From: Tetraselmis striata
Lineage: Eukaryota; Chlorophyta; Chlorodendrophyceae; Chlorodendrales; Chlorodendraceae
DNA length: 64,000 nucleotides
Reading direction: 5' to 3'
NCBI GenBank assembly: GCA_006384855.1
Contig: VCJN01000118.1
Coordinates: 1-64,000, forward strand
Part shown: positions 1 to 64,000 of the stretch, piece by piece
How the letters are laid out: each line of letters starts with the position of its first letter
Position numbering within the stretch: position 1 is the stretch's first letter
Notes under the pieces: generated by a model
Told to the model about the DNA's origin: nothing
The model's input: only the letters and a program-made list of their open reading frames with translations
Databases searched by the model: none
Position numbers and translations under genes: made by a program

Positions 1-871
1 GGCTTCTTTACTACCAGTGTTTATGTTCTCCATGCTTCCTATCTATGGTGTGAGTTGTAGAAGGGCAGTGTGTCACATGCTTCCTCACCCTCCGGTGTCT
101 TGTGATAGGGAGGCATTCTCCAAACAATCACTCGGACAGCCGCAACCATGCTGAGCGCACTTCCTATGGTGGATTGATCGTGTGGTGATGGTACAGACAG
201 CATTGCCGTTTGCCTGATTAGACATGATACCCTTCAATCATAGCGGTGACGATGTTATATTTAGAGCGGGGGGGGGGGGGGGGGGTGGGGGGGGGGGGGG
301 TGGGGGGGGGGGGAAGACCGGTGGATGGCCGCACCCAATCGCTATCTACGGCATATGCATGAGCGCAGCGACAATACCGTCAAATACTCCAATATGCAAT
401 ACAATGTAAATACAATTCATGCAAAAAACTGTACGTATATTGGACTTGCGATTCAAATTCCCGGGTGTACTTTCGCCAATGCAAAGGCTCCACAATAACA
501 GTAACCACGATCGATGAACCGCAGATACGGCGGTACCGATCGAGGTGCTGGTGCGCGCGACTAGGAACGATGGGATGACGCTGCGGGAGGTTGGGCTGGA
601 CTTTCGATGCTGCTGCGTGACCATGATGCTGTAGTAGTGCTGTGGGTGCACAGCACAGCAGGCGGAAGACCTGCAGGTTAGTAGCACGCCAAAACACGCA
701 TCATCGCGCAGCTCAGACTATAGTAGAGGAAAACTGTAAGCCGGCACAAGTCCTCAACCCTCACTCCACGGGTACCTGCTGTAGCTCCGAGGGCGTCACC
801 CCTCGCACCCATACGCTCGCAAGTAACCACCCTGTTCTGTTGGAGCCAACGCCCTCCGCAGCTACCCCGTG
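1..871. other. Intergenic region with long G tract
   Basis: I see no supported gene here. The short frames show no family resemblance and overlap on both strands. Positions 271-313 are an almost pure G run broken only by two T, the first of many homopolymers in the window. The last few hundred bases must hold the promoter and 5' UTR of the gene at 872, but I recognise no core promoter motif. Confidence 0.6.
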
Positions 872-2205
872 ATGGCAGCCATATTACGCCCCGTGGCGAT
901 GAGCGCCCTGCTTCGGCGGCTGCCCGCGGGGCTCAGCGCCACCGGCACAGGCAGCGCAGCCGCTCAAGAGGCCACCGCCGCTCGCGCCAACCCCGTTGTC
1001 GGCAACATCGCGTCCGGGTTTGGCGCTGGGTCTGCTCGCCGCTTCGCGAGCGACGCGATGGAGGGCGAGAAGGTGTACTACTCACAGGTGCGCAAGACTG
1101 GACAAGGATCGCAACTGAATATGCCGTGATTGTTTCGGTCTTGATTAGATTTAATTTTCCTTCGGTGCACTAACATACGAGGTCAGACGGTCGATATTGC
1201 ATTTTATATATCAATTTTCGAATGTATCAGATACGTTAATATGTTTTCTTACGTTGAGCCCCATAGCTGAGCTGACATATATCCCCGCACATCCCCCGCC
1301 CGACCAACTTCCTCATCCCCTCGGCTTGGCAGAGCGCATGCTGGATGACGGTGCCCGGCACAGCGGGCCTGCGGCTCCTCGACCTCTCCCTCGCCGGACG
1401 CAAAGACGCCACGCCGGCGCAGGCGGCCGCGCTCGCCTCCGCGGGCGTCAGCACCGTGATGCTGCCGCCGCTGGACCCCGGCGACGGGCAGCTGGCGGCG
1501 CTGGCGGAAGCTGTGGCGCGCAGCGGTGGCGTGCCGTCCGCGCTGGTGGGAGGCGACGCAGGGAAGCTGGCGGCGCTGCGGGAAGCCGGCGTGCAAGAGG
1601 CAGTGGTGAGTGCCTGTTGACGACGTTATTTTTACATGTTGAAAGCAAAAAATGCACCAGTATCTTGACGACTTGCCTGGCGGTGGGCTGCCCAGTTGGA
1701 GGTGGACATGTCGGGGGAGGGGCTGAATGAGAGGATGGAGGCGGCCATCGCGCTGGCAGAGGCGGCGGCCGCGGCGGAGATGCCGCTGCGGGCGGTGCTG
1801 CGGTCCGCCTTTGCGCCGGACCCCGACTTCCCGGAGGACAACGCGCTGGCGGAGGAGCTGGGCGAGGCAGTGGTGACGCTGGCGGACGCGGGGAGCGGCA
1901 TGGCGTGCGGTGCCATCACGCTTGCGGACTGCGCGGGGGCGGCGAGCGAGGAGTCGCTGCGGGACGCGCTGGAGGCGGCGATGGGCGCCGACGTGCGCGG
2001 GGAGGCGCTGGTGGAGCGGCTCAGCCTGCGGCTGCGCGCCGCGGAGCTGCTGCCCGGCGCGCTGGGCCTCGGCATCACGCGCTTTGAGGCGGCGGCGGGC
2101 GGCGGCGGCGGGCTACTGTCGCCGATGGAGGTGCTGCGCGCTGCGGAGGCTGCAGAGCTGCGCCACCAGCTGGATGCCACCAAGCTGCGCGACGTCGAGG
2201 GCTGA
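872..2205 (+). CDS. Mitochondrial HMG-CoA lyase-like protein, active site eroded
   Basis: Three exons (872-1087, 1333-1605, 1696-2205; all phase 0, GT-AG) give about 332 residues, close to the usual HMG-CoA lyase length. I chose the ATG at 872; the upstream GTG is not needed. The first ~60 residues are Ala/Arg-rich and end near RRFAS, which looks like a mitochondrial presequence. The rest follows the DRE-TIM barrel layout of HMG-CoA lyase: LRLLDLSLAG at the first strand, EAVLEVDMSGEGLNERMEAA where the family has its VxxF...S..ESF segment, and ITLADCAGAASEESLRDAL where it has ISLGDTIGVGTPG. The family's key residues are not seen: the Arg-Asp of RDGLQ is replaced by LSLAG, and no HCHDTYG metal-binding motif exists. 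The fold assignment is inference from alignment by eye. Leucine catabolism is therefore doubtful, and a non-catalytic or repurposed role is possible. Confidence 0.6.
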
Positions 2206-2315
2206 CTGCTTCCCGAGAAACAGCTGCCGCTGCGCCCATCCGCAGCATGAGCAGTTGGCATCATTGTGTGCAGTGCTTCCATACAGTCAACGGCACCCCA
2301 GCATCTTTGTAGTCA

Positions 2316-2320
2316 TGTAA
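2316..2320 (+). terminator. TGTAA poly(A) signal
   Basis: TGTAA lies about 110 bases after the stop of the HMG-CoA-lyase-like gene. TGTAA is the usual poly(A) signal of green algae. Position and orientation fit; cleavage is expected some 10-20 bases downstream. Confidence 0.5.
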
Positions 2321-3038
2321 CCTTTTCAGTGACTAGACACTAGTTGCAATCGCCATAACTCCTCGTTTACGGATCCCCGGCGACCAGGATGCCTACTGCT
2401 GGGGATTTTGAGCAGGATTGCTGGCAGGTCGGCCGCAGGCAGGGGTTGAATTGTGCGACATTCTCGCAAGCTTGCACTACCCCCCCCCCACACACACACA
2501 CACCTGTCCCATATCATGTGGACTGCCATACCCCTTCCCTCACTCGAAACTGGCAGATGGGGCACTCGCAGTGCACCCAGCAGCGTTTGCCAGGTGTGAG
2601 CGAGGGTTGCGCAGATGTTGGGGAGTCAGGAGGCGGGGCCTCCGCAGAGTAGAGGGCACATCGACACCGTTGGTTTATGTATGATGGCAAGTTTTTAGGA
2701 GAGATGTAAAGTTTTCTAGGCTTGAGTCTGATCAGACTGGTGTTTGAGGTCAAGATTGTCTTGGGCTGGGGGTTCAGGGTCACTGGATGTTAGGGTTGTG
2801 GGGCTCTGTTGCACGATGTGACAGCAACCTGATTTCAATCCCATAGAAGGATACCACATGACGTAAGGAATGGCGGTCTCCATGTACTTGTATTCACATG
2901 TGTACCGACAGAATGTCAGAGAGTTGCATGTGTTGTCAGAAAAGACTCCGAGCCCCGCCCCAGAGAAGGCCGTATCAGCGCATGCTCTGGGACAAACGGA
3001 AGGAAGTGCCCCATTGTCCTGCTGTTGGGGCTTCTGGG
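2321..3038. other. Intergenic, between convergent genes
   Basis: This is the 3' flank of two convergent genes. It contains a short C run followed by a (CA)n stretch near 2470-2500. I see no coding region or RNA gene. Confidence 0.5.
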
Positions 3039-4304
3039 TCAGTTGGCGCCCGCCTCCTCGTCTTGCTCGCCCACGTTGAAGGCGATGCTGATTCGGGGGC
3101 CGTCCTCCAGCAGCGGCATGACGCAGTGCTTCACCCAGCTGGGGAAGAGCAGCAGCATCCCTGGGGACGGATCGACGGCGGCGTACGTGCACCAGCCCTC
3201 CACGTCGTGCTCCTGCCCGCCGCCGCCAGCGCGGGGCAGCGAGGCCTCCCCGTCCTGCCGGGCGGCGCTCAGCACAGCCGCCGGGGCCGCGCCCTGCAGC
3301 CCGCCCATGGCCACCCTGGCGATGAACTCCCCGCTCTGCTGCTCCCGACCAGCGGCTGAGCGTGGCGGGCACCGCACGTAGTAGCATCCGCTCCAGGTGG
3401 CGCCGGCGTGGTCGTGCAGTCCGTTGTACGCGCCTGCTCGCGACACGTTCACCCAGCTGTGGCTCGGCCGCGCCCCCCCGGCGCGCCCGCCTTCCTCCTT
3501 CTCCGCGCAGCGCACCGCCGCAGTGGTGATGTCGGCCAGCAACGAGACCGCCTTGTCGCCGGCGGACTGCTCGAAGAGGTATTGGTCCGAGTGGAAGCCA
3601 CCCGCCTTGTTGCTGACCTGTAGCCCATCTGTGCGCTGCTCCAAGCCCAGGGCGAGTGCCGCGAGGCGCGGGTTCAGCCGCTGCGCGAGCTTCTCCGGCA
3701 GCTGGAACATGTGCAGCGTCGGCTCCCAGCCCGGGTTGAGGCTGTCCAGCGCGCTGTCCTGGAAGACGCGCAACCTGTGGGAGGCAAACAGCCTCGGGAG
3801 CGCGGCAGGCGTCGCGGGACACGCCACGTCCTCGTATCCCGCTGGCATCAGCCGGCGGAAGGGGCCGAGCAGCCCTCGCAGAGAGCTCAGCGAGCTCCCG
3901 CCCCGCAGGCTCGTTGTGCCTTCGCCCCTCTCGCCCTTCCGCTTCTTATTCGCGCGCTTTCCTTTATCGATACTTCTCATCGGCGCGTCACTCCTATCCC
4001 GGGTAGTAGACTCCGCTGCGATACCCTCGTCCTCGGCTGCCGCGCGACGTTTATCCATTCCCTTTGACGGGTTTCCCCCGCCCCCGCCCTCACTGTGTCT
4101 GCCGGCAGGGCTCTCCTTCATGACCGGGGCTGCGCCTTTGCCGTCGGCGGCCTCGCGCTGCTTCTTTTTCTTCTTCACCCTCCCCGAGGTCGGCCGCCCC
4201 GCGCTCCGCATTGCGTCGTCGTTGCCGCCCATATCGCCGGGTACAAAGGCTTCTCGCCGCTCTCCAATCGCTGCCCACGCCGTTTGTCGCTGCGGTTTGG
4301 CCAC
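3039..4304 (-). CDS. 2OG-Fe(II) oxygenase with long basic N-terminus
   Basis: A single uninterrupted frame of 421 residues. Residues ~1-165 are low complexity and strongly basic (a run of five Lys near residue 45; KRANKKRKG near 115), consistent with a disordered nuclear or nucleolar targeting region. The C-terminal ~250 residues match the putative 2OG-Fe(II) oxygenase family (2OG-FeII_Oxy_5 type). The Fe-binding pair is in LHDHAGATWSGCYYV (His-Asp-His about residues 297-299). The distal His is in PSWVKHCVMP (about His393), and the Arg expected to hold 2-oxoglutarate follows in RISIAFN. All expected cofactor ligands are present, so the enzyme is probably active; its substrate cannot be told. 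The start is the first ATG, in MAKPQRQ. No intron is needed, unusual among the genes here. Confidence 0.8.
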   Translation of the reverse strand: MAKPQRQTAWAAIGERREAFVPGDMGGNDDAMRSAGRPTSGRVKKKKKQREAADGKGAAPVMKESPAGRHSEGGGGGNPSKGMDKRRAAAEDEGIAAESTTRDRSDAPMRSIDKGKRANKKRKGERGEGTTSLRGGSSLSSLRGLLGPFRRLMPAGYEDVACPATPAALPRLFASHRLRVFQDSALDSLNPGWEPTLHMFQLPEKLAQRLNPRLAALALGLEQRTDGLQVSNKAGGFHSDQYLFEQSAGDKAVSLLADITTAAVRCAEKEEGGRAGGARPSHSWVNVSRAGAYNGLHDHAGATWSGCYYVRCPPRSAAGREQQSGEFIARVAMGGLQGAAPAAVLSAARQDGEASLPRAGGGGQEHDVEGWCTYAAVDPSPGMLLLFPSWVKHCVMPLLEDGPRISIAFNVGEQDEEAGAN

Positions 4305-4816
4305 ACTTGAGCAATGATGTAATGCACAAGCAGGATGGCGCGCGTGCGATGGACTGTGCTCCGCTCAGCCCGCGCCAGAACTCGCCGCCGGCAAGGCGGC
4401 AAGGTTGAGGGCGGCGCTCTGCCATGCAGGCAAAGGAACGGCCTCAAAGTGGGTGGCCGCGCTGGGCGGCTACTGTAGCAACACTGCGCCTGCCCTGGCG
4501 GTACCTCGTATCTACTTGATGGGATTTGGTTTCCTTCTCATACCAGCGTGTATCATACCAATCTATTCGTGGCGACTGCTTTCCTATCAGGAGCTCTACT
4601 CATCCTACATCTTCTGCTGGTATAAGGATTCTTTGGATTAGACTTAGCCTTAGTCCTGGCATTACCAGCACTGCTGCTACTGGTACTCTGGTGTGAATTA
4701 AAATAATAACGCGTCGACGAGGCATTATTCTGTCGGCCATTAAATCATTATTCCGCAGTGACTAAATGTACAAAATAATCCGAATTTTAATCTATTATTT
4801 CATTTCTCGATATCAT
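4305..4816. other. Intergenic, AT-richer flank
   Basis: This holds the upstream region of the oxygenase gene, then AT-rich sequence. I see no coding feature. It ends at the target-site duplication of the SINE-like insertion that follows. Confidence 0.5.
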
Positions 4817-4878
4817 TTTGTTTTCGCCCCCGGGACAGGACTGGCACCAGTGAAACCCTTGCTGCGTCTCTACGACGG
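4817..4878 (-). repeat. SINE-A copy 1, 5'-truncated, TSD-flanked
   Basis: A 62-bp insertion bounded by direct repeats of TCGATATCAT (4807-4816 and 4879-4888). Read on the minus strand it matches the 3' part of three other copies (32943, 35454, ~39690) and ends in an A-rich tail (T-rich on the plus strand). A variable 5' end, A tail and 10-bp TSD are what target-primed reverse transcription leaves. Confidence 0.75.
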
Positions 4879-4895
4879 TCGATATCATATTCCCC

Positions 4896-6455
4896 GCGCG
4901 GCGTATGGGCACGCCCACGAGATCTTCGAGTTACTTACGGTCAGTAATGCTACGACCACCGCTGCATCGGATCCAGCAGCTGGTACTACGACCCGTACGG
5001 GTACGAGCACTAGCGGAGGATTGCGCGTAGTCACCACATCGTCGATCTCCTTTTGCGGCCACTCCTCATGGAGTTGGTACTGGTGAGGCCGCCTCTGCTG
5101 CCCAGCAATTGCTTCCTATCGGTGGTACAAGTACTGCCAATACCGTTACTACATGCGCTTTTGCTCTGAAGATACCGTCGCCGGGCGAATTAGTGGCACA
5201 CCCTCCGTCAGCAGCCACTGTTTCCCTCCCAGAATCGCTGCCAGGTTCTACTGCTCCGCCCTCGGGTACGGGTTCGGGTGCGACCTCCGATGATCAACCC
5301 ACGACCATGGTTGTCCAACGCCACCTCAGCCGTGCGATTCGCTTGCGTGACTTCGTGGCCCTCGATCTCAGCTTCCAACGTACTGGTGCAGCGGCCTCGC
5401 GACTTGATACCCTGCGCATGTACAGCGCGTGCGGGCCGGGCTCCCTATCGCTTTTCCAGTCGGATCACGAGTCCGCCCGCAAGATTCCCCATGCTGCTTA
5501 TTCGGCCGCCGCTGCGCGGATACTGGGCCTTTGCCCGCGCGGAGGTTCCGCGCTTGTCACTTGCCCTGGCCCAACGTGTGGTATTGATCCCTTATGGCTT
5601 CGCTCTACGGATGGCTCGAACCGGAGCGCTACGGATTTCATCGCGGATCATCTACCCATATGCCCCGTAGCGAACCACAAGCACCGCATGCATACCGCTT
5701 TGAAGAATCTGTGGGCATCTGTGGCAATTGATGCGGGGGCGGTGCTTGACCGGGACCGCTCGGGAGCCGGCAACTTGACCCTCGAGACGAGTGGGCTGCG
5801 CCCAGCGGACCGCTCGCGGCCGTCGGACCTGACGCTGGCGGGATGGGGAGGGGCGGCGTGCGATTACAGGATCGACTTCGCGTGCGTGTCCTCCACGACC
5901 CCCACTTGGAGCAACGACCCCCGCTGGTGCATCCCGGGAATCGCGGCGACCGAGGCGGAGCATGCTAAGTTGGTAGCGGACCGGGCGTCTTCCGCCCCAG
6001 TGCAGGGTGTTCACCGGTACTACCCTTTTGTGGTTGAGGACCGCGGCCGTCTCGGAAAGTCCGCTTTGACGGTGGTCTACATCTTCGCGGTGCTGTTGGT
6101 TGTGCGCAACTTCCCTGGCGGTCCTTCCGCCCCGACCTCTTGCTTTCTTCGTGGTCAATCCGTTCAGGCACTTCGAAACTTTGTCGCCAGCCAACCTGCA
6201 GAGTTCCGCTGTCACCTGTCGCGCACACGGCGGGGGCTGTTGCAGCGGGACGGTCTCGGCTTGCGTGCATGGTACCCTGGGCGGCGTTCTCTCTGCCGGT
6301 GTGCAGATGGCCAAGTCTGATGCGTGTGCTCGTGCCCACTCTGCGTCTTCTCATGTTACTGCTTCCACCCGGCAGTCGATGTAGAGGATCTTTCTGATTG
6401 CCTTTTACTTTGGTGATTTCCGATATCGCCTTCTGCTCCTAGCTCATGTAAATAT
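4896..6455 (+). mobile_element. 1.56-kb nuclease-encoding retroelement-like unit, copy 1
   Basis: The unit is flanked by a 9-bp direct repeat ATATTCCCC (4887-4895 and 6456-6464). It matches the element at 33960-35946 over its whole length. Both copies begin at the same CGCGGCGTATGGGC and both end just after CATGTAAATAT, which contains the algal TGTAA signal. Shared ends and independent TSDs argue for a defined mobile unit rather than two random truncations. It encodes one long frame (5109-6320) and has no reverse transcriptase region, so it presumably depends on another element for copying. Confidence 0.7.
5109..6320 (+). CDS. Zinc-finger plus PD-(D/E)XK-like protein of the 1.56-kb element
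   Basis: The frame runs to 403 residues. The middle holds Cys/His-rich segments (TCPGPTCGIDPLWL, then IADHLPICP, then NHKHRMH), followed by RPSDLTLAGW and DYRIDFACVSS. This order of CCHC-like knuckle and RPxD...(I)D core resembles the restriction-like endonuclease domain that follows the RT in R2-type and related non-LTR elements; that is inference by motif. Compared with the copy at 33960-35946, this one lacks 4 bases near 5428 and has one extra base near 5488. Residues ~110-130 are therefore read in a shifted frame, and the protein may not be functional. No RT motifs occur. The true start is uncertain. Confidence 0.55.
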   Translation: MLPIGGTSTANTVTTCAFALKIPSPGELVAHPPSAATVSLPESLPGSTAPPSGTGSGATSDDQPTTMVVQRHLSRAIRLRDFVALDLSFQRTGAAASRLDTLRMYSACGPGSLSLFQSDHESARKIPHAAYSAAAARILGLCPRGGSALVTCPGPTCGIDPLWLRSTDGSNRSATDFIADHLPICPVANHKHRMHTALKNLWASVAIDAGAVLDRDRSGAGNLTLETSGLRPADRSRPSDLTLAGWGGAACDYRIDFACVSSTTPTWSNDPRWCIPGIAATEAEHAKLVADRASSAPVQGVHRYYPFVVEDRGRLGKSALTVVYIFAVLLVVRNFPGGPSAPTSCFLRGQSVQALRNFVASQPAEFRCHLSRTRRGLLQRDGLGLRAWYPGRRSLCRCADGQV

Positions 6456-6715
6456 ATATTCCCCTACCTCTTGGGTTGAGCGGAGAAAAAGGAGCCGGGC
6501 CAAAGTATCCCGCAGTAAGAGCGAAAAGATACCGCTAGAAGCGCGGTATCGTTACGAAAAATGAGGCGTCCGTCCTCCGTCCGTCCTCGCGTGCTGCGTC
6601 TTCGTGAATAAACCGTCATCCGTTCGATATTCGCTCGTTTGATTTCACGGTACAGGTACGAGTACGGCTGGTTTCTGAGTGGACGCGCGCGTGTATTCTA
6701 TCCCATTCACGCTTG
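6456..6715. other. Spacer, no feature seen
   Basis: About 260 bases of non-coding sequence between the 3' TSD of the 1.56-kb element and the first copy of the next repeat. It contains a duplicated CGTCCTCCGTC motif. Confidence 0.4.
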
Positions 6716-7069
6716 ATATCCGTCTGATACGCCAAAACAACGCGGCGGTACCGCGGCAACGACGGGGGCACTAACCAACGCGCCGCGTAGACGCGTGGCA
6801 TGTGAGCATGACGATTCGGCGGGCTGAACCAACACGCACGCGCATAGGAACCGCCGCACAGGCGACTGTTGGGGCGGATCGGCGACGGGGCGCGACTGTA
6901 AGCCGCCGGCGATACATTATCCCCAGATATAGTCGCTATGGGCGCTACGAGGACCAACTAGTCCTTACCGGTAGCGACCTTTGCCCGAACCCTCGTCGGC
7001 GCGCCTCTCCCGAAAGGTCGATCCGCCACGGGCCGGTCGAACCGTCGCACCGCCCGCGTGTTTTGCAAT
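6716..7069 (+). repeat. Truncated neighbouring copy of the TIR element
   Basis: Positions ~6760-6915 are clearly similar to ~7345-7506 inside the TIR element. The segment ends at 7059-7069 with TTTTGCAATTT, which matches the right inverted repeat of that element. No left inverted repeat is present, so this looks like a 5'-deleted copy lying head-to-tail with the complete one. Confidence 0.55.
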
Positions 7070-7105
7070 TTTATTCCAAGAAGTAGTTGCTAATGTACAT
7101 TTGGA

Positions 7106-7821
7106 AAATTGCAAAACAGGGTACAATTTGACATTAAAACTAGCAGAACAGTATCAAACCCGGCTTTTACAGAACAGGGTGCAATCCCGAGCAGTGGCAG
7201 ATTGCAGAACAGGGTGTAGTCGCAAAAGAGGGTGCAAATCGGGGTATGGCAAATTGCAGAACAGGGTGTAGACGGGGGCTCCAACGCGGCGGCCCGGCCC
7301 CGGCCCTTTGGTGATGCTCCGTCCTCTCATCTTCTGGCGGGGTGACGACGGAGGCATCGACCAACGCGCCGCCAAGACGCGTGACAGGTGACAACATGGC
7401 GACGATCATGCAGGTTGAACCAACATGCACGCCCATAGGAGCCGCCGCACGTGCGACTGTTGGGGCGGATCGGCGATGGGGCGCGACTACCAGCCGCACT
7501 GCCGATACGGCACGCGCAACGGCTACTATCTCGCCGCTACTGCTCGGCCGCGGCGAAAAAGCACGCGCATCGCGCTTCGGCTGGCGGCGCCAGTTGTGGG
7601 CGAGTGCACCCACAACCGGCTCTACCGTCCGCTGCTGCAGTCGCGCGCCGGGAACCGTGCACGGCGTGGCGCCCCCAGTTGATGCGGTTGTTCGGCGACG
7701 GTCGCACCCTGTGTTGCAGTTGTCCAGGAGTGGCTCACTCCGGAACGCCCTATTTTGCAATTCGTCATTATTGCACCCTGTTCTGCTAATTGAGTCAAAA
7801 TTGTACCCTGTTTTGCAATTT
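7106..7821. mobile_element. 716-bp non-autonomous TIR DNA transposon
   Basis: Perfect 24-bp terminal inverted repeats lie at 7106-7129 and 7798-7821 (core CAGGGTACAATTT). Near both ends the motif GCAGAACAGGGTG recurs in inverted orientation, for example around 7175, 7205 and 7260 on the left and 7770-7790 on the right. Such subterminal repeats are typical of DNA transposons. The interior has no convincing transposase. I could not find a clear target-site duplication, so the superfamily is open; CAGGG termini are common in hAT elements. Confidence 0.7.
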
Positions 7822-8533
7822 ACTCATTTATATTATTCATTCCCTGCTGTATTGACATCGATATTTATGTCTCCTGTACGGGTACGACGAGTAGCAGCGA
7901 CGGTGACAGCTACATGGCGACTGCAAAATAATGTGGCGACTAATCCTTGGTTAAACTACTTCCATGAGCAGGCAGGTAGGCACTGGGCAGAGGGAGGCAC
8001 AGCCAGTGCTGTTGAAGGGTCTAGAGCTGCTGCCACCAGCCCTCCGGTGCCGGGGATGCCGGCGGCCGACGTACAAATCGGCGCAGGAAGATTCCGGAAA
8101 TTTCCGGAGCATCGTGGCGCCGATTGCACACGGCCGACTAGGGCTGGCACCGCTATAGGATTGGGGCATCACTCCGTTGTCGTTTTCTAACCTCAGTTAA
8201 TACTTAACAACGAATGTTTTATTGTGGGTGTATCTAATCCTAACACAAAACACGTCCTCGCTCAGTGTTACTTATGTACACTGCCGCGCTGCGCAGCCCG
8301 CCCGCGCTCAGCGTCCCGAAGGAATGACATGATACGCACCACGCAAAACTTATGCTGGCCTGCCCCCTTCGGACTCACGACGCGCCAGCTGGTGCATGTC
8401 GCACAGGGGCCCTGCTCAGCGAGGCGTCGCCTGAAGTCCCTGCGCGCCGGCTTGGCTGCGCGGCCGACCGAGCCCGCGGCCATACGGTAGATACCACCGG
8501 GGCCGCTCTATTTACCCCCTGAGCTCAGTCAGG
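7822..8533. other. Upstream region of the FUSC-type gene
   Basis: No convincing coding feature. Short frames with low-complexity Ala/Arg content are present but unsupported. The last ~200 bases before 8534 should contain the promoter and 5' UTR of the downstream gene. Confidence 0.45.
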
Positions 8534-11500
8534 ATGGCTCCCGGCTCGGACTCCTCCCAGCCGTGGCGCCTGCTGGGCTGCTTCAGCGGGTGGCACCCCA
8601 CCGGCCGCGCGCTGCGCCACGCCCACCTCGCCTCCCGCGCCTCGCTGGCCTTCGCCATCAGCGCGCTGCTGTGCTATCTGCCGGGCGTCATCCCGGGCAC
8701 CTCCTACTCGCCGGTGCTCGCCAACAGCTACATCAGCCTGGTGGCGATGATCGTGTTCAGCCCCAGCCTGGGCGAGACCACCAAGCACGGCGTGCAGTCC
8801 TCGCTGGGCGCCGGCCTCGCCGCCATCGTATCGTTCGGCCTCGAAGCGTTGGGCCGGGCTAGCCAGGGCGCGTTTGGGCAGCTCGGCGCCAGGGAGGTGC
8901 TCTCGACGGGCGCGGCGCTCACGTTCATCATCGTGTTGCTGATGCAGCTGGCTGCCACCGGGGTGCCCCCCCCCCCCCCCTTCTCCTCAAGCTTGCCCCT
9001 TGCCCCTTGCTCCCACCCTAATGCCCACCCTGAGGTCCCATGCCCGCCCACCCAACCCACGGGCCCGCCAAAGGCCCCTAGACTCAGGCCACACAGAAGC
9101 CCCTGATGTGAAGCGAGGGCCCCTAACTATGGACCCACGCTAATAAGACCTAGGCCCCGCCCGAATAAAACCACAATCCGCAAACCGTGCAAGCGCCCAT
9201 CCCTACACTTGCACCCCTTCCAGCCCCGGGAAGGAATGTCACGGAGCTTCAACGTGCTGAGCCCATGCCCTGCTCGGCCCGGGTCGCGATGCTGTGAGGG
9301 CACATTATTCTGCACCGCCAACACCCCAAACCAGAGCACGTCCCTGATAAATGCCCCGTGCCCTCCCAATGTGTGAAATTCCTCCTCGCCCGCCCGGTCG
9401 CAGCCGGACACGCAGAAGATCTCCATCATGCTCATCGGCCAGGCCATCGCGCGGATCGTGATCGATATCATGGCCGACACATCCCTGAGCTCAGGCAGCT
9501 GGCAGGTACAAGCACAGCCCGCTGCTGCAGTGAGTGACTACGCTTGTGATTGCGGGGCGTGGCCTTTGGATATCCACTTCATCAACGCTAACAGAGAGAG
9601 GAGAGGGGGGTGGGCATGGAGGTACAGGATGTCCTCAATGACAGGTCCTATTTATACATCTTAGGGCTTTCAGCTTGGCAGGGTTTCTGTCTTAGGGTAC
9701 ACCCAGCCCCGTGCTGCTTAGAGGGTGATTTGCTGCCCGGGCGGGCTCTCGAGGGGAGCGCGGTTGACCGGAGCGCGGCTCATGCACGCCAGCGCAGGTC
9801 GCGGATTTCCCGGGAGTCGTCATCGGCTGCCTCGTCGCCGCGGCATCGCTCATGTTCCCCTTCCCCGTGCTCGCCTCCGCGGAGCTGGGCAAGAAGCTGC
9901 AGGTGGCGTTTTCAGCGGCCCTCCATAATTGCCATCTTTGCCGGCCACCCCGTCTCGCAGTGCTGACCCCCCCCTCCCCACGCTCCCCGCCGCCTTCCAC
10001 CCGCGGCGGTTCCCAGGCGGCGATGCGCCAGCTGAGCCACTGCCACATCGTGCTCACAAAGCTCATCCTCATGCACAGCCAGCACCCGGAAGAGCAGGCG
10101 GACGTGTCTCCCAGCATGGTGCGCTCTTCCCGCTCCCCCTCCGGCCCTCTCTCACCGCCGCCCACTCCGCCCTCCTGCATTGCCCGCCCCTCCCCGCGCG
10201 CAGCCCCTCTCCTGCTCCCCTGCGCGCCCGGTATTCACCCCCATGAGCTGAGGGCGCTTCTTGCATCTTGCCGGACGGACTCGCAGACCAAGATGTTTGC
10301 CCTGGATCAGCTGGACCTTGCGGCCAGCAACCTGCAGGTAAGGCTGGGCTGGGGCAGGAAGGCGCATCCAGGGAAAGCCAGGGGGGAGGGGGGGGGGGGG
10401 GGGAGGGGGAAGCCGTCATGTCATCTCCGCGCTGACGGCCGCCGCTGGACGCTGGTGCCCTCCCTGCCTGCCAGGCGCTGCCGCCCCTATTCGGCAACAT
10501 GTGGTGGGAGGTCGGCATGTCCCCGGCGCTGCGCCGCACCATCAGGCAGATCATAGAGCACCAGCAGGCATCGCTGGAGTGGCTCAAGGCGATGATGCGG
10601 GTGCGCGCCGGGGCAGCCTACCCCAGACGCTGCGCCGGCAGTCCTTTCGGCCCACCTCGCAGCTGCTTGAAAGGCGCGTCACGGCTGTCCTAATCTTCCC
10701 CTCCCTCCCCCCATTTCCCTGTACATCAGGTGAACACGCTGATCGAGAGCCACCACGAGAAGATGGGCAAGTGGTACGCCGCCATCCTGGGCCCCATCGG
10801 CGACGACCTCATGCGGCAGAGCGTGCTGCTGTGGAAGTCCAGCGCCGTGGTCAGCAGGTGCACCTCAAACCCACACATGCCCACCCCCCCCCCCCTCTCC
10901 CCGCCCCCTCGCCGTCTCATAGCTGGCTCAAGCTGCTGCCCTATACCCGCAGGACACATATGGGTGCCGGCGCACCTAGCCGTACAGTAACTCGTAATAT
11001 AAGCCTCAGAATGGGGTGGATGGGTGCAATGGGGGCAGCTGCTACAGTTCCGCTAAAGTTTCGTGTGAGTTCTGACTCTGAGAGGCAGGGCATGTTTATG
11101 TTTGACCTGTGCTCATTGCCGTTTTGGCACATCTGACATGTGACATTACCCCCCCCCCTCCTCCTCTGCTGCAGCTTTGTGCTTGGACCCACGCAGGCGT
11201 GTGGCCCGTGCTGCTGGCGGTGCCACCACGGCATTGCGCCCAAGCTGCAGGAGATCACGGACGCGATGCAGGCGCTGAAGGAGGGGCAGGAGCAGGTCCA
11301 GCGCAGCGTCATCGCCTCGCGCAACCGGGCCGCCGAGAAGGCGCGAAACCCCGGCAACCCTGCTGACTGCAGCAGTATGCAATGCAATGATGTCGGGAGG
11401 GTGCATTGCTGAGGGGCGCCGCGGTGCTGGTGGCCGGCAGGTGCTGAACAGCGACCTGGCGGTGATGGCCAAGGAGAACGCGATGGGCGACGCGGCGCTC

Positions 11501-14500
11501 TTTTTCAGCGCGCGCATCGTGTCGCGTGTGCTGCTGAGCCTCCAGGAGTGCGAGGCGTTTGGCTCGGCGGCGTCGCGCAGCTGGCCATGCGCCGCCTTCT
11601 GCAGTGCGCACCCCCACTCCCCTTACCCCCCCTCCTCTAAGCACATGTGTCTTCCTCTCTCTGGCCCAACCCCTCCCCCCTTTTAATCCCAAAACAATCC
11701 GCTTGAGTCACGATGGTGACGTCACGTAGGGCCCCTTCTCCTAAGCGCTCCGAAACCACCACCATCAGACCCCCCCCCCCCCCCCCCCCCCCCCCCCGCC
11801 TCGCGCCTACCCATCCATCCAACATCTCTCCCCCCCCCCCCCCCCCCCCCCCCCGCCCCCTCCTCCCGCTGTCCCTACCCCGGTCAAGAGCCTGACTATT
11901 GCGGTGCATGTTCGCGCGTGGTGGCTCTGCAGTGAGCATGTCGGACATGGCGTCGCGCTTGTGGGCCAGCCTGAAGGGGCTGTTCGACGTGTCGAGAGCG
12001 TCGCTGCAGTTTTCGTTCCGAGTAGCCGTCGCGATGACGCTCGCGCTGCTGGCGGGCGCGACCTCGGAGGGCGTTGGCAGCAAGGTGTCCTTCCACACCG
12101 CGATGCTCATTGCCGGTGGCGGCGTGGAGAAGACGGGCACCATCAAGGTGCGCCCCGCTTTTCCGGGATCCTCCGCTTTTCCGGGGCCCTCCGGTATTAA
12201 GGGCCAGACCGTCAAGGCCATTGACAACCAGTGCCCCATCTGCTGAATAAACCATTCCGTGTAGGTGTTAAAGCAAGGGGAAGGGGTATCACACACGATT
12301 GACGAAGATGGGTGACAATACTACACCCCGCCGGTGGGGGCAGGGTTCAATTATAGTCAATCCCGTCAGCATTACATTCCGTGGGGCTTTTGTCATCGTG
12401 GACATGATAATACGACCTGCGACATCTCGGGGGCGGCATCTCACCGTATTGCGGACGCGCGATGCACCGTGGCGGGTATCGGAAGCCCGGCAGTGTCAGC
12501 CTTAATGATACCCTCCCGGTGATATGCTGCGGCCTCGTGCGCATACTAGCGACGGATGTTTATCCCTCGGCGCATATGCCATGTAATTGTTTTCAGCACG
12601 TACCAGCACGTCCAGTTGATAGCCCTTGTCATACCTCGTCACATGGTGGGCTCACCCGTGTGGAAGGCTAGAGCTCCCGGACTTACTCTCTCGTTGCCTG
12701 GCGGGGCCATGGCGGGGCCGGCGTGCTCGCAGGTGTCAGTCCACCGCGTGCTGGGCGCCATGATCGCCATCAACACGCTGCCGCTCATCATGTCGCTGGT
12801 CCCGGGGGACGGGTGGATCGCGCCGGTGGTGGTGGGCACCATCTGGATGTTTGCCATGCGCTACAACGAGCTGGAATCCCAGTGAGCCCCCCATCCGCTG
12901 CCCCCCCCCCCCCCCCCCCCCCCTTTTGTCCATTGGCCACCCAGCCCTCCAGCCGATCGCTCCATGCGCGCCCACTGAAGCAGCATGTGCGCGCCGCAGG
13001 TCCTCCGGGTACGCATTCAAGATGGCCAGCTTTGCGGCGACATCCGTACTGGTCAACTACGACTTCTACATTGTTGACAACAGCGCCTCCTACCTCACCT
13101 TTGTGACGGTGGTGTACGAGGTCAGCTCCCCACGCTGGAGCTGCACACTTTACGCGGCTGCATGGCTGACTGACACCGCGGGGACACTCGCGCGGCCGCC
13201 TTGCCCAAGCCGCCCTTTGACAGTGTGAGGATGAGATGCGCATGCCAACGCAGGTGACCTTCGCTGCGGTCATCGTCATCCTCTGCGAGATCCTCATCTT
13301 TCCGCGCTCCGGGCAGAAGCTGACGCTCTTTGCGATACACGACTGCGTCGGCATCTGCCGGGAGATATTCAGCTCTCTGCAGGTGAGGCGCTGCCCTCCG
13401 CCGCGGCCCTCAGCGGTGGTGCGGTCCCCGAGTAACCACTGCACACCTGTGACGGCATCAGGGGCAGGCGCCTCAGCTGTCCGCCGCTGCCGCGCGTGAT
13501 GTGAGCAGGATACTATCGAAACCCTCACGCCGGAAGAGGAGCCGCTGTCGTGGCTGCCTGCAGCTCCGGAGGAGACTCAAGACGACTCCATTGTCGGCGT
13601 AAGCACAGAGGTAACCCCCCCCCCCCCCCCCCACGCACGCGTATGGGATGTCCAGAGAGCGCTCCTCTTGTTCTTGTAGCGATTCCCCCCGTTCGAAGGC
13701 TGCATGTTGGCCGCAGCGTCAAGCGCACGGGAGTCCGTCGACCCCTATGATTGAACGCCCCGACCCCCCCCCCCCCCCCCCCCCCCCGCGGCCAGGACGC
13801 TCCCATGGATCCTCTGGCCAAGCCCAGCAAGACGGCTCCCCCGAGCCAAATCGCCGACGTGGAGCCGCCCTCGCCAGGCAAAGAGAAGAGCACGGGCAAG
13901 GTCACGGACAACAGGGACATGCTGCGGCTGATGTCGATCCAGGTGGACTTGCACCGGGGGAACCCGGCCAATCGACAGCGGGTGCGTGTCGAGCGCGCCC
14001 CCGTCAATGCATGAATCCCCCCCCCCCCCCCCCCCCCCCTCCCTGGCTGCTCCCCCCTCCCCGGCTGCTCCTCCCACCCCCCCCCCCCCCCCCCACCAAA
14101 TGCCAAGCCATGAGCCGCGTGATGATCCGGCTTGTGTTTGGTGGTGGCAGTAGGCATGCGCTACATAATACGGCAATGAGGTCTGCCGTAGCAGTGCCGA
14201 GGCTGCTCTTGTTATGGGAACCGGGCATTTAGTCTCGGAATTATATGCCTACATAGAGAGGCTGTGGATGCAATGAACGACACATGCCTCACAAGCTGGC
14301 AATGCATAGGCAACCGGGCCTTATTTTAGTTTGGCCATGACATGCGAGTATAGGCATGTGTATTAATGCCGAGTGTGTGCGTGCATGCGTGTGTGTGAGT
14401 TTGTGCGCGTGTGCGTGCATGGCTTCCTGTTGCTATGCATGTAGGTTGGACTTGTCACTTCATTTTGTGAACTATCCAACATGTAGATTCGTATGTATGT

Positions 14501-16712
14501 GTGGGTGCGGAGGGATTCGCAACTCAAGCCCCATTCTTTCCTCCAATTGCCCACCATAGGCGGAGAACCTCGTGAAGCAGCTCACCCGCAAACTCGCCAT
14601 CTTGAAACAACGCATCGCCTCACTGGACGGCGACCCCTGCTTTGGTCAGTTTGTGCCGGAAGACAGCATGTTCACGGAGGTGATGCCCCCCCCCCCCCCT
14701 CCCACCCCTCTCTCATCGCACCCTCACTAATGCCTTTGGGCTTTGGAACATAGGAATAACTATGGGTCATACGTGTAGATATGAGAAAAGAGTCTTGGTG
14801 CCACTGAATGTAGGCTGGCTAGTCGCCGCACTAGCCTGACCGCCGCTTCATTTACACCTCGCGCCTTAAGTTCAAATCCATGCTGCTCTACCCCCTGAAA
14901 CCCTTTCAAACTTGGGCGTGTTGCCAAATGCAAACAAACCAAGGTTGTTGGTGCTCTTGACACTAGGCCCCCCCTTCCCCCGGCCGCCAGGTGCACAAGG
15001 CGCTGTCCTCGCTCAGCGTGTGGGCGAGCGTGTCCATCCGCCTCGTCAGCACCGGCTTTGCCACCCTCGCCACCAACGGCGCCCCCGTGAGCATCGCCAA
15101 CATCCTGACGCAGCAGCAGCTCCGGATCCTGGTGCCGTGCATGGCCTCCATCACCGCCATGTTCCGCCACGCCGCCATGTGGCAGCTGCTCAAGACCGGC
15201 AAGGTGCGGCTGCCACGCAAGGGAGGGCTTGGACGGGAGAGGAGAGAGATGCGGGGCTCGGCCTCTTAGCACTACCGTTGAGCCACTGTGGCGTGGGTCC
15301 TTTACCAGGGTTAGACCTAACTAGGGTTTTGGTAGCCCTAACGCGGCATAGTTCCCCGTCGATTGCGTCTTGGAGTTCTCGTCGAATTGCCATTGCCGAT
15401 GCCATCGTCGTAGTCCACGCACTTCCCGGGGGTACGGACGGGGAGCTCGCTGGCGGGCGCGGCGGATGACGCCATCGTGGGCGTCAACTTTGAGCCGATT
15501 GTTGAGCGCCTGGCATGCCTCGCGAGACGGGAACGAGCGCCCCGGCGCGGTATTCTGTTGGCTGAAACGGAATGAGCTCAGAACACGTCTCCTCCGGGGG
15601 GGTGGACATAACTGAACGTAGTCGGTTCATACCAACGGGCGTGTTACGTCCAACCATGCCCTCAGTGTAATGGTTAGAATGTAAGTGTGTGCATGTACGC
15701 ATAGTGAAATGGTGATATATATAGGTTGTGGGTACCGGTGCATGCCGAGGTGTATGTGTATGTGTATGTGTTCCCGCAGCGCATTGGTGAAGAGACATCC
15801 GAGCACGTGATGCACCCCGTGCCAAACATCGCACGCTCCATTCCTTAGATGTGCCTGGGCATTTGCCGCCCCTCGCCATCCGCCCTCCCCGGCTTTGGGT
15901 GCATCGCCCGCAGCACCCCTGGGCTCCGGGAGGCGCCAACCAGGTGCTGGACGAGTGCCGCGAGGCGAGCGTCCCGGTGGACGAGGCCTTTGCCGCGCTG
16001 ACGGCCGCCAAGGTAACTGCGGTTCAAGTCAATCTGGCGGCCGACACGGCGCTGCGCTTGTCTATCGGGGTGCTGTGATTTCCGGAGGATGTCGGCTTCG
16101 ACTTGGAGCAGCGGAGTTGTTGATGTTGGCGATGCTCGGCATGGTTTGTGGTCCCCGAGTTTGACTTGAACTGTGGCTCAGGCGGACACGGAGCAACAGC
16201 TGCTGCTCATCCTCCACAGCATCATGGAGCGCGTGCTACACATGCCCGCCCAACCCCGGTTGCCCATCGCCGCGGCCGACTCGCGGATGTTGCAGCTGAC
16301 GCCCGTGCACATCCTGAGCGGCCTCGTCGTCTGCACGCGGGGCCTCGCGCAGTCGGCGTCGACCGTGCTGCGCGCGCTGCACCGCATGCAGCAGACGTAC
16401 ACCTCCCACGAGCTGCACGCCAAGGCGCACACGCTGGTGCTCGGGAGCACCGGCGCCGCGGCCTTCGCGAGCCTGGAGAGCCTCGAGCTGCCGGACAACT
16501 TGGAGGGCATCCTGGCGGGGGAGGCGGACAGCGGCCGCAAGGGCAGCACCTCCGACGGGCCGGTCGACACGGACGATGAGGTTGCGGAGGCGGCGGAGGA
16601 GGTGATGCGCGAGGAGGAGCAGCGGGACATGGCCGTGGTGACGGCGCACGCCTGCGACGATCTCGTAGAGGAGGAGGAGGGAGAGGAGGAGGGGGAGGGG
16701 GAAGACAAGTAG
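8534..16712 (+). CDS. FUSC/aromatic-acid-exporter-like membrane protein, about 20 exons
   Basis: A multi-exon gene read by following one protein across short exons: about 8534-8962, 9404-9505, 9810-9902, 10012-10117, 10276-10336, 10474-10600, 10730-10857, 11175-11360, 11441-11590, 11932-12150, 12733-12884, 13000-13120, 13253-13380, 13507-13612, 13796-13980, 14561-14680, 14991-15204, 15437-15510, 15778-15846, 15937-16012 and 16182-16712; total about 1,100 residues. Two hydrophobic clusters are visible. Exons 1-3 carry LAFAISALLCYLPG, AALTFIIVLLMQLA and GCLVAAASLMFPFPVL. Exons in 11932-13380 carry VAVAMTLALLAGA, LPLIMSLVPGDGWIAPVVVG and VTFAAVIVILCEILIFP. Two membrane blocks around a soluble linker match the FUSC/ArAE layout; substrates of algal members are unknown. 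The C-terminus is very acidic (runs of Glu near residue 1,090). Nearly every intron carries a C run on the coding strand. Exon edges are approximate. Confidence 0.65.
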
Positions 16713-18246
16713 CTGGGCGGCCGATACGAGCCCAGGATCGAAGCTCGTTTTGCTTGCGGCGCGGACGACTCCGCCGTGGAGCCGACGCCGACAGCGGAGC
16801 GACGTTGAACCGTGAGAATGGACGGCAACTACAAGGAATGCAATAAGTGCATTCGCATTTCGGTCGCACTTTCCGAGAAGGCGATAACAGTGTAGTACTA
16901 GGTAGCAACCCCGCCAGGGCCGAATGCCGATAGGGCGTGCTTCGCTCCATAGCACGCAACGCTCCAGCGGCATATACGCACGTACATACCACCATGGGCG
17001 CCCAGTGGGCGACGACATTATCCAATGGTGGCGGCAGTGCTTGGAGCTTTTGGTCAGCTTGGGAATATGTTTGCCCCGCCCGACCCTGGCCAACTATAGG
17101 TACACTGCCGCTCGAATGACGAGCGATGTCTCTCACACGTAGTTTAGCGTTGTTGGAATATCATACCGTAGGACACAAGCCCCGGGTTGATTTGTAACAC
17201 TGACCTACATCGGCAGCAAGCCAACATATTGCGCGATTGAGCAGCAGGGCCGATGCTCTCGGCTTTGCGTTCCACGCAGTAAGGTGTACCTGCGGTGTGC
17301 ACGGCGTGTGGCTATATACGCGTGTGCATGCGCCGCCGTGCTCTGCCCGGTCATATATCGCTGTAGCGCACGCGGCTTCATTCGCGCATTGTCAATGGTC
17401 ATCGAGTCGGACGGTGGAGTGGCGTGTTTCACCCATAACTCAGTCGGAGAGGTGTTGATCGATGCGGCACCCCTCGCCGCCGCCCAGTGCGCCGGTAAGC
17501 AATGGGTGCGGGCAAACGAGGGATCTGTTTTCGGGGATGTGTTTCCTTCTCCATGCGGCATTGGCAAAACATCAGCATTGCCACCTGCCAGACGAGTAGA
17601 TAGCAACATAGCAATTGCGGTGGCGCAGACTTGACGCCGTGGTTTATCAGTAGCGTTTGGAATTGAGGAAAAGGCGCCGTGATCGCGGACCTACCGCACG
17701 CATCGAAAGCCACCTCAACATTTTCCGGCCCTTTACATGTCAGGGCGGTGAAGTTGACCCCTGGTCACAGGAAATGTGTGATCTCTTGGCCGAATGGCAT
17801 GCGTCTCACGTGGCATTCGCTGCTGGGCTTTGTTTTCAAGTGGCCACGGGCGCCGGCGCGGTCCTAAGAGCACTGCGGAAAAGAACCCGCCTTGGCTGCC
17901 GCGAGTCAAATGTGGACGACACTATAGCGCAACAACAGCGGATGTTTGTGTAGCTCGCGAGCACGCCCACGTTGGGGGTTGCAGTGGTAAGGCCACCTAC
18001 ACGTGCGCCGGCACCCGCATTCCATGGGGCGATGAATGCGCCCCACCCGCAGCGAGGAGCGCGCCCCGAGTGCATGTACCGAGGAACGCAGGGCGGACTG
18101 CACTCATTGCTACATCCAGCAATGGGGCGCTCGTGATCATCATCGCCGTGCCAATGACGGCGACGCAGCTTATTCCGAATCAGCGCCCGAATTCTACCGG
18201 GCCGGGGGAAGGGGGGGGGGGGGGGGGGGGGGGGGTGGGGGGGCCG
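16713..18246. other. Intergenic between convergent genes
   Basis: The shared 3' region of the FUSC-type gene (ends 16712) and RAD17 (ends 18247 on the other strand). A G run sits at ~18209-18240, directly past the RAD17 stop. I see no supported gene in these 1.5 kb; the short frames lack family signals. Confidence 0.5.
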
Positions 18247-21200
18247 TCAGCCCTCCTCAATGGCGTCCTCCTCCTCCTCCTCCTCCTTCTCTCCACCCTG
18301 CCCCTCCACGCCGATGTCGCGCGCGCCGGCGGCACCAGCCGGCGGCCGCGCCGCCTCGTCCAGCACGGCCTGCCCGTGCCGCAGGCACATCCAGCGCCGC
18401 GGGAGCGCCGCCGCCAGCAGGTCCGCGTGCTCCGCGGAGCCGCGCAGGCAACGCAGGAAGGGGAGCACCTGCCCGGCCGGAGCCCGGGGGGGGGGGGGGG
18501 GGGGGGGGAGGGGAAGGAGGGGCAGCTCAGCGCGTCATCAAGCACAGGCGGCCTGGGTTTGGGTGTAGAGTGTTGTAGGTTGACAGCCCCGCGCCCCAGA
18601 CACCAACGCATCGAGCTGCCGGAGCGCTCCCCCCCCCCCCCCACCGGCTTGCAGCCAGCTACCAGGACTCGCAGGCGGCTCGCTGCCCGGGAGAGTGACG
18701 TCCAACAGCGGTGGCGTTCACCCAGCTACTAACCGCACAGGTGAACGCATCGCATGTATCCACATCGGCAACCACGGTTGGCGTCGGAGCGCCATCGCAT
18801 CGTCGCCATGTGGTGTGGTGTGGTGAGAGCGTTCCTTTCTTAGAGACCCCGAATCGGAATGAGAGTGAGACCTGTGAGTGGGGCCGCGGAGTGTGCGCGG
18901 CACTCCGGAATGCACCAGTTCACGCTTACAGCTACCAGTGCTCCATCAACAATTTAAACACGCCCGCCATCGTTGTAATTGTTGTTGTTTGCCGGGAAGC
19001 AGGGTACCGCCCTCGAGCGTCATTGCCACCATGGTAACAGTGTCACTGTGATTGTGATAGTGTATTCAGTTAGCATCGTGGTCACCGCCACACCGACAGG
19101 GTCGCCGCCGTTGCGTCATCGCCGTTGCTGTCACAAGCGACCGATGCTCCGAGGGCGGGCGCTACAGCGCAAGGCGCAACAGCTGGCGCATCTTGCGGCG
19201 CAGGAGCATGCGCACGCCGACCTGCCCCGCGGTGTGTGGGCACGCTCGTCGTTTGCGCTGCGGTGGTGAGGAGGGTCAGGGGGGCGGGGAGCGGGCCAGC
19301 GCAACCTCGGCCGCCAGCTGCGGGCTGCAGCTCGCCAGCGCCACGTTGCCGGAGCCTCCAGCGAGCGCCATCCCCGCCAGCTGCTCCGCGTTGAACCGGG
19401 TCGCCTTCTCCGCGGCCCACAGCCCCGGGCCGCGCAGCGGCTGCCAGCGCGACAGCGGCGACGAGTTGGCCCACATCACCCCGCGCGCCGCGACGCTGCT
19501 CGCCACGTCAAACGGCCCCGCGTCCGTGAGATAGCCTGGCGGCCCGATGCGCAACACGCCATGCGACGGGGCGGTGAGAATCAACCGGAGGCGCCGCCAT
19601 CCCGCCAGAGGAAGCGCCACATGGACAAGCCAGATAGCCCGGATAAAAGGTCGTTACCAGGAAGGAGAAACTTTGGTGTGGATAGGAGGGGGGGGGGGGG
19701 GGGGGGGGGGGGGACTTTGGCATGGGTGGTTGGACTCGGTTTAACGTATTTGGATATGATTGGACAAGGTGGACATGTTTGGACGGAGTTGATGAGGAAT
19801 GGAACAAGTAGACATTGTTGAGCGTGGTCGCACGGTGGAAAGGATGAACGTGTATAGACATGGTTGAGCATGTTTGGACGCAGTTGGACAGGGTACACAT
19901 GTTTGGACATGGTTGGTGAGGGATGGAACTGGAACTGCTGAGAACCCAGAGAGTAGATCAATGGTGCGTACCCTACAGTGTTTACAGTCAAACGGACAAC
20001 GGCTCGCTTGGTTGATTTGGGGAGGACAGAAAGCGCGGGCTTCGGGGTATATGCGTGTCGTCAGTGGAGGTGGTGGTGGGTTGGGGGGCGGGGGGGCCGC
20101 TGGGCCGCACCCATGGAAGGCCGCGTGCGCTGCTGCGCCCCCAGCAGCTGGGCGTGGCTGAGGTAGTCCGCACAGGCGGCCGCGTCCTCGATGCGTTCCT
20201 CCGCGATGAAGTCGCACATATTCTCCTGCCAGAATCCAGGAGGTCGAGGAGGCGGGTGAGCCAGATGGGGGATAGACATGCAGCTCCGAGGAAAGGGGGG
20301 ATGGGGGGGGGGGGGGGGGGGGAGGGGGATGGGGGGGGGTCATGTGTGATCCGGCCGCGGTGGGACTAAAGGCTCTTGGTATTCCACAGTGTCGATAAAC
20401 AATCAAGCAGCTATCATGTATACACACACACCCGCGCGCGAGCGAGCGCGCGCACACATATATGCCTACACATACGTTGACACCCTTGGTGTGTACATGG
20501 CGCATCTCGTATGCTCCACAATACACAGTCGAACGTTCGGATTGGGGTTTGGGGCTGTCCATTCAGATCTTGACGGGGCTAGGCTTCAGACTTCAAGAGG
20601 GGCCGTGTACTCCATTGTCGGATTTCATGCGCGCTTGGGTCGTAACACATGCACACCCGCCCCCACACCCACACACGACACTACGCGAATAAACACAGCC
20701 ACAGTCACGTGACGCACAGAAGTTCCACGTCAGGTCTGGTGATGGCTCAGTACAAACGAGCTCCCTTGGGGTAGTCACTGTCTACTGCTGTTTGCCTGCT
20801 TGCCGCGTGGCACATGCAGGTAGAGGGGAGGGGGGGGGGGGGGGGGGGTTGGAGCGCACCTGCAGGAAGGCAGAGACGGAATCCGCGTCCAGCTGGGCTC
20901 GCCCCAGCGTCGCCTCGGGGTCGGAGGCGGACGGCGGGCGCCGTAGGCTGCCCGCATAGCACGCCCGGGGTTGGACAGCAGTCAGGACGAAAGCCTACAC
21001 ATTGGCGGGCGTGGGTCTGACGCCACTCCATGAAACTAGGTGTGTCTATGTCATGCGCAAATATAAGTACACGTGCATTTAAATACATTTACATATATAT
21101 CAACACATAGTCATACACATCGACACCCTCCATTCACATTCATATACATGTGCGTTACTTGTTTTTGTGGATGGGCAGTGCATATACTACAATAGACATT

Positions 21201-24200
21201 GGCAGCTAAATAAGTTGATCGAGAAGACAGCATGCATGCATGCATGCATGCTCAATCGTTCTGGGCATGTCATGGCCAATAAGGGCCTTGTGATCTGCCA
21301 TGCCCAGTGAACTCCCCCATAAATGTTATCCATTTGCCATGTCTACCCATTGTGGGCTTACGCTGCTGGATGGCGGTAGTTGGGAAGGGAGTGCGGGGAG
21401 GAAGAGGGAGGGGGGTGGCGGGGGATCCTAAGCCTGCTATCAGCCTGGCAAAGCTACCATCCCGCACGTGAACACACCGCCGCCAGTATGGAAATGCGCT
21501 GAAATCACAGAACAGCGGTGCAAGGTCACGTGTAACACAATGATCCCCGCACCGAAGCCCCCCTCCCCCCCCCTTCTTACTCATAAACCAAAGGGAGGAA
21601 GGAGGGGTGGTGGAGCACAAGGACGATGTGCTATCATTGACTGCTGCTCTTTCTGTGCAGCTCCAAAACCATCAGCATCCCTTTGCATGTTATTGCGGAT
21701 GGCGCGGCGTACGGTTTCCACGGTTACACACGATACTCACTGCAAAAGTTGCGGCGGACGCTTGTAGTAGAATTCTTCCCAACGGTAATTGCATGGGATC
21801 CATCTCTGTCACTTCTTTCCGCGCGCGTGCTTCGCGTGCCTGTGGAGTGGGCCGTATGACCCGACCGCCCCGGCTCGCATGCAGGTTTGTCCGCAAGCTG
21901 AACGAGCCGAAACGCACCCGAGTACGCGACTGGCGCTACACTTGCCTCCACAACGGATGTGCCCCAACGCATATTCCACCCGCCATCGTAGGAGACGCCG
22001 CCCAATACCGTAATTTGTTGGCATGAGGAGCAGCACCGGGAGCACGTGTGGGCGGGGTCCAGCAGGGGGGGGAGGGCGGGCGGCGCACTGTTGGCTGAGC
22101 AGCAGCGGGGGCAGGGGCTCCGCCGCGGGGACCCCCGCCCCCCGCAGCGCCGGCAGGCTCATCCAGCCCGCAGCCGTAGCTCCGGTTGCTCCGTCCCGCT
22201 CCTCCGCGTGGGCGCCGCCATCTGCGTCACAAGCGGCATGGCCAACAGGGTGTAAGGGCTTCGCTCCGGATTTGGTAGGGTCTGTGCCGTGAATCACCTC
22301 ACCTGGCGTACATTCAAAATCACCTACTTCGCATTTTTAACAGCAGCCGCCTTTCAAAACACTTGGTCATTGTGTTAATCGGATAAAGACTGGCAAGGGG
22401 AGTATGTACAGGCTCCACCTAACGTACCAGACGGGCATTGCTCGTGAGCTGTTCCATGGGGCAGGCGTAGAGCTCGCCGAACAACTCGAGTAATGACTGC
22501 GGTGTAACACTGGCATCACTAACACCAAAGAACGATGTACGAAATGTGAACGCCCTGCTCTGGGGACCGCGGGGCGAGTGTGCGAAACCGTGTGTGTGTG
22601 TGTGTGTGTAACACTAACGACAGTGGCGGTAACCAGGGCGGTTGCATATACAGAGCCGCGGTGCCGCTTGAAGCTGGATCCCTTTCAGGGGCCCTTCGAG
22701 GATCTGTTTGAGGGTCTCTTATACCCTACGAGCCGCCGCGTACAAAAGAGCAGCGGGGCGGCGTGCAGAAGCAGGTGTCCAGCCAGCCCAGCCATCACAT
22801 CCTACATGGACCTACGCATGTCACCCACAGCACGGCACAGCGCAGCGCCGCGCAAGCGGCTGCATTGGAGTCTGGGTTTGGTGTGTGTTGTGGGGGGGGG
22901 GGGGGGGGGGCAGAGAGTCGCTGGCTCACCTGGCGGCAGGCGCTTCCCGTGCAGCAGCTTGCCGAGCGCGTGGAAGAGCGACAGGCCGGTGTCCATGCGG
23001 GCCGCGCCCCCGCCTGCGCCGCCCCCGCCCCCAGCAGGCTCACTTGCGCGCCGGCGGGCGCCTTCTTGCGCCCTCGCGCGTTCTTGCTCGGCCGCGCTGT
23101 CTGCTGCCGGCAGCACAGGGGACGGTTAGCAGCGGGGACGGTCAGGCACATGAAGGGATGCTTTCCTCTCTTTCGGCGGCGATGAGACAAACACACCGAG
23201 AACCCAAACCGTGGATGTGTTAGTGGACCTGTGAGGATGGGTCGGTTTGAATAAGGCTTACACAGGTTTTGCTACGGAAAGCTACTGGCATGCCCACTTG
23301 CCCCGCGTGTGACATCTACAAAGAGCCTTGTCACTCCCCGGGGGGGGGGGGGGGGGGTGGGGACCTTGGGCAGGGGCTTGGCCCCCAGACGCGCGTGGCC
23401 CAGCAGATGCAGCTGCAGGCACTCGATGGCGTTGTGGAGGTTGCCGGACGCCGCCTCCGCCAGCGCTACAGCCGACTCGTCCGTCAGGCTGACGCCCATT
23501 GCGGCTCCGATCAGCTGCAGAGAGGGGGGGGGGGGGGGGGGGGGCACCCGAGCACAGCCTCAAGGTTTTAGGGTCTTAGGGTCTCAGTGCGCTTTTTTTT
23601 CCGTTAACCCCCGCTCCGCTCCATCCGCTCTGCCAGGCCCAGCACCAGGCTGACGGGCCGATGCCCCCAAGGCAGGGAGGCAGCGCCCACCTTGAGCGCC
23701 TTGGCTGCGTTGTTGATGGTCACAGGATTGAGCGAGAGGACGCGCACGCCCGAAGCCTCCATCTCCACCAGCAGCTCCTGCCACCGCGGTTCCAGTTGCC
23801 ATCGTTGACATCATCCGCCCCCATGACCCTCTGCCTCCAAACCCCCCTTTCCCAGGGCCCAACCCCCAGCAGACGGTGATCCAAAACCAGGTCTCACCTT
23901 GTGCAGGCCGTGGTGGGAGCCCAGCGCCGCGCTGGAGAACCTCTCGCTGGATGCTGCGCTATCCCCTGTGGGCCAGCAGGCATAGCTTGGTGACATGGGA
24001 GGCGCAGGGAGGAGGAGGAGCGGGGTGGGATTGATAGCGGCCGCAAGAGAGGAAAAGGCTGAGAGGCAGCAATGAGGGATGGGGAGGGAGGGAATAGGCT
24101 GAGCAGGCGCAGTGGTGAAAAAGAGGGCCATGGAGGTTGCAAGGGCGGGTAAGGGGGGGGGGGGGGGGGGGCAGGGGGGCGGGGGAGGCACCCGTGGTGG

Positions 24201-24733
24201 TGATGACGACAGTGGGAAAGCGGCTGGCGGCAGCGAGGCGGCCCAGGCTGCAGGCTAGGCGCGAGCGCTGCGAGGGACCCGCCGCGTGCGGCAGGTCGTC
24301 GATCAGCAGCAGCTTGGCACCCTCCTCCTGCAAAGGGGTGGCACAGGGGCAGTGGCAGGGAGTGAGGGGGGGGGGGGGGGGGGGGACAACACCAGCTGGA
24401 GCGGAGCCTAAATGAGGCAGCACCCTCCGTAGGGAGGTGCAACGCGAAAGAGACAAGGGGGAAGCGCGCATGCAGCGGTTCCAGCGATGGTGACATGCAC
24501 TCCATGGGTGGGCGCGATATCAAGGGCCGTGGAGTGGCAAGAGGACGCGGACAGATGGGGGAAGTGTGTGTGGAACCCGGGGGGCGAGGGGGAAGGCGGG
24601 GGGGGGGGGGGGGGGAGGGGGACGAAGAGCACCTGCTCCGGCGGCACAGCCCCTGCTTTGCCACCCGGTGCCGCGGTCCTACTCCTGCAGGGGGTGCGCA
24701 CATGTCACAGGCATCCAGGCAACACATAACACC

Positions 24734-24773
<40 letters not shown>

Positions 24774-25695
24774 AAGGGGGGGGGGGGGGGGGGGGGGGGC
24801 TGCATGGAGCTGTAGGTGGCTATCGGGCACCACCGCATTCTAAAGCCGCGTGGACAGCTATGCCCCCGGCAGTGCATTCTGTGAAGCAATGCACCATGAT
24901 TGCTAAAGCGCCCTCCACGAGTGCATGCGCTGTGACGCTGTGCACAAACGGCAAATTTTGGGAATACATTCCCACAGGCAGCTATATGTCCCCCCCCCCC
25001 CCTCTACCCCTATCCGCTATGAACTGCCATGACAAAAATAATGAAAAACCTTTCCAGCAACGCACGCGCGGCGGTTCACAGAGCGTAGCACTGCTTTGCA
25101 TGTGCCTGATGTGCCCATGCTTGGGGTCGGTAGCATCTGGGGAGGGAGGGTGCAAGAGCGAAGGAGTGAGGGGGGGGGGGGGGGGGGACCGCTGCAGCGC
25201 CAGCGCAGGGAATAGCGTGGAGCGCCCCACAAAGTCCTCAAACTCGTCCAGCTTGGAGCGGTACGGCTGCCCCGCGGCGCCTCCTGCGTGCTGGTGCTCC
25301 TCCCACGTGGCGCCTGCGCACGCGGCAAGCTGCCCCCATCAGCCCTGGAGGGTGGGTAAAGGGAGGGTGGTGGTTGGGGAAAGGGGGGGGGTGGGGGGGG
25401 GGCAGCGCACCCGACGGTGGCGTCCATTCTGACAGGCGCAGCCCCGCCTCTGCGGCCAGCACGCGTACCAGCGTGCTCTTCCCGCAGCCTGCCGGTGCGC
25501 CAGCAGCCAGCACCCCATCAGCAACCACCTGCTGTGCCTTGTACCTCCGCACATCAAATCACATCATGTGGCCACGCAGGGATCCCCGCATTTCCCTTGA
25601 TGTTCCTTTAGGATGACGCCCAGTCAGTGTGCACCGGTGCAAAAAGTGGCCGACGGGAAAGGAAGGGTCGAGGAGATAGCAAAGGAGAAGGCAGA

Positions 25696-25761
<66 letters not shown>

Positions 25762-26795
25762 ATCCTGCACCTGGCGGGCCAGTCAGCAACAGGCAGCCGG
25801 CCGCGGGTCGCCCGCAGCGCGCCGCCGCCTCGCCCAGCCAGCCGCGCAGCTCCTCCACCTGCACAATATTACCCAACAGCAGCCACCACACCCTCAGCCA
25901 CTTCACCCCCCCCTTTTTTGGCGTCCTCAGGCCCCATTATCCTCCGAGCCCTGCCTAACGGCGCAACCAAACACATGCCAGCATCTGTTGCTCATAGTCC
26001 CCAGCAGACGGTAGCAGCCGATGATTCGCGGGTTAATATACTTTTCCATAAATTTCAGCGTTTGAGGCCGGGGGGAAAGGGGGGGGGGGGGGGGGGGGGG
26101 GCTCTATGCCTTCTTCTTGTGGATGACGAGATCCTCCGCGCGCTGTGGCGCGTACTCGTGCGCCCAGGACACATGTGAGACCACGATGGCTGGCGCGGTT
26201 GACGGCTGCCCAGCCAGGCGAGGTCGCTTGGTGGGCGGCGCAGCTGCGGCGGGTCGGCTCATTAACTGCAGAATGCCGCGCGAGCTGCCGCCGCCGCCGC
26301 CGCTGCCGCTGCCGCCCCGCCGCGCCGGCCGGGAGGCCACCAGGCTGAGCTTCCCCCGCGAGCGTGGCTTCTGCTGGCCGGCGCTGCCTTGCGAAGAGAG
26401 CGCCAAGCTGCCGTTGGACTGCTGGCTGCCGACGGCTGGCCGCGGCGCGCCCGCCTGCGATGCGGCACCGGGCCGAGGGGTTCAGAGGCTCAGAGTCTCG
26501 GCACACGGAACCACGGCTACGCGAGGAACTTCACCAGGGGGTATCCAGGAATATGCAGCTCTGTGGGACGGTGGTGGGTGGGATTCAAATACATTTTACT
26601 TTTGGTTGAAGAGGGGGTGGGGGGGGGGATCCGGAGCGAATATACAGCTGGGCGGCATATATTTACTCCTACCGTGGCGTCGCTGCCGCTGTCGTCGCTG
26701 GAGCTCAGCAGGCACACGACGTCCGCCCCCTCCTCCACGCCATCCGCCAGCCCGCTACGCGTTACGGGGCGCTTCATCCGGCAGCCCGGCACCAC
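18247..26795 (-). CDS. RAD17: RAD17 checkpoint clamp loader (RFC-like ATPase)
   Basis: This protein loads the 9-1-1 clamp at damaged DNA in the nucleus. Exons run from high to low coordinates; the first ones resolve well: 26673-26795, 26110-26454, 25771-25858, 25411-25488, ~25190-25313. Exon 2 ends HKKK and exon 3 starts VEELRGWL, reproducing the RAD17 signature HKKKVEEV..WL. Walker A, GPPGCGKST, is split between exons 3 and 4. KLDEFEDFVGR follows, and LLLIDDLPHA (24270-24330) is Walker B. Later exons include SSERFSSAAL (~23940), VLSLNPVTINNAAKAL (~23730), AVALAEAASGNLHNAIECLQ (~23440), DTGLSLFHALGKLL (~22960), SASDPEATLGRAQLDADSVS (~20900), ENMCDFIAEERIEDAAACA (~20200), GVMWANSSPLSRWQP (~19450) and an acidic tail at 18247. 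Exon 2 uses a GC donor (26109-26108). The start is the ATG at 26795 or the in-frame one at 26777. Small exons near 22650-22730 and 24620-24700 are uncertain. Confidence 0.88.
19740..19935. repeat. Degenerate minisatellite in a RAD17 intron
   Basis: Variants of a TTGGACATGG-like unit recur (TTGGACAAGG, GTTTGGACGGAG, GTTTGGACGCAG, GTTTGGACATGG), spaced by about 12-40 bases and interspersed with GTTGAGCATG-type units. It lies inside a RAD17 intron, next to a G run, and has no coding potential. Confidence 0.5.
24739..24773. repeat. (GA)n microsatellite joined to G run, RAD17 intron
   Basis: About 16 GA units are followed within a few bases by a G run (~24777-24799). The same pairing occurs at 25706-25733 (GA)n followed by G (~25735-25760), both in RAD17 introns. 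Confidence 0.85.
25706..25760. repeat. (GA)n microsatellite joined to G run, RAD17 intron
   Basis: About 13 GA units run straight into a ~26-nt G tract. On the RAD17 coding strand this reads C run then (TC)n, a polypyrimidine stretch a few bases after the exon 3 donor. Confidence 0.85.
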
Positions 26796-27319
26796 TTCCT
26801 AGGCGGGTAGGCAGGGCACCCGCGGAGGCCCTACTCAGTCCAGCGATCCCGGCCCTCCGCCGCCCCGTCGCTCCGACGACCAACCGGGAGGATATCGCCA
26901 GGTGGCCCCTGGGAATTGTATCCGCACGACGGACGCGTATCACCTGCCTGGAGCCAGTCGGGGGTGCTGCGGTATCTGCATCGTTCTAGAGTTGCTTGCG
27001 CAGCCAAACAGGCGCGGCAAGCAGTGCAGCTGCAAGTGTTGTTGAGGCGGGTGTCGTCGGGGCGGGGCGGGTCGGACACAGTGGCGCGGAGGCGCGCACA
27101 GGCAAGCCGGGCTGGCGGGGGGGGGCGGGGGGGGGCAGTCTCCATGTACAGTAGGAATACTTTTTGGTTACAGGGAATCGCGTCTGTATATGCATATTTT
27201 CACGGCAGCATTTATGAAGAATTATTACTCGTCCTGTAGTAATCCATATTACTACATATTTTAATTACTTCGCGACTGTTGAGCATGATACTACGATAGG
27301 TCGTCTAGGAGCGGGCCAT
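26796..27319. other. Region upstream of RAD17
   Basis: No supported gene. It should hold the RAD17 promoter. An 18-nt match to the 3' end of SINE-B (ACTTTTTGGTTACAGGGA) lies at 27159-27176, next to a broken G run at 27117-27136. Confidence 0.45.
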
Positions 27320-28715
27320 AATGATGTACCGCCAACACTCCCACCTCTGGCGGTTTCTTTGACCCACAGCTTGAGTCCGTACTTGGCCGAGGCAGCTTCA
27401 ACGCAACTTCTTCCGCCCGCCGGTATGACTACTTCCTCATCAATGTGTAGGGGTCGACCCATCCATCGGCCAGCTACGCCGCGGCGGTGCGCGCGGCGTG
27501 GGCCGCCTCCATGCGACTACGGCTGGTCACCTCAGCGATGTGGATGTGATGTGATGTGATGGATGTGCGATGTGATGGACCGAGCGGGAAGCGGGGGCTG
27601 CGTTGGGCTCGCAAAAGGAGCTGACGGCATTTCTTGACCAGGCCAACAACTCTCGGCTTCATAATGAGGTGTGCGCTCTCCCTGCCACATGTGGGGAACG
27701 GATGGTGTTCAAGCATCAACTCGACCCGGCGCCGGGCATTTGGATGGTGGCCATCCTTACGAGTGGACGGCCATGACGCTGCATGAGCTGCGAGAGGTCG
27801 CTGCCATGTACTTCTCTCTGCCTAGCCCTAGCCCATGGTGATCGGGAGCTTACTAGTCAAGATCATTTTGCCCTCGACAGAGCACAACCCCGTCACGGTC
27901 GACCTCATGAACCACATGACCTCATGCACATGGAGACGCTCACTGGCGTGTACAGCACGACGCTATCGCAAACGCCTTCCGCGATCACTGTATTAACGAC
28001 TTGGGTATCGTTGTGCGCCGAGACTACAGACTTAGTTAGCCATACTAACACCACAGCGCGGCCGCCCCACGTTAGTTACTTGGCAATACAGTACCAAGTT
28101 ATTTCCGTGATCATCATCTGTACCAAGTTGTATCCATGATCATCACGTTGACCCATCCATGCTAGCCCGGGGGCAAGACGTCGCTCGGCACTTAGATTAT
28201 TTTGTGGCGTGAGTCTGGTCCCCTGAAAACAAGGGTTTTGAGGCCAACATTGCTTAACACCGCAACCATGAAACTTTTGGCTAACCTAACATTTATTTTG
28301 AATCAATGTTAGAGGTGGATGACTTGTTCCAGCAAGCAGTGCCTCTCGGCAACACCGCACCCATGGATAAACTCAAGGACCTAGTGTCGGACGTGGAGCT
28401 CTCCCTCCCGGCGTTCAATGTCGTGATGGGGAGCTATGATCCCCGGAGCTTGAAGTTCACGTTGCTGCTGGATTTCAAGACTATGCGGTACGGGGTCAGG
28501 TACATTGCGGTGCCTTGGGCCACGGCTGTGGATTGGTTTGAGCGCTCCATGCTGGGCGACTTACAACGTGGGTTGGCAGTGCGGGATTCGGCGTGGCACA
28601 ACACGGAGCCGGGAGAGAAGGGCCCTCTTCGAGACCTCATGGATATCAATGCCGTCGGAGTACATGAGCATGGTCTTCGGCATAGTGGGTGAGTAGGTAA
28701 GGGGTGCGCCGTTTG
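27320..28715 (+). pseudogene. Decayed transposon ORF, repeat family X, copy 1
   Basis: This segment is clearly similar to 62890-64000. Conserved translated stretches are FFDPQLESVLGRGSFNATS and QKELTAFLDQANN in the first part, and WHNTEPGEKGPLRDLM in the second. The first part is broken by stops, shifts and a short GATGT tandem expansion near 27535-27570; the second part still reads for ~128 residues (28306-28692). I do not recognise the protein. Both copies neighbour a tyrosine-recombinase element, so X may be an ORF of a larger related element. A foreign repeat (28022-28311) interrupts it. Confidence 0.6.
28022..28311. repeat. Repeat family D, copy 1, inserted in X copy 1
   Basis: About 285 bases absent from the equivalent point of X copy 2 (near 63580) and present again at 49688-49962. 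It contains a hairpin-forming TACTTGGYAATAYAGTACCAAG. The only duplicated flank I can see is 3 bases (GAG or AGA), which suggests a small DNA transposon; the class is unproven. Confidence 0.6.
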
Positions 28716-29029
28716 TGCGTGGTGTCGCATGATCGGCCGCGGATCGAGGTGCCCTCATCGTGGGGCACTCGGTGCGCCACCAGGGCTCACCAAGAGGCCT
28801 TACTCGCAAGATATTTCCTCGAGATCCTCAGCTTGGTGGCGGCTCGATAGCGTGCTAACTGCCTCATCGGACTGCGCAGATTCGTCCGCCATCCCGTTGC
28901 CGAAGCTGCACGGCACGTCCGTAGATCAATCTCGCACACACGTGCACGCGTGGCCAGAACTTTGAACCGTGCGCGCATCCCTCATCCATCCCGCCTCGCT
29001 CGTGCTTTAGGGTTTTATGGTTTTTTTTA
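28716..29029. other. Spacer between X copy 1 and recombinase element
   Basis: About 310 bases without a recognisable product. It may be a continuation of repeat X, but the other X copy runs off the window so this cannot be compared. Confidence 0.35.
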
Positions 29030-30630
29030 CGTAATTGACGAGCCCGAAGCTGTCGCCTCATGGCGGGTTGCTTCACTTCGATCCCGTCTATTGGAAGCGT
29101 CCAGCTAAGGCGAGTTGGGACATCGGGCTCTCGGCCTACTCCTCAGCTCCCTCACCGCTCACACGCTCAAGAACTACGCCGACAAACACTTTCAGTTCGC
29201 GGAGTTCTGCCACGACTCCTAGATCATCAACCCGCAGGAGGTATCTACTGCCACGGTCATCCGGTATGTTGCTTGGATTGGTGAACGGGGCTACATTGGG
29301 GCTAAGTCGCTACTACAATCCCACCTGTCAACAATCAACACGTTCTTCGAACTGCACAACATCGACCCCGTCGCTAAGGGCAGCTTGCAGCACCCCACCG
29401 TTGCGCGTCGTGGTCTGCTACGGAGGCAACACCGCATGGAGGCTGCCCCTTTGCGAGTCCCGCTGGTTGTAGATGTCGCTTACAACTGCGTTGAGCGGGC
29501 CGATTTGATTGTGTCTGCCCCCCCCCCCCCCCCCCCCCCCCCTCACCCTCCCGAGTACAAGTACGACTTCCGAGCCCTGATGGCCTCAATTGTCAAATTC
29601 ATATATATTCTTTGCCAGGGGACTTACTGGCGTGTTCTGCCGAGTGCGGGACGTGCATGTCGACTCCTGAAACATCACCATGCAGGTGTACGGAGAGAAG
29701 GGGCGCGCCGGGCGGCGCGGTCCAGACGACCTACGCGTGCTACTCCTTCCATTGACGGAGCACCCCCGCGTCGTCGCGCGTCTCCTGCATCACCGCATCG
29801 ACACCGCAAAGTCTGCCCCCACGGTCCCTGCTGCCATGGCCGCGACTAACTTATGGGCGGTAAACCCGAGCGAGCAGTCCAAATCTTGGACTGCCGCTAC
29901 ATGTCGGATTGGCTTTTGCGGCCGTTCGTCTCGTCCGTGCTGCCCCTCCCACCGGCACTTCATGGCTCTCGCACAGCCTTCGCAAGGGTGCAGCGCCTGA
30001 TGCTAACGCCATTGGAGTTCCGCTGTCCCACATTCGCCACCAAGGCGGCTGGGCCACGAAATTCGACATCGTTCTTGACTACGTCGACCCTAACGTCTTC
30101 CTTTCACCTGGCGCGTGGTTTTTTCTTCGGTCACATCGCGCCTATGCTTCGCCACTTCCAAGACGGAGACTTCAACACCACTTCAACAAGACTCCGCAGC
30201 GGTGGCCTTCCCGGTGCCCCCTTCGTGACATGGCGCTACCCCATTCTTCGTCAATATATCGCTCTCTCCATTCGCTCATCACTTGCAAAACCAGACTCAA
30301 CTTGAAAATATCTAAACTAGTTTTGGGGGTTTCCTCATTTTCTGACCGGTTTCTGGTAACCGTCACTGCTAAGTGTTGGTACGGGTTACTAGTTTACCCG
30401 TCGTTGAGCCCTTTTGGGTGCAGCACGAGACCATGAGTAGACATGAAAGCAGCCGTAACAGTTGAGCTTGCCATCTTCCTGTTTCGTTTTGTTACACGCA
30501 GAGCCCCCCTTGACTCCGTTTTTCCTCCACAGCTTAACTAAAGCTTCTTGCCAATTTCGGCTCTTGTCCGTGTAATAAAACAGCATGCCCGACCTTTTTC
30601 GCAAGACCAGACCCATCTTTGAAATCTCTG
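29030..30630 (+). mobile_element. Degenerate tyrosine-recombinase (PAT/DIRS-like) element, copy 1
   Basis: This matches the right-hand half of the intact element at 59459-62676, from the TYVIDEP stretch of the recombinase to the terminal repeats. The recombinase frame is destroyed by stops (for example TAG at 29219), frameshifts and a ~24-nt C run at 29518-29542. That run replaces the short TCCTTACCCAGAG of the intact copy. The B1-A2-B2 end is still recognisable: B1-like at ~30285-30306, A2-like at ~30308-30500, B2-like at ~30600-30627. The left half, with A1 and the Gag-like ORF, is missing. Confidence 0.8.
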
Positions 30631-30717
30631 CTATTACAAAGCCGGAACTGAGCCGAATCGTGCAGACCTATTGGAATCGTGCCTCATGCCCTAGCATCGG
30701 ACAATACCCTAGCTGGC

Positions 30718-30905
30718 AAGACACATGGTCGCGCGCTTCTCCGAGCGCGCGCCTGTCTCCCGGCCCGCCAGGCCCCGCGTTCCCATTTTCTTCTTGTCCA
30801 CTGTCCGGCTGAGCTCGCCGCCCCACTACACCTAGCATCCCCGCTCCGGGCGGGGAATGCACTGAGCGGCCACCCTCAAGGGCCACATGGGCTTGAGCAT
30901 GGTAC
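30718..30905 (+). repeat. Dispersed repeat E, copy 1
   Basis: It shares with 33038-33300 the starts GACACATGG...CGCGCTT.TCCGAGCG and the ends CCCGCTCCGGGCGG..AATGC.CTGAGC, plus CCCTAGCA.CGGAC.ATACCCTAGC just upstream. Internal lengths differ (about 190 and 260 bases). The type is unknown. Confidence 0.55.
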
Positions 30906-32419
30906 AAGAGGAAGTAATTATGTGCGTCCGGCGCACGTCAAGATTCGTTTGAAAACGGCCGAGGCGGCTGCCACAAGGGAACCGAAAACAAGCCCACAAG
31001 GGGCGGGGGATACACACGCTGAGCCTCCAGGGCCAGTGCACAACGCTCCCGAAACCGTATCGGGGTTCCGCCTACCGGCGGCGCGAGGTAGCCAGCCTCC
31101 GGGGCCGCGCCAAATACAACGTATCGGGGTTCAGCCTACCGGCCCGAGACATAGCTTGCCTCCGGGACTGCGCTCATCCAACAGCCAAGTATGACTCCGG
31201 GATTTGTGGAATGACCACTGTGCTTGTCTAAAAACCTAGCAATAAACCTCACAAATAGAATTCAAACAGACTACACACCTCGCGTTGAGCCAGCCCGACG
31301 TCACACGCCGTGGTTTCACTAGCAAGAACACCGCAGCCAACGGTGAGACGATTGGCGGGCCCGCTGGCGGCTTTTGCATAGTGGGACGGCCGCCGGACCA
31401 CCGTCGCTGAGCTGGTGTGCGGTACGGCATTTCCAGCAGGGATAATAATCCGTCATTTACCGATCCGTACGACGTCACGTACCCGTACAACTTTCCAAGA
31501 TTCAGCAGCCCCCCATCCACAACGAAGCCACACACCTCTGCCTTTGTGGCGCTAAGCGGGCGCCACAGAGGCATCCTAGTCCTCTGTCTACTCTAGGGTT
31601 GGAATTCTGTCAAGGGAGGCTACCGATTGTTGTGTAGATCGACTCGGCGGGAGGCTGTGCAACCGCGCGACGATGCCGTAGCGCTAGCAAACACTTATAA
31701 ACTCCCCATCGACTATGGCACCATGGCCACGCGAAATCCCACTGGACTGCGTCGACACTGCACCAAGACTAGCTAGAGTATGACAGGCCATGCTTGTCTT
31801 GGAAACGAATAAAGAGGACGGCCGGAAGCTTGAGATGTAACTACACTATATGTGCTCCCTACTATGGTTAGAGATGGCAGACCCTGACAACAACTCAATC
31901 TGAGCGCAGAATGCTAGCACTACGTTGATGTAATCACTTTCAACTGCAATTGCAATTGTCGACGTCCCCAGTCTCCCGAAGCTCCCTACCGGCTTGATGC
32001 GGCACTCCGGCCTCGTTCGACCGGTCTTCGGATGCAAACCCGAGCTCGCTCGCAGCCCCCGTCGCCGCAGCACATGCTCAACGTGGTCGTCACATCGACG
32101 AATATATTATCTCAAGAGGGGGCACCCGGCAGCAGAAAAATACGCTAAAGCCAAGCCGTCAACCGAGAGGGCGACCCGTCCTCAGCCGACAGCGGCAGCC
32201 CGCCGAGTTGTGCAGGTTTGCATGTCGACCATGCCCAGCGGCCCCGCGCGCCGCTGGCTGAGAGGCTGCCGGAGAGAAGTATGGGCAGCCGCACCGCCCG
32301 GCACCGCCCATGCCCGCACGAAGATGACGCCCTTGCGGCCTCGCCCATGTCGGCGTTAGTCAGCTATAGCGTATAAGCCGAGAGACTGCCAAAGACAACA
32401 CATCGGAGCGTCGCAGCAC
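30906..32419. other. Gene-poor region with a local duplication
   Basis: No supported gene. A unit of roughly 60 bases is tandemly repeated at about 31045-31165, each copy carrying CGTATCGGGGTTC.GCCTACCGG. A minus-strand frame at 31236-31574 (112 codons) has no family signal that I recognise. Confidence 0.45.
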
Positions 32420-32431
32420 ATGGTCGCGTCG

Positions 32432-32668
32432 GCTGAGCGGTCGTCTCGTACGCAAGAGGTCCGGGTATCGAATGAATCCTGGCCGATGCATTTTCGGCAA
32501 TTTCGTCCCGGTGTGTCCTGGGTTTCCCCGGTTGATGCATTAGCCCTCCGGGGTTCGAATGAGGCAATGGTCTACGGGCTATGCCAGACCTACGACTGCG
32601 GTTGGCGCAAGAGGTCAAGTGCTAGGGCGGCTTCGGCCCACGTGCCGGGGCGAACTTTACTTTACTTT
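32432..32668 (+). repeat. tRNA-derived SINE (SINE-C), copy 1
   Basis: About 237 bases, closely similar to the reverse complement of 50281-50521. The head resembles a tRNA: GGCTGAGCGG as A box and GGTATCGAATGAATCC as a slightly disturbed B box. The tail is (TTTAC)n-like. Direct repeats ATGGTCGCGTCG (32420-32431) and ATGGCCGCGTCG (32669-32680) differ at one base and look like an aged TSD. Confidence 0.7.
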
Positions 32669-32942
32669 ATGGCCGCGTCGCCCGGAAGCCACCGCGAGGA
32701 TATAGGGTATTGCGCAATTTTACTAGGGTACTAATTTGGCACTAATTTGGCACTATTCCTTACCAATATATTGTAATAGGAGTATAATACTCCGCGCCAT
32801 ATTCCGACTGATGTTCCCATTGCACGCAGCGGTCGGCAGTGAGTAGCATACAAGTACCCATGTGTGCAACTGAGAAGGGCTATTGAAATCTGCCCGATAC
32901 CCTAGCACCGGACGATACCCTAGCACTAGCATGACACATGGT

Positions 32943-33037
32943 TTTTTTTCGCCCCCGGGACAGGACTGGCACCAGTGAAGCCCTTGCAGCGTCTCTACGA
33001 CAGCCGTTTAGGCAGCAATCCAGTTACGGAAAGCCCC
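32943..33037 (-). repeat. SINE-A copy 2, TSD-flanked
   Basis: A 95-bp insertion inside dispersed repeat E, bounded by perfect 11-bp repeats TGACACATGGT (32932-32942 and 33038-33048). On the minus strand it ends in an A7 tail. It matches copies at 4817, 35454 and ~39690. Confidence 0.85.
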
Positions 33038-33300
33038 TGACACATGGTATTCGCACGCTTTTCCGAGCGGGCGCCTGTCTCTCGGCCCACCGGGCCTTGC
33101 TTGTGTTTCTTACTCTCCTCTTGCCCACATCCCGACTCCCACCGGCTGGTAGGTAGCTCCACTCCCGCGGGCAGCGACCACGCGCACCGCGCAGTATGCG
33201 CCGCTCCAGCCACCCACGCTGTCCCGCCCCACCGCACCCAGCAGCACCCCCGCTCCGGGCGGGAAATGCGCTGAGCCGCCAACCTTCGAGGCTGGGCTCA
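33038..33300 (+). repeat. Dispersed repeat E, copy 2 (interrupted by SINE-A)
   Basis: Partner of 30718-30905. The SINE-A insertion at 32943-33037 separates its head (up to 32942) from this part, so repeat E is older than that SINE-A copy. Confidence 0.55.
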
Positions 33301-33948
33301 AGAAGACGCCCTAACTATTTGTAGTGGGATAGCGGAGGTCCGTTCCTAGGACGACCCCCGCGGCCCACTACACCCGGACTTAGTGCCACTCGCTTGATCT
33401 CCCTCTTCCGTTGCTCCTGCGGTTGTAGTTGCCTGTTGGTGGGCAACGCTTCTTTAGCTGATTCTGCTGTCGGTATTCGTGGAATAATTAGTTGTATTTT
33501 TCAAACGCGGCATGCTAAGTGGAGAGCGCGCGACGCGCGCGGCCGTATCAGTTCCTTTCAAAAAACACAATTTCACCACCACTGTCACCACAACTCGGAA
33601 GTTTGAAAATATACATGTTGAACCACATATTTACGCAAAGCGCGGCCGTGGGCTCGCGAAGCAAGATGGTTAGATACCAGCAATATCATTCGCTCCGCAG
33701 CACATTCTCGGATTGGGGCGGCATATAAATACCCTAGATAACCCTAGATATCACCGCGCACATGCGATGTAATGCGTTTACATCTGGCAAGGTGTAGCAT
33801 TTCACTCCATGCCATATGTAAATGCGTACATGTCCATCATATATTCGTTGTGGGACTACTAGGGGAGGCTAACTCAAATGAAGATGAGGAGGATATATGC
33901 CGACTGGACAGCAATCGGTTTGGCAACATGTGGCGTGCAGCCTGCGCA
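33301..33948. other. Non-coding spacer
   Basis: No gene seen. Two CCCTAGATA units occur near 33731-33750. It ends at the TSD of the next element. Confidence 0.45.
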
Positions 33949-34459
33949 CGGATTAACATATATTTACATGAGCTAGCAGCAGAAGGCGATATCGGAAATC
34001 ACCAAAATAAAAGGCAATCAGAAAGGGCCTCTACAGCGACTTCGGGGTGGAAGCAGTAACATGAGAAGACGCAGAGTGGGCACGAGCACACGCATCAGAC
34101 TTGGCCATCTGCACACCGGCAGAGAGAATGCCGCCCAGGGTACCATGCACGCAAGCCGAGACCCGCTGCAACAGGCCCCGCCGTGTGCGCGACAGGTGAC
34201 GGGGGAACTCAGCAGGTTGGCTGGCGACAAAGTTCCGAAGTGCCTGAACGGATTGACCACGAAGAAAGCAAGAGGTCGGGGCGGAAGGACCGCCATGCAG
34301 GGAAGTTGCGCACACCCAACAGCACCGCGAAGATGTAGACCACCGTCAAAGCGGACTTCCCGAGACGGCCGCGGTCCTCAACCACAAAAGGGTAGTACCG
34401 GTCAACACCCTGCGCTGGGGCGGAAGACGCCCGGTCCGCTGCCAACTTAGCATGCTCCA

Positions 34460-35157
34460 TCCGCCTCGGTCGCCGCGATTCCCGGGATGCACTAGCGGGG
34501 GTCGTTGCTCCAAGTGGGGGTCGTGGAGGACACGCACGCGAAGTCGATCATGTAATCGCACGCCCCCCCCCCCCCCCCCCCCCCCCCAACCCCGCCAGCG
34601 TCAGGTCCGACGGCCGCGAGCGGTCCGCTGGGCGCAGCCCACTCGTCTCAAGGGTCAAGTCGCCGGCTCCCGAGCGTCCCGGTCAAGCACCGCCCCTGCA
34701 TCAATTGCCACAGATGCCCACAGATTCTTCAAAGCGGTATGCATGCGGTGCTTGTAGTTCGCTACGGGGCATATGGGTAGATGATCCACGATGAAATCCG
34801 TAGCGCTCCGGTTCGAGCCATCCGTAGAGCGAAGCCATAAGGGATCAATACCACACGTGGGGCCAGGGCAAGTGACAAACGCGGAACCTCCGCGCGGGCA
34901 AAGGCCCAGTACCCGCGCAACGGCGGCCGAATAAGCAGCATGGGAATCTTGCGGGCGGACTCGTGATCCGACTGGAAAAGCGATAGGGAGCCCGGCCCGC
35001 ACGGCCGCGCTGTACAGGCGCAGGGTATCAAGTCGCGAGGCCGCTGCACCAGTACGTTGGAAGCTGAGATCGAGGGCCACGAAGTCACGCAAGCGAATCG
35101 CACGGCTGAGGTGGCGTTGGACAACCATGGTCGTGGGTTGATCATCGGAGGTCGCAC
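34460..35157 (-). pseudogene. Nuclease-like ORF of 1.56-kb unit copy 2, broken
   Basis: This matches the protein of 5109-6320: conserved TCPGPTCGIDPLWL, DHLPICP and KHRMHTALKNLW. It keeps a plausible frame (AVRAGLPIAFPVG) where copy 1 is shifted. It is broken past the zinc-finger part. A ~26-nt homopolymer (C on plus, 34562-34587) replaces the GGGATGGGGAGGGGCGG of copy 1, just before the DYRIDFA segment. The element is inactive as protein source. Confidence 0.65.
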
Positions 35158-35453
35158 CCGAACCCGTACCCGAGGGCGGAGCAGTAGAACCTAGCAGCTA
35201 TTCTGGGAGGGAAACAGTCGCTGCTGACGGAGGGGGTGCCATTGATTCGCCCGGCGACGGTATCTTCAGAGCTACAAATTAAAGCGCATGTAGTAACGGT
35301 ATTGGCAGTACTCGTACCACCGATAGGACGAAGCAATTGCTGCGCAGCAGAGGCGGCCTCACCAGTACCAACTCCAAGAGGAGTGGCCGTAAAAGGAGAT
35401 GTGGTGACGCGCAATCCTCGTCCGCTAGTGCTCTTACCCGTACGGGTCGCAGT

Positions 35454-35586
35454 TTGCTTGATGACTATAACGGAGCGTCGCCTACCCAGGGCTTTCCGTA
35501 ACTGGATTGCTGCCTAAACGGCCGTCGTAGAGACGCTGCAAGGGTTTCACTGGTGCCAGTCCTGTCCCGGGGGCGGGAAAAAAAAA
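35454..35586 (+). repeat. SINE-A copy 3, longest, TSD and A9 tail
   Basis: A 133-bp insertion with perfect 11-bp TSD CGGGTCGCAGT (35443-35453 and 35587-35597) and an A9 tail (35578-35586). The empty site is visible in the sister element near 4990-5005. The 3' part, CACTGGTGCCAGTCCTG, is weakly like a tRNA T-arm/B box; the origin of the RNA is otherwise unknown. Confidence 0.9.
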
Positions 35587-35666
35587 CGGGTCGCAGTACT
35601 AGCTGCTGGATCCGATGCAGCGGTGGTCGTAGGTAGCATTACTGACCGTAAGTAACTCGAAGATAT

Positions 35667-35914
35667 ATCTTTTTGGTAACAGGGAGAGCGTCCAGAGAAT
35701 GCACGCAAAGTACTGGGGGAGGAAAGAGCCTACATTTAAGCAGAACCCTCTTAGCGCCGGGCCGCGGGGCCCGGCGATGCGGCAGGTAATTGTCGGCCGG
35801 CCGGCCTAAAAGATCTTCCGCCGAAGCCGAAGGGACGGCTTCCGGTGTGCCGACAGAGATATTCGGCGAGAAATATGTGCAGTGCCACAGAAAGCTTCGC
35901 AGTCCAAGCTTCGG
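35667..35914 (-). repeat. SINE-B copy 1, TSD-flanked
   Basis: A 248-bp insertion with perfect 9-bp TSD CGAAGATAT (35658-35666 and 35915-35923); the sister element shows the empty site at ~4912-4925. It matches 39036-39344. Read on the minus strand the 3' end is CTGTTACCAAAAAGAT. A frame is shared by both copies, but the few differences I can see are mostly amino-acid changing (4 of 6), so it is probably non-coding. Confidence 0.85.
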
Positions 35915-35957
35915 CGAAGATATCGTGGGCGTGCCCATACGCCGCGCGGATTAACAT

Positions 35958-36562
35958 CCACCCGTTCATTACTTTTGACGCTTGTAGTACTGCTCAAAAA
36001 CATGTCTAAGGACCATAATGTGTAGACCGTTATGTACAACGACCTTATGGCTTTGGGTTTTAGGGTGTCTTACCCTACAAACCTAAAACCCTAAATGAAG
36101 GTCTTAAGTACAAGTACAACTTACAGCCATTGTGTTTGGCCTCTACGGTATGGGATGCCAGAGAGATTAGGGCCTTAATTGCCCCCGGATAACCAGGCAA
36201 TAGCAGCCTGCAGCACATTTAATCGATTTCGATTGCAGAGCGCCTGCGCGAAACCCCCGAAACCAGGCTGCTGGTTGTTCCACAGGGCCACCAGGGAGGA
36301 TGTCAGCGGCCTGTGAGTGCGGCGCCTGGGAGACGCCAATACAAGTACTGAGACGGGTGACCGCGTGGCGCTGCTGCTGGCGGGTGAGGAAGCGCAGCTG
36401 CGGAGGTCACAAGGTAAGCGATTTTTTTTAAGGTTGCTTCAGTGAATAACCTGGCGATTCGGCACGGCGTGATCCACCAGCGAGGCATACACTCTGCCAT
36501 TGCCTGGCGGTGCGTAACGCGCCTTGTACCCAGTCCGTTCCTTACCGGCCCCACGCCCTGGC
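35958..36562. other. 3' flank of BCCIP with telomere-like motif
   Basis: No gene seen. GGGTTTTAGGG and CCTAAAACCCTAAA at ~36055-36095 resemble plant/algal telomere repeats in opposing orientation, but only one or two units each. Confidence 0.4.
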
Positions 36563-38811
36563 TCATGCGCCCGGCGGCGGCATGGCGGCCACCGCGGCAT
36601 CCAGCTCGCGGCGCACGGTGGGCACCTTGCCCGCGGGCACCGCCATGACGAGGCGCCACGGAGCCAGCTCGCCCTTGCCCACCTGCGCCATCTCGACTGG
36701 GAAGCTGAAGCTCCAGGCGGCGTGCTTGTGGAACAACTCGTCCTCGGGCCGCACGTACACCAGCACCGGGCCGCCCTGATCGGCCACACGGAGGGCACCA
36801 GCCATCGGTCATCCGGGTGCTGCCCCCCCACGGCAGCCCTCCATGCCACCCACACCCCCTCTCCACCAACATCCGTACTCGGAAAGCCTGACTATGGAGC
36901 ACTGCGTCATCGCAAGCGCCGCGCCCTGCGCCCTGTGCGTATAGTTCTGGGGCGCTACGGGATATGTGCAGACGCAGGGATCGGCGCATTGCGTGTACGC
37001 AGTCCGCCCCGCCCACCGGGGGCTACATGCAGACAACCTCCAGCAGTGCTGTAGTTAGGGAATGTTCCCTGTAGGCAGCGCGCACTCCCAGTTTGGGGCG
37101 GCGTGTAATGTAGGTACTCGTGCTGGTGCCGGCGCGCTTTGAAGAACGCGGATATTTGCTGTAGAGATTGGGGGGCCGGCATAATGTTCCTAACTCCATA
37201 ATACGTCCGTTATTATTCTGCCTAAAACTGCGTTCTTCAAAGTGAGTCGGCACTGTTGAGCAGGGCCACAGCTAGGCGTCCACTTTGGGGACAGGGCGAT
37301 GCCAGGTATGTAAGGCCGTAGTCCGGCATGGCGCGTCCACCCACACCACACCATGGAACGTGCAAAGGGAGGGGTGAGGGCCGGGGGAGCTCAGTCATCC
37401 CGCGACACGGCACACCACCCACCTGCCCACTGCTGCCGCTTACCTCCGAGGGCGCCGGCGCCTCCGGGTCCACGTACACACGCGTCGCCACAATGTACTG
37501 CTTCAGCTTGTAGCTGTCGCGCAGCTCCTGCGGTTTGCGGGGGCAGCCATCAGAGGGCAAGGGGGGTGAAAGGGGGGGGGGGGGGGGGACCAACAGGCCG
37601 GCTGGGAAACCCTTGGTAGGGACCATATCTCCGCACACCCGTCTGCATGCCAGCACTGTTCCTGCCAAGCATACTCTGAGCTGAGTAAGAAGGGGGGGGG
37701 GGGGGGGGGGGTTGCCTGCGTGGGCTCGTCCTCCGTGGCCCACTCGATCTCATCAAAGATAGCCTGCATCAGCGGCGGCGCGATCTGCGGCGGCGTGTTC
37801 ATCAGCCGCTCCGTCAGCAGCAGCGCGGTGCCTTCCGCCTCCCACGCCTGCGGGCACCAGGGGGAGCACCACGGGCAGACATTCAACAAGGTCGATCGCT
37901 CCCGGCCCTTGCCCTTGCCCCTCCGCCAGGGCAGCTGTGACCGTCAAACCTCAGCACGAGGGGGGAGGGGGGGGAGGGGGCTGCGCGCACCTTGTCCAGC
38001 GCCTCCCGCGTGGCCTTGTGCTTGCACTTGCCCGCCAGGAAGGCGCGCACCTGCTGCAGGCACGCCAGCGTGCTGTAGCGCCGCAGGTTGAGCGCGCTCA
38101 CCATGCCGATGGGGTCCTCCTCCGCTGCCGTCTTCATCACCGTGCCCACCGTGCTCTGCGAAGCACAATTGGAAACGAAACGGCTTGTCTGTTTGGCCTG
38201 TTGGCATTCGATTCATCACGTTTGAGGGCCGACGAGTAGCGGGTCGCCCACTTGTAGTGCGGCGATGCTCTGCAGCCATCTATAGGCCCATGTATCTGTA
38301 CCCTATCTCTATCCAGCATGTTCATAGACATTCGCGCTTCACAAATGCGTCCTTCTGTCAAATGAGTCAACTCCAATTACGCATTTCCCCTGCATGCGCT
38401 CTACCGCCACCCTCTCTCGCCCGCAACCAGCGGCGCAGGTGCTGGGCAGCCATACGCTCGTGGATGGGGGCGCGGGGGGGGGGGGGAGGGGGGGGGGGGG
38501 ACCTGTGCGATAATGACCTCCACCAGCTCGGACAGCGCCTCGAAGGGCGCGCCGTCCAGGTACTTGCCCAGCAGTGCGCGCAGGCCGTGGAAGTCCACCT
38601 CCGCGGGGTCGAAGAACTCGAAGCTGACGTTGATCTCCCGGAACGCGTCCTCGTCGTCGTCCGCCTCCTGCATATCCGCGTCGTTCAGCTCCGGCTCCTC
38701 GCCCTCGCTGCTGCTCTCCTCCGCCTCCTCCACCGCTCGCCGCCGCTGGTCGCCGCCTGCCGCCGCCGCCGCCGCCCCGGCCGCCGCCTTTCGCTTGCCG
38801 CTCCGCCCCAT
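36563..38811 (-). CDS. BCCIP: BCCIP/Bcp1 homolog
   Basis: Five exons, all phase 0: 38503-38811, 37991-38155, 37716-37847, 37444-37527, 36563-36775; 300 residues, near the usual family length. The N-terminus is basic then acidic (MGRSGKRK, ESSSEGEE, DADMQEADDDED), typical of BCCIP. The core reads INVSFEFFDPAEVDFHGLRA, STVGTVMKTAAEEDPIG, FDEIEWATEDEPTQ joined to ELRDSYKLKQYIV, and VLVYVRPEDELFHKHA. BCCIP binds BRCA2 and p21 in animals; the yeast relative Bcp1 is a nuclear chaperone for ribosomal protein Rpl23. Which role applies here cannot be told. Exon 3 ends at a GC donor (CAG|GCAACC, 37715-37714) directly followed by a C run on the sense strand; exon 1 ends CAG|GTCCCC, also running straight into C. 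The start is the first ATG. Confidence 0.92.
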
Positions 38812-39035
38812 GACGTGAGAGTAAAAATATCCCCTTCGAGCCGCACTCGCCTCGCTTACTTCCGCCTACCTGTCGACAAAATGGATGGCCGAGCCGCAGT
38901 TGGCCGCCAGCCAAAAATCGCTAGCTGCTGTTGGTGCTGGCTGTCGTGGCTATGCTCAGCGACCGTGACGCGCAGTGACGAACGGCGGCGGGTCGGCGCG
39001 CCGCCCTAGCCCGCTGTCGTCCATCCGACGATCGT

Positions 39036-39344
39036 GATGAACTTTTTGGTTACAGGGAGAGCGTCCGGAGAATGCACGCAAAGTACTGGGGGAGGAAAAA
39101 GCCTACATTTAAGCAGAACCCTCTTAGCGCCGGGCCGCGGGGCCCGGGGATGCGGCAGGTAATTGACGGCCGGCCGGCCTAAAAGATCTTCCGCCGAAGC
39201 CGAAGGGACGGCTTCCGGTGTGCCGACAGAGATATTCGGCGAGAAATATGTGCAGAGCCACAGAAAGCTTCGCAGTCCACTTCCGTATCCAGTGGGCAAC
39301 CAGGGCGGCTGGCCGGAGCTCACGCCACGAGGCCGGAGCTCACG
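39036..39344 (-). repeat. SINE-B copy 2, longer, TSD-flanked
   Basis: A 309-bp insertion with perfect 11-bp TSD CCGACGATCGT (39025-39035 and 39345-39355), about 230 bases upstream of the BCCIP start. It shares ~235 bases and the same 3' end (CTGTAACCAAAAAG) with copy 1 but extends further at its 5' side, where GTGAGCTCCGGCC is doubled. Same 3' end with a variable 5' end is the mark of target-primed reverse transcription. Confidence 0.85.
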
Positions 39345-39355
39345 CCGACGATCGT

Positions 39356-40884
39356 CGGCGGCAGACCCGCCCTGTTCACCTGCTGCTCCGCCAAGCACAA
39401 TACAGTTTTAGTGATGCGTTATATTAATTATTTATAGCGACTACATCTGATACTTATTAAGTGATGGGTTTAGCACACAGTGGAACTGGCAGTACGTTTG
39501 CAGTAGTGGCCACTCCCGCGCCAGAGGAATAATGAGAGGACAAGCAGGATGGGTAAGATTACACCAGGTACAGGTACCTGTACCGCGAACAGCCGGTAGC
39601 TAGAGCCGAGTGTGTTGGAAATTTCGTCACTAGCCGATAATTAGTCTTGCGGAATGCTTCGGCAGTTTGTTGAGAGCATGACCAACTTCGCGTCGTCTAC
39701 CCAGGGCTTTTCCGTCACCGGATCTATCGCTGCGAAAACTACCGGTACGGCCGTCGTAGAGACACTACTGCAAGGGTTTCACTGTCCGCCAGTCCTGTCC
39801 CGGGAGCGGGAAAATACAACAAGGTAGAGCCCCCGCCGCGCCGCGCGCGCCGGTGACGATGCATATCACCATCAGCACAGGTTTGTAATCCTTAGTCACC
39901 AGCATCAAGCAGCTTTGTCCCCACCGCCCCATATCGCCAGTTACTTCATGCCTTCAGCCGACGCTTACCCTTGATGTGTAACCAATAACCCCATCACCCC
40001 ATGCATCCCAACATGTACGTGTGCATCATATGATAATGCTGACGATGTCGCAGAGTGCGACCCGCCACAGGGTGGCGCCCGGTACCCGTACGACAACTAT
40101 CCTGTTCATGATGCCATTTTGGGGCGGGGACATATCAGAAGCAGCTGTAGCGAGTATACTATGCAGTACATCTTAGAATCATCATACCATCCCATCTCCG
40201 CCGGCCCGCTTGCTGGAACGGATTATTCATCGTCGATACACACCGAATATGATGACACAACAATATGCTGCTGCTGCTGCTGCTGCTGCTGGGCGCAGGC
40301 ATCTGGGTTTGCGGTTTAGTTCACGATGTCATCATTGGCTCCGCCGTGTGATAAGAGCGATGCACCTCAATGCATGAGCAGGCATCATCAGGCATGTATC
40401 GCACCACAGGCGCAGATATACTCTAAGCCAAGCACGGACAGGGGCCACATGTTCTGTCCTGCGCACGCACAGCAGTGGATCACCGGTTGCATCACAATCA
40501 ACACTGCAATAATTACAGAGTGGACAGGCGACTGTCAACAGCGACAACACCAAGCATCATCCAGAATAAATAACATCTACGAGGCGGCCGATAGCGGTAT
40601 CGGCCGTCACTTCTAACATTGGACCAAGCCGTTTGACCGGTGATCTAATGAGAAACAATCATGATGCAGGCATCGGGAGGCCGCTTCAGCGCTCTCCAGC
40701 CGGTCGCCGCCCAGAACCGTGACCACAGGCGACATCTTCAGTGTAGGGGTAGCGGCAGATATCGACAGGGCGGGTCACTGGCGCTTGGGAGGCATCCAAG
40801 GGTTCCATGCGCTTTGAGCATGGAGCTGCGGGTCTGAAGGTGATGTGGACTCCATATGTCCACATCCGAGCGCTGCCCCTCTCT
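39356..40884. other. Intergenic, with SINE-A copy 4 and CTG repeat
   Basis: No supported gene. SINE-A copy 4 lies at about 39689-39815 (+), diverged, ending GGGAGCGGGAAAATACAA; I could not define its TSD. A (CTG)n run of about nine units lies at 40266-40294. Confidence 0.5.
39689..39815 (+). repeat. SINE-A copy 4, diverged
   Basis: It matches copy 3 from CTACCCAGGGCTTT through GTCGTAGAGAC and CCAGTCCTGTCCCGGG to an A-rich tail, with several substitutions and a short insertion. It is the most diverged, hence probably oldest, of the four. Confidence 0.7.
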
Positions 40885-43658
40885 TCAGCGAAGCTCTGGG
40901 AGCTCGAAACCCTCCTGTTCGCCCCCGCTGCGCCTGGCAACAGGCGGCGATGGATATTGTGGCGTCGCGACTTCTGTCTGTGCCGCTTGCTGGTGCTCTG
41001 CTGTCATGCCACTTGAGCCGCTGTTCTCGCCCGTGTGCTCCCCTGCCTCTGCTTGTCCTCCAGTGTTGGTTGACTCTTCTGCCCCTTGACGCAGAGCATC
41101 GCCTGCAGATACCTCCGCGCCGCTCTCGGGGGCCGGCGCTGATGGGGTGTCCCTTTCAGGTGCGCTGGTGAACAGGCGCCGAGCACGCCTGAAGGCGGAT
41201 GCACTGTCCAGTGGGGGTGTCATTACGCCAACTGGCCGGATTGGCGCCGGCACTGAGCGGAAGCCCGTCAATGGCGGTGTGGCGGCTGTCTCCGAGGGAC
41301 CGGCGCCGTCGGCATGGCGGCCGGTGGCGGGGGCTGTGGGCGGCGGCACCGCTGCAGAGGCAGACTGCGTGCGGTTGATGACATCGTGGTTGCCGTCCAG
41401 GGTGACCGAGATGGCGACGCAGAGGTTGGGGGACAGCACGGTGGACCCCGGGTTGATGATGACGGCCTCAATCGGCTGCGACTTGCGCGCCTTGAGCTCC
41501 TGCGGCTGCGACTCCCCGCCGGTCGCGGGAGAGCCCTCACCAGGGGCCGGCGAGTTGCGGCCCGGCAGGGCGGCGGCAAAGGCTGTGATTGCTGCCAGGT
41601 TGCCGCGCTCCGAGCGCAGCCAGCGGGCGCGGTGTGGGCAGCACAGTATGGAGGGGTGGCCGAAGTAGGAGCAGAGGATGCAGATGAGCACGCAGGCCAG
41701 GAGGACGAAGATGATGATGGCCAGGATCTGCACGCCGAGTGTGAGGTGCTTGCTCGTGGTGCCGGCAGGGGGGCAGCGGATGCCCGGGTTCATGCAGTTC
41801 TCCGCGAGGTGCGTGCCGCGTATTGACAGCTTCTCCACGGCTCCGACGAGCTGGGGGCGCCGGGAGCGCGTGCCGGCGGCGCCGCAGAGGCCGCAGTTGT
41901 CCGCGAGGTGGAGCTCCCGCATGGTGGGCGACAGTGCATCCAGTGACGGGGGCAGCGGGCCGTACAGGTGGTTCCGGCTGAGGTCGAGAACGGCCAGACA
42001 GCGCAGCGCAGAGAGCTCCGGCGGCAGGCCGCCCTGGAAGCCGTTATCAGCCAGGTTTAGAACGCGCAGGGCGCGCAAGGACGACAGGTCGGATGGCAAG
42101 CGGCCAGTGAGGTGGTTCATCGCGAGGCTGAGGCCCTCCAGGGAGGCCGGGAGGTGGGAGGCCTGCAGGCGGCCGCTCAGGCCGTTGTCGCTGAGGTCCA
42201 GGGCGCGCAGTGAGTCCAGCAGGGAGAGATCCGCCGGCAGCTCCGACAGTAGCAGGTGCTGCCCCGGCAGCCGCACCTCCGTCACCGCCCACCCCTCGCA
42301 TGCGATCCCCTCAAACGCGCACGGATCCAAGGGGGCGCTGCGGCGCTGACCCTCGTCAGCATTGCCTCCCCGCAACGCACTCTGCGTGCCATTGGCGCCA
42401 TAGGGGCCATTTCCCTGTGCACACGGGTACGTGTGGAAATTTGCAAAGGGGTAAGTCCTTTTAAAACGTAAACAGTGACTTCCTATATTTGATAGTATAC
42501 ACTAATAAAAGTACGAATACACGTATTTATATGATACAACCACACCTCGCCAACCATCTAGTCGTCAGCATTTTTGGAGATAAGTAGGGCATGGTGTGGC
42601 GAGGATAATAAATCAAGCAGGGGGGGGGGGGGGGGGGGGTCACCGGCATAGCCTTGACCACGTCCGAGGCGGGGTAGGCGTTGAGCTGCGCCATGAGGTC
42701 GGGCGCGCCGCCTGTGATGGCGGCGCTCCGGCAGTGAGCTCGCCCACAGGGATCAGCGCGAAAATCCCATGAGCTGAGGACAAAGCTGGCCTGCGAGCAG
42801 GGTTACAGATCCCGCTGGCTGTCAGTACGCAGCTCGTCATCACCTGACCCGCATGCCGGTCACATACATTGCCAGCGGAACGCCTTGACAATCACCAACC
42901 GGGCTACAGGCACGGATGATGCCGACTTGGGGATATCAACAATAGCGGTCGAGCGGCGGTGTGCTCGTAGAGGGGTGGATGTTCGACTGAGGGCTGGAGT
43001 TGGCGTAAGCCAGAAGCCAGATATCTATTAAAACACATAGCAGATGACGACAATAATGTTGTTATCGCAACGGTACCAGGGCAAAGCGAGCGCCCCCCCC
43101 CCCCCCCCCCCCCCCCCCCACCACTCCAATAAAAACACGAGCCTCGGCGCTCTCACGGGCGAGGCAGTGCGAAAGATAGCACAACAAGCACATAGTCAGT
43201 ATCAGGCATCCCCGATGCGGCGGGTGGTGTTGCGGTTCGGGTGCTCACAGGCGGCTGACCCCCGAACCCTGCCGCCCCGTTGGGTGGCGAACCTCCTACC
43301 TATGATATGCCAAAACATGCCTGCAGTTCACGGCAGTAGTTAATGATATGACGATTATTCATCGCGGACCGCTTCACGGTCGCTATGCGTCCGCCGATCG
43401 TGCCGACCGGCTCGTACGGACATTGGGAAGCCTCACCGGGGCCTGGGAGGGGACGGCATCGCGCAGCGCGCGGAGGCCCAGCACGTTGGCTGGCAGAGTC
43501 GCGTTCGGGTGGCGCGGCAGGTCGACAGCCATTGCGAACTCGAAAGTCGGCTGTTGGCCCGGCGGCGCGGGCCACTTCGGGAGCAGAAGCAGCAGCAGCA
43601 CCAGGGGCAGAGGTGGGGGATAAGCGCGCGGCGACACCGCTCCCCGGTGCAGCCGCAT
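40885..43658 (-). CDS. LRR receptor-like protein without kinase
   Basis: Two exons in phase 0: 43437-43658 and 40885-42414, giving 583 residues. Exon 1 supplies the ATG and a signal peptide (core LPLVLLLLLLP) and ends at a strong donor, GTGAGG. Exon 2 has no ATG of its own upstream of the repeats and starts after GTGTGCACAG. The join reads RALRDAVPSQAP|GNGPYGANG. The extracellular part has an LRR N-cap (DPCAFEGIAC) and about five plant-type LRRs (LRALDLSDNGLSGRL, LEGLSLAMNHLTGRLP, LRVLNLADNGFQGGLP, LAVLDLSRNHLYGPLP). A Cys pair follows (NCMNPGIRCPP), then a single membrane segment (ILAIIIFVLLACVLICILC). The cytoplasmic tail of ~260 residues is Pro/Ser/Ala-rich and lacks any kinase motif, so it resembles receptor-like proteins. 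The ligand and partners are unknown. Confidence 0.78.
42654..42721 (-). other. Exon-like island inside LRR-gene intron
   Basis: Within the 1,022-bp intron a 68-nt stretch on the sense strand is bounded by CATCACAG and GTGACC and reads GAPDLMAQLNAYPASDVV. Its length is not a multiple of three, so including it would shift the frame of exon 2. It could be a poison exon or a fragment of another gene; I do not recognise it. Confidence 0.3.
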
Positions 43659-44951
43659 GCCGCAGCACCACTGTCCCTGACACGTTATCCGAGCTCTCGA
43701 GAAGCGGCAGCGGGGAAGGGCGGGGGGGGGGGGGTTGGAGGGGTTGAGTCTTGGGGAAATTGTCACGGGCTGTGTTGGGTCGTTTGCAACAGGTTGCCGG
43801 GGGCGGGGGGGGGGGGGGGATGAAGCGGGCACCAGTGCGGAGGCTCAATATAACAGACGTTCGCCGCCGTGTACTGCTGCTATTTTATAGCTAGCCCCTT
43901 TTAGCTTTAATTCGCCTTTTAATTAAACTTATACTAGCAGGTCGCAGTAGTCGCTGCGAAATAGAGCAGCGCAGCATCAGAGTAACCCTCAGTACTTGCA
44001 CGCGCCAGGCAGGGCGGATCGTTGAATAAGCGGATGCGCAGCAGGACGGGCATCAGTACCCGGGTAGCGAGACCCTGCGATGATGACTAATCCTAACACG
44101 GACGAGATGGGGTAACGATTTTATTAAACACAGGTACTGTAATCCTTTTTTGACTTAATCCTAACTGCTGGTATGTAAGGACTACAGTAGTCGATACCGA
44201 CTGCCGCGTCCTCGGACGACGACAATATACCCTAGTAGACAAGGTTTTGCTCACAGCAGCACCATCATGGTGCCGCGTCATGCTCTGCATGCTCCAAATG
44301 TCTACGGAAGAGACGGACATAAGGACAAAATGTGCAATGTCAGTGTAAGAATATAATATGCAATATGAATATGCAAGTGACATTCACTAATATAAAAGCG
44401 GTATCCCTATATGGGTTACTTAAAAGTAAAGTACTCACACGCTGGTTTATGGCCCCCTCCCACCTATTCATCATACGGGGTGGGTTCAATACAGAAGGGA
44501 AATACAAAGGTACTATCTGATTTGCATAAAAGTGTTACTTGGTAATATACACTCGACACACCGCGGTGTGCATGAATTGAGTTATGGCCAACGTGGACAA
44601 TATCAGACAACTGGCGAATGTCCGAACATTGATGTCCAAGATGGACAATGGATATCGATGGATAGATGTCACCATCATTCGAATATTCCATGCTGCGGAA
44701 GGGTCGGCGTTAACAGCCGCCATGCATGTTTCTTTGTTGTGACCTTTACCCAGAATTTTTCTGTCGTTTTGTTCTAAATGTTTTGTCGTTTTGTCGTTAA
44801 TTTATCTTTGCGCGCGATGTCTAAAACTCTCCCGCCCTGGACATGCTTCGGTATTTGCCCGCGTCGTAATGGTAGCGTTCACATGCAATCGAGTGAATTT
44901 CTCAAAAGGGTTCGATGCCATGTTACACCGGACAAGCACGGTTTATGGCAG
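43659..44951. other. Intergenic upstream of LRR gene
   Basis: It contains the LRR gene promoter region, short G runs (43722-43734, 43804-43819) and AT-richer sequence from 43860 on. No gene recognised. Confidence 0.45.
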
Positions 44952-44994
44952 CCAGGGTTGGGCCGCAGTCCACTTTCCAGTACTGCAGGTTGCA

Positions 44995-45110
44995 GGCAGG
45001 CTGCAGTCAGTGCAAGCTGTAGCTCAGGCTGCAGCACAGGCTGCAGTGCAGGCTGCAGTCAACATGCTGCATCAGTACTGAAGGTTGCAGTGCAGGCTGC
45101 ATTAGCATTG
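44995..45110. repeat. Subterminal GCAGGCTGCAGT tandem repeat
   Basis: A 10-12-base unit (CAGGCTGCAGT and variants) repeats about eight times. Each unit contains the palindrome CTGCAG. It lies just inside the left end of the hAT-like element, where transposases of this superfamily bind. Confidence 0.7.
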
Positions 45111-45452
45111 AAACTGCCAATTATAGGGAAGGGCGGAACATTGAAGGGTAAAGGGGAAGCCATGGCGGATGCAGAGGGGCAACAACCGTGGTGGAAGTTA
45201 GTTGCAATAAATCATTAAATTGCCTACATAGGGGAAATGCCTAGTGTTTGTACATTTGTAGTGTGTGTCCAACGATGATGTTCCAACGCATGCATAATGA
45301 AACACGCGTAAAAAAGGATGATCATGGCGTAAAAACCCCTCTAATCCTCCGCCTCCTCATCCGCTGGCTCGGCTCCATACTGCTCCAGGATGGACTCCAC
45401 CGCTTCCCATTGAATGCGGCTGCCCCCCCCCCCCCCCCGCCCCGCCCTCGCC

Positions 45453-46184
45453 CTAGCCCCCAAGAACATGGCTGGCCAGCCAATCCTCTCCGCATGGCTT
45501 GAGTAGATCCGCCGCCACGGCGCTGAAAGCAGCCTCCCCGTAGTACGACGCCAGTAGCTCTCTGACCTTGGCATCCAAGTCCAGGTTATTTTGAACGAAG
45601 ACGCAGGCACCCATGTTATCCAAGTTCACTATATTTCTTAAGTGCATTGTGATAAGACCAGCAAGAGAGAACACGAGCTCGCACTCAATCTGTGAGCCCG
45701 GCACACATAAAGCAATCCTAGCTAGTTCAGAGATGAGGGGGAAGGAAGGAGTCTTCGTCGTCGTCGATGAGAAATCGTCGGCTTGCGTCCCAAGTGGTGT
45801 CGGTGTCACTCTTGCTGAGCTGTTGGCGGCAGTGTTGGCCGCAGCGGTGGCGGTGCTGTCCTCCGCCATCGCCTTATCCACCATCGCCGTTGCGCCATGC
45901 TTCGCGGCAGACTCGTCTCCCTCCGTATAATTGACGAAGAGTGACGAGAGGAGGATGACATGTACTGGTGCATGGGCGGGTGAGCGTGAAGTGAGGATGG
46001 GTTTGGCTGGTGTTTGTCGTCTACTAGTATGTGCCCCGATGCGGCGACGTGTGATGGTACGAGCGAGTACGGTGCTATCCGCAGCGCTACGACCCCCGGA
46101 ATTGTCGCCATATGGCTTATTGTCATTGGCGGTCGCCATCCAAACGTAATCCAGTGAGATTTGGGGCACTTTGGGTAACTGCAC
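45453..46184 (-). pseudogene. hAT transposase C-terminal fragment
   Basis: The frame holds a recognisable hAT dimerisation segment: FPLISELARIALCVPGSQIE followed by ECELVFSLAGLITMHLRNIV and NNLDLDAKVRELLASYYG. The catalytic RNase-H-like core is absent. The N-terminal half of the frame has no family signal, so the transposase is only a remnant. A C run at 45423-45438 lies just past the coding end. Confidence 0.7.
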
Positions 46185-46262
46185 TGCAGCCCCTTATAGG
46201 GAAGTACTGCATGTTGCAGTGTAATACCTTGCAATGCAATCGATACTGCAGCCCGGCCATGG

Positions 46263-48274
46263 TTATGGCTAGGAAGGCTCAAACAGGGGGGGGGGGGGGG
46301 GGGGAGTAAGAGGAGGAGTCTGCATGGCGGAAACGAGAACGGGAGGAACGAGCTAGAAGATGGCAAGCGCGCTGCCGGTAGATGTCCTAAGTAGCTCCCT
46401 GATGGCCGGGAGCGCATGGCTCGCGGGCGATGGAGCAGCCCGTATTGGAACACGATGCATGGAACCGGCATCTGCTCAGCCGGCTGAAACTACCAACCGA
46501 CTGTTCGGGTCGTATAAGGACAGTCTAGTTGTTGGGTAACCCCATAAACTAGTTTAGAACATTTCAAACATGCAATCGAGACTGGTTTTGCTAGTTACAC
46601 GCGTTGTTCACGATTGCCAGCGTAAGCGGTCGGCAAGCCTGCCGGACATACGAAGGCGGAAGATGTATGGAATTGCAGGAGAATCTCGCGCCGAGAGGGT
46701 AGGAACCTCGATCGAAGCGCGGGCGCAGAACACACGCGGACGGGAAGTGTTGACGGCGCAAACGCCGGCGCGGCGACATAGGCCGGGCGTGTCGCGAAAT
46801 CAAGACGCCGTCTCCCTACGGCGCCATGCAACATTTGCCGCGCGCCGTGGCGGCGTGCGACACGAATAACCGGAACTGTAGGCCAATAGGAACGGCCGCC
46901 AGGTTGACGATGAGTGACCAACACAGCGGCATGGGTACCCGTAGGACGAGTGCGAGCGGAGCGCGCGGGCGCGCAAGCGCGCCTCGTACAACGAGCACGT
47001 GAATAAGTACGGTGCGTTGTACGCGACACAACGGTAAATCCGCACAGCATATACCGATAATGTACATACATTACGAGGGGAGGACATGAAACCCCGCACG
47101 ATGACGGCGGCGGTGTACGACCGCGATGCGATCACCAGCGGCGGTCGCCCCGCCTTGCACGAGGGGGGGGGGGAGGACACTTGAAACGCACCGCGCATCG
47201 GGGCGCGGGCACTACGTGGGATCCAGTGTGGTCGTGTTCTACCGGTTCTTATGCGTGCCAGGGTTGGTTGCCGGCAACTCACGTCGCAGAAGACCCGCCG
47301 ACTCGGCAAATTGTCAGCGCGGGTCTCGCATTGCGGAGTGCGGTGAGGCGGCCGTTGCTGCTGCAGCAGCAACGACGGCTACTGCTGACCGTCCACCTCA
47401 CAATTTGCAGACCTACGGTGACGCCAAAAAATGCACATGTCGCGTTAAATTGCGGAGCTGCCCCCCCCCCCCCCCCCCCCCCCCCCGGGCGGGCAGCTCA
47501 TGTTGTCAGGCATGAGACATCGGGAACGTGTAGTAGTTGGCTGGCGTAGAGACTGTGGTAGCCTACGCGGGCCCGTGGCGATATCAATGTTGTCGGGGCG
47601 AGAGTACCGACGAGGCGGACGCCGCTGCTGCACCAACGACGGCCGCCGAGGGTCCAAACCCGGGGTTGGACATAGGAGTTACGGTCACCACGATGAGACG
47701 TCCAGCACGCGCCGCGTGGTAGAGCTGCCCCCCGGCGGCTAGCTACGTGTTGTCGTGGTTCTTATTGCGACGGCGACGTTGCAGTAGGACCGAGCGAGCC
47801 GCGCGGACGCTTCCGCCCACAACAAACACTACAGCAAACGTTGCGCGGCACGGTTGGGGCGGGGGCAATGAGCCCTCTCAAAACACATGAGCGGCACCAT
47901 CCCGCCCGTAACGGACAAATTAATATGCGGGTAGTTTTGGAAAACCACAACGTGTAGCGACCGTTAATGCCACAACGCCATCATGCTTGGAGGACACACG
48001 GACTGGATTGAAGTGTCTTGCATGACGGCAAGCGGCCAGCGGCCATCATGAGTGACAACACGGAGTGACGTCCTCCTCCGTCCGCGCCGGTTTGTTGCGG
48101 GAAGCGTAGTCGCGCCGTCGTTGACAACCGTGAGGAGCAACGGCCATGGTATTCAGCGCGTCCGCCTCACCTAATACCTCAAGAGTTGAGTACTGCGAGA
48201 GGGTTCTCTACTGCGGGAGCCCATGAAAGCCTGTACTGCGACTCAGCTTCGGGTGTTGAGGTTTAGCGCCCCCC

Positions 48275-48305
<31 letters not shown>

Positions 48306-49687
48306 ACCACCACCACCACCAACGGGCACCCCCCAGCTCTCTAATTCCATACCGTGCGCATTGCCACCCAAAAACGCCCCGGCTGCAAAGCCAGCGCAAA
48401 AAAACGGAAAACGAATTCGGGCGCACGAGTCGGGAAAATCACACTATCGAGGGGTTGTCTATCGCTGTCTAATGATGTAACGCGAGTGCGCGGCACGACG
48501 ATTCACTATTACAGCAGGAAAAAGAAACCTCGGCGCGGACTTGATCAGCCTCTGCAACCCTCGCGCGCAAAAAGTAGTTTTCGAAGCCGCTGCCGACAAC
48601 ATCGAGCTGGAATAAGATGACATGCGAGCCGGTGGTGGCTATCTTAAGTAGCTCCCCGGCCGGGAGCGCAGGGCTCGCGGGCGATGGGGCAGCCCGTACT
48701 GAAACACGATGGCACCGGTTGCAGCTAGGGTTGCGCTAAAGTGCCCCTTGGAGGTAAGCAGACTTACTTCGTCAGCCTGAACTCAGGCCCTGAATTCAGC
48801 CTAAAGTATATGTTCAGTTCAGATATGCATGTCTTCATTATGAATTCTCCCCCGCTAGCGGCGCAGAGCAATGGCATTTTTGGTGCGGTTGATCAAATTG
48901 TTCCATGTGTAGTGACACCCACGGGATCGCCGGTATATGGGCCACGGACTGAATAGGCGTGCTAGGGAAATGGGGCGAGTCACCATATCGCTACAACGGT
49001 TAGCATGGGGGAGGGCGGCGGCAGGGCCGCATGGTGATGCCGCGGGGTGATGTAGTTGGCGGTCGTCTCCTAGGCGCCAGCCCGCCCGATGACACCGGAA
49101 CGCCACCCTCGCCGGCGTTCATTGCATGCTCCACCGATGGCTCCGCTGCATCCACACTCGTTGGTATCGTGAAGGAAGAGTGTATAGTTTGGTGAGGCGA
49201 AAGTGGTGTCAAAGCATCAAAATTCTGGCCGCGAAGGGCGCAACCCGTTCATGGCCTATCCGAGGACACCCCGGAGATAAAAAGTTGTCGGCTGAAGAAA
49301 AAGCCGCAAAGCGCAAAGCGGGAAGAGATGTCATCGACAACCTTCCTTACGACTGGACCAATAAGCGGCGCAAGATCAAGCCAATGTGAGTTGAAATCCA
49401 TGCGTGTAGACACTTGGGCGGCCGCGCCTATCTTCCAATTGAGAGCCGGCCGTGAATACGTGTGTAACAATGTGTAACAAAAAATGGTTTCGGAGCATCT
49501 ACATATTATTCATGTCCTCACTTCATGCCTTTTGGCTGCATGACAAACATGATGGTTTCGGAATAGTCTAGTAGACTTTACTCTTGCATTGCTTTATTAT
49601 CATCCATGTTTTGCATGCTAGCTTTATTCATACATGAAAATAGCAATGGCAATGTTATGGTTTCAAAGGATGCATGATAGAACATTT
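46263..49687. other. Gene-poor region with homopolymers
   Basis: About 3.4 kb with no gene I can support. G run at 46287-46304; C runs at 47461-47486 and 48270-48292, the last joined to (CA)n and (CAC)n. The frame at 49126-49389 (+) ends in a lysine-rich stretch (LSAEEKAAKRKAGRDVIDN) that might be a fragment of a lost gene. The frames at 46570-47550 are long only because the region is GC-rich. Confidence 0.45.
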
Positions 49688-49962
49688 CTATTACAAACTT
49701 AGTTAGCCATACTAACACCACAACGCCCACTACGTACGTTACTTGGTAATATAGTACCAAGTTATATCCGTGATCATCATATGTACCAAGTTGTATCCGT
49801 GATCTTCACGTTGACCCATCCGTGAAAGCTCGGGGGCAGGACGTCGGCACTTTGATTATTTTGTGGCGCGTGTCTTGTCCCCTGAAAACAAGGGTTGTGA
49901 GGCCAACATTGCTTAACACCGCAACCATGCAACTTTTGACGCACCTAACATTTATTTTGAAC
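49688..49962. repeat. Repeat family D, copy 2
   Basis: It matches 28022-28311 from ACTTAGTTAGCCATACTAAC to CCTAACATTTATTTTGAA, with scattered substitutions and a small deletion. It stands alone here, confirming that D moves independently of repeat X. Confidence 0.65.
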
Positions 49963-50280
49963 GTTTGTTTGTGGCCGCAGTGCCGCTAAGGATTATGTGA
50001 TGTGCGTTGCGGTTCTCCTTCTAGCATCGTGGCGTCCGGCAATTGCCGGTAGGGAAGCACGGCCAATAGCTAGCGCCAAGGATAACATTAATAATATTAT
50101 ACCAATATAAACCCGGATAACATATACCAAAACCCATCGCATATGGATGATAGGCCGGTTGATATAACCCATCATATATGCGATATGATGTTATCGCATT
50201 TAACATAATGTACGAATTGAAATTGTTTTCCACCGCGTCCGTACATATATTGCAAATGATCGCATCAATACTAGCTAATA

Positions 50281-50521
50281 AAAGTTCGCCCCTGGACATC
50301 GGCCGAAGCCGCCCCAGCACTTGACCTCGTGCGCCAACTACACTCGTAGGTCTGGCATAGCCATCAGACCATTATTGCCTCATCGAACCCCGAAGGGCTA
50401 ATGCATCAACCGAGTAAAACCCGGGACACGCCGGGCCGATATTGCCGAAATACATCGGCCATGAATCAAACCCGGGTCTCTCGCGTACGAGACGACGACT
50501 AGCTAGTAGTCGCTTTATTAG
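50281..50521 (-). repeat. tRNA-derived SINE (SINE-C), copy 2, perfect 14-bp TSD
   Basis: A 241-bp insertion with a perfect 14-bp TSD AATACTAGCTAATA (50267-50280 and 50522-50535). On the minus strand it matches 32432-32668 throughout and carries a better B box (GGGTTTGATTC); the A box is disturbed. The 3' end is GGCGAACTTTT. Confidence 0.85.
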
Positions 50522-50640
50522 AATACTAGCTAATATACTGACAGGGGGCTATTCAATATTATCCGCCAGCACACATCTGGGCCATATTCGGCTACGCCAC
50601 ACAGGACACCCTTGTGGTTGGCAGGGAACAACATCTAAGG

Positions 50641-50787
50641 ATTGAGCTAGCTGCAGAAGGCGATATCAGGAAATCACCAGAAAAGGACAATCGGAAAGGT
50701 CCACTACAGCAACTGCGAAGTGGAAGCAGTAGCATGAGAAGATGCAGATTGCGCACGAGCCCACGCATCAGACTTGGCCATCTGCCA
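50641..50787 (-). repeat. Third, truncated copy of the 1.56-kb unit (3' end)
   Basis: About 147 bases match the last part of the 1.56-kb unit (GAAGGCGATATC...GGAAATCACC...AAGCAGTA.CATGAGAAGA...CAGACTTGGCCATCTGC), then similarity stops abruptly. The terminal TGTAAATAT is lost. No clear TSD. Confidence 0.7.
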
Positions 50788-51303
50788 TACAAAGTTTCAG
50801 AGTATTCAGAGGTATCCGTAATCCCTAACTGCTCCTACACAGCCGGGGTGGGCCTCACACTTAAATGGTGGGCCTCACACTTCACACTTATTATTATTTC
50901 TAGAGGGGCTTCAGGCAGGGCCGTGGGCGGGCGGGGTATTCCATCAGGCCATTTCAGGGAGGTATTCAGGCTGAACTGAATTATTCGGCTGAAGTTGGGA
51001 CTTCAGGCTGAAACACCCTGAACTGCAGGGCCTTCAGCGTATTGTAAACCTGGATCGATCAGACGGCGCGCGGATTTCCATCGTCCGTCGAGCGGTGAGT
51101 CGGTCGATGATGACCTGCGTGCTGATCTCCGGCACATTGCATTGATCACTACCTGATGATCTCGCGTGTCCCCCGATTGCGCGGCAGGCACCCCCAATAT
51201 AAAGTGCCCTCCTCGCTTTCTGGAGGGGTATGGCCCAACGAAAAGCAGTCAACTAGGACTACGACACCAGGGATTCCCTCGCCTGTGGAAAGCGTGGGGC
51301 GCC
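50788..51303. other. Upstream region of GtaA-like gene
   Basis: It contains two tandem GGTGGGCCTCACACTT units (~50848-50881). A TTCAGGCTGAA-rich foldback lies at ~50945-51020; similar TTCAG/CTGAA motifs occur at 48770-48820. The last part should hold the promoter. Confidence 0.4.
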
Positions 51304-54300
51304 ATGCCGCATACGTCGTGCCGCCGTTTGCACCGAGCCTGTCGCAGGTCGCTAGCCGACGCGCTCCCCCTGCTGGGCGCAATGGCAGTTCTTCTATGCT
51401 CGCCCGTGGGAGCCCAGCGCAAGTCGCGCGAAGACTGGTTCAGGCCGCCTGCCATCCCGCTGTTCACGAGCGACCCGTACATGCAGACGTGGCTCTTCGG
51501 CGACTCGCCCACAAATGACACCGTACGGCACTGGGACGGCCGGCCCAAGCAGATGGCGGGCTTGGCGAGGGTCGACGGCACAACATACCGCTTCCTGGGC
51601 GGCTGCGACGGCCACGCTCGCGGCAGCTGCCCGCCGCCGCTGCGCCTGTTGTCGCCGCCGCGCGTGACGCCTAGCTTGACGTCCTTCCGGTTCGCTGGCC
51701 CTGGCGTGGAGCTGACGGTGGAGTTTCTGGCCACCCCCTTTGAGGTATTGACCCATCGCGACAAACGGCGCAGATAAGGATGTTGTGTATGGCCCCACTT
51801 ACCTGCCTCTGCTTTTTATCGTGAACCGGTGCTAGGTGGTAAGGATTTAGAGTTAATAGTAAAATCGTTATTATCAGGTGCCTACTATGTTTCCCCAATA
51901 AAAAATGGAATCTCGGGATGCTAAACAGAGCTGCTGAGAGCAGATTGCCCTTCTGCGTCCCCCACCTTCACTCACCCGATCAGGACAACCTCACGCTCCT
52001 CGCTCGGCCCGTGCACTACCTCCACCACCGCGTGGTAGCCACCGACGGGCACCCGCACCGCGTGGAGCTGTACGTGGACATGACCGCGCAGCACTGCGTG
52101 AACTCCACGGAGGAGGCGGTGGAGTGGGCCGCCTGGAGCGACCCGCGTGGCCTGCGGGTGGCCAGGATCGGCACGGCCGCGCAGCGAGTGCTGGGCCTCG
52201 CTGGCGACAAGACCAACATCAACTGGGGCTGGCTCTACCTGGCTGCGGAGGACCATCACGCCGGTGACGGCAGCGGGTCAGGGGAGGAAGGAGCTCAGGG
52301 GCGCGAGTTGCAGGTGCGCAGTATATACACAAATGAATGTATGTATGAATATGTGAACGTACGCCGTAACCAACGCTCTGGGTTCCCTGTGTGTTGTTGT
52401 TTTGGACCCTCGCGAGAAAGGGTAAAGGAACGTAGACCCGGAAAGATACCAGCATTGACTTCGAATGCCTTCCGGAATCTACGACCCAAATGGTGCCAAA
52501 CAGTTCATCGTTTTGGTTTTACACAATTATAAAAGTTCACTGCATTCTATTCAAATGGTGAAGTTATAATTCATAAACGCTTGAACACTATGTGACCGTG
52601 ACGTTCATGGGAAGCAGGCTCCCCACATGCCTCACTACCGGAGGTATAGGCAACGGCAATTGACCCCCTCCTCCCGCCCCTTACTCTTTGCGATGTCCGT
52701 GCCCTGGGCTAGGTGGGTGCGGGCAGCGCCGCCTCGGCGCGCCGGCATTTCGCGGCAACGGGCGAGCTGCTCCAGGAGGAAGCGGGCCGCCCGTCGGCGA
52801 TGCCACGTCCGGCGTCGCAAGACCCGCCTGCGGTGGCCGCTGTGCGCAGGCTGGCGGTGCCTGCGAGCAGCGCGCGGGCGGCGTGCCATCTGGTGCTGGT
52901 GGGGCTACGACGACGTCGCCTCCGTGCTGTTCTTCGGGACGCGCCTCGTGGGCTACTGGACGCGCGCCTACCCCGGCGGCATCACCCACGCGCTGGCGGA
53001 GGCCGCGGGCGAGTTCCCCGCGATGGCCGCCCGCTCGGAGCGCCACGCGGCATCGCTCCGGCGCCGCATGGTGGCGGCGGGCGGCGCGGGCTACGCGGCC
53101 GGTGGGCGCGCTGGCGGCGCGGCAGACGCTGGCGGCCACCAAGCTGGTGCGGAGCCCCTCCGGGCGCCGGCCCTGGCTGTTCCTCAAGGAAATCTCCACC
53201 AACGGCATGCTGCAGACCACCGACGTCGTGTTCCCCGCCTCGCCGATGCTGCTGGCGCTGCGGCCGGGCCTGCTGCGCATGCTCCTGGAGCCCACGCTCG
53301 CGTTCGCCGGGAACCGCACTCGCGCCGTCTTCACCGACCCGTTCTCGCCGCATCAGCTGGGCTTCTACCCCACAGCCAATGCCACGACGCGATCGCAGGA
53401 GCCGATGCCGATGGAGAACACCGGCAACATGTTCCTCATGCTGCTCGCGCTCGTGCAGCGTGCGCCCGCGAGCCGCCTGCGCTGGCTGTTCCCGCGCTAC
53501 TGGCCGCTGCTGAGCGCCTGGGCGGAGTACCTGGACGCGTCGCTGCCCTACCCCTCGCAGCAGCTGTGCACCGACGACTTCACCGGCCCGCTCGCCAACA
53601 ACACCAACCTCGCCGCCAAAGGCATCGTCGCTCTCGAGGCCTTCGCGCAGCTGTGCGTTGCCGCTGGGAGGCCGAAAGACGAGTGCGCCGGCCACTCCGC
53701 CGCCGCGGCCAGGCACGCCGACACGTGGCGCCGCCTGGCGTTCGAGGCGGAGCCGGCGCCGCACCTCAAGATCGCCTATCAGGTGCCGGACTCCTACAGC
53801 CTCAAGTACAACTTGCTGTGGCAGCGCCTGCTGCGCTTGCGCGGCCCCTTTGCACTGAGCGAGCTCCTCGCGATGGAGCTGCCCTACTATGCGGCGCGGA
53901 GCAACCGCTACGGCACACCCCTGGACATGCGGCACGACTACGTCAAGCTGGACTGGGCCGCGTGGGCGGCGGCAATGGCGCCCGGCCGCGCCAGCTTCGC
54001 AGCGGCCTTTGCGCCGGTCGTGCGCATGCTGAACGAGACGCCCAGCCGAGTGCCGATGACCGATCTTTACGATACCATCACGGGGCGTGCGGTGTACGAG
54101 GGCAAGATGTCTTTCGTCGCTCGTCCGGTCGTGGGCGGAGTCTTTGCCCGGCTGCTGCTGGCGGAATCATCGCCGCCGCCTCTGGCGCTCACGGAAGCGC
54201 CATCGCCTGCCAGAACTCGGCGCGGCGTTCCGGCCAGCATGCGACGCCCATCTGGCCTGTCTTGGACACGGGCGGCATCACGTACCCGGCAGTACGCGAG

Positions 54301-54349
54301 TGTCAGCCGCGGCCCTAAACAGGATGATGGTGGCCACACAGTGCTGTAA
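51304..54349 (+). pseudogene. Secreted glutaminase A (GtaA)-type protein, two frameshifts
   Basis: Three exons: 51304-51743, 51984-52313 and 52713-54349. Exon 1 has a signal peptide (LPLLGAMAVLLCSPVGA) then RPPAIPLFTSDPYMQTW and DTVRHWDGRPKQM, the start of the GtaA-type domain of fungal glutaminase A and relatives. The join PFE|DNLTLLARPVHYL is clean. Exon 3 starts in frame (VGAGSAASARRH). At ~52903 the frame must move by one base to read GYDDVASVLFFGTRLVGYW, and at ~53098 by one more to read VGALAARQTLAATKLV. Both points are one surplus G in a G run. After that the frame is intact to the end (WLFLKEISTNGMLQTTDVV, TDDFTGPLANNTNLAAKG, MRHDYVKLDW, SFVARPVVGGVFARLLL). It is either a young pseudogene or a sequencing artefact. 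The stop overlaps TGTAA at 54345-54349. Confidence 0.75.
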
Positions 54350-56438
54350 CATGCCGCTCCCGCCGAGGTCATCGCGTTCGCATGAGCGTTTTCCTATCAC
54401 TATCATATTCCGCTATTCCAGTCTTTTAGCCTTGTTATTGCTGAACTTATTCCAGCGTATTATCAGGTTACGGCGAGGTACTAAGGATGTGATCACTCAT
54501 TGCAGTATGTAATCATTCGTGTCAAGACTGCTATACAAAAACGGCGTTTGCAATCCTTACCAAACGCGCTATGTATGTTCCTCACTCGTACCAGTAAGTA
54601 CGCGTTGTTTTTTTCGCTATTGAACATGTAGCAATCATTAACGCAATCTTATCGTTGTGCATTGGTGCGCATTCCTGTATCGCTATCTAATTTCAAACAA
54701 TGCACGTATACTTTTCATTGATAAACGAGGAATGCAAACTCAAACAATGTACTTAGTGCATTCCAAAAACGATTTGCAATACGACTACCTGGTAAGATAT
54801 AACTGCCAGTTTTGTTTCAAATAACCAAATCATCAACATTTTTTTCCATTTTACTTTATTCTATATAGATTGTTTCTGCTCTATTCCTGTTTTTAATCGC
54901 AGAAATTCCATACCTAAGAGACTGGTTAGTCCTGCATCAGTATGTCATTACTATAATAGGGACGGTGTGGAACGCGCTTCCCGCAGTACATGCCACACGG
55001 CAGCAAGCAGGCGAAAGCAAACGCAAAAACTCCACTGTGGGCGGAGAACGCCGGGCTTCTAGGGTTGTTCTTGGGTCTTTGCGCCGGAACTCCCTAATAC
55101 AGTAGACCCGCCAAGGTCTTGGGTTCGATCCTCTTATTGAGAGCCGCATGCCATATGAACGATTCATACGGGCTTTATGTGGTGCCCCGCCATGGGTAGG
55201 GCAGGTGTCAGGGTATGAGCCCCAGATACCTAGGGATTCATGCCCTACCCTGTGGCGCGGCATCCTTATGGTAGTGCACTATTTCTGTAGTGCAGCAGAA
55301 CTGATGTCAAAACTGATCCCATCGAAACTGTCTAATACCGTAGATCAGTACCATTGACCCGCATCATAACATAGTTGTCAATGGGATCAGTTCTGACGAG
55401 TGCCGGCCGTGCTCCCACTCACTCGGTGCACATAGTATGATCACGCAACGCCGCCTCGCAGGTTCAACAGGACGGGCAGCATCAAGCGCACGGGGGAGGT
55501 CGCACTGTAATAGCCGTAGCTACACTCCCGTCGGATGACAGTCCAGGTCCGTGGCATGGCTGCCATTGTCGCAGGTCGGCATGTGCTGCTTCTCAAGACT
55601 CCCGACACAGCCGGCCGGACATGGCAGGCAGCGTGCCCGCGCCAACCATATCACATGCCCCTTCCTGGACTTCAGTGCGCTGTACACTACGCGCTTTGAC
55701 TAGCGGACCCTATGCGGGTTCGTGCAGCGGGGCCGGGAGACAGCTGGCATGCTAAGCATCAAAGGCTAAGCGGGAATAAAGTTGTAAGACACTTCGAATT
55801 TCAGAGGCCCCTTTTTCTCTGGGCTGTATGCACGAGTAGCGCCTCAACCCGCTGCGACTTGAGAGACGAGTATGAGACCAAGATTGCGCCAGCACCATGC
55901 GAAGTAGCACTGGGCGCACCAAAACAAACGAGCGTTGGTGAGGTCTTGGTAGCGGCGGCAGCATCAAGTACGGCTGCACATGCTGACTGTGCACCTGATT
56001 CTTTGCGTGTCGCGACTATATCTACTCGCGAAAGTATGGTTACATATGTATTAGCATGTATGTAGATTGTCTACGTTGCAGATACTTACAGTAAATGATG
56101 ATGCTGGGCAGAAGTCGCTGTGTCACTTGGGGCTCACGGCGGCAATACCTAGCTGCTCTCAGTGCGTCTAATATGTGTCCTTATATGCGGAACATCTGCC
56201 GTCCAGGCCGACCCCCGGGCGGTAGTCCCCCCGACCGAGGCGGGCAGACCCGCCACTGAAATCCAATCCAATCAAACCCTAGCTAGGGCTACAGCCAGGT
56301 ACCCAATTGGGGCCGGGTGATTCCCTTTACCAACCCCCAGGCCTCCGGGCTGGGCGTGTTTAACCACACCATACCATACCCTGACATACGCCTGCCAGGT
56401 GCTCAGCACATCGCCCTGGGGTGCGCGGGTTGAAAGCC
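54350..56438. other. Intergenic with foldback
   Basis: About 2.1 kb without a supported gene; AT-rich from 54360 to 54960. A palindrome-rich block lies at 55181-55400 (separate entry). Frames near 55700-56060 have no recognisable product. Confidence 0.5.
55181..55400. repeat. Two nested hairpins downstream of a B-box-like motif
   Basis: Stem 1 pairs GCCATGGGTAGGGCA (~55187) with TGCCCTACCCTGTGGC (~55240). Stem 2 pairs AACTGATCCCAT (~55312) with ATGGGATCAGTT (~55381), twelve perfect pairs. GGGTTCGATCCT at ~55117 resembles a tRNA B box. This could be a foldback element or a structured RNA; I cannot decide. Confidence 0.5.
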
Positions 56439-57590
56439 CTATAAAAAGGGGATGATGAGCTGGGCGTCATGCAGCGGCGCAGCTGCAGACAGCATGCTGT
56501 GCAGGCTGAAGTAGGCCCTGTGGGCATCGGTCAGCCTCTCCTGCACGCGCCGGCTATGCCGCTCCTGCCGCTCCAGCTCCAGCTCCGCCAGCTCCGCCGC
56601 GTGGCGCTGCCGCTGCTCCGCCCACTCCGCCGGGCTCTCTGCGCGGGCCAGCGCCTCGAGGCACGGCATCGCGCGCGCAGCGCTGAGCCGGCTCGCGCGC
56701 CGGCAGTGCGCGCAGGAGATGGTGGCGCCGGCGGGCGTCAGGTCGTTCGCGAGGCGGGAGGCCAGGCGCTCCTCCACGTCGGTCGGCCGCTTGTGCTCCA
56801 GGCTGGCGCGCACGCAGTTGCCGCAAAAGACATGCCCGCACACCAGCCCCACGGGCCGGAACAGCGTGCCCAGGCAGATGGCGCACGTGACCTCGGGCGC
56901 GTCCCCGCTGCGGCTGCTGCAGCTTTGGCCCGGGAAGCCGCGCTCGTGGAGGAGCACCAGCGCGCGCAGCTCATCCAGCAGCGGGGAGGTGAGAAAAGTG
57001 CCCAGGCGCGCGTCGTTCCAGCATGGCTCCACGAGGAGGCGCGCGCGCCGGGCGCCGCCGGTGGCCGCTCGGTACGCCGCCTCGACGGCGCGGACGCCGT
57101 CCTTGCAGGCCAGGGCGAATGCCAGGCAGGCGCACGCCGCCGCGAGGACGGCCTCGGCAGATTGCCCGATGACATGCCGCAGCGGCCGCGGCCCCTTGCT
57201 GCGCGCGCGGATTGAGGTGCTCAGCGCGCTCAGATTCCGCCGCCATTTTGGCTTCTCCATAATGCTGGCCGCTTGCAGAACATCCTCAGCAGACTGTACA
57301 AATGCCTGGCTCGCGTGCGCTGCATCCTGCCGAGATAAGAAAGGAAAGAAGGAGGGGGAGAGGGGGGGGGGGGGGGGGGGTCAATTCCAGGCTCAGCGTG
57401 GGACGAGGGCAGAGGGCACGCAGCATGAGAATTTGGGCAAGGAGAAAAGCGTCTGCCTTCTGTACTTCCAAAACCAAACAACTATGGGATGAAGACAGGA
57501 AACCGCCACGTTTCAAACATTTCATGTCATGTGACGGGTTTCTTATCTCACAACCATGCTTTCTTGGGTTCACTATGCATTTTTGATGAG

Positions 57591-57621
<31 letters not shown>

Positions 57622-58411
57622 TCCCCTCGGGGTTGCAACATGATACGTATGTGTGTTGGACCCGCGAGCCCCACAACCATCAACTGGTACGGAATGCAAG
57701 GATTGTACCTCGGAGTTACGATAAGTCTACTGCGCACCCACCCATGACACCCAACCTTATCTTCTGGGGATTTGAATGGGCGTGCTTGCGCCGGCGGAGG
57801 AGGGACAACAGAATGCCAGGGAGGTGATTGAAGGCAGAGTTTGGGGGTAGGGCGGCCACACCTTGTAGAATGCCCTTGCGAGGTCCAAGTGCAGACGCTG
57901 CAGATCCTGGCGCGGTGTGGCGTCAGGGTCGGCCGGGACCTCGTCATCGGCCTCTGCGCGCATCCGTCTGGGCACCGCAGCATGCACCCCGGCATGTCAG
58001 CACATGATGGAGCCTCTCGACACCTTGCACTTGCAGAGTGACGAGCTCTGCAGCTGAAGCGGGCAAATGAACTCACTCTAGAGTGGCATGGTAGCGCCCC
58101 GCATGGATGGCGCAGTGCTCCAGCTCCTGTCACGCGTGCCCGCAAAAATGGGGAATGCATTCAAAACGATGAACATATATATTTGCCCGAACCGTCCACA
58201 CATATATCCAAAAAATAAGACGTATCCCGCGCCCCACCTGCATCGCCTTCCATTGCACGCCAGGGTCTTTCAGTGGCGCGGCACTGGGGGCCTTCCTGTT
58301 GGTAGCGACGCGTCCCGGGTGCACTGAGGACTTTCTATCGCCATTCACGACGGTCGCCTCTCGGGGGCAGCCTCCGGGCACAGGGCCCGAGATGCCCTTG
58401 GGAAACCGCAT
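56439..58411 (-). CDS. RING-type E3 ubiquitin ligase, BAH1/NLA-like
   Basis: Four exons join in consistent phase: 58238-58411, 58077-58126, 57862-57967, 56439-57326; about 405 residues. The RING is clear in the last exon: CAICLGTLFRPVGLVCGHVF then CGNC, a long loop, and CAHCRR. The tail after the RING (LEALARAESPAEWAEQRQRH ... AYFSLHSML) has the charged coiled-coil shape and ending seen in plant BAH1/NLA proteins. Residues ~60-290 are helix-rich (RRNLSALSTSIRARSK, CKDGVRAVEAAYRAATGG, RLGTFLTSPLLDELRALVLL) and line up loosely with the middle of BAH1/NLA, whose N-terminus is an SPX domain sensing phosphate status. No classical SPX start (MKFGK) is seen, so SPX is a guess. Such ligases degrade phosphate or nitrate transporters in plants. 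The last intron carries a sense-C run near its acceptor. Confidence 0.72.
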
Positions 58412-59458
58412 CGCACGGGCGCGTCAGAGCCTGAGCACGACCAAACAACAAGCCGCATCGTTGCCGCGCTTCAGCGACTGTGCTTCAACATGGGTGTCGC
58501 CCCCCCCCCCCCCCCCCCCCCCCCCCGCGCGCCAAAGCAGAATGGGGAGGCCTCCGCGAGACTTAGACTCGACCGAACACAGCCTGCCTGCCGGCACCCA
58601 GCTGCGGCACCACGTTTCCCCACCCGCCTCGTGCCAGTACCGGCGATACTCTTTCTAAATTAAAATGTCCTGCGCGATAATCTCGAACCTCAACGGCGAG
58701 CCGACTACGAGTCGTACAGTGCAAGATCGCAGCCCCGAACAGACAAACACTCCGTACAATAACGGCTGCAAGGCACCTCTATCACGCGCAACGTGATAGC
58801 TGAGGACCGGTTTTCCAGAGCAGCATGCGTTGGTATTGCAGGTGATCCGGCGGCGGTGGTGAGCCCACTGTTTGCGGTAAGGTGCGGCAGGTGGGTGATG
58901 GTCAGTAGTGCCAGGCGACTCACTGGCCGGCCCGGGAGGGGGGCGGGGGAGGGGGGGGGGGAGCGGGGGGGGGCGGGGGGGGGGGGGGGGGGGGGGCGGG
59001 CGGGGGGGCGCGACGTCGCGCGTCTTGCTCAGCCACTCAGGACCGCCCCGTTCAGGACCCGCCAGCGCACCTGTCAGAATCGCCAGAGGTGAAGCTACAT
59101 ACATATACGTCCACAGAGTCCGGCCACAGAGTCTACAGAGTCCGGCCACAAGCAGCATACCGCTGCGGTTCGCAGCTTCGAGGCGGGGTGTCCTACTTGG
59201 TGTGCCGGTATTCCGCGCTGAAGATCGAAATGTCGGTTGGTGTCAGTCTTTGGCGTCGGTCCTACCGGTACCGTACCGGCCAGGGTGATGACGGTGCTTA
59301 TTGACGCTTTTTTTATCTGTCCGTGGCGAGGATTATTACGCGCTGGGGGGCGGTACGGTAGCGAATAGGAACCAGCGCTAATCCTACTACAGTACCGTAC
59401 ACGTCGTACTGGTGCCGCCGTTCAGTACGACGGCCGCTTTTACGCGGCTTGATCTGAC
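58412..59458. other. Intergenic, G-rich
   Basis: C run at 58500-58526. A long G-rich stretch lies at 58937-59010 with A/C interruptions, and a local duplication of CAGAGTCCGGCCACA at ~59114-59150. No supported gene. It ends at the left repeat of the YR element. Confidence 0.5.
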
Positions 59459-59640
59459 CTAAACTAGTTTATGGGGTTTCCACCCTTGACCTAACCGCTT
59501 TTTAGCTACAAGTGCTGCTCAGTGGTACGGGAACTAGTAACTGTTGTTGCGCCCTTGTTGGGTGCAGCACGAGTAGACATAAAAGCAGCCAGAACAGCTG
59601 AGCCTGCCATCTTCCAGTTTTCGCTGCGTTCCACGCAGCG
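59459..59640 (+). repeat. Split direct repeat A1
   Basis: 182 bp from CTAAACTAGTTTATGGGG to CCACGCAGCG, identical to A2 at 62374-62555. Left end of the element; it probably carries the promoter for the element's RNA. Confidence 0.9.
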
Positions 59641-59753
59641 ATGTAAAAACTGTCTCGTAACCCGTTGCGAGCAAGGTCACCCCAGGTTGTTCAAGACCAC
59701 ACCCGGCTCGCCACCCGAGTGTGAAATTCTCGTCCGTACGTCCGTGCGTTACC

Positions 59754-60629
59754 ATGTCAGATGGAGAAGAACCCGTCGCTGAGCCGACGTTGCAGTCGCT
59801 GAACGCAGATATGAGAGCCCAGTCTTCATTACTGCGAGAGCTGGCTACAGCTGTGGCACAATTGACGGCTCGTGATCGCGTTGTTGATGGAGAAGGGGCA
59901 CATGGCTCCGGCTCAGGGCAGCGCTTCGCGGGACAGCCGACAGGCAGCGGGGGAGCCGCAGAGCGCCCCGACTTGCTAGAGCTAGCCCAGAGCGGCCGTG
60001 TCGGAGCAAAATCCGTGAGTGCCGAGGATGATTACCTCGCGGTGCCAGAGCTACTGCAGAGAGCAGAGTCTGGTTACGAGGCCGTTCGACCGGTCAGCCG
60101 AGTGCCTGGACTTTTCCCTTTGAGCACCGACCTAACGAACGAGTACCTCAAGCAGGATGACCGGCGTCTGCCGGCCCAGGAGGAGTACTTGTGGATGTCG
60201 TGTTTCGGGGCCCACATGGCCGCCCTTTTCGTGGCGCTCGACGAGCTGCTACCTTACGTCCCCGCCACTAACCAGGACTTCACCCCCTACCTCGCGAGAG
60301 CTCGGAATCACGCCGAGGCCATCGACAAGGCGTTTCGTTTTCGTCTAGCCTTCCTGCGGAAACTGAATGAGATCAAGCGGGTGCACGGTGACCAAGGTGT
60401 TCTGGACGTGCTGCGAGCTCAGCATTTTCAGCCTGCTTCGGAGCATTTGGGTTCTGCAATTTTTGGGGACCTCATGAGGGACTACGAGCGTCGTGTCTTC
60501 GCGGCGACCGTTGCCAGCATCGCCAAGGCGACCGCTACTTCTCGAGTAGCGGCTGCAGCTGCAGGTCGCGGGCGTGGGCGAGGACGTGGTGGCGGACGTG
60601 GACGTGGCCGCGAAGGTGAGCACGAGTGA
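59754..60629 (+). CDS. Gag-like ORF of the YR element
   Basis: 291 residues from the ATG at 59754 (MSDGEEPVAEPT). It starts with a short helical, coiled-coil-like stretch (SLNADMRAQSSLLRELATAV). A helical core follows (EEYLWMSCFGAHMAALFVAL, FRLAFLRKLNEIKRVHGDQG, IFGDLMRDYERRVFAA). It ends in an Arg/Gly-rich tail (RGRGRGRGGGRGRGR), which suits nucleic-acid binding. It has no CCHC knuckle. The role as Gag is inferred from position upstream of the recombinase and from this build; no enzyme motif is present. The frame is intact. Confidence 0.7.
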   Translation: MSDGEEPVAEPTLQSLNADMRAQSSLLRELATAVAQLTARDRVVDGEGAHGSGSGQRFAGQPTGSGGAAERPDLLELAQSGRVGAKSVSAEDDYLAVPELLQRAESGYEAVRPVSRVPGLFPLSTDLTNEYLKQDDRRLPAQEEYLWMSCFGAHMAALFVALDELLPYVPATNQDFTPYLARARNHAEAIDKAFRFRLAFLRKLNEIKRVHGDQGVLDVLRAQHFQPASEHLGSAIFGDLMRDYERRVFAATVASIAKATATSRVAAAAAGRGRGRGRGGGRGRGREGEHE

Positions 60630-60775
60630 CGGTGTGGGGCGCCGCTCGTCGGAGCTGCAGGAGCCTTGCGAGGCCACCTTTCGGTGACCGCCGCAAGACG
60701 CACCCTTGCAGCTCAACGGCGGGATGAGCGCCCTGTGTCAGGACCTGGCCCCCCCACCTTACAAATTTCATTTAG

Positions 60776-62290
60776 ACCTTCCTCGGTACGGCGCTTCTTA
60801 CAGCTACAGCCGAGTGCGGCTCAACCATCCGCACGCCTGCACATGGCGGCTCAACCATCCGCCTTTCTTACAACCCCATCTCTGCGTTCGTCGGTTGTTA
60901 CACTACGTGTTACAACCGGTTCCAACGACCAAGTTTCGCGCGTGTACGTTACGCACGTGACAGGCGCTATGAGCGCGAAGGGCGCGCGGGGCGGCCCTCT
61001 TACCTAAACCTAGCCCCGCAAACCCGTACTGGAGCTACTGCAAACCCGTCCAGCAACTACCGGCCAACCGCCGGGAACCTAACCGTTGCTGCCGAGTACT
61101 TTGCGAACAGTAGCCGTGCCGGTGGAACTCTGTCAGTAAAACGACGCACTTACGTAATTGACGAGCCCGCAGCTATCGCTCCATGGGCTGCGTCACTGCG
61201 ATCTCGACTGCAGGACGCGTTCGGCTCAGACGAGCTAGGCCAGCGGACGCTCGACCTGCTCTCCAGCTCCCTCAGCGCTCAGACCCTCAAGAGCTACGCC
61301 GGCAGGTTGTCTCAGTTCGCTGAGTTCTGCCACGACTCCGAGAACATCAGCCCGCTGGAAGCGACTACTGCTACTGTTGTTCGGTACGTTGCCTGGATCG
61401 GGGAGCGAGGGCACATCGCAGCTAAATCGCTGCAGCCCTACCTGTCTGCCATCAACACCTTCTTTGAGCTGCACAACCTCGTCCCGATCGCCAAGGACAG
61501 CCTACACCTCACTTCAGCAAGACGTGGGTTAATGTTGCGTCAGCGCCGACTGGACGCTGCCCCTTTGCGTGTCCCTCTGCCTGCAGATGTAGCTTACCGC
61601 TTCGTCTCAAAGGCCGAGCTAATTGTGTCTGCTCCTTACCCAGAGTCCCACCTCGACTACCGAGCCCTCTTGGCCTCGGTTGTCAACTTCCTGTTCTTTG
61701 CCAGGGGCCTTACTGGCGTCTCCTGTCGAGTGCAAGATGTGCATGTCGACACCTACAACATCACCTTGCAGATCTACCGCGAGAAGGGTCGCGCTGGCCG
61801 GCGGGGACCCGGCGACCTGCGCGTACTTCTCCTTCCAGTGTCCGAGCACCCTCGAGTGGCACGTCTCTTGCACTACTTCATCGACAACGTCCAGTCTGCC
61901 CCCCTGGTTACTGTTGGCTTGGCTGCCTCCAACTTCTGGGCTGTCAATGTGGCTGAGCAGTCCAAACCTTGGACTGCGGCTACGATGTCAGACTGGTTGT
62001 CTACAGCAGTCAACCTAGTCAACGCTGCCCCCCCTGCTGGCACTTCCTGGACTTCACACAGTCTACGCAAGGGCGCAGCCTCTGCAGCAAACGCCATCGG
62101 AGCGCCACTGTCCCACATCCGCTACCAAGGCGGTTGGGCCACTAACTCTGATGTCGTTCTGGACTACATCGACCCCAACGTTCTTCCTTCTCCTGGCGCG
62201 TGGTTCTTCTTTGGACACATCGCCCCCCTCCGCCACTTCCAAGTCCAACAGGACTCCGCAGCGGTGGCCTTCCCAGTGCCTCCTTCATGA
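60776..62290 (+). CDS. Tyrosine recombinase of the YR element
   Basis: The frame is open from 60776 (stop TAG at 60773) to 62290, up to 504 codons, but I see no ATG in about the first 250 codons. Conservation with the decayed copy begins at TYVIDEP (~61146), so sequence before the first Met is really coding. This suggests the ORF once continued from an upstream RT ORF or is reached by splicing. Residues 180-270 form the core-binding SAM-like region (QTLKSYAGRLSQFAEFC). The catalytic set is complete: Arg in LTGVSCRVQDV, Lys in YREKGRAG, HxxR in SHSLRKGAAS (~62053-62080), Trp in YQGGW, and Tyr in VVLDYIDP (~62160). It should cut and rejoin the circular DNA intermediate at insertion. The frame is intact and well kept. 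Confidence 0.85.
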   Translation, partial: TFLGTALLTATAECGSTIRTPAHGGSTIRLSYNPISAFVGCYTTCYNRFQRPSFARVRYARDRRYEREGRAGRPSYLNLAPQTRTGATANPSSNYRPTAGNLTVAAEYFANSSRAGGTLSVKRRTYVIDEPAAIAPWAASLRSRLQDAFGSDELGQRTLDLLSSSLSAQTLKSYAGRLSQFAEFCHDSENISPLEATTATVVRYVAWIGERGHIAAKSLQPYLSAINTFFELHNLVPIAKDSLHLTSARRGLMLRQRRLDAAPLRVPLPADVAYRFVSKAELIVSAPYPESHLDYRALLASVVNFLFFARGLTGVSCRVQDVHVDTYNITLQIYREKGRAGRRGPGDLRVLLLPVSEHPRVARLLHYFIDNVQSAPLVTVGLAASNFWAVNVAEQSKPWTAATMSDWLSTAVNLVNAAPPAGTSWTSHSLRKGAASAANAIGAPLSHIRYQGGWATNSDVVLDYIDPNVLPSPGAWFFFGHIAPLRHFQVQQDSAAVAFPVPPS

Positions 62291-62343
62291 CTTGGCGCTA
62301 CCCCTTCTCCGTCAATCCACCGCTCTCTACGTTCGCTCAAGAC

Positions 62344-62371
62344 TGGCAAAACCAGACTCAACTTTGAAATG
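62344..62371 (+). repeat. Split direct repeat B1
   Basis: 28 bp, TGGCAAAACCAGACTCAACT and following to GAAATG, identical to B2 at 62649-62676. It lies immediately before A2. Confidence 0.9.
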
Positions 62372-62373
62372 AT

Positions 62374-62555
62374 CTAAACTAGTTTATGGGGTTTCCACCC
62401 TTGACCTAACCGCTTTTTAGCTACAAGTGCTGCTCAGTGGTACGGGAACTAGTAACTGTTGTTGCGCCCTTGTTGGGTGCAGCACGAGTAGACATAAAAG
62501 CAGCCAGAACAGCTGAGCCTGCCATCTTCCAGTTTTCGCTGCGTTCCACGCAGCG
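62374..62555 (+). repeat. Split direct repeat A2
   Basis: 182 bp identical to A1. Followed by ~93 bases of unique sequence before B2. A diverged A2 is also visible in the decayed copy at ~30308-30500. Confidence 0.9.
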
Positions 62556-62648
62556 CCCCCCCTGACTCCGTTTTCCCTCCACGCTTTTCACTTTACCTTC
62601 CTGCCAATTTTGGCTCTTGACCGTGTAAAACAGCCTGCGCGACCTTTT

Positions 62649-62676
62649 TGGCAAAACCAGACTCAACTTTGAAATG
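62649..62676 (+). repeat. Split direct repeat B2 (right end)
   Basis: 28 bp identical to B1; marks the right end of the element. A diverged counterpart lies at ~30600-30627. Confidence 0.88.
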
Positions 62677-62889
62677 TTGATTTTTTATAGTACTGCTTAT
62701 TTCATCGGTGGATTTGTTACTGGTGCGACAGGTTGTCGTTCGCTATCCCGGGCACTCCTACTGTGGTACGGGCGGTTGCTACAGCATTTTACACGGGCGC
62801 TACCGACCCGTACCGGTAGTTGCGTTCGTTCGTGACGCCGCCTTTATCGGCTGCATGAATGACATCCTCCCAAGGTTCCTAACTAGGAA
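62677..62889. other. Spacer between YR element and repeat X
   Basis: About 210 bases with no recognisable feature; contains several TACGGG/CCCGTAC motifs. Confidence 0.35.
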
Positions 62890-64000
62890 CTCCGGCACCA
62901 ACACCCCCACCCCTGGTTTCTTTGACCCACAGCTTGATTGAGTCCGTACTTGGCCGAGGCAGCTTCAACGCAACTTCTTCCGCCCGCCGGTATGATCCCT
63001 TCCTCAACGATGTGCGTGGGTCGGGCAGCTACGCCGCGGCGGTCATGCGCAAGGCGTGGGGCCGCCTCCAAGCGGCTATTGCTGGCCACCTCAGCAACGC
63101 AGATGCGCGCGTGATGGAGCGGGAAGCGGAGGCTGCGTCGAGCTCGCAAAAGGAGCTGACGGCATTTCTAGACCAGGCCAACAACTATGACTCGGCTTCA
63201 AAATGAGGTGCGTGTGCGCTCTCCCTGTCACATGTGGGGATTGGATATTGTTAAACCAGCTCGATGCGGCGTCGGGCATGTAGATAGTGTCCATCCCCAC
63301 CGCGCGGACGGTCATGACTCCGCATGAATTGCGGAAGGTCGTGGCCGGGTACTTCTTTCTGCCTAGCCCGTGCTTGGCCCCGGTGGTCGGGACTCGGGAG
63401 CCAGATCATTCTGCCCTGGACATAGCACAACTCCGTCAATGTTGACCTAGACGGCGACGCGGTCTTGAACCTCCCGGCACCTGGAGACGCCCACTGGCGT
63501 GTACAACGCGACGCTATCGCAGACGCCTTCCGCGATCACTGTATGTGGTCACGACCTGGGTATCGCTGTACACCGGGAGGTAGATGACTCCTTCCAGCAG
63601 GCAGTGCCTCTCGGCAACACCGTACCCAGGGATGAACTCAAGGACCTAGTGCCAGACGCAGAGCTCTCCCTCCCGGCGTTCAACGTCGTGACCGGGGGCT
63701 ATGATCCCCGAAGCTTGAAACCCACATTGCTGGAGTTTAAGATTATGCGGTACAGGGTCAAGTACACTGCAGTGCCCCGGGCCACGGCTGTGGATCGGGT
63801 TGAGCGCTCCCTGTTGCGCGACATACAACGGGGATTGGCAGCGGGAGATGCGGCGTGGCACAACACGGAGCCCGGACAGAAGGGCCCTCTTCGACACATC
63901 CCGGATACGTCGGAGTACACGGGCATGGTCTTCGGCACAGTGGGTGAGGTGAGCAAGGGGGTGCGCCGCACAGTGCCCAGTGTCGCATGCTTGGCTGCGG
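62890..64000 (+). pseudogene. Decayed transposon ORF, repeat family X, copy 2 (runs off the window)
   Basis: Partner of 27320-28715. The first part keeps a frame of ~90 codons (LIESVLGRGSFNATSSARRY, SYAAAVMRKAWGRLQAAIAG, QKELTAFLDQANN). The later part (63577 on) reads QQAVPLGNTVPRDELKDLVP, ELSLPAFNVV and AAWHNTEPGQKGPLRH with interruptions. It lacks the repeat D insertion. Product unknown; continues past 64000. Confidence 0.6.

Follow-up and report, generated by a model that had tools for sequence, protein, structure and literature searches.

Does the element at 59455–62676 of this window, a 64,000-nucleotide stretch of the Tetraselmis striata genome, belong to a lineage that spreads without encoding a reverse transcriptase (RT), or is it one damaged copy of an ordinary tyrosine recombinase (YR) retrotransposon? 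A first-pass annotation had described it as a recent split-repeat element with Gag and recombinase. From the locus and the 224-Mb assembly of the window's source, which was searched for further copies, we conclude that it is probably a semi-autonomous PAT-like YR retroelement, which carries its own Gag-like protein and recombinase and would receive RT in trans.

Anatomy of the element and its family

The element and its repeats are arranged as follows.

59455–62676, forward strand: whole RT-less split-repeat YR element, ends fixed via other insertions
59459–59640, forward strand: A1, 182 bp, same sequence as A2
62344–62371, forward strand: B1, 28 bp, identical to B2
62363–62385, forward strand: internal B1-A2 junction TTTGAAATGATCTAAACTAGTTT, presumed recombination core
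62374–62555, forward strand: A2, 182 bp, identical to A1
62624–62628, forward strand: TGTAA, 25 nt upstream of B2, presumed poly(A) signal
62649–62676, forward strand: B2, 28 bp, identical to B1, beyond the presumed transcript

The identity of both repeat pairs (182 bp and 28 bp) and their order, A1-ORF1-YR-B1-A2-B2, agreed with the first-pass annotation, and the order supports the PAT-like plan that it had proposed: split direct repeats A1-B1-A2-B2, as in PAT-like YR retrotransposons, were found in this copy and in other copies. Comparison of insertions gave TGAT/CTAAAC as the left end and TTTGAAA(T) as the right end (the slash marks the boundary); since other copies mostly begin at TGAT/CTAAAC, we placed the left end here at about 59455. 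Visual inspection of the sequence flanking 16 insertions, including one whose right end was not located, showed no target-site duplication. The TGTAA motif at 62624–62628, which we take to be a poly(A) signal, precedes B2 in all 19 of the 21 copies that have this stretch, by 25 nt in 18 and by 24 nt in one.

The element is a member of a large young family that is very common in this genome. An exact B-A junction pattern was found 794 times, 397 on each strand, and the reversed junction, used as a control, 0 times in the genome. The insertion itself is recent, as had been supposed: A1 equals A2, B1 equals B2, and the nearest sister among 20 compared differs by 0.78%. We read 21 other copies, 20 of which came from the top of the YR match list and are thus biased towards intact ones. 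Four complete repeats were present in 19 of these; in L031, an insertion interrupts A2 and the retrieved sequence ends before B2; in L033, A1 lacks its first 109 bp. At least one ORF is broken in 9/21 copies read, or 10/21 if a 542-aa ORF2 counts as broken, and unpartnered A starts and broken copies are common. Tandem arrays with a spacing of 2,916–2,918 bp also occur, for example with four ORF1s at C2249. Contig C1059, taken up as a diverged YR relative, proved to hold another short-family copy. No relative was found in viral contigs.

Two further features of the window are related to this family.

29027–30625, forward strand: old degenerate relative, YR with stops and frameshifts followed by B1-A2-B2, 5' half absent
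46535–46595, reverse strand: solitary B-A junction from a related family (TT-spacer), with 14 such sites in the genome

The degenerate relative has 74% DNA identity and a dN/dS of 0.20 over 369 codons. The TT-spacer junction was rejected as an RT partner, as no RT or short-type YR lies beside it within the window.

Absence of reverse transcriptase

The stretch from ORF1 to the recombinase domain, at about 490 bp, is too short for an RT. No RT or RNase H match was detected in the scanned frames of this copy, no Dam methyltransferase match was detected in them, and ORF1 and YR are joined alike, with nothing inserted between them, in all of the 21 other copies, which come from 21 other contigs. 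The assembly collapse that the first-pass annotation had named as a refutation is not borne out by these joins. The RT-less layout, common to every copy read, is a family trait rather than a deletion in one copy; on this comparison of sequences, the RT/RH/MT block is gone from the whole lineage.

The spacing of A repeats was consistent with this. Of 1,678 A starts, the first 100 were examined; they include 31 same-strand neighbours closer than 8 kb, of which 27 lie 2,876–2,949 bp apart, one lies at 2,743 bp and three are closer, with none at 3–8 kb. An RT-bearing copy would be expected in that range, the spacing being 4.6 kb in an RT-bearing relative.

This relative (C2476:186866–191776; Pfam RVT_1, 1.1e-11) has an identical 178-bp A pair and an identical 24-bp B pair in the same order. 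Two long elements were scanned for Dam, and both gave a match, one above the cut-off and the other below it. The long and short elements share the order A, Gag-position ORF, YR, B1, A2, B2, a YR 39% identical over 361 aa, and a TGTAA (24 nt upstream of B2 in the relative). Both also have GCAAA where B starts or close by, and AAATG where B meets A. By contrast, the relative has the RT/RH/MT that the short family lacks and measures 4.9 kb against about 3.2 kb, its Gag similarity is marginal, and its A and B repeats share just end motifs with the short family, being otherwise unlike by eye. Because only these end motifs are shared, RT may come from a source other than the long family. An RT-bearing relative of the same anatomy exists in the same genome and could lend RT, but the one that the first-pass annotation had suggested looking for, with these repeats, was not found in the parts checked. 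Among the matches listed, none of 149 long-family RT loci had any of 234 short-type YR places at 12 kb or less on its own strand; the comparison used 149 of 150 listed RT matches (C389:79033 was left out) and omitted the query itself, 1 of 85 YR rows. One RT-locus query was a frame overlapping RT, whose identities are not RT identities; the same loci were matched. Another RT element, L027, was rejected as a partner, its YR having no significant similarity and its repeats being different.

Coding capacity and selection

The coding region comprises the following features.

59754–60629, forward strand: ORF1, 291 aa, Gag-like (ATG at 59754, TGA at 60627–60629), apparently under purifying selection in the family
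60624–60648, forward strand: block around the ORF1 stop (TGA CGG TGT GG..), candidate recoding signal
60630–61120, forward strand: 5' part of ORF2, from the ORF1 stop to the recombinase domain; amino-acid constraint weak or absent over the first 71 codons, judged on few variants
60776–62290, forward strand: YR frame as it stands in this copy, 504 aa between stops, with the recombinase region at 61121–62287
60922–60923, forward strand: private 1-nt deletion, carried by this one of 21 aligned copies, that throws ORF2 out of frame

ORF1 is likely Gag, as judged from its position, its size, its RG-rich C-terminus and a weak, collinear resemblance to the ORF at the Gag position in the RT-bearing relative (BLASTP E 0.095). 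The same comparison gave no match with phmmer and an HH score of 24.5 (probability 3.9%), as against 11.6–13.8 for six shuffles and 20.9 for the reversed sequence. ORF1 had no Pfam match, its single cysteine leaves no zinc knuckle, and its AlphaFold model was unusable (pLDDT 37.6). It is present at 97–100% identity in at least 134 scored copies (best matches only).

The YR frame matched Pfam Phage_int_SAM_1 (6.8e-8) and, below its curated cut-off, Phage_integrase (1.2e-3), with a weak match to the C-terminal part of Cre (E 0.0017–0.0095). The residues R..HxxR..W..Y, which we take as the catalytic motif by which to judge the frame, were all found by inspection, as the earlier description had it; together, these features identify a tyrosine recombinase, as PAT-like YR retrotransposons have. 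The claim that both ORFs are intact has to be withdrawn, since ORF2 is broken here by the 1-nt deletion near 60922, which the other 20 aligned copies do not have. The first ATG of the resulting YR frame comes no earlier than codon 253, and this copy, its ORF2 frame since lost, has probably ceased to supply recombinase. One 553-aa ORF2 frame was found in 63 of 85 scored copies (best matches only); in the copies read, it opens immediately 3' of the TGA that ends ORF1.

Variants were analyzed in 21 aligned copies, with those present in two or more counted as shared. Shared variants numbered 40 synonymous and 15 nonsynonymous in ORF1 (pN/pS 0.13), 43 and 14 in YR (0.11), and 4 and 8 in the first 71 codons after the stop (0.83); for variants seen once, pN/pS was 0.35, 0.22 and 0.62, respectively. 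These ratios indicate purifying selection on ORF1 and YR within the RT-less lineage.

How YR is expressed downstream of ORF1 has several candidate answers. The ORF1 stop is TGA in 21/21 aligned copies, 13 nt around the Gag stop are identical between the short family and the RT-bearing relative, and the stop block of the latter has 115 exact matches in the genome. Stop-codon read-through is favoured by this conserved block, but not by the 71 weakly constrained codons that follow the stop. YR might also be expressed by splicing from a GTGAGC that precedes the ORF1 stop codon, or by re-initiation at the codon-72 ATG, which is missing in one copy (L040). RNA folding 3' of the stop was not decisive in the short family (z −1.95 for 115 nt, −0.56 for 73 nt) or the long family (−1.78 and −2.01). 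In the long relative, where RT lies one frame on from Gag, this block may act in frameshifting. L048–L055, considered as eight diverged long copies, were close to L025 around the Gag stop and hence offer no test of long-term conservation of the block.

Proposed cycle and alternative explanations

We propose a cycle with an RNA intermediate, packaging, RT supply in trans and a circle, each step being inferred. Transcription would start inside A1 and end at the TGTAA just upstream of B2, so that the RNA would carry neither the left-hand portion of A nor any of B2, with the internal B1-A2 junction kept whole. The element's own ORF1 product would package this RNA, and RT would come in trans, most likely from Gag-RT/RH/MT-YR elements of the same genome. 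The missing parts of A1 and B2 would be rebuilt from A2 and B1 to give a circle with a B-A junction, at which the element's own tyrosine recombinase would insert it without target-site duplication.

The repeats bear traces that such a cycle might leave. A1 and A2 differ by a mean of 1.53 positions within elements versus 3.42 between elements (0/20,000 permutations), and a private variant is mirrored in A1 and A2 in 5/19 elements, this copy included, as if one A were copied from the other in each cycle; gene conversion could be another source.

A DNA transposon of the Crypton type, in which YR would excise or copy a DNA circle and ORF1 would be a DNA-binding accessory protein, with no reverse transcription, would also explain the uncoded RT, the many copies with an open YR frame, and exact ends with no visible target duplication; the 2,916–2,918-bp tandem arrays are compatible with circles integrating at a B-A junction, though unequal crossing over would produce them as well. 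We consider it unlikely, as the split direct repeats and the TGTAA before B2 suit an RNA cycle and would serve no obvious purpose in a DNA cycle, private variants are mirrored in A1 and A2, and the most similar element found, in YR as in anatomy, is a retroelement that bears RT. Quite a long shot is a related proposal that the family, its RT lost, has quit retrotransposition and multiplies through circular DNA that its own recombinase makes, with a Gag-recombinase fusion produced via the UGA-CGG block, a step from a DIRS-type retrotransposon towards a Crypton-type DNA element. In that case, the 2.9-kb tandem arrays, whose units share one A, would have formed by circles integrating at the B-A junction.

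It is improbable that the family is a passive, decaying non-autonomous derivative, its ORFs relics and all its proteins, including recombinase and Gag, drawn from RT-bearing elements. The frameshifted ORF2 of this copy and the proportion of copies read with a broken ORF (9/21, or 10 counting the 542-aa ORF2) point that way, whereas shared-variant pN/pS of 0.11–0.13 in ORF1 and YR, the 553-aa frame in 63/85 copies and the at least 134 ORF1 copies at 97–100% identity (best matches only) do not. That an ordinary RT-bearing PAT-like element suffered a deletion in this one copy, or was collapsed in the assembly, has a negligible chance of being correct, although a relative of that plan is present in the genome; this reading is refuted for the family by the same ORF1-YR join in 21/21 copies elsewhere, with no 3–8 kb A-to-A spacing among the first 100 A starts and both ORFs apparently under selection in the RT-less lineage.

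Comparison with known systems

In the open-access PMC literature that we searched, we found no description of a YR element with Gag and recombinase but without RT. Hundreds of copies whose recombinase and Gag-like protein appear to be under selection, and from which RT has been dropped, suggest that these modules can separate again and still spread. RT-bearing relatives of the same anatomy in one genome open the way to tests of which parts act in cis.

Cryptons have a YR without RT, as here, but are not known to have split direct repeats or a Gag, and the long split repeats of this element set it apart from them. TR-GAG and other plant Gag-only LTR retrotransposons keep Gag, lack RT and rely on RT in trans; they differ in their LTR order and DDE integrase and in keeping no recombinase. 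With the PAT-like and TOC-Kangaroo YR retrotransposons of the DIRS order, the semi-autonomous element that we propose shares the A1-B1-A2-B2 repeats, the lack of a visible target-site duplication and a Gag-position ORF without zinc finger (one cysteine here), and in Toc3 the YR is described as likewise lying downstream in the same orientation (PMC4157794). It differs in that RT, RNase H and methyltransferase are absent from every copy read. PMC6681497 states that YR retrotransposons are thought to have arisen by a recombinase joining an RT-bearing retroelement. It also describes SIRE of trypanosomes, an RT-less short derivative of VIPER that keeps YR retroelement ends and consists of the 185 bp at the start of VIPER and the 220 bp at its end, with about 30 bp more (PMC6681497). 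That composition leaves no room for ORFs like the ORF1 and YR found here.

Organization of the RT-less element

The first-pass annotation had described the window element as a tyrosine recombinase (YR) element with split repeats, two intact ORFs and no reverse transcriptase (RT). Checking of the coordinates confirmed two identical repeat pairs in the order A1-ORF1-YR-B1-A2-B2.

Features of the window element
~59455-62676: whole element, 3.2 kb
59459-59640: A1, 182 bp, no differences from A2
59754-60629: ORF1, 291 aa, RG-rich end
62344-62371: B1, 28 bp, no differences from B2
62374-62555: A2, 182 bp, no differences from A1
62649-62676: B2, 28 bp, no differences from B1

ORF1 of this copy had no Pfam match, and the second frame was identified as a tyrosine recombinase by Phage_int_SAM_1 (6.8e-8), with a Phage_integrase match (1.2e-3) under the Pfam cut-off. 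The absence of RT was also verified: the gap between ORF1 and YR (60630 to ~61120) is too short for an RT, and the frames scanned gave no RT match. The description of both ORFs as intact did not hold, as ORF2 is broken by a 1-nt deletion near 60922, found in none of the 20 other aligned copies, because of which the YR frame begins at 60776 and has its first ATG not before codon 253. Among the 85 scored copies (best YR matches listed), 63 have ORF2 as a 553-aa frame, which in the copies read lies directly 3' of the ORF1 TGA and in the same frame.

Very long C and G runs (~20-30 bases) lie at 57590-59011, beside the element. A second repeat, X (76-83% identical), is present both 3' of the element (62898-64000) and 5' of an old YR copy at 29027 (27332-28743); it gave no useful Pfam match in the frames scanned and may represent a further mobile element or a gene family. 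A fragment of a hAT transposase dimerisation domain (45453-46190; Pfam 6.2e-7) adjoins an isolated B-A junction.

A large family without RT

We searched the whole 224-Mb assembly containing the window (contig C90), using YR and ORF1 protein searches that score the best candidates only and thus give lower bounds. Among the matches listed, YR detected at least 85 copies (82 at 97-100% identity, three at 90-94%) and ORF1 at least 134, every one at 97-100%. The A start occurred 1,678 times and the exact B-A junction 794 times (reversed control, 0). Twenty-one further copies were fetched: 20 chosen among the highest-ranking YR matches plus L046, a supposed diverged relative that proved to belong to the same short family. 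ORF1 was joined to YR without RT in all 21, and all four repeats were present in 19. In L031, A2 is split by an insertion of 1.3 kb whose ends are inverted (GTGCCTCGGGCAAATATGTTGTA), probably a DNA transposon, and the fetched stretch does not reach B2; in L033, which adjoins another copy, A1 is missing its first 109 bp; and L026 has partly lost the stretch before B2. Five B-A junction loci chosen irrespective of coding (L041-L045) all carried A2 and B2, with the match extending through the whole 1.5-kb upstream flank to its edge in L042, L043 and L044, falling into two pieces in L041 and ending inside YR in L045.

Tandem copies occur on contigs C2249 (ORF1 at 52789, 55706, 58622 and 61538), C2200 and C1388; given their 2,916-2,918-bp spacing, adjoining units probably share one A. 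Such arrays suggest either that circles integrated at the B-A junction or that crossing over was unequal.

RT-bearing copies of the family, which the first-pass annotation had named as grounds for refuting its reading, were found neither among the sampled A-to-A spacings nor at the listed RT loci. Within the first 100 of the 1,678 A starts, 35 had a same-strand A neighbour within 12 kb: 27 spacings were 2,876-2,949 bp, one was 2,743, the rest were 968, 2,012, 2,155 and four above 8.8 kb, and none fell between 3 and 8 kb. Of the 149 RT loci listed for the related long family (RT-bearing YR elements of the same genome), not one had any of the 234 listed short-type YR places within 12 kb on the same strand; both listings are subsets of larger sets.

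Maintenance of both proteins and possible recoding

In a set of 21 copies, a sample biased toward intact YR, ORF1 is a single open frame in 17 (among them L029 and L033, in which the usual ATG is missing) and ORF2 in 15 (including L040, 542 aa); the two are open together in 12 copies (11 if L040 is excluded). One ORF1 copy (C1981:4671-5543) lies within an 842-aa open frame, so this copy seems to have lost the ORF1 stop and to carry an ORF1-ORF2 fusion.

When variants present in at least two of 21 copies were counted, pN/pS was 0.13 for ORF1 (40 synonymous, 15 nonsynonymous), 0.11 for YR (43 and 14), 0.27 for the 103 codons before YR (6 and 4) and, from small counts, 0.83 for the initial 71 codons beyond the ORF1 stop (4 and 8). 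The corresponding one-copy values were 0.35, 0.22, 0.55 and 0.62. YR of the old copy at 29027 had a dN/dS of 0.20 over 369 codons. Together, the low ORF1 and YR ratios and the old-copy value indicate that both proteins have been maintained within the RT-less lineage.

Thirteen bases around the Gag stop (AGTGACGGTGTGG) are identical between the short and long families. The ORF1 stop is TGA in each of the 21 aligned short copies, with CGG next in 20 and TGG in the remaining one; TGA CGG is found in all nine long copies read, which closely resemble one another. Exact matches to a longer block number 61 in its short-family form and 115 in its long-family form. Beyond it, the short-family YR is in frame, whereas the long-family RT lies one frame on. 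That two such distant families have kept this stop block suggests a recoding signal. Weak constraint on the 71 codons 3' of the stop speaks against a plain read-through product, and expression of YR through splicing or re-initiation is possible.

Signs of a replication cycle

Across 19 elements with both repeats, A1 and A2 differed at a mean of 1.53 positions within and 3.42 between elements, a pairing reached in 0 of 20,000 permutations, and five elements, including the window copy, carried an element-private variant mirrored in both. Such mirroring is what copying gives if one repeat templates the other each cycle; gene conversion is an alternative source. TGTAA, which we take to be the algal poly(A) signal, precedes B2 by 25 nt in 18 and 24 nt in one of the 19 copies with this stretch, a position that would place B2 outside the RNA and require its rebuilding from B1. 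Among 16 insertions, TGAT precedes CTAAAC at the left end in 15 (L028 differs) and the right end is TTTGAAA in 15 (that of L034 was not found), with no duplication of flanking bases seen by eye.

Comparison with RT-bearing and known elements

An RT-bearing element of the long family, on contig C2476, adjoins one short-family copy.

First features of the long relative
C2476 186866-187043: A1
C2476 187061-188125: Gag-position ORF

RT/RNase H (RH), a Dam-like part, YR, B1, A2 and B2 follow, with RVT_1 at 1.1e-11 and the RNase H and Dam matches under cut-offs. Its repeats (A, 178 bp; B, 24 bp) are identical within each pair. The two families share AAATG at the B-A joint, TGTAA lies 24 nt before B2 in the long relative, and its B starts with GCAAA, a motif found near the start of B in the short family. 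YR identity is 39% over 361 aa; the Gag-position proteins align only weakly. A separate RT-bearing YR element, L027 (C1455 ~138700-141800), combines RT-RH-Dam with a YR-like frame. Its own direct repeats, of 68 and 57 bp, are unrelated to A and B.

No combination of Gag and recombinase in an RT-less YR element was described in the parts seen of the open-access PMC literature searched, among them PMC4157794, PMC8226300, PMC6681497, PMC3537659, PMC3266345 and PMC12477816; subscription reviews or Repbase may include such an element. In its mode of action, the short element most resembles a PAT-like retroelement that retains its Gag-like protein and recombinase after losing RT, RH and methyltransferase, and we infer that RT is supplied in trans. 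Because RT and methyltransferase are features of the PAT-like group and the short element has neither, we file it as a derived variant of that group rather than a full member.
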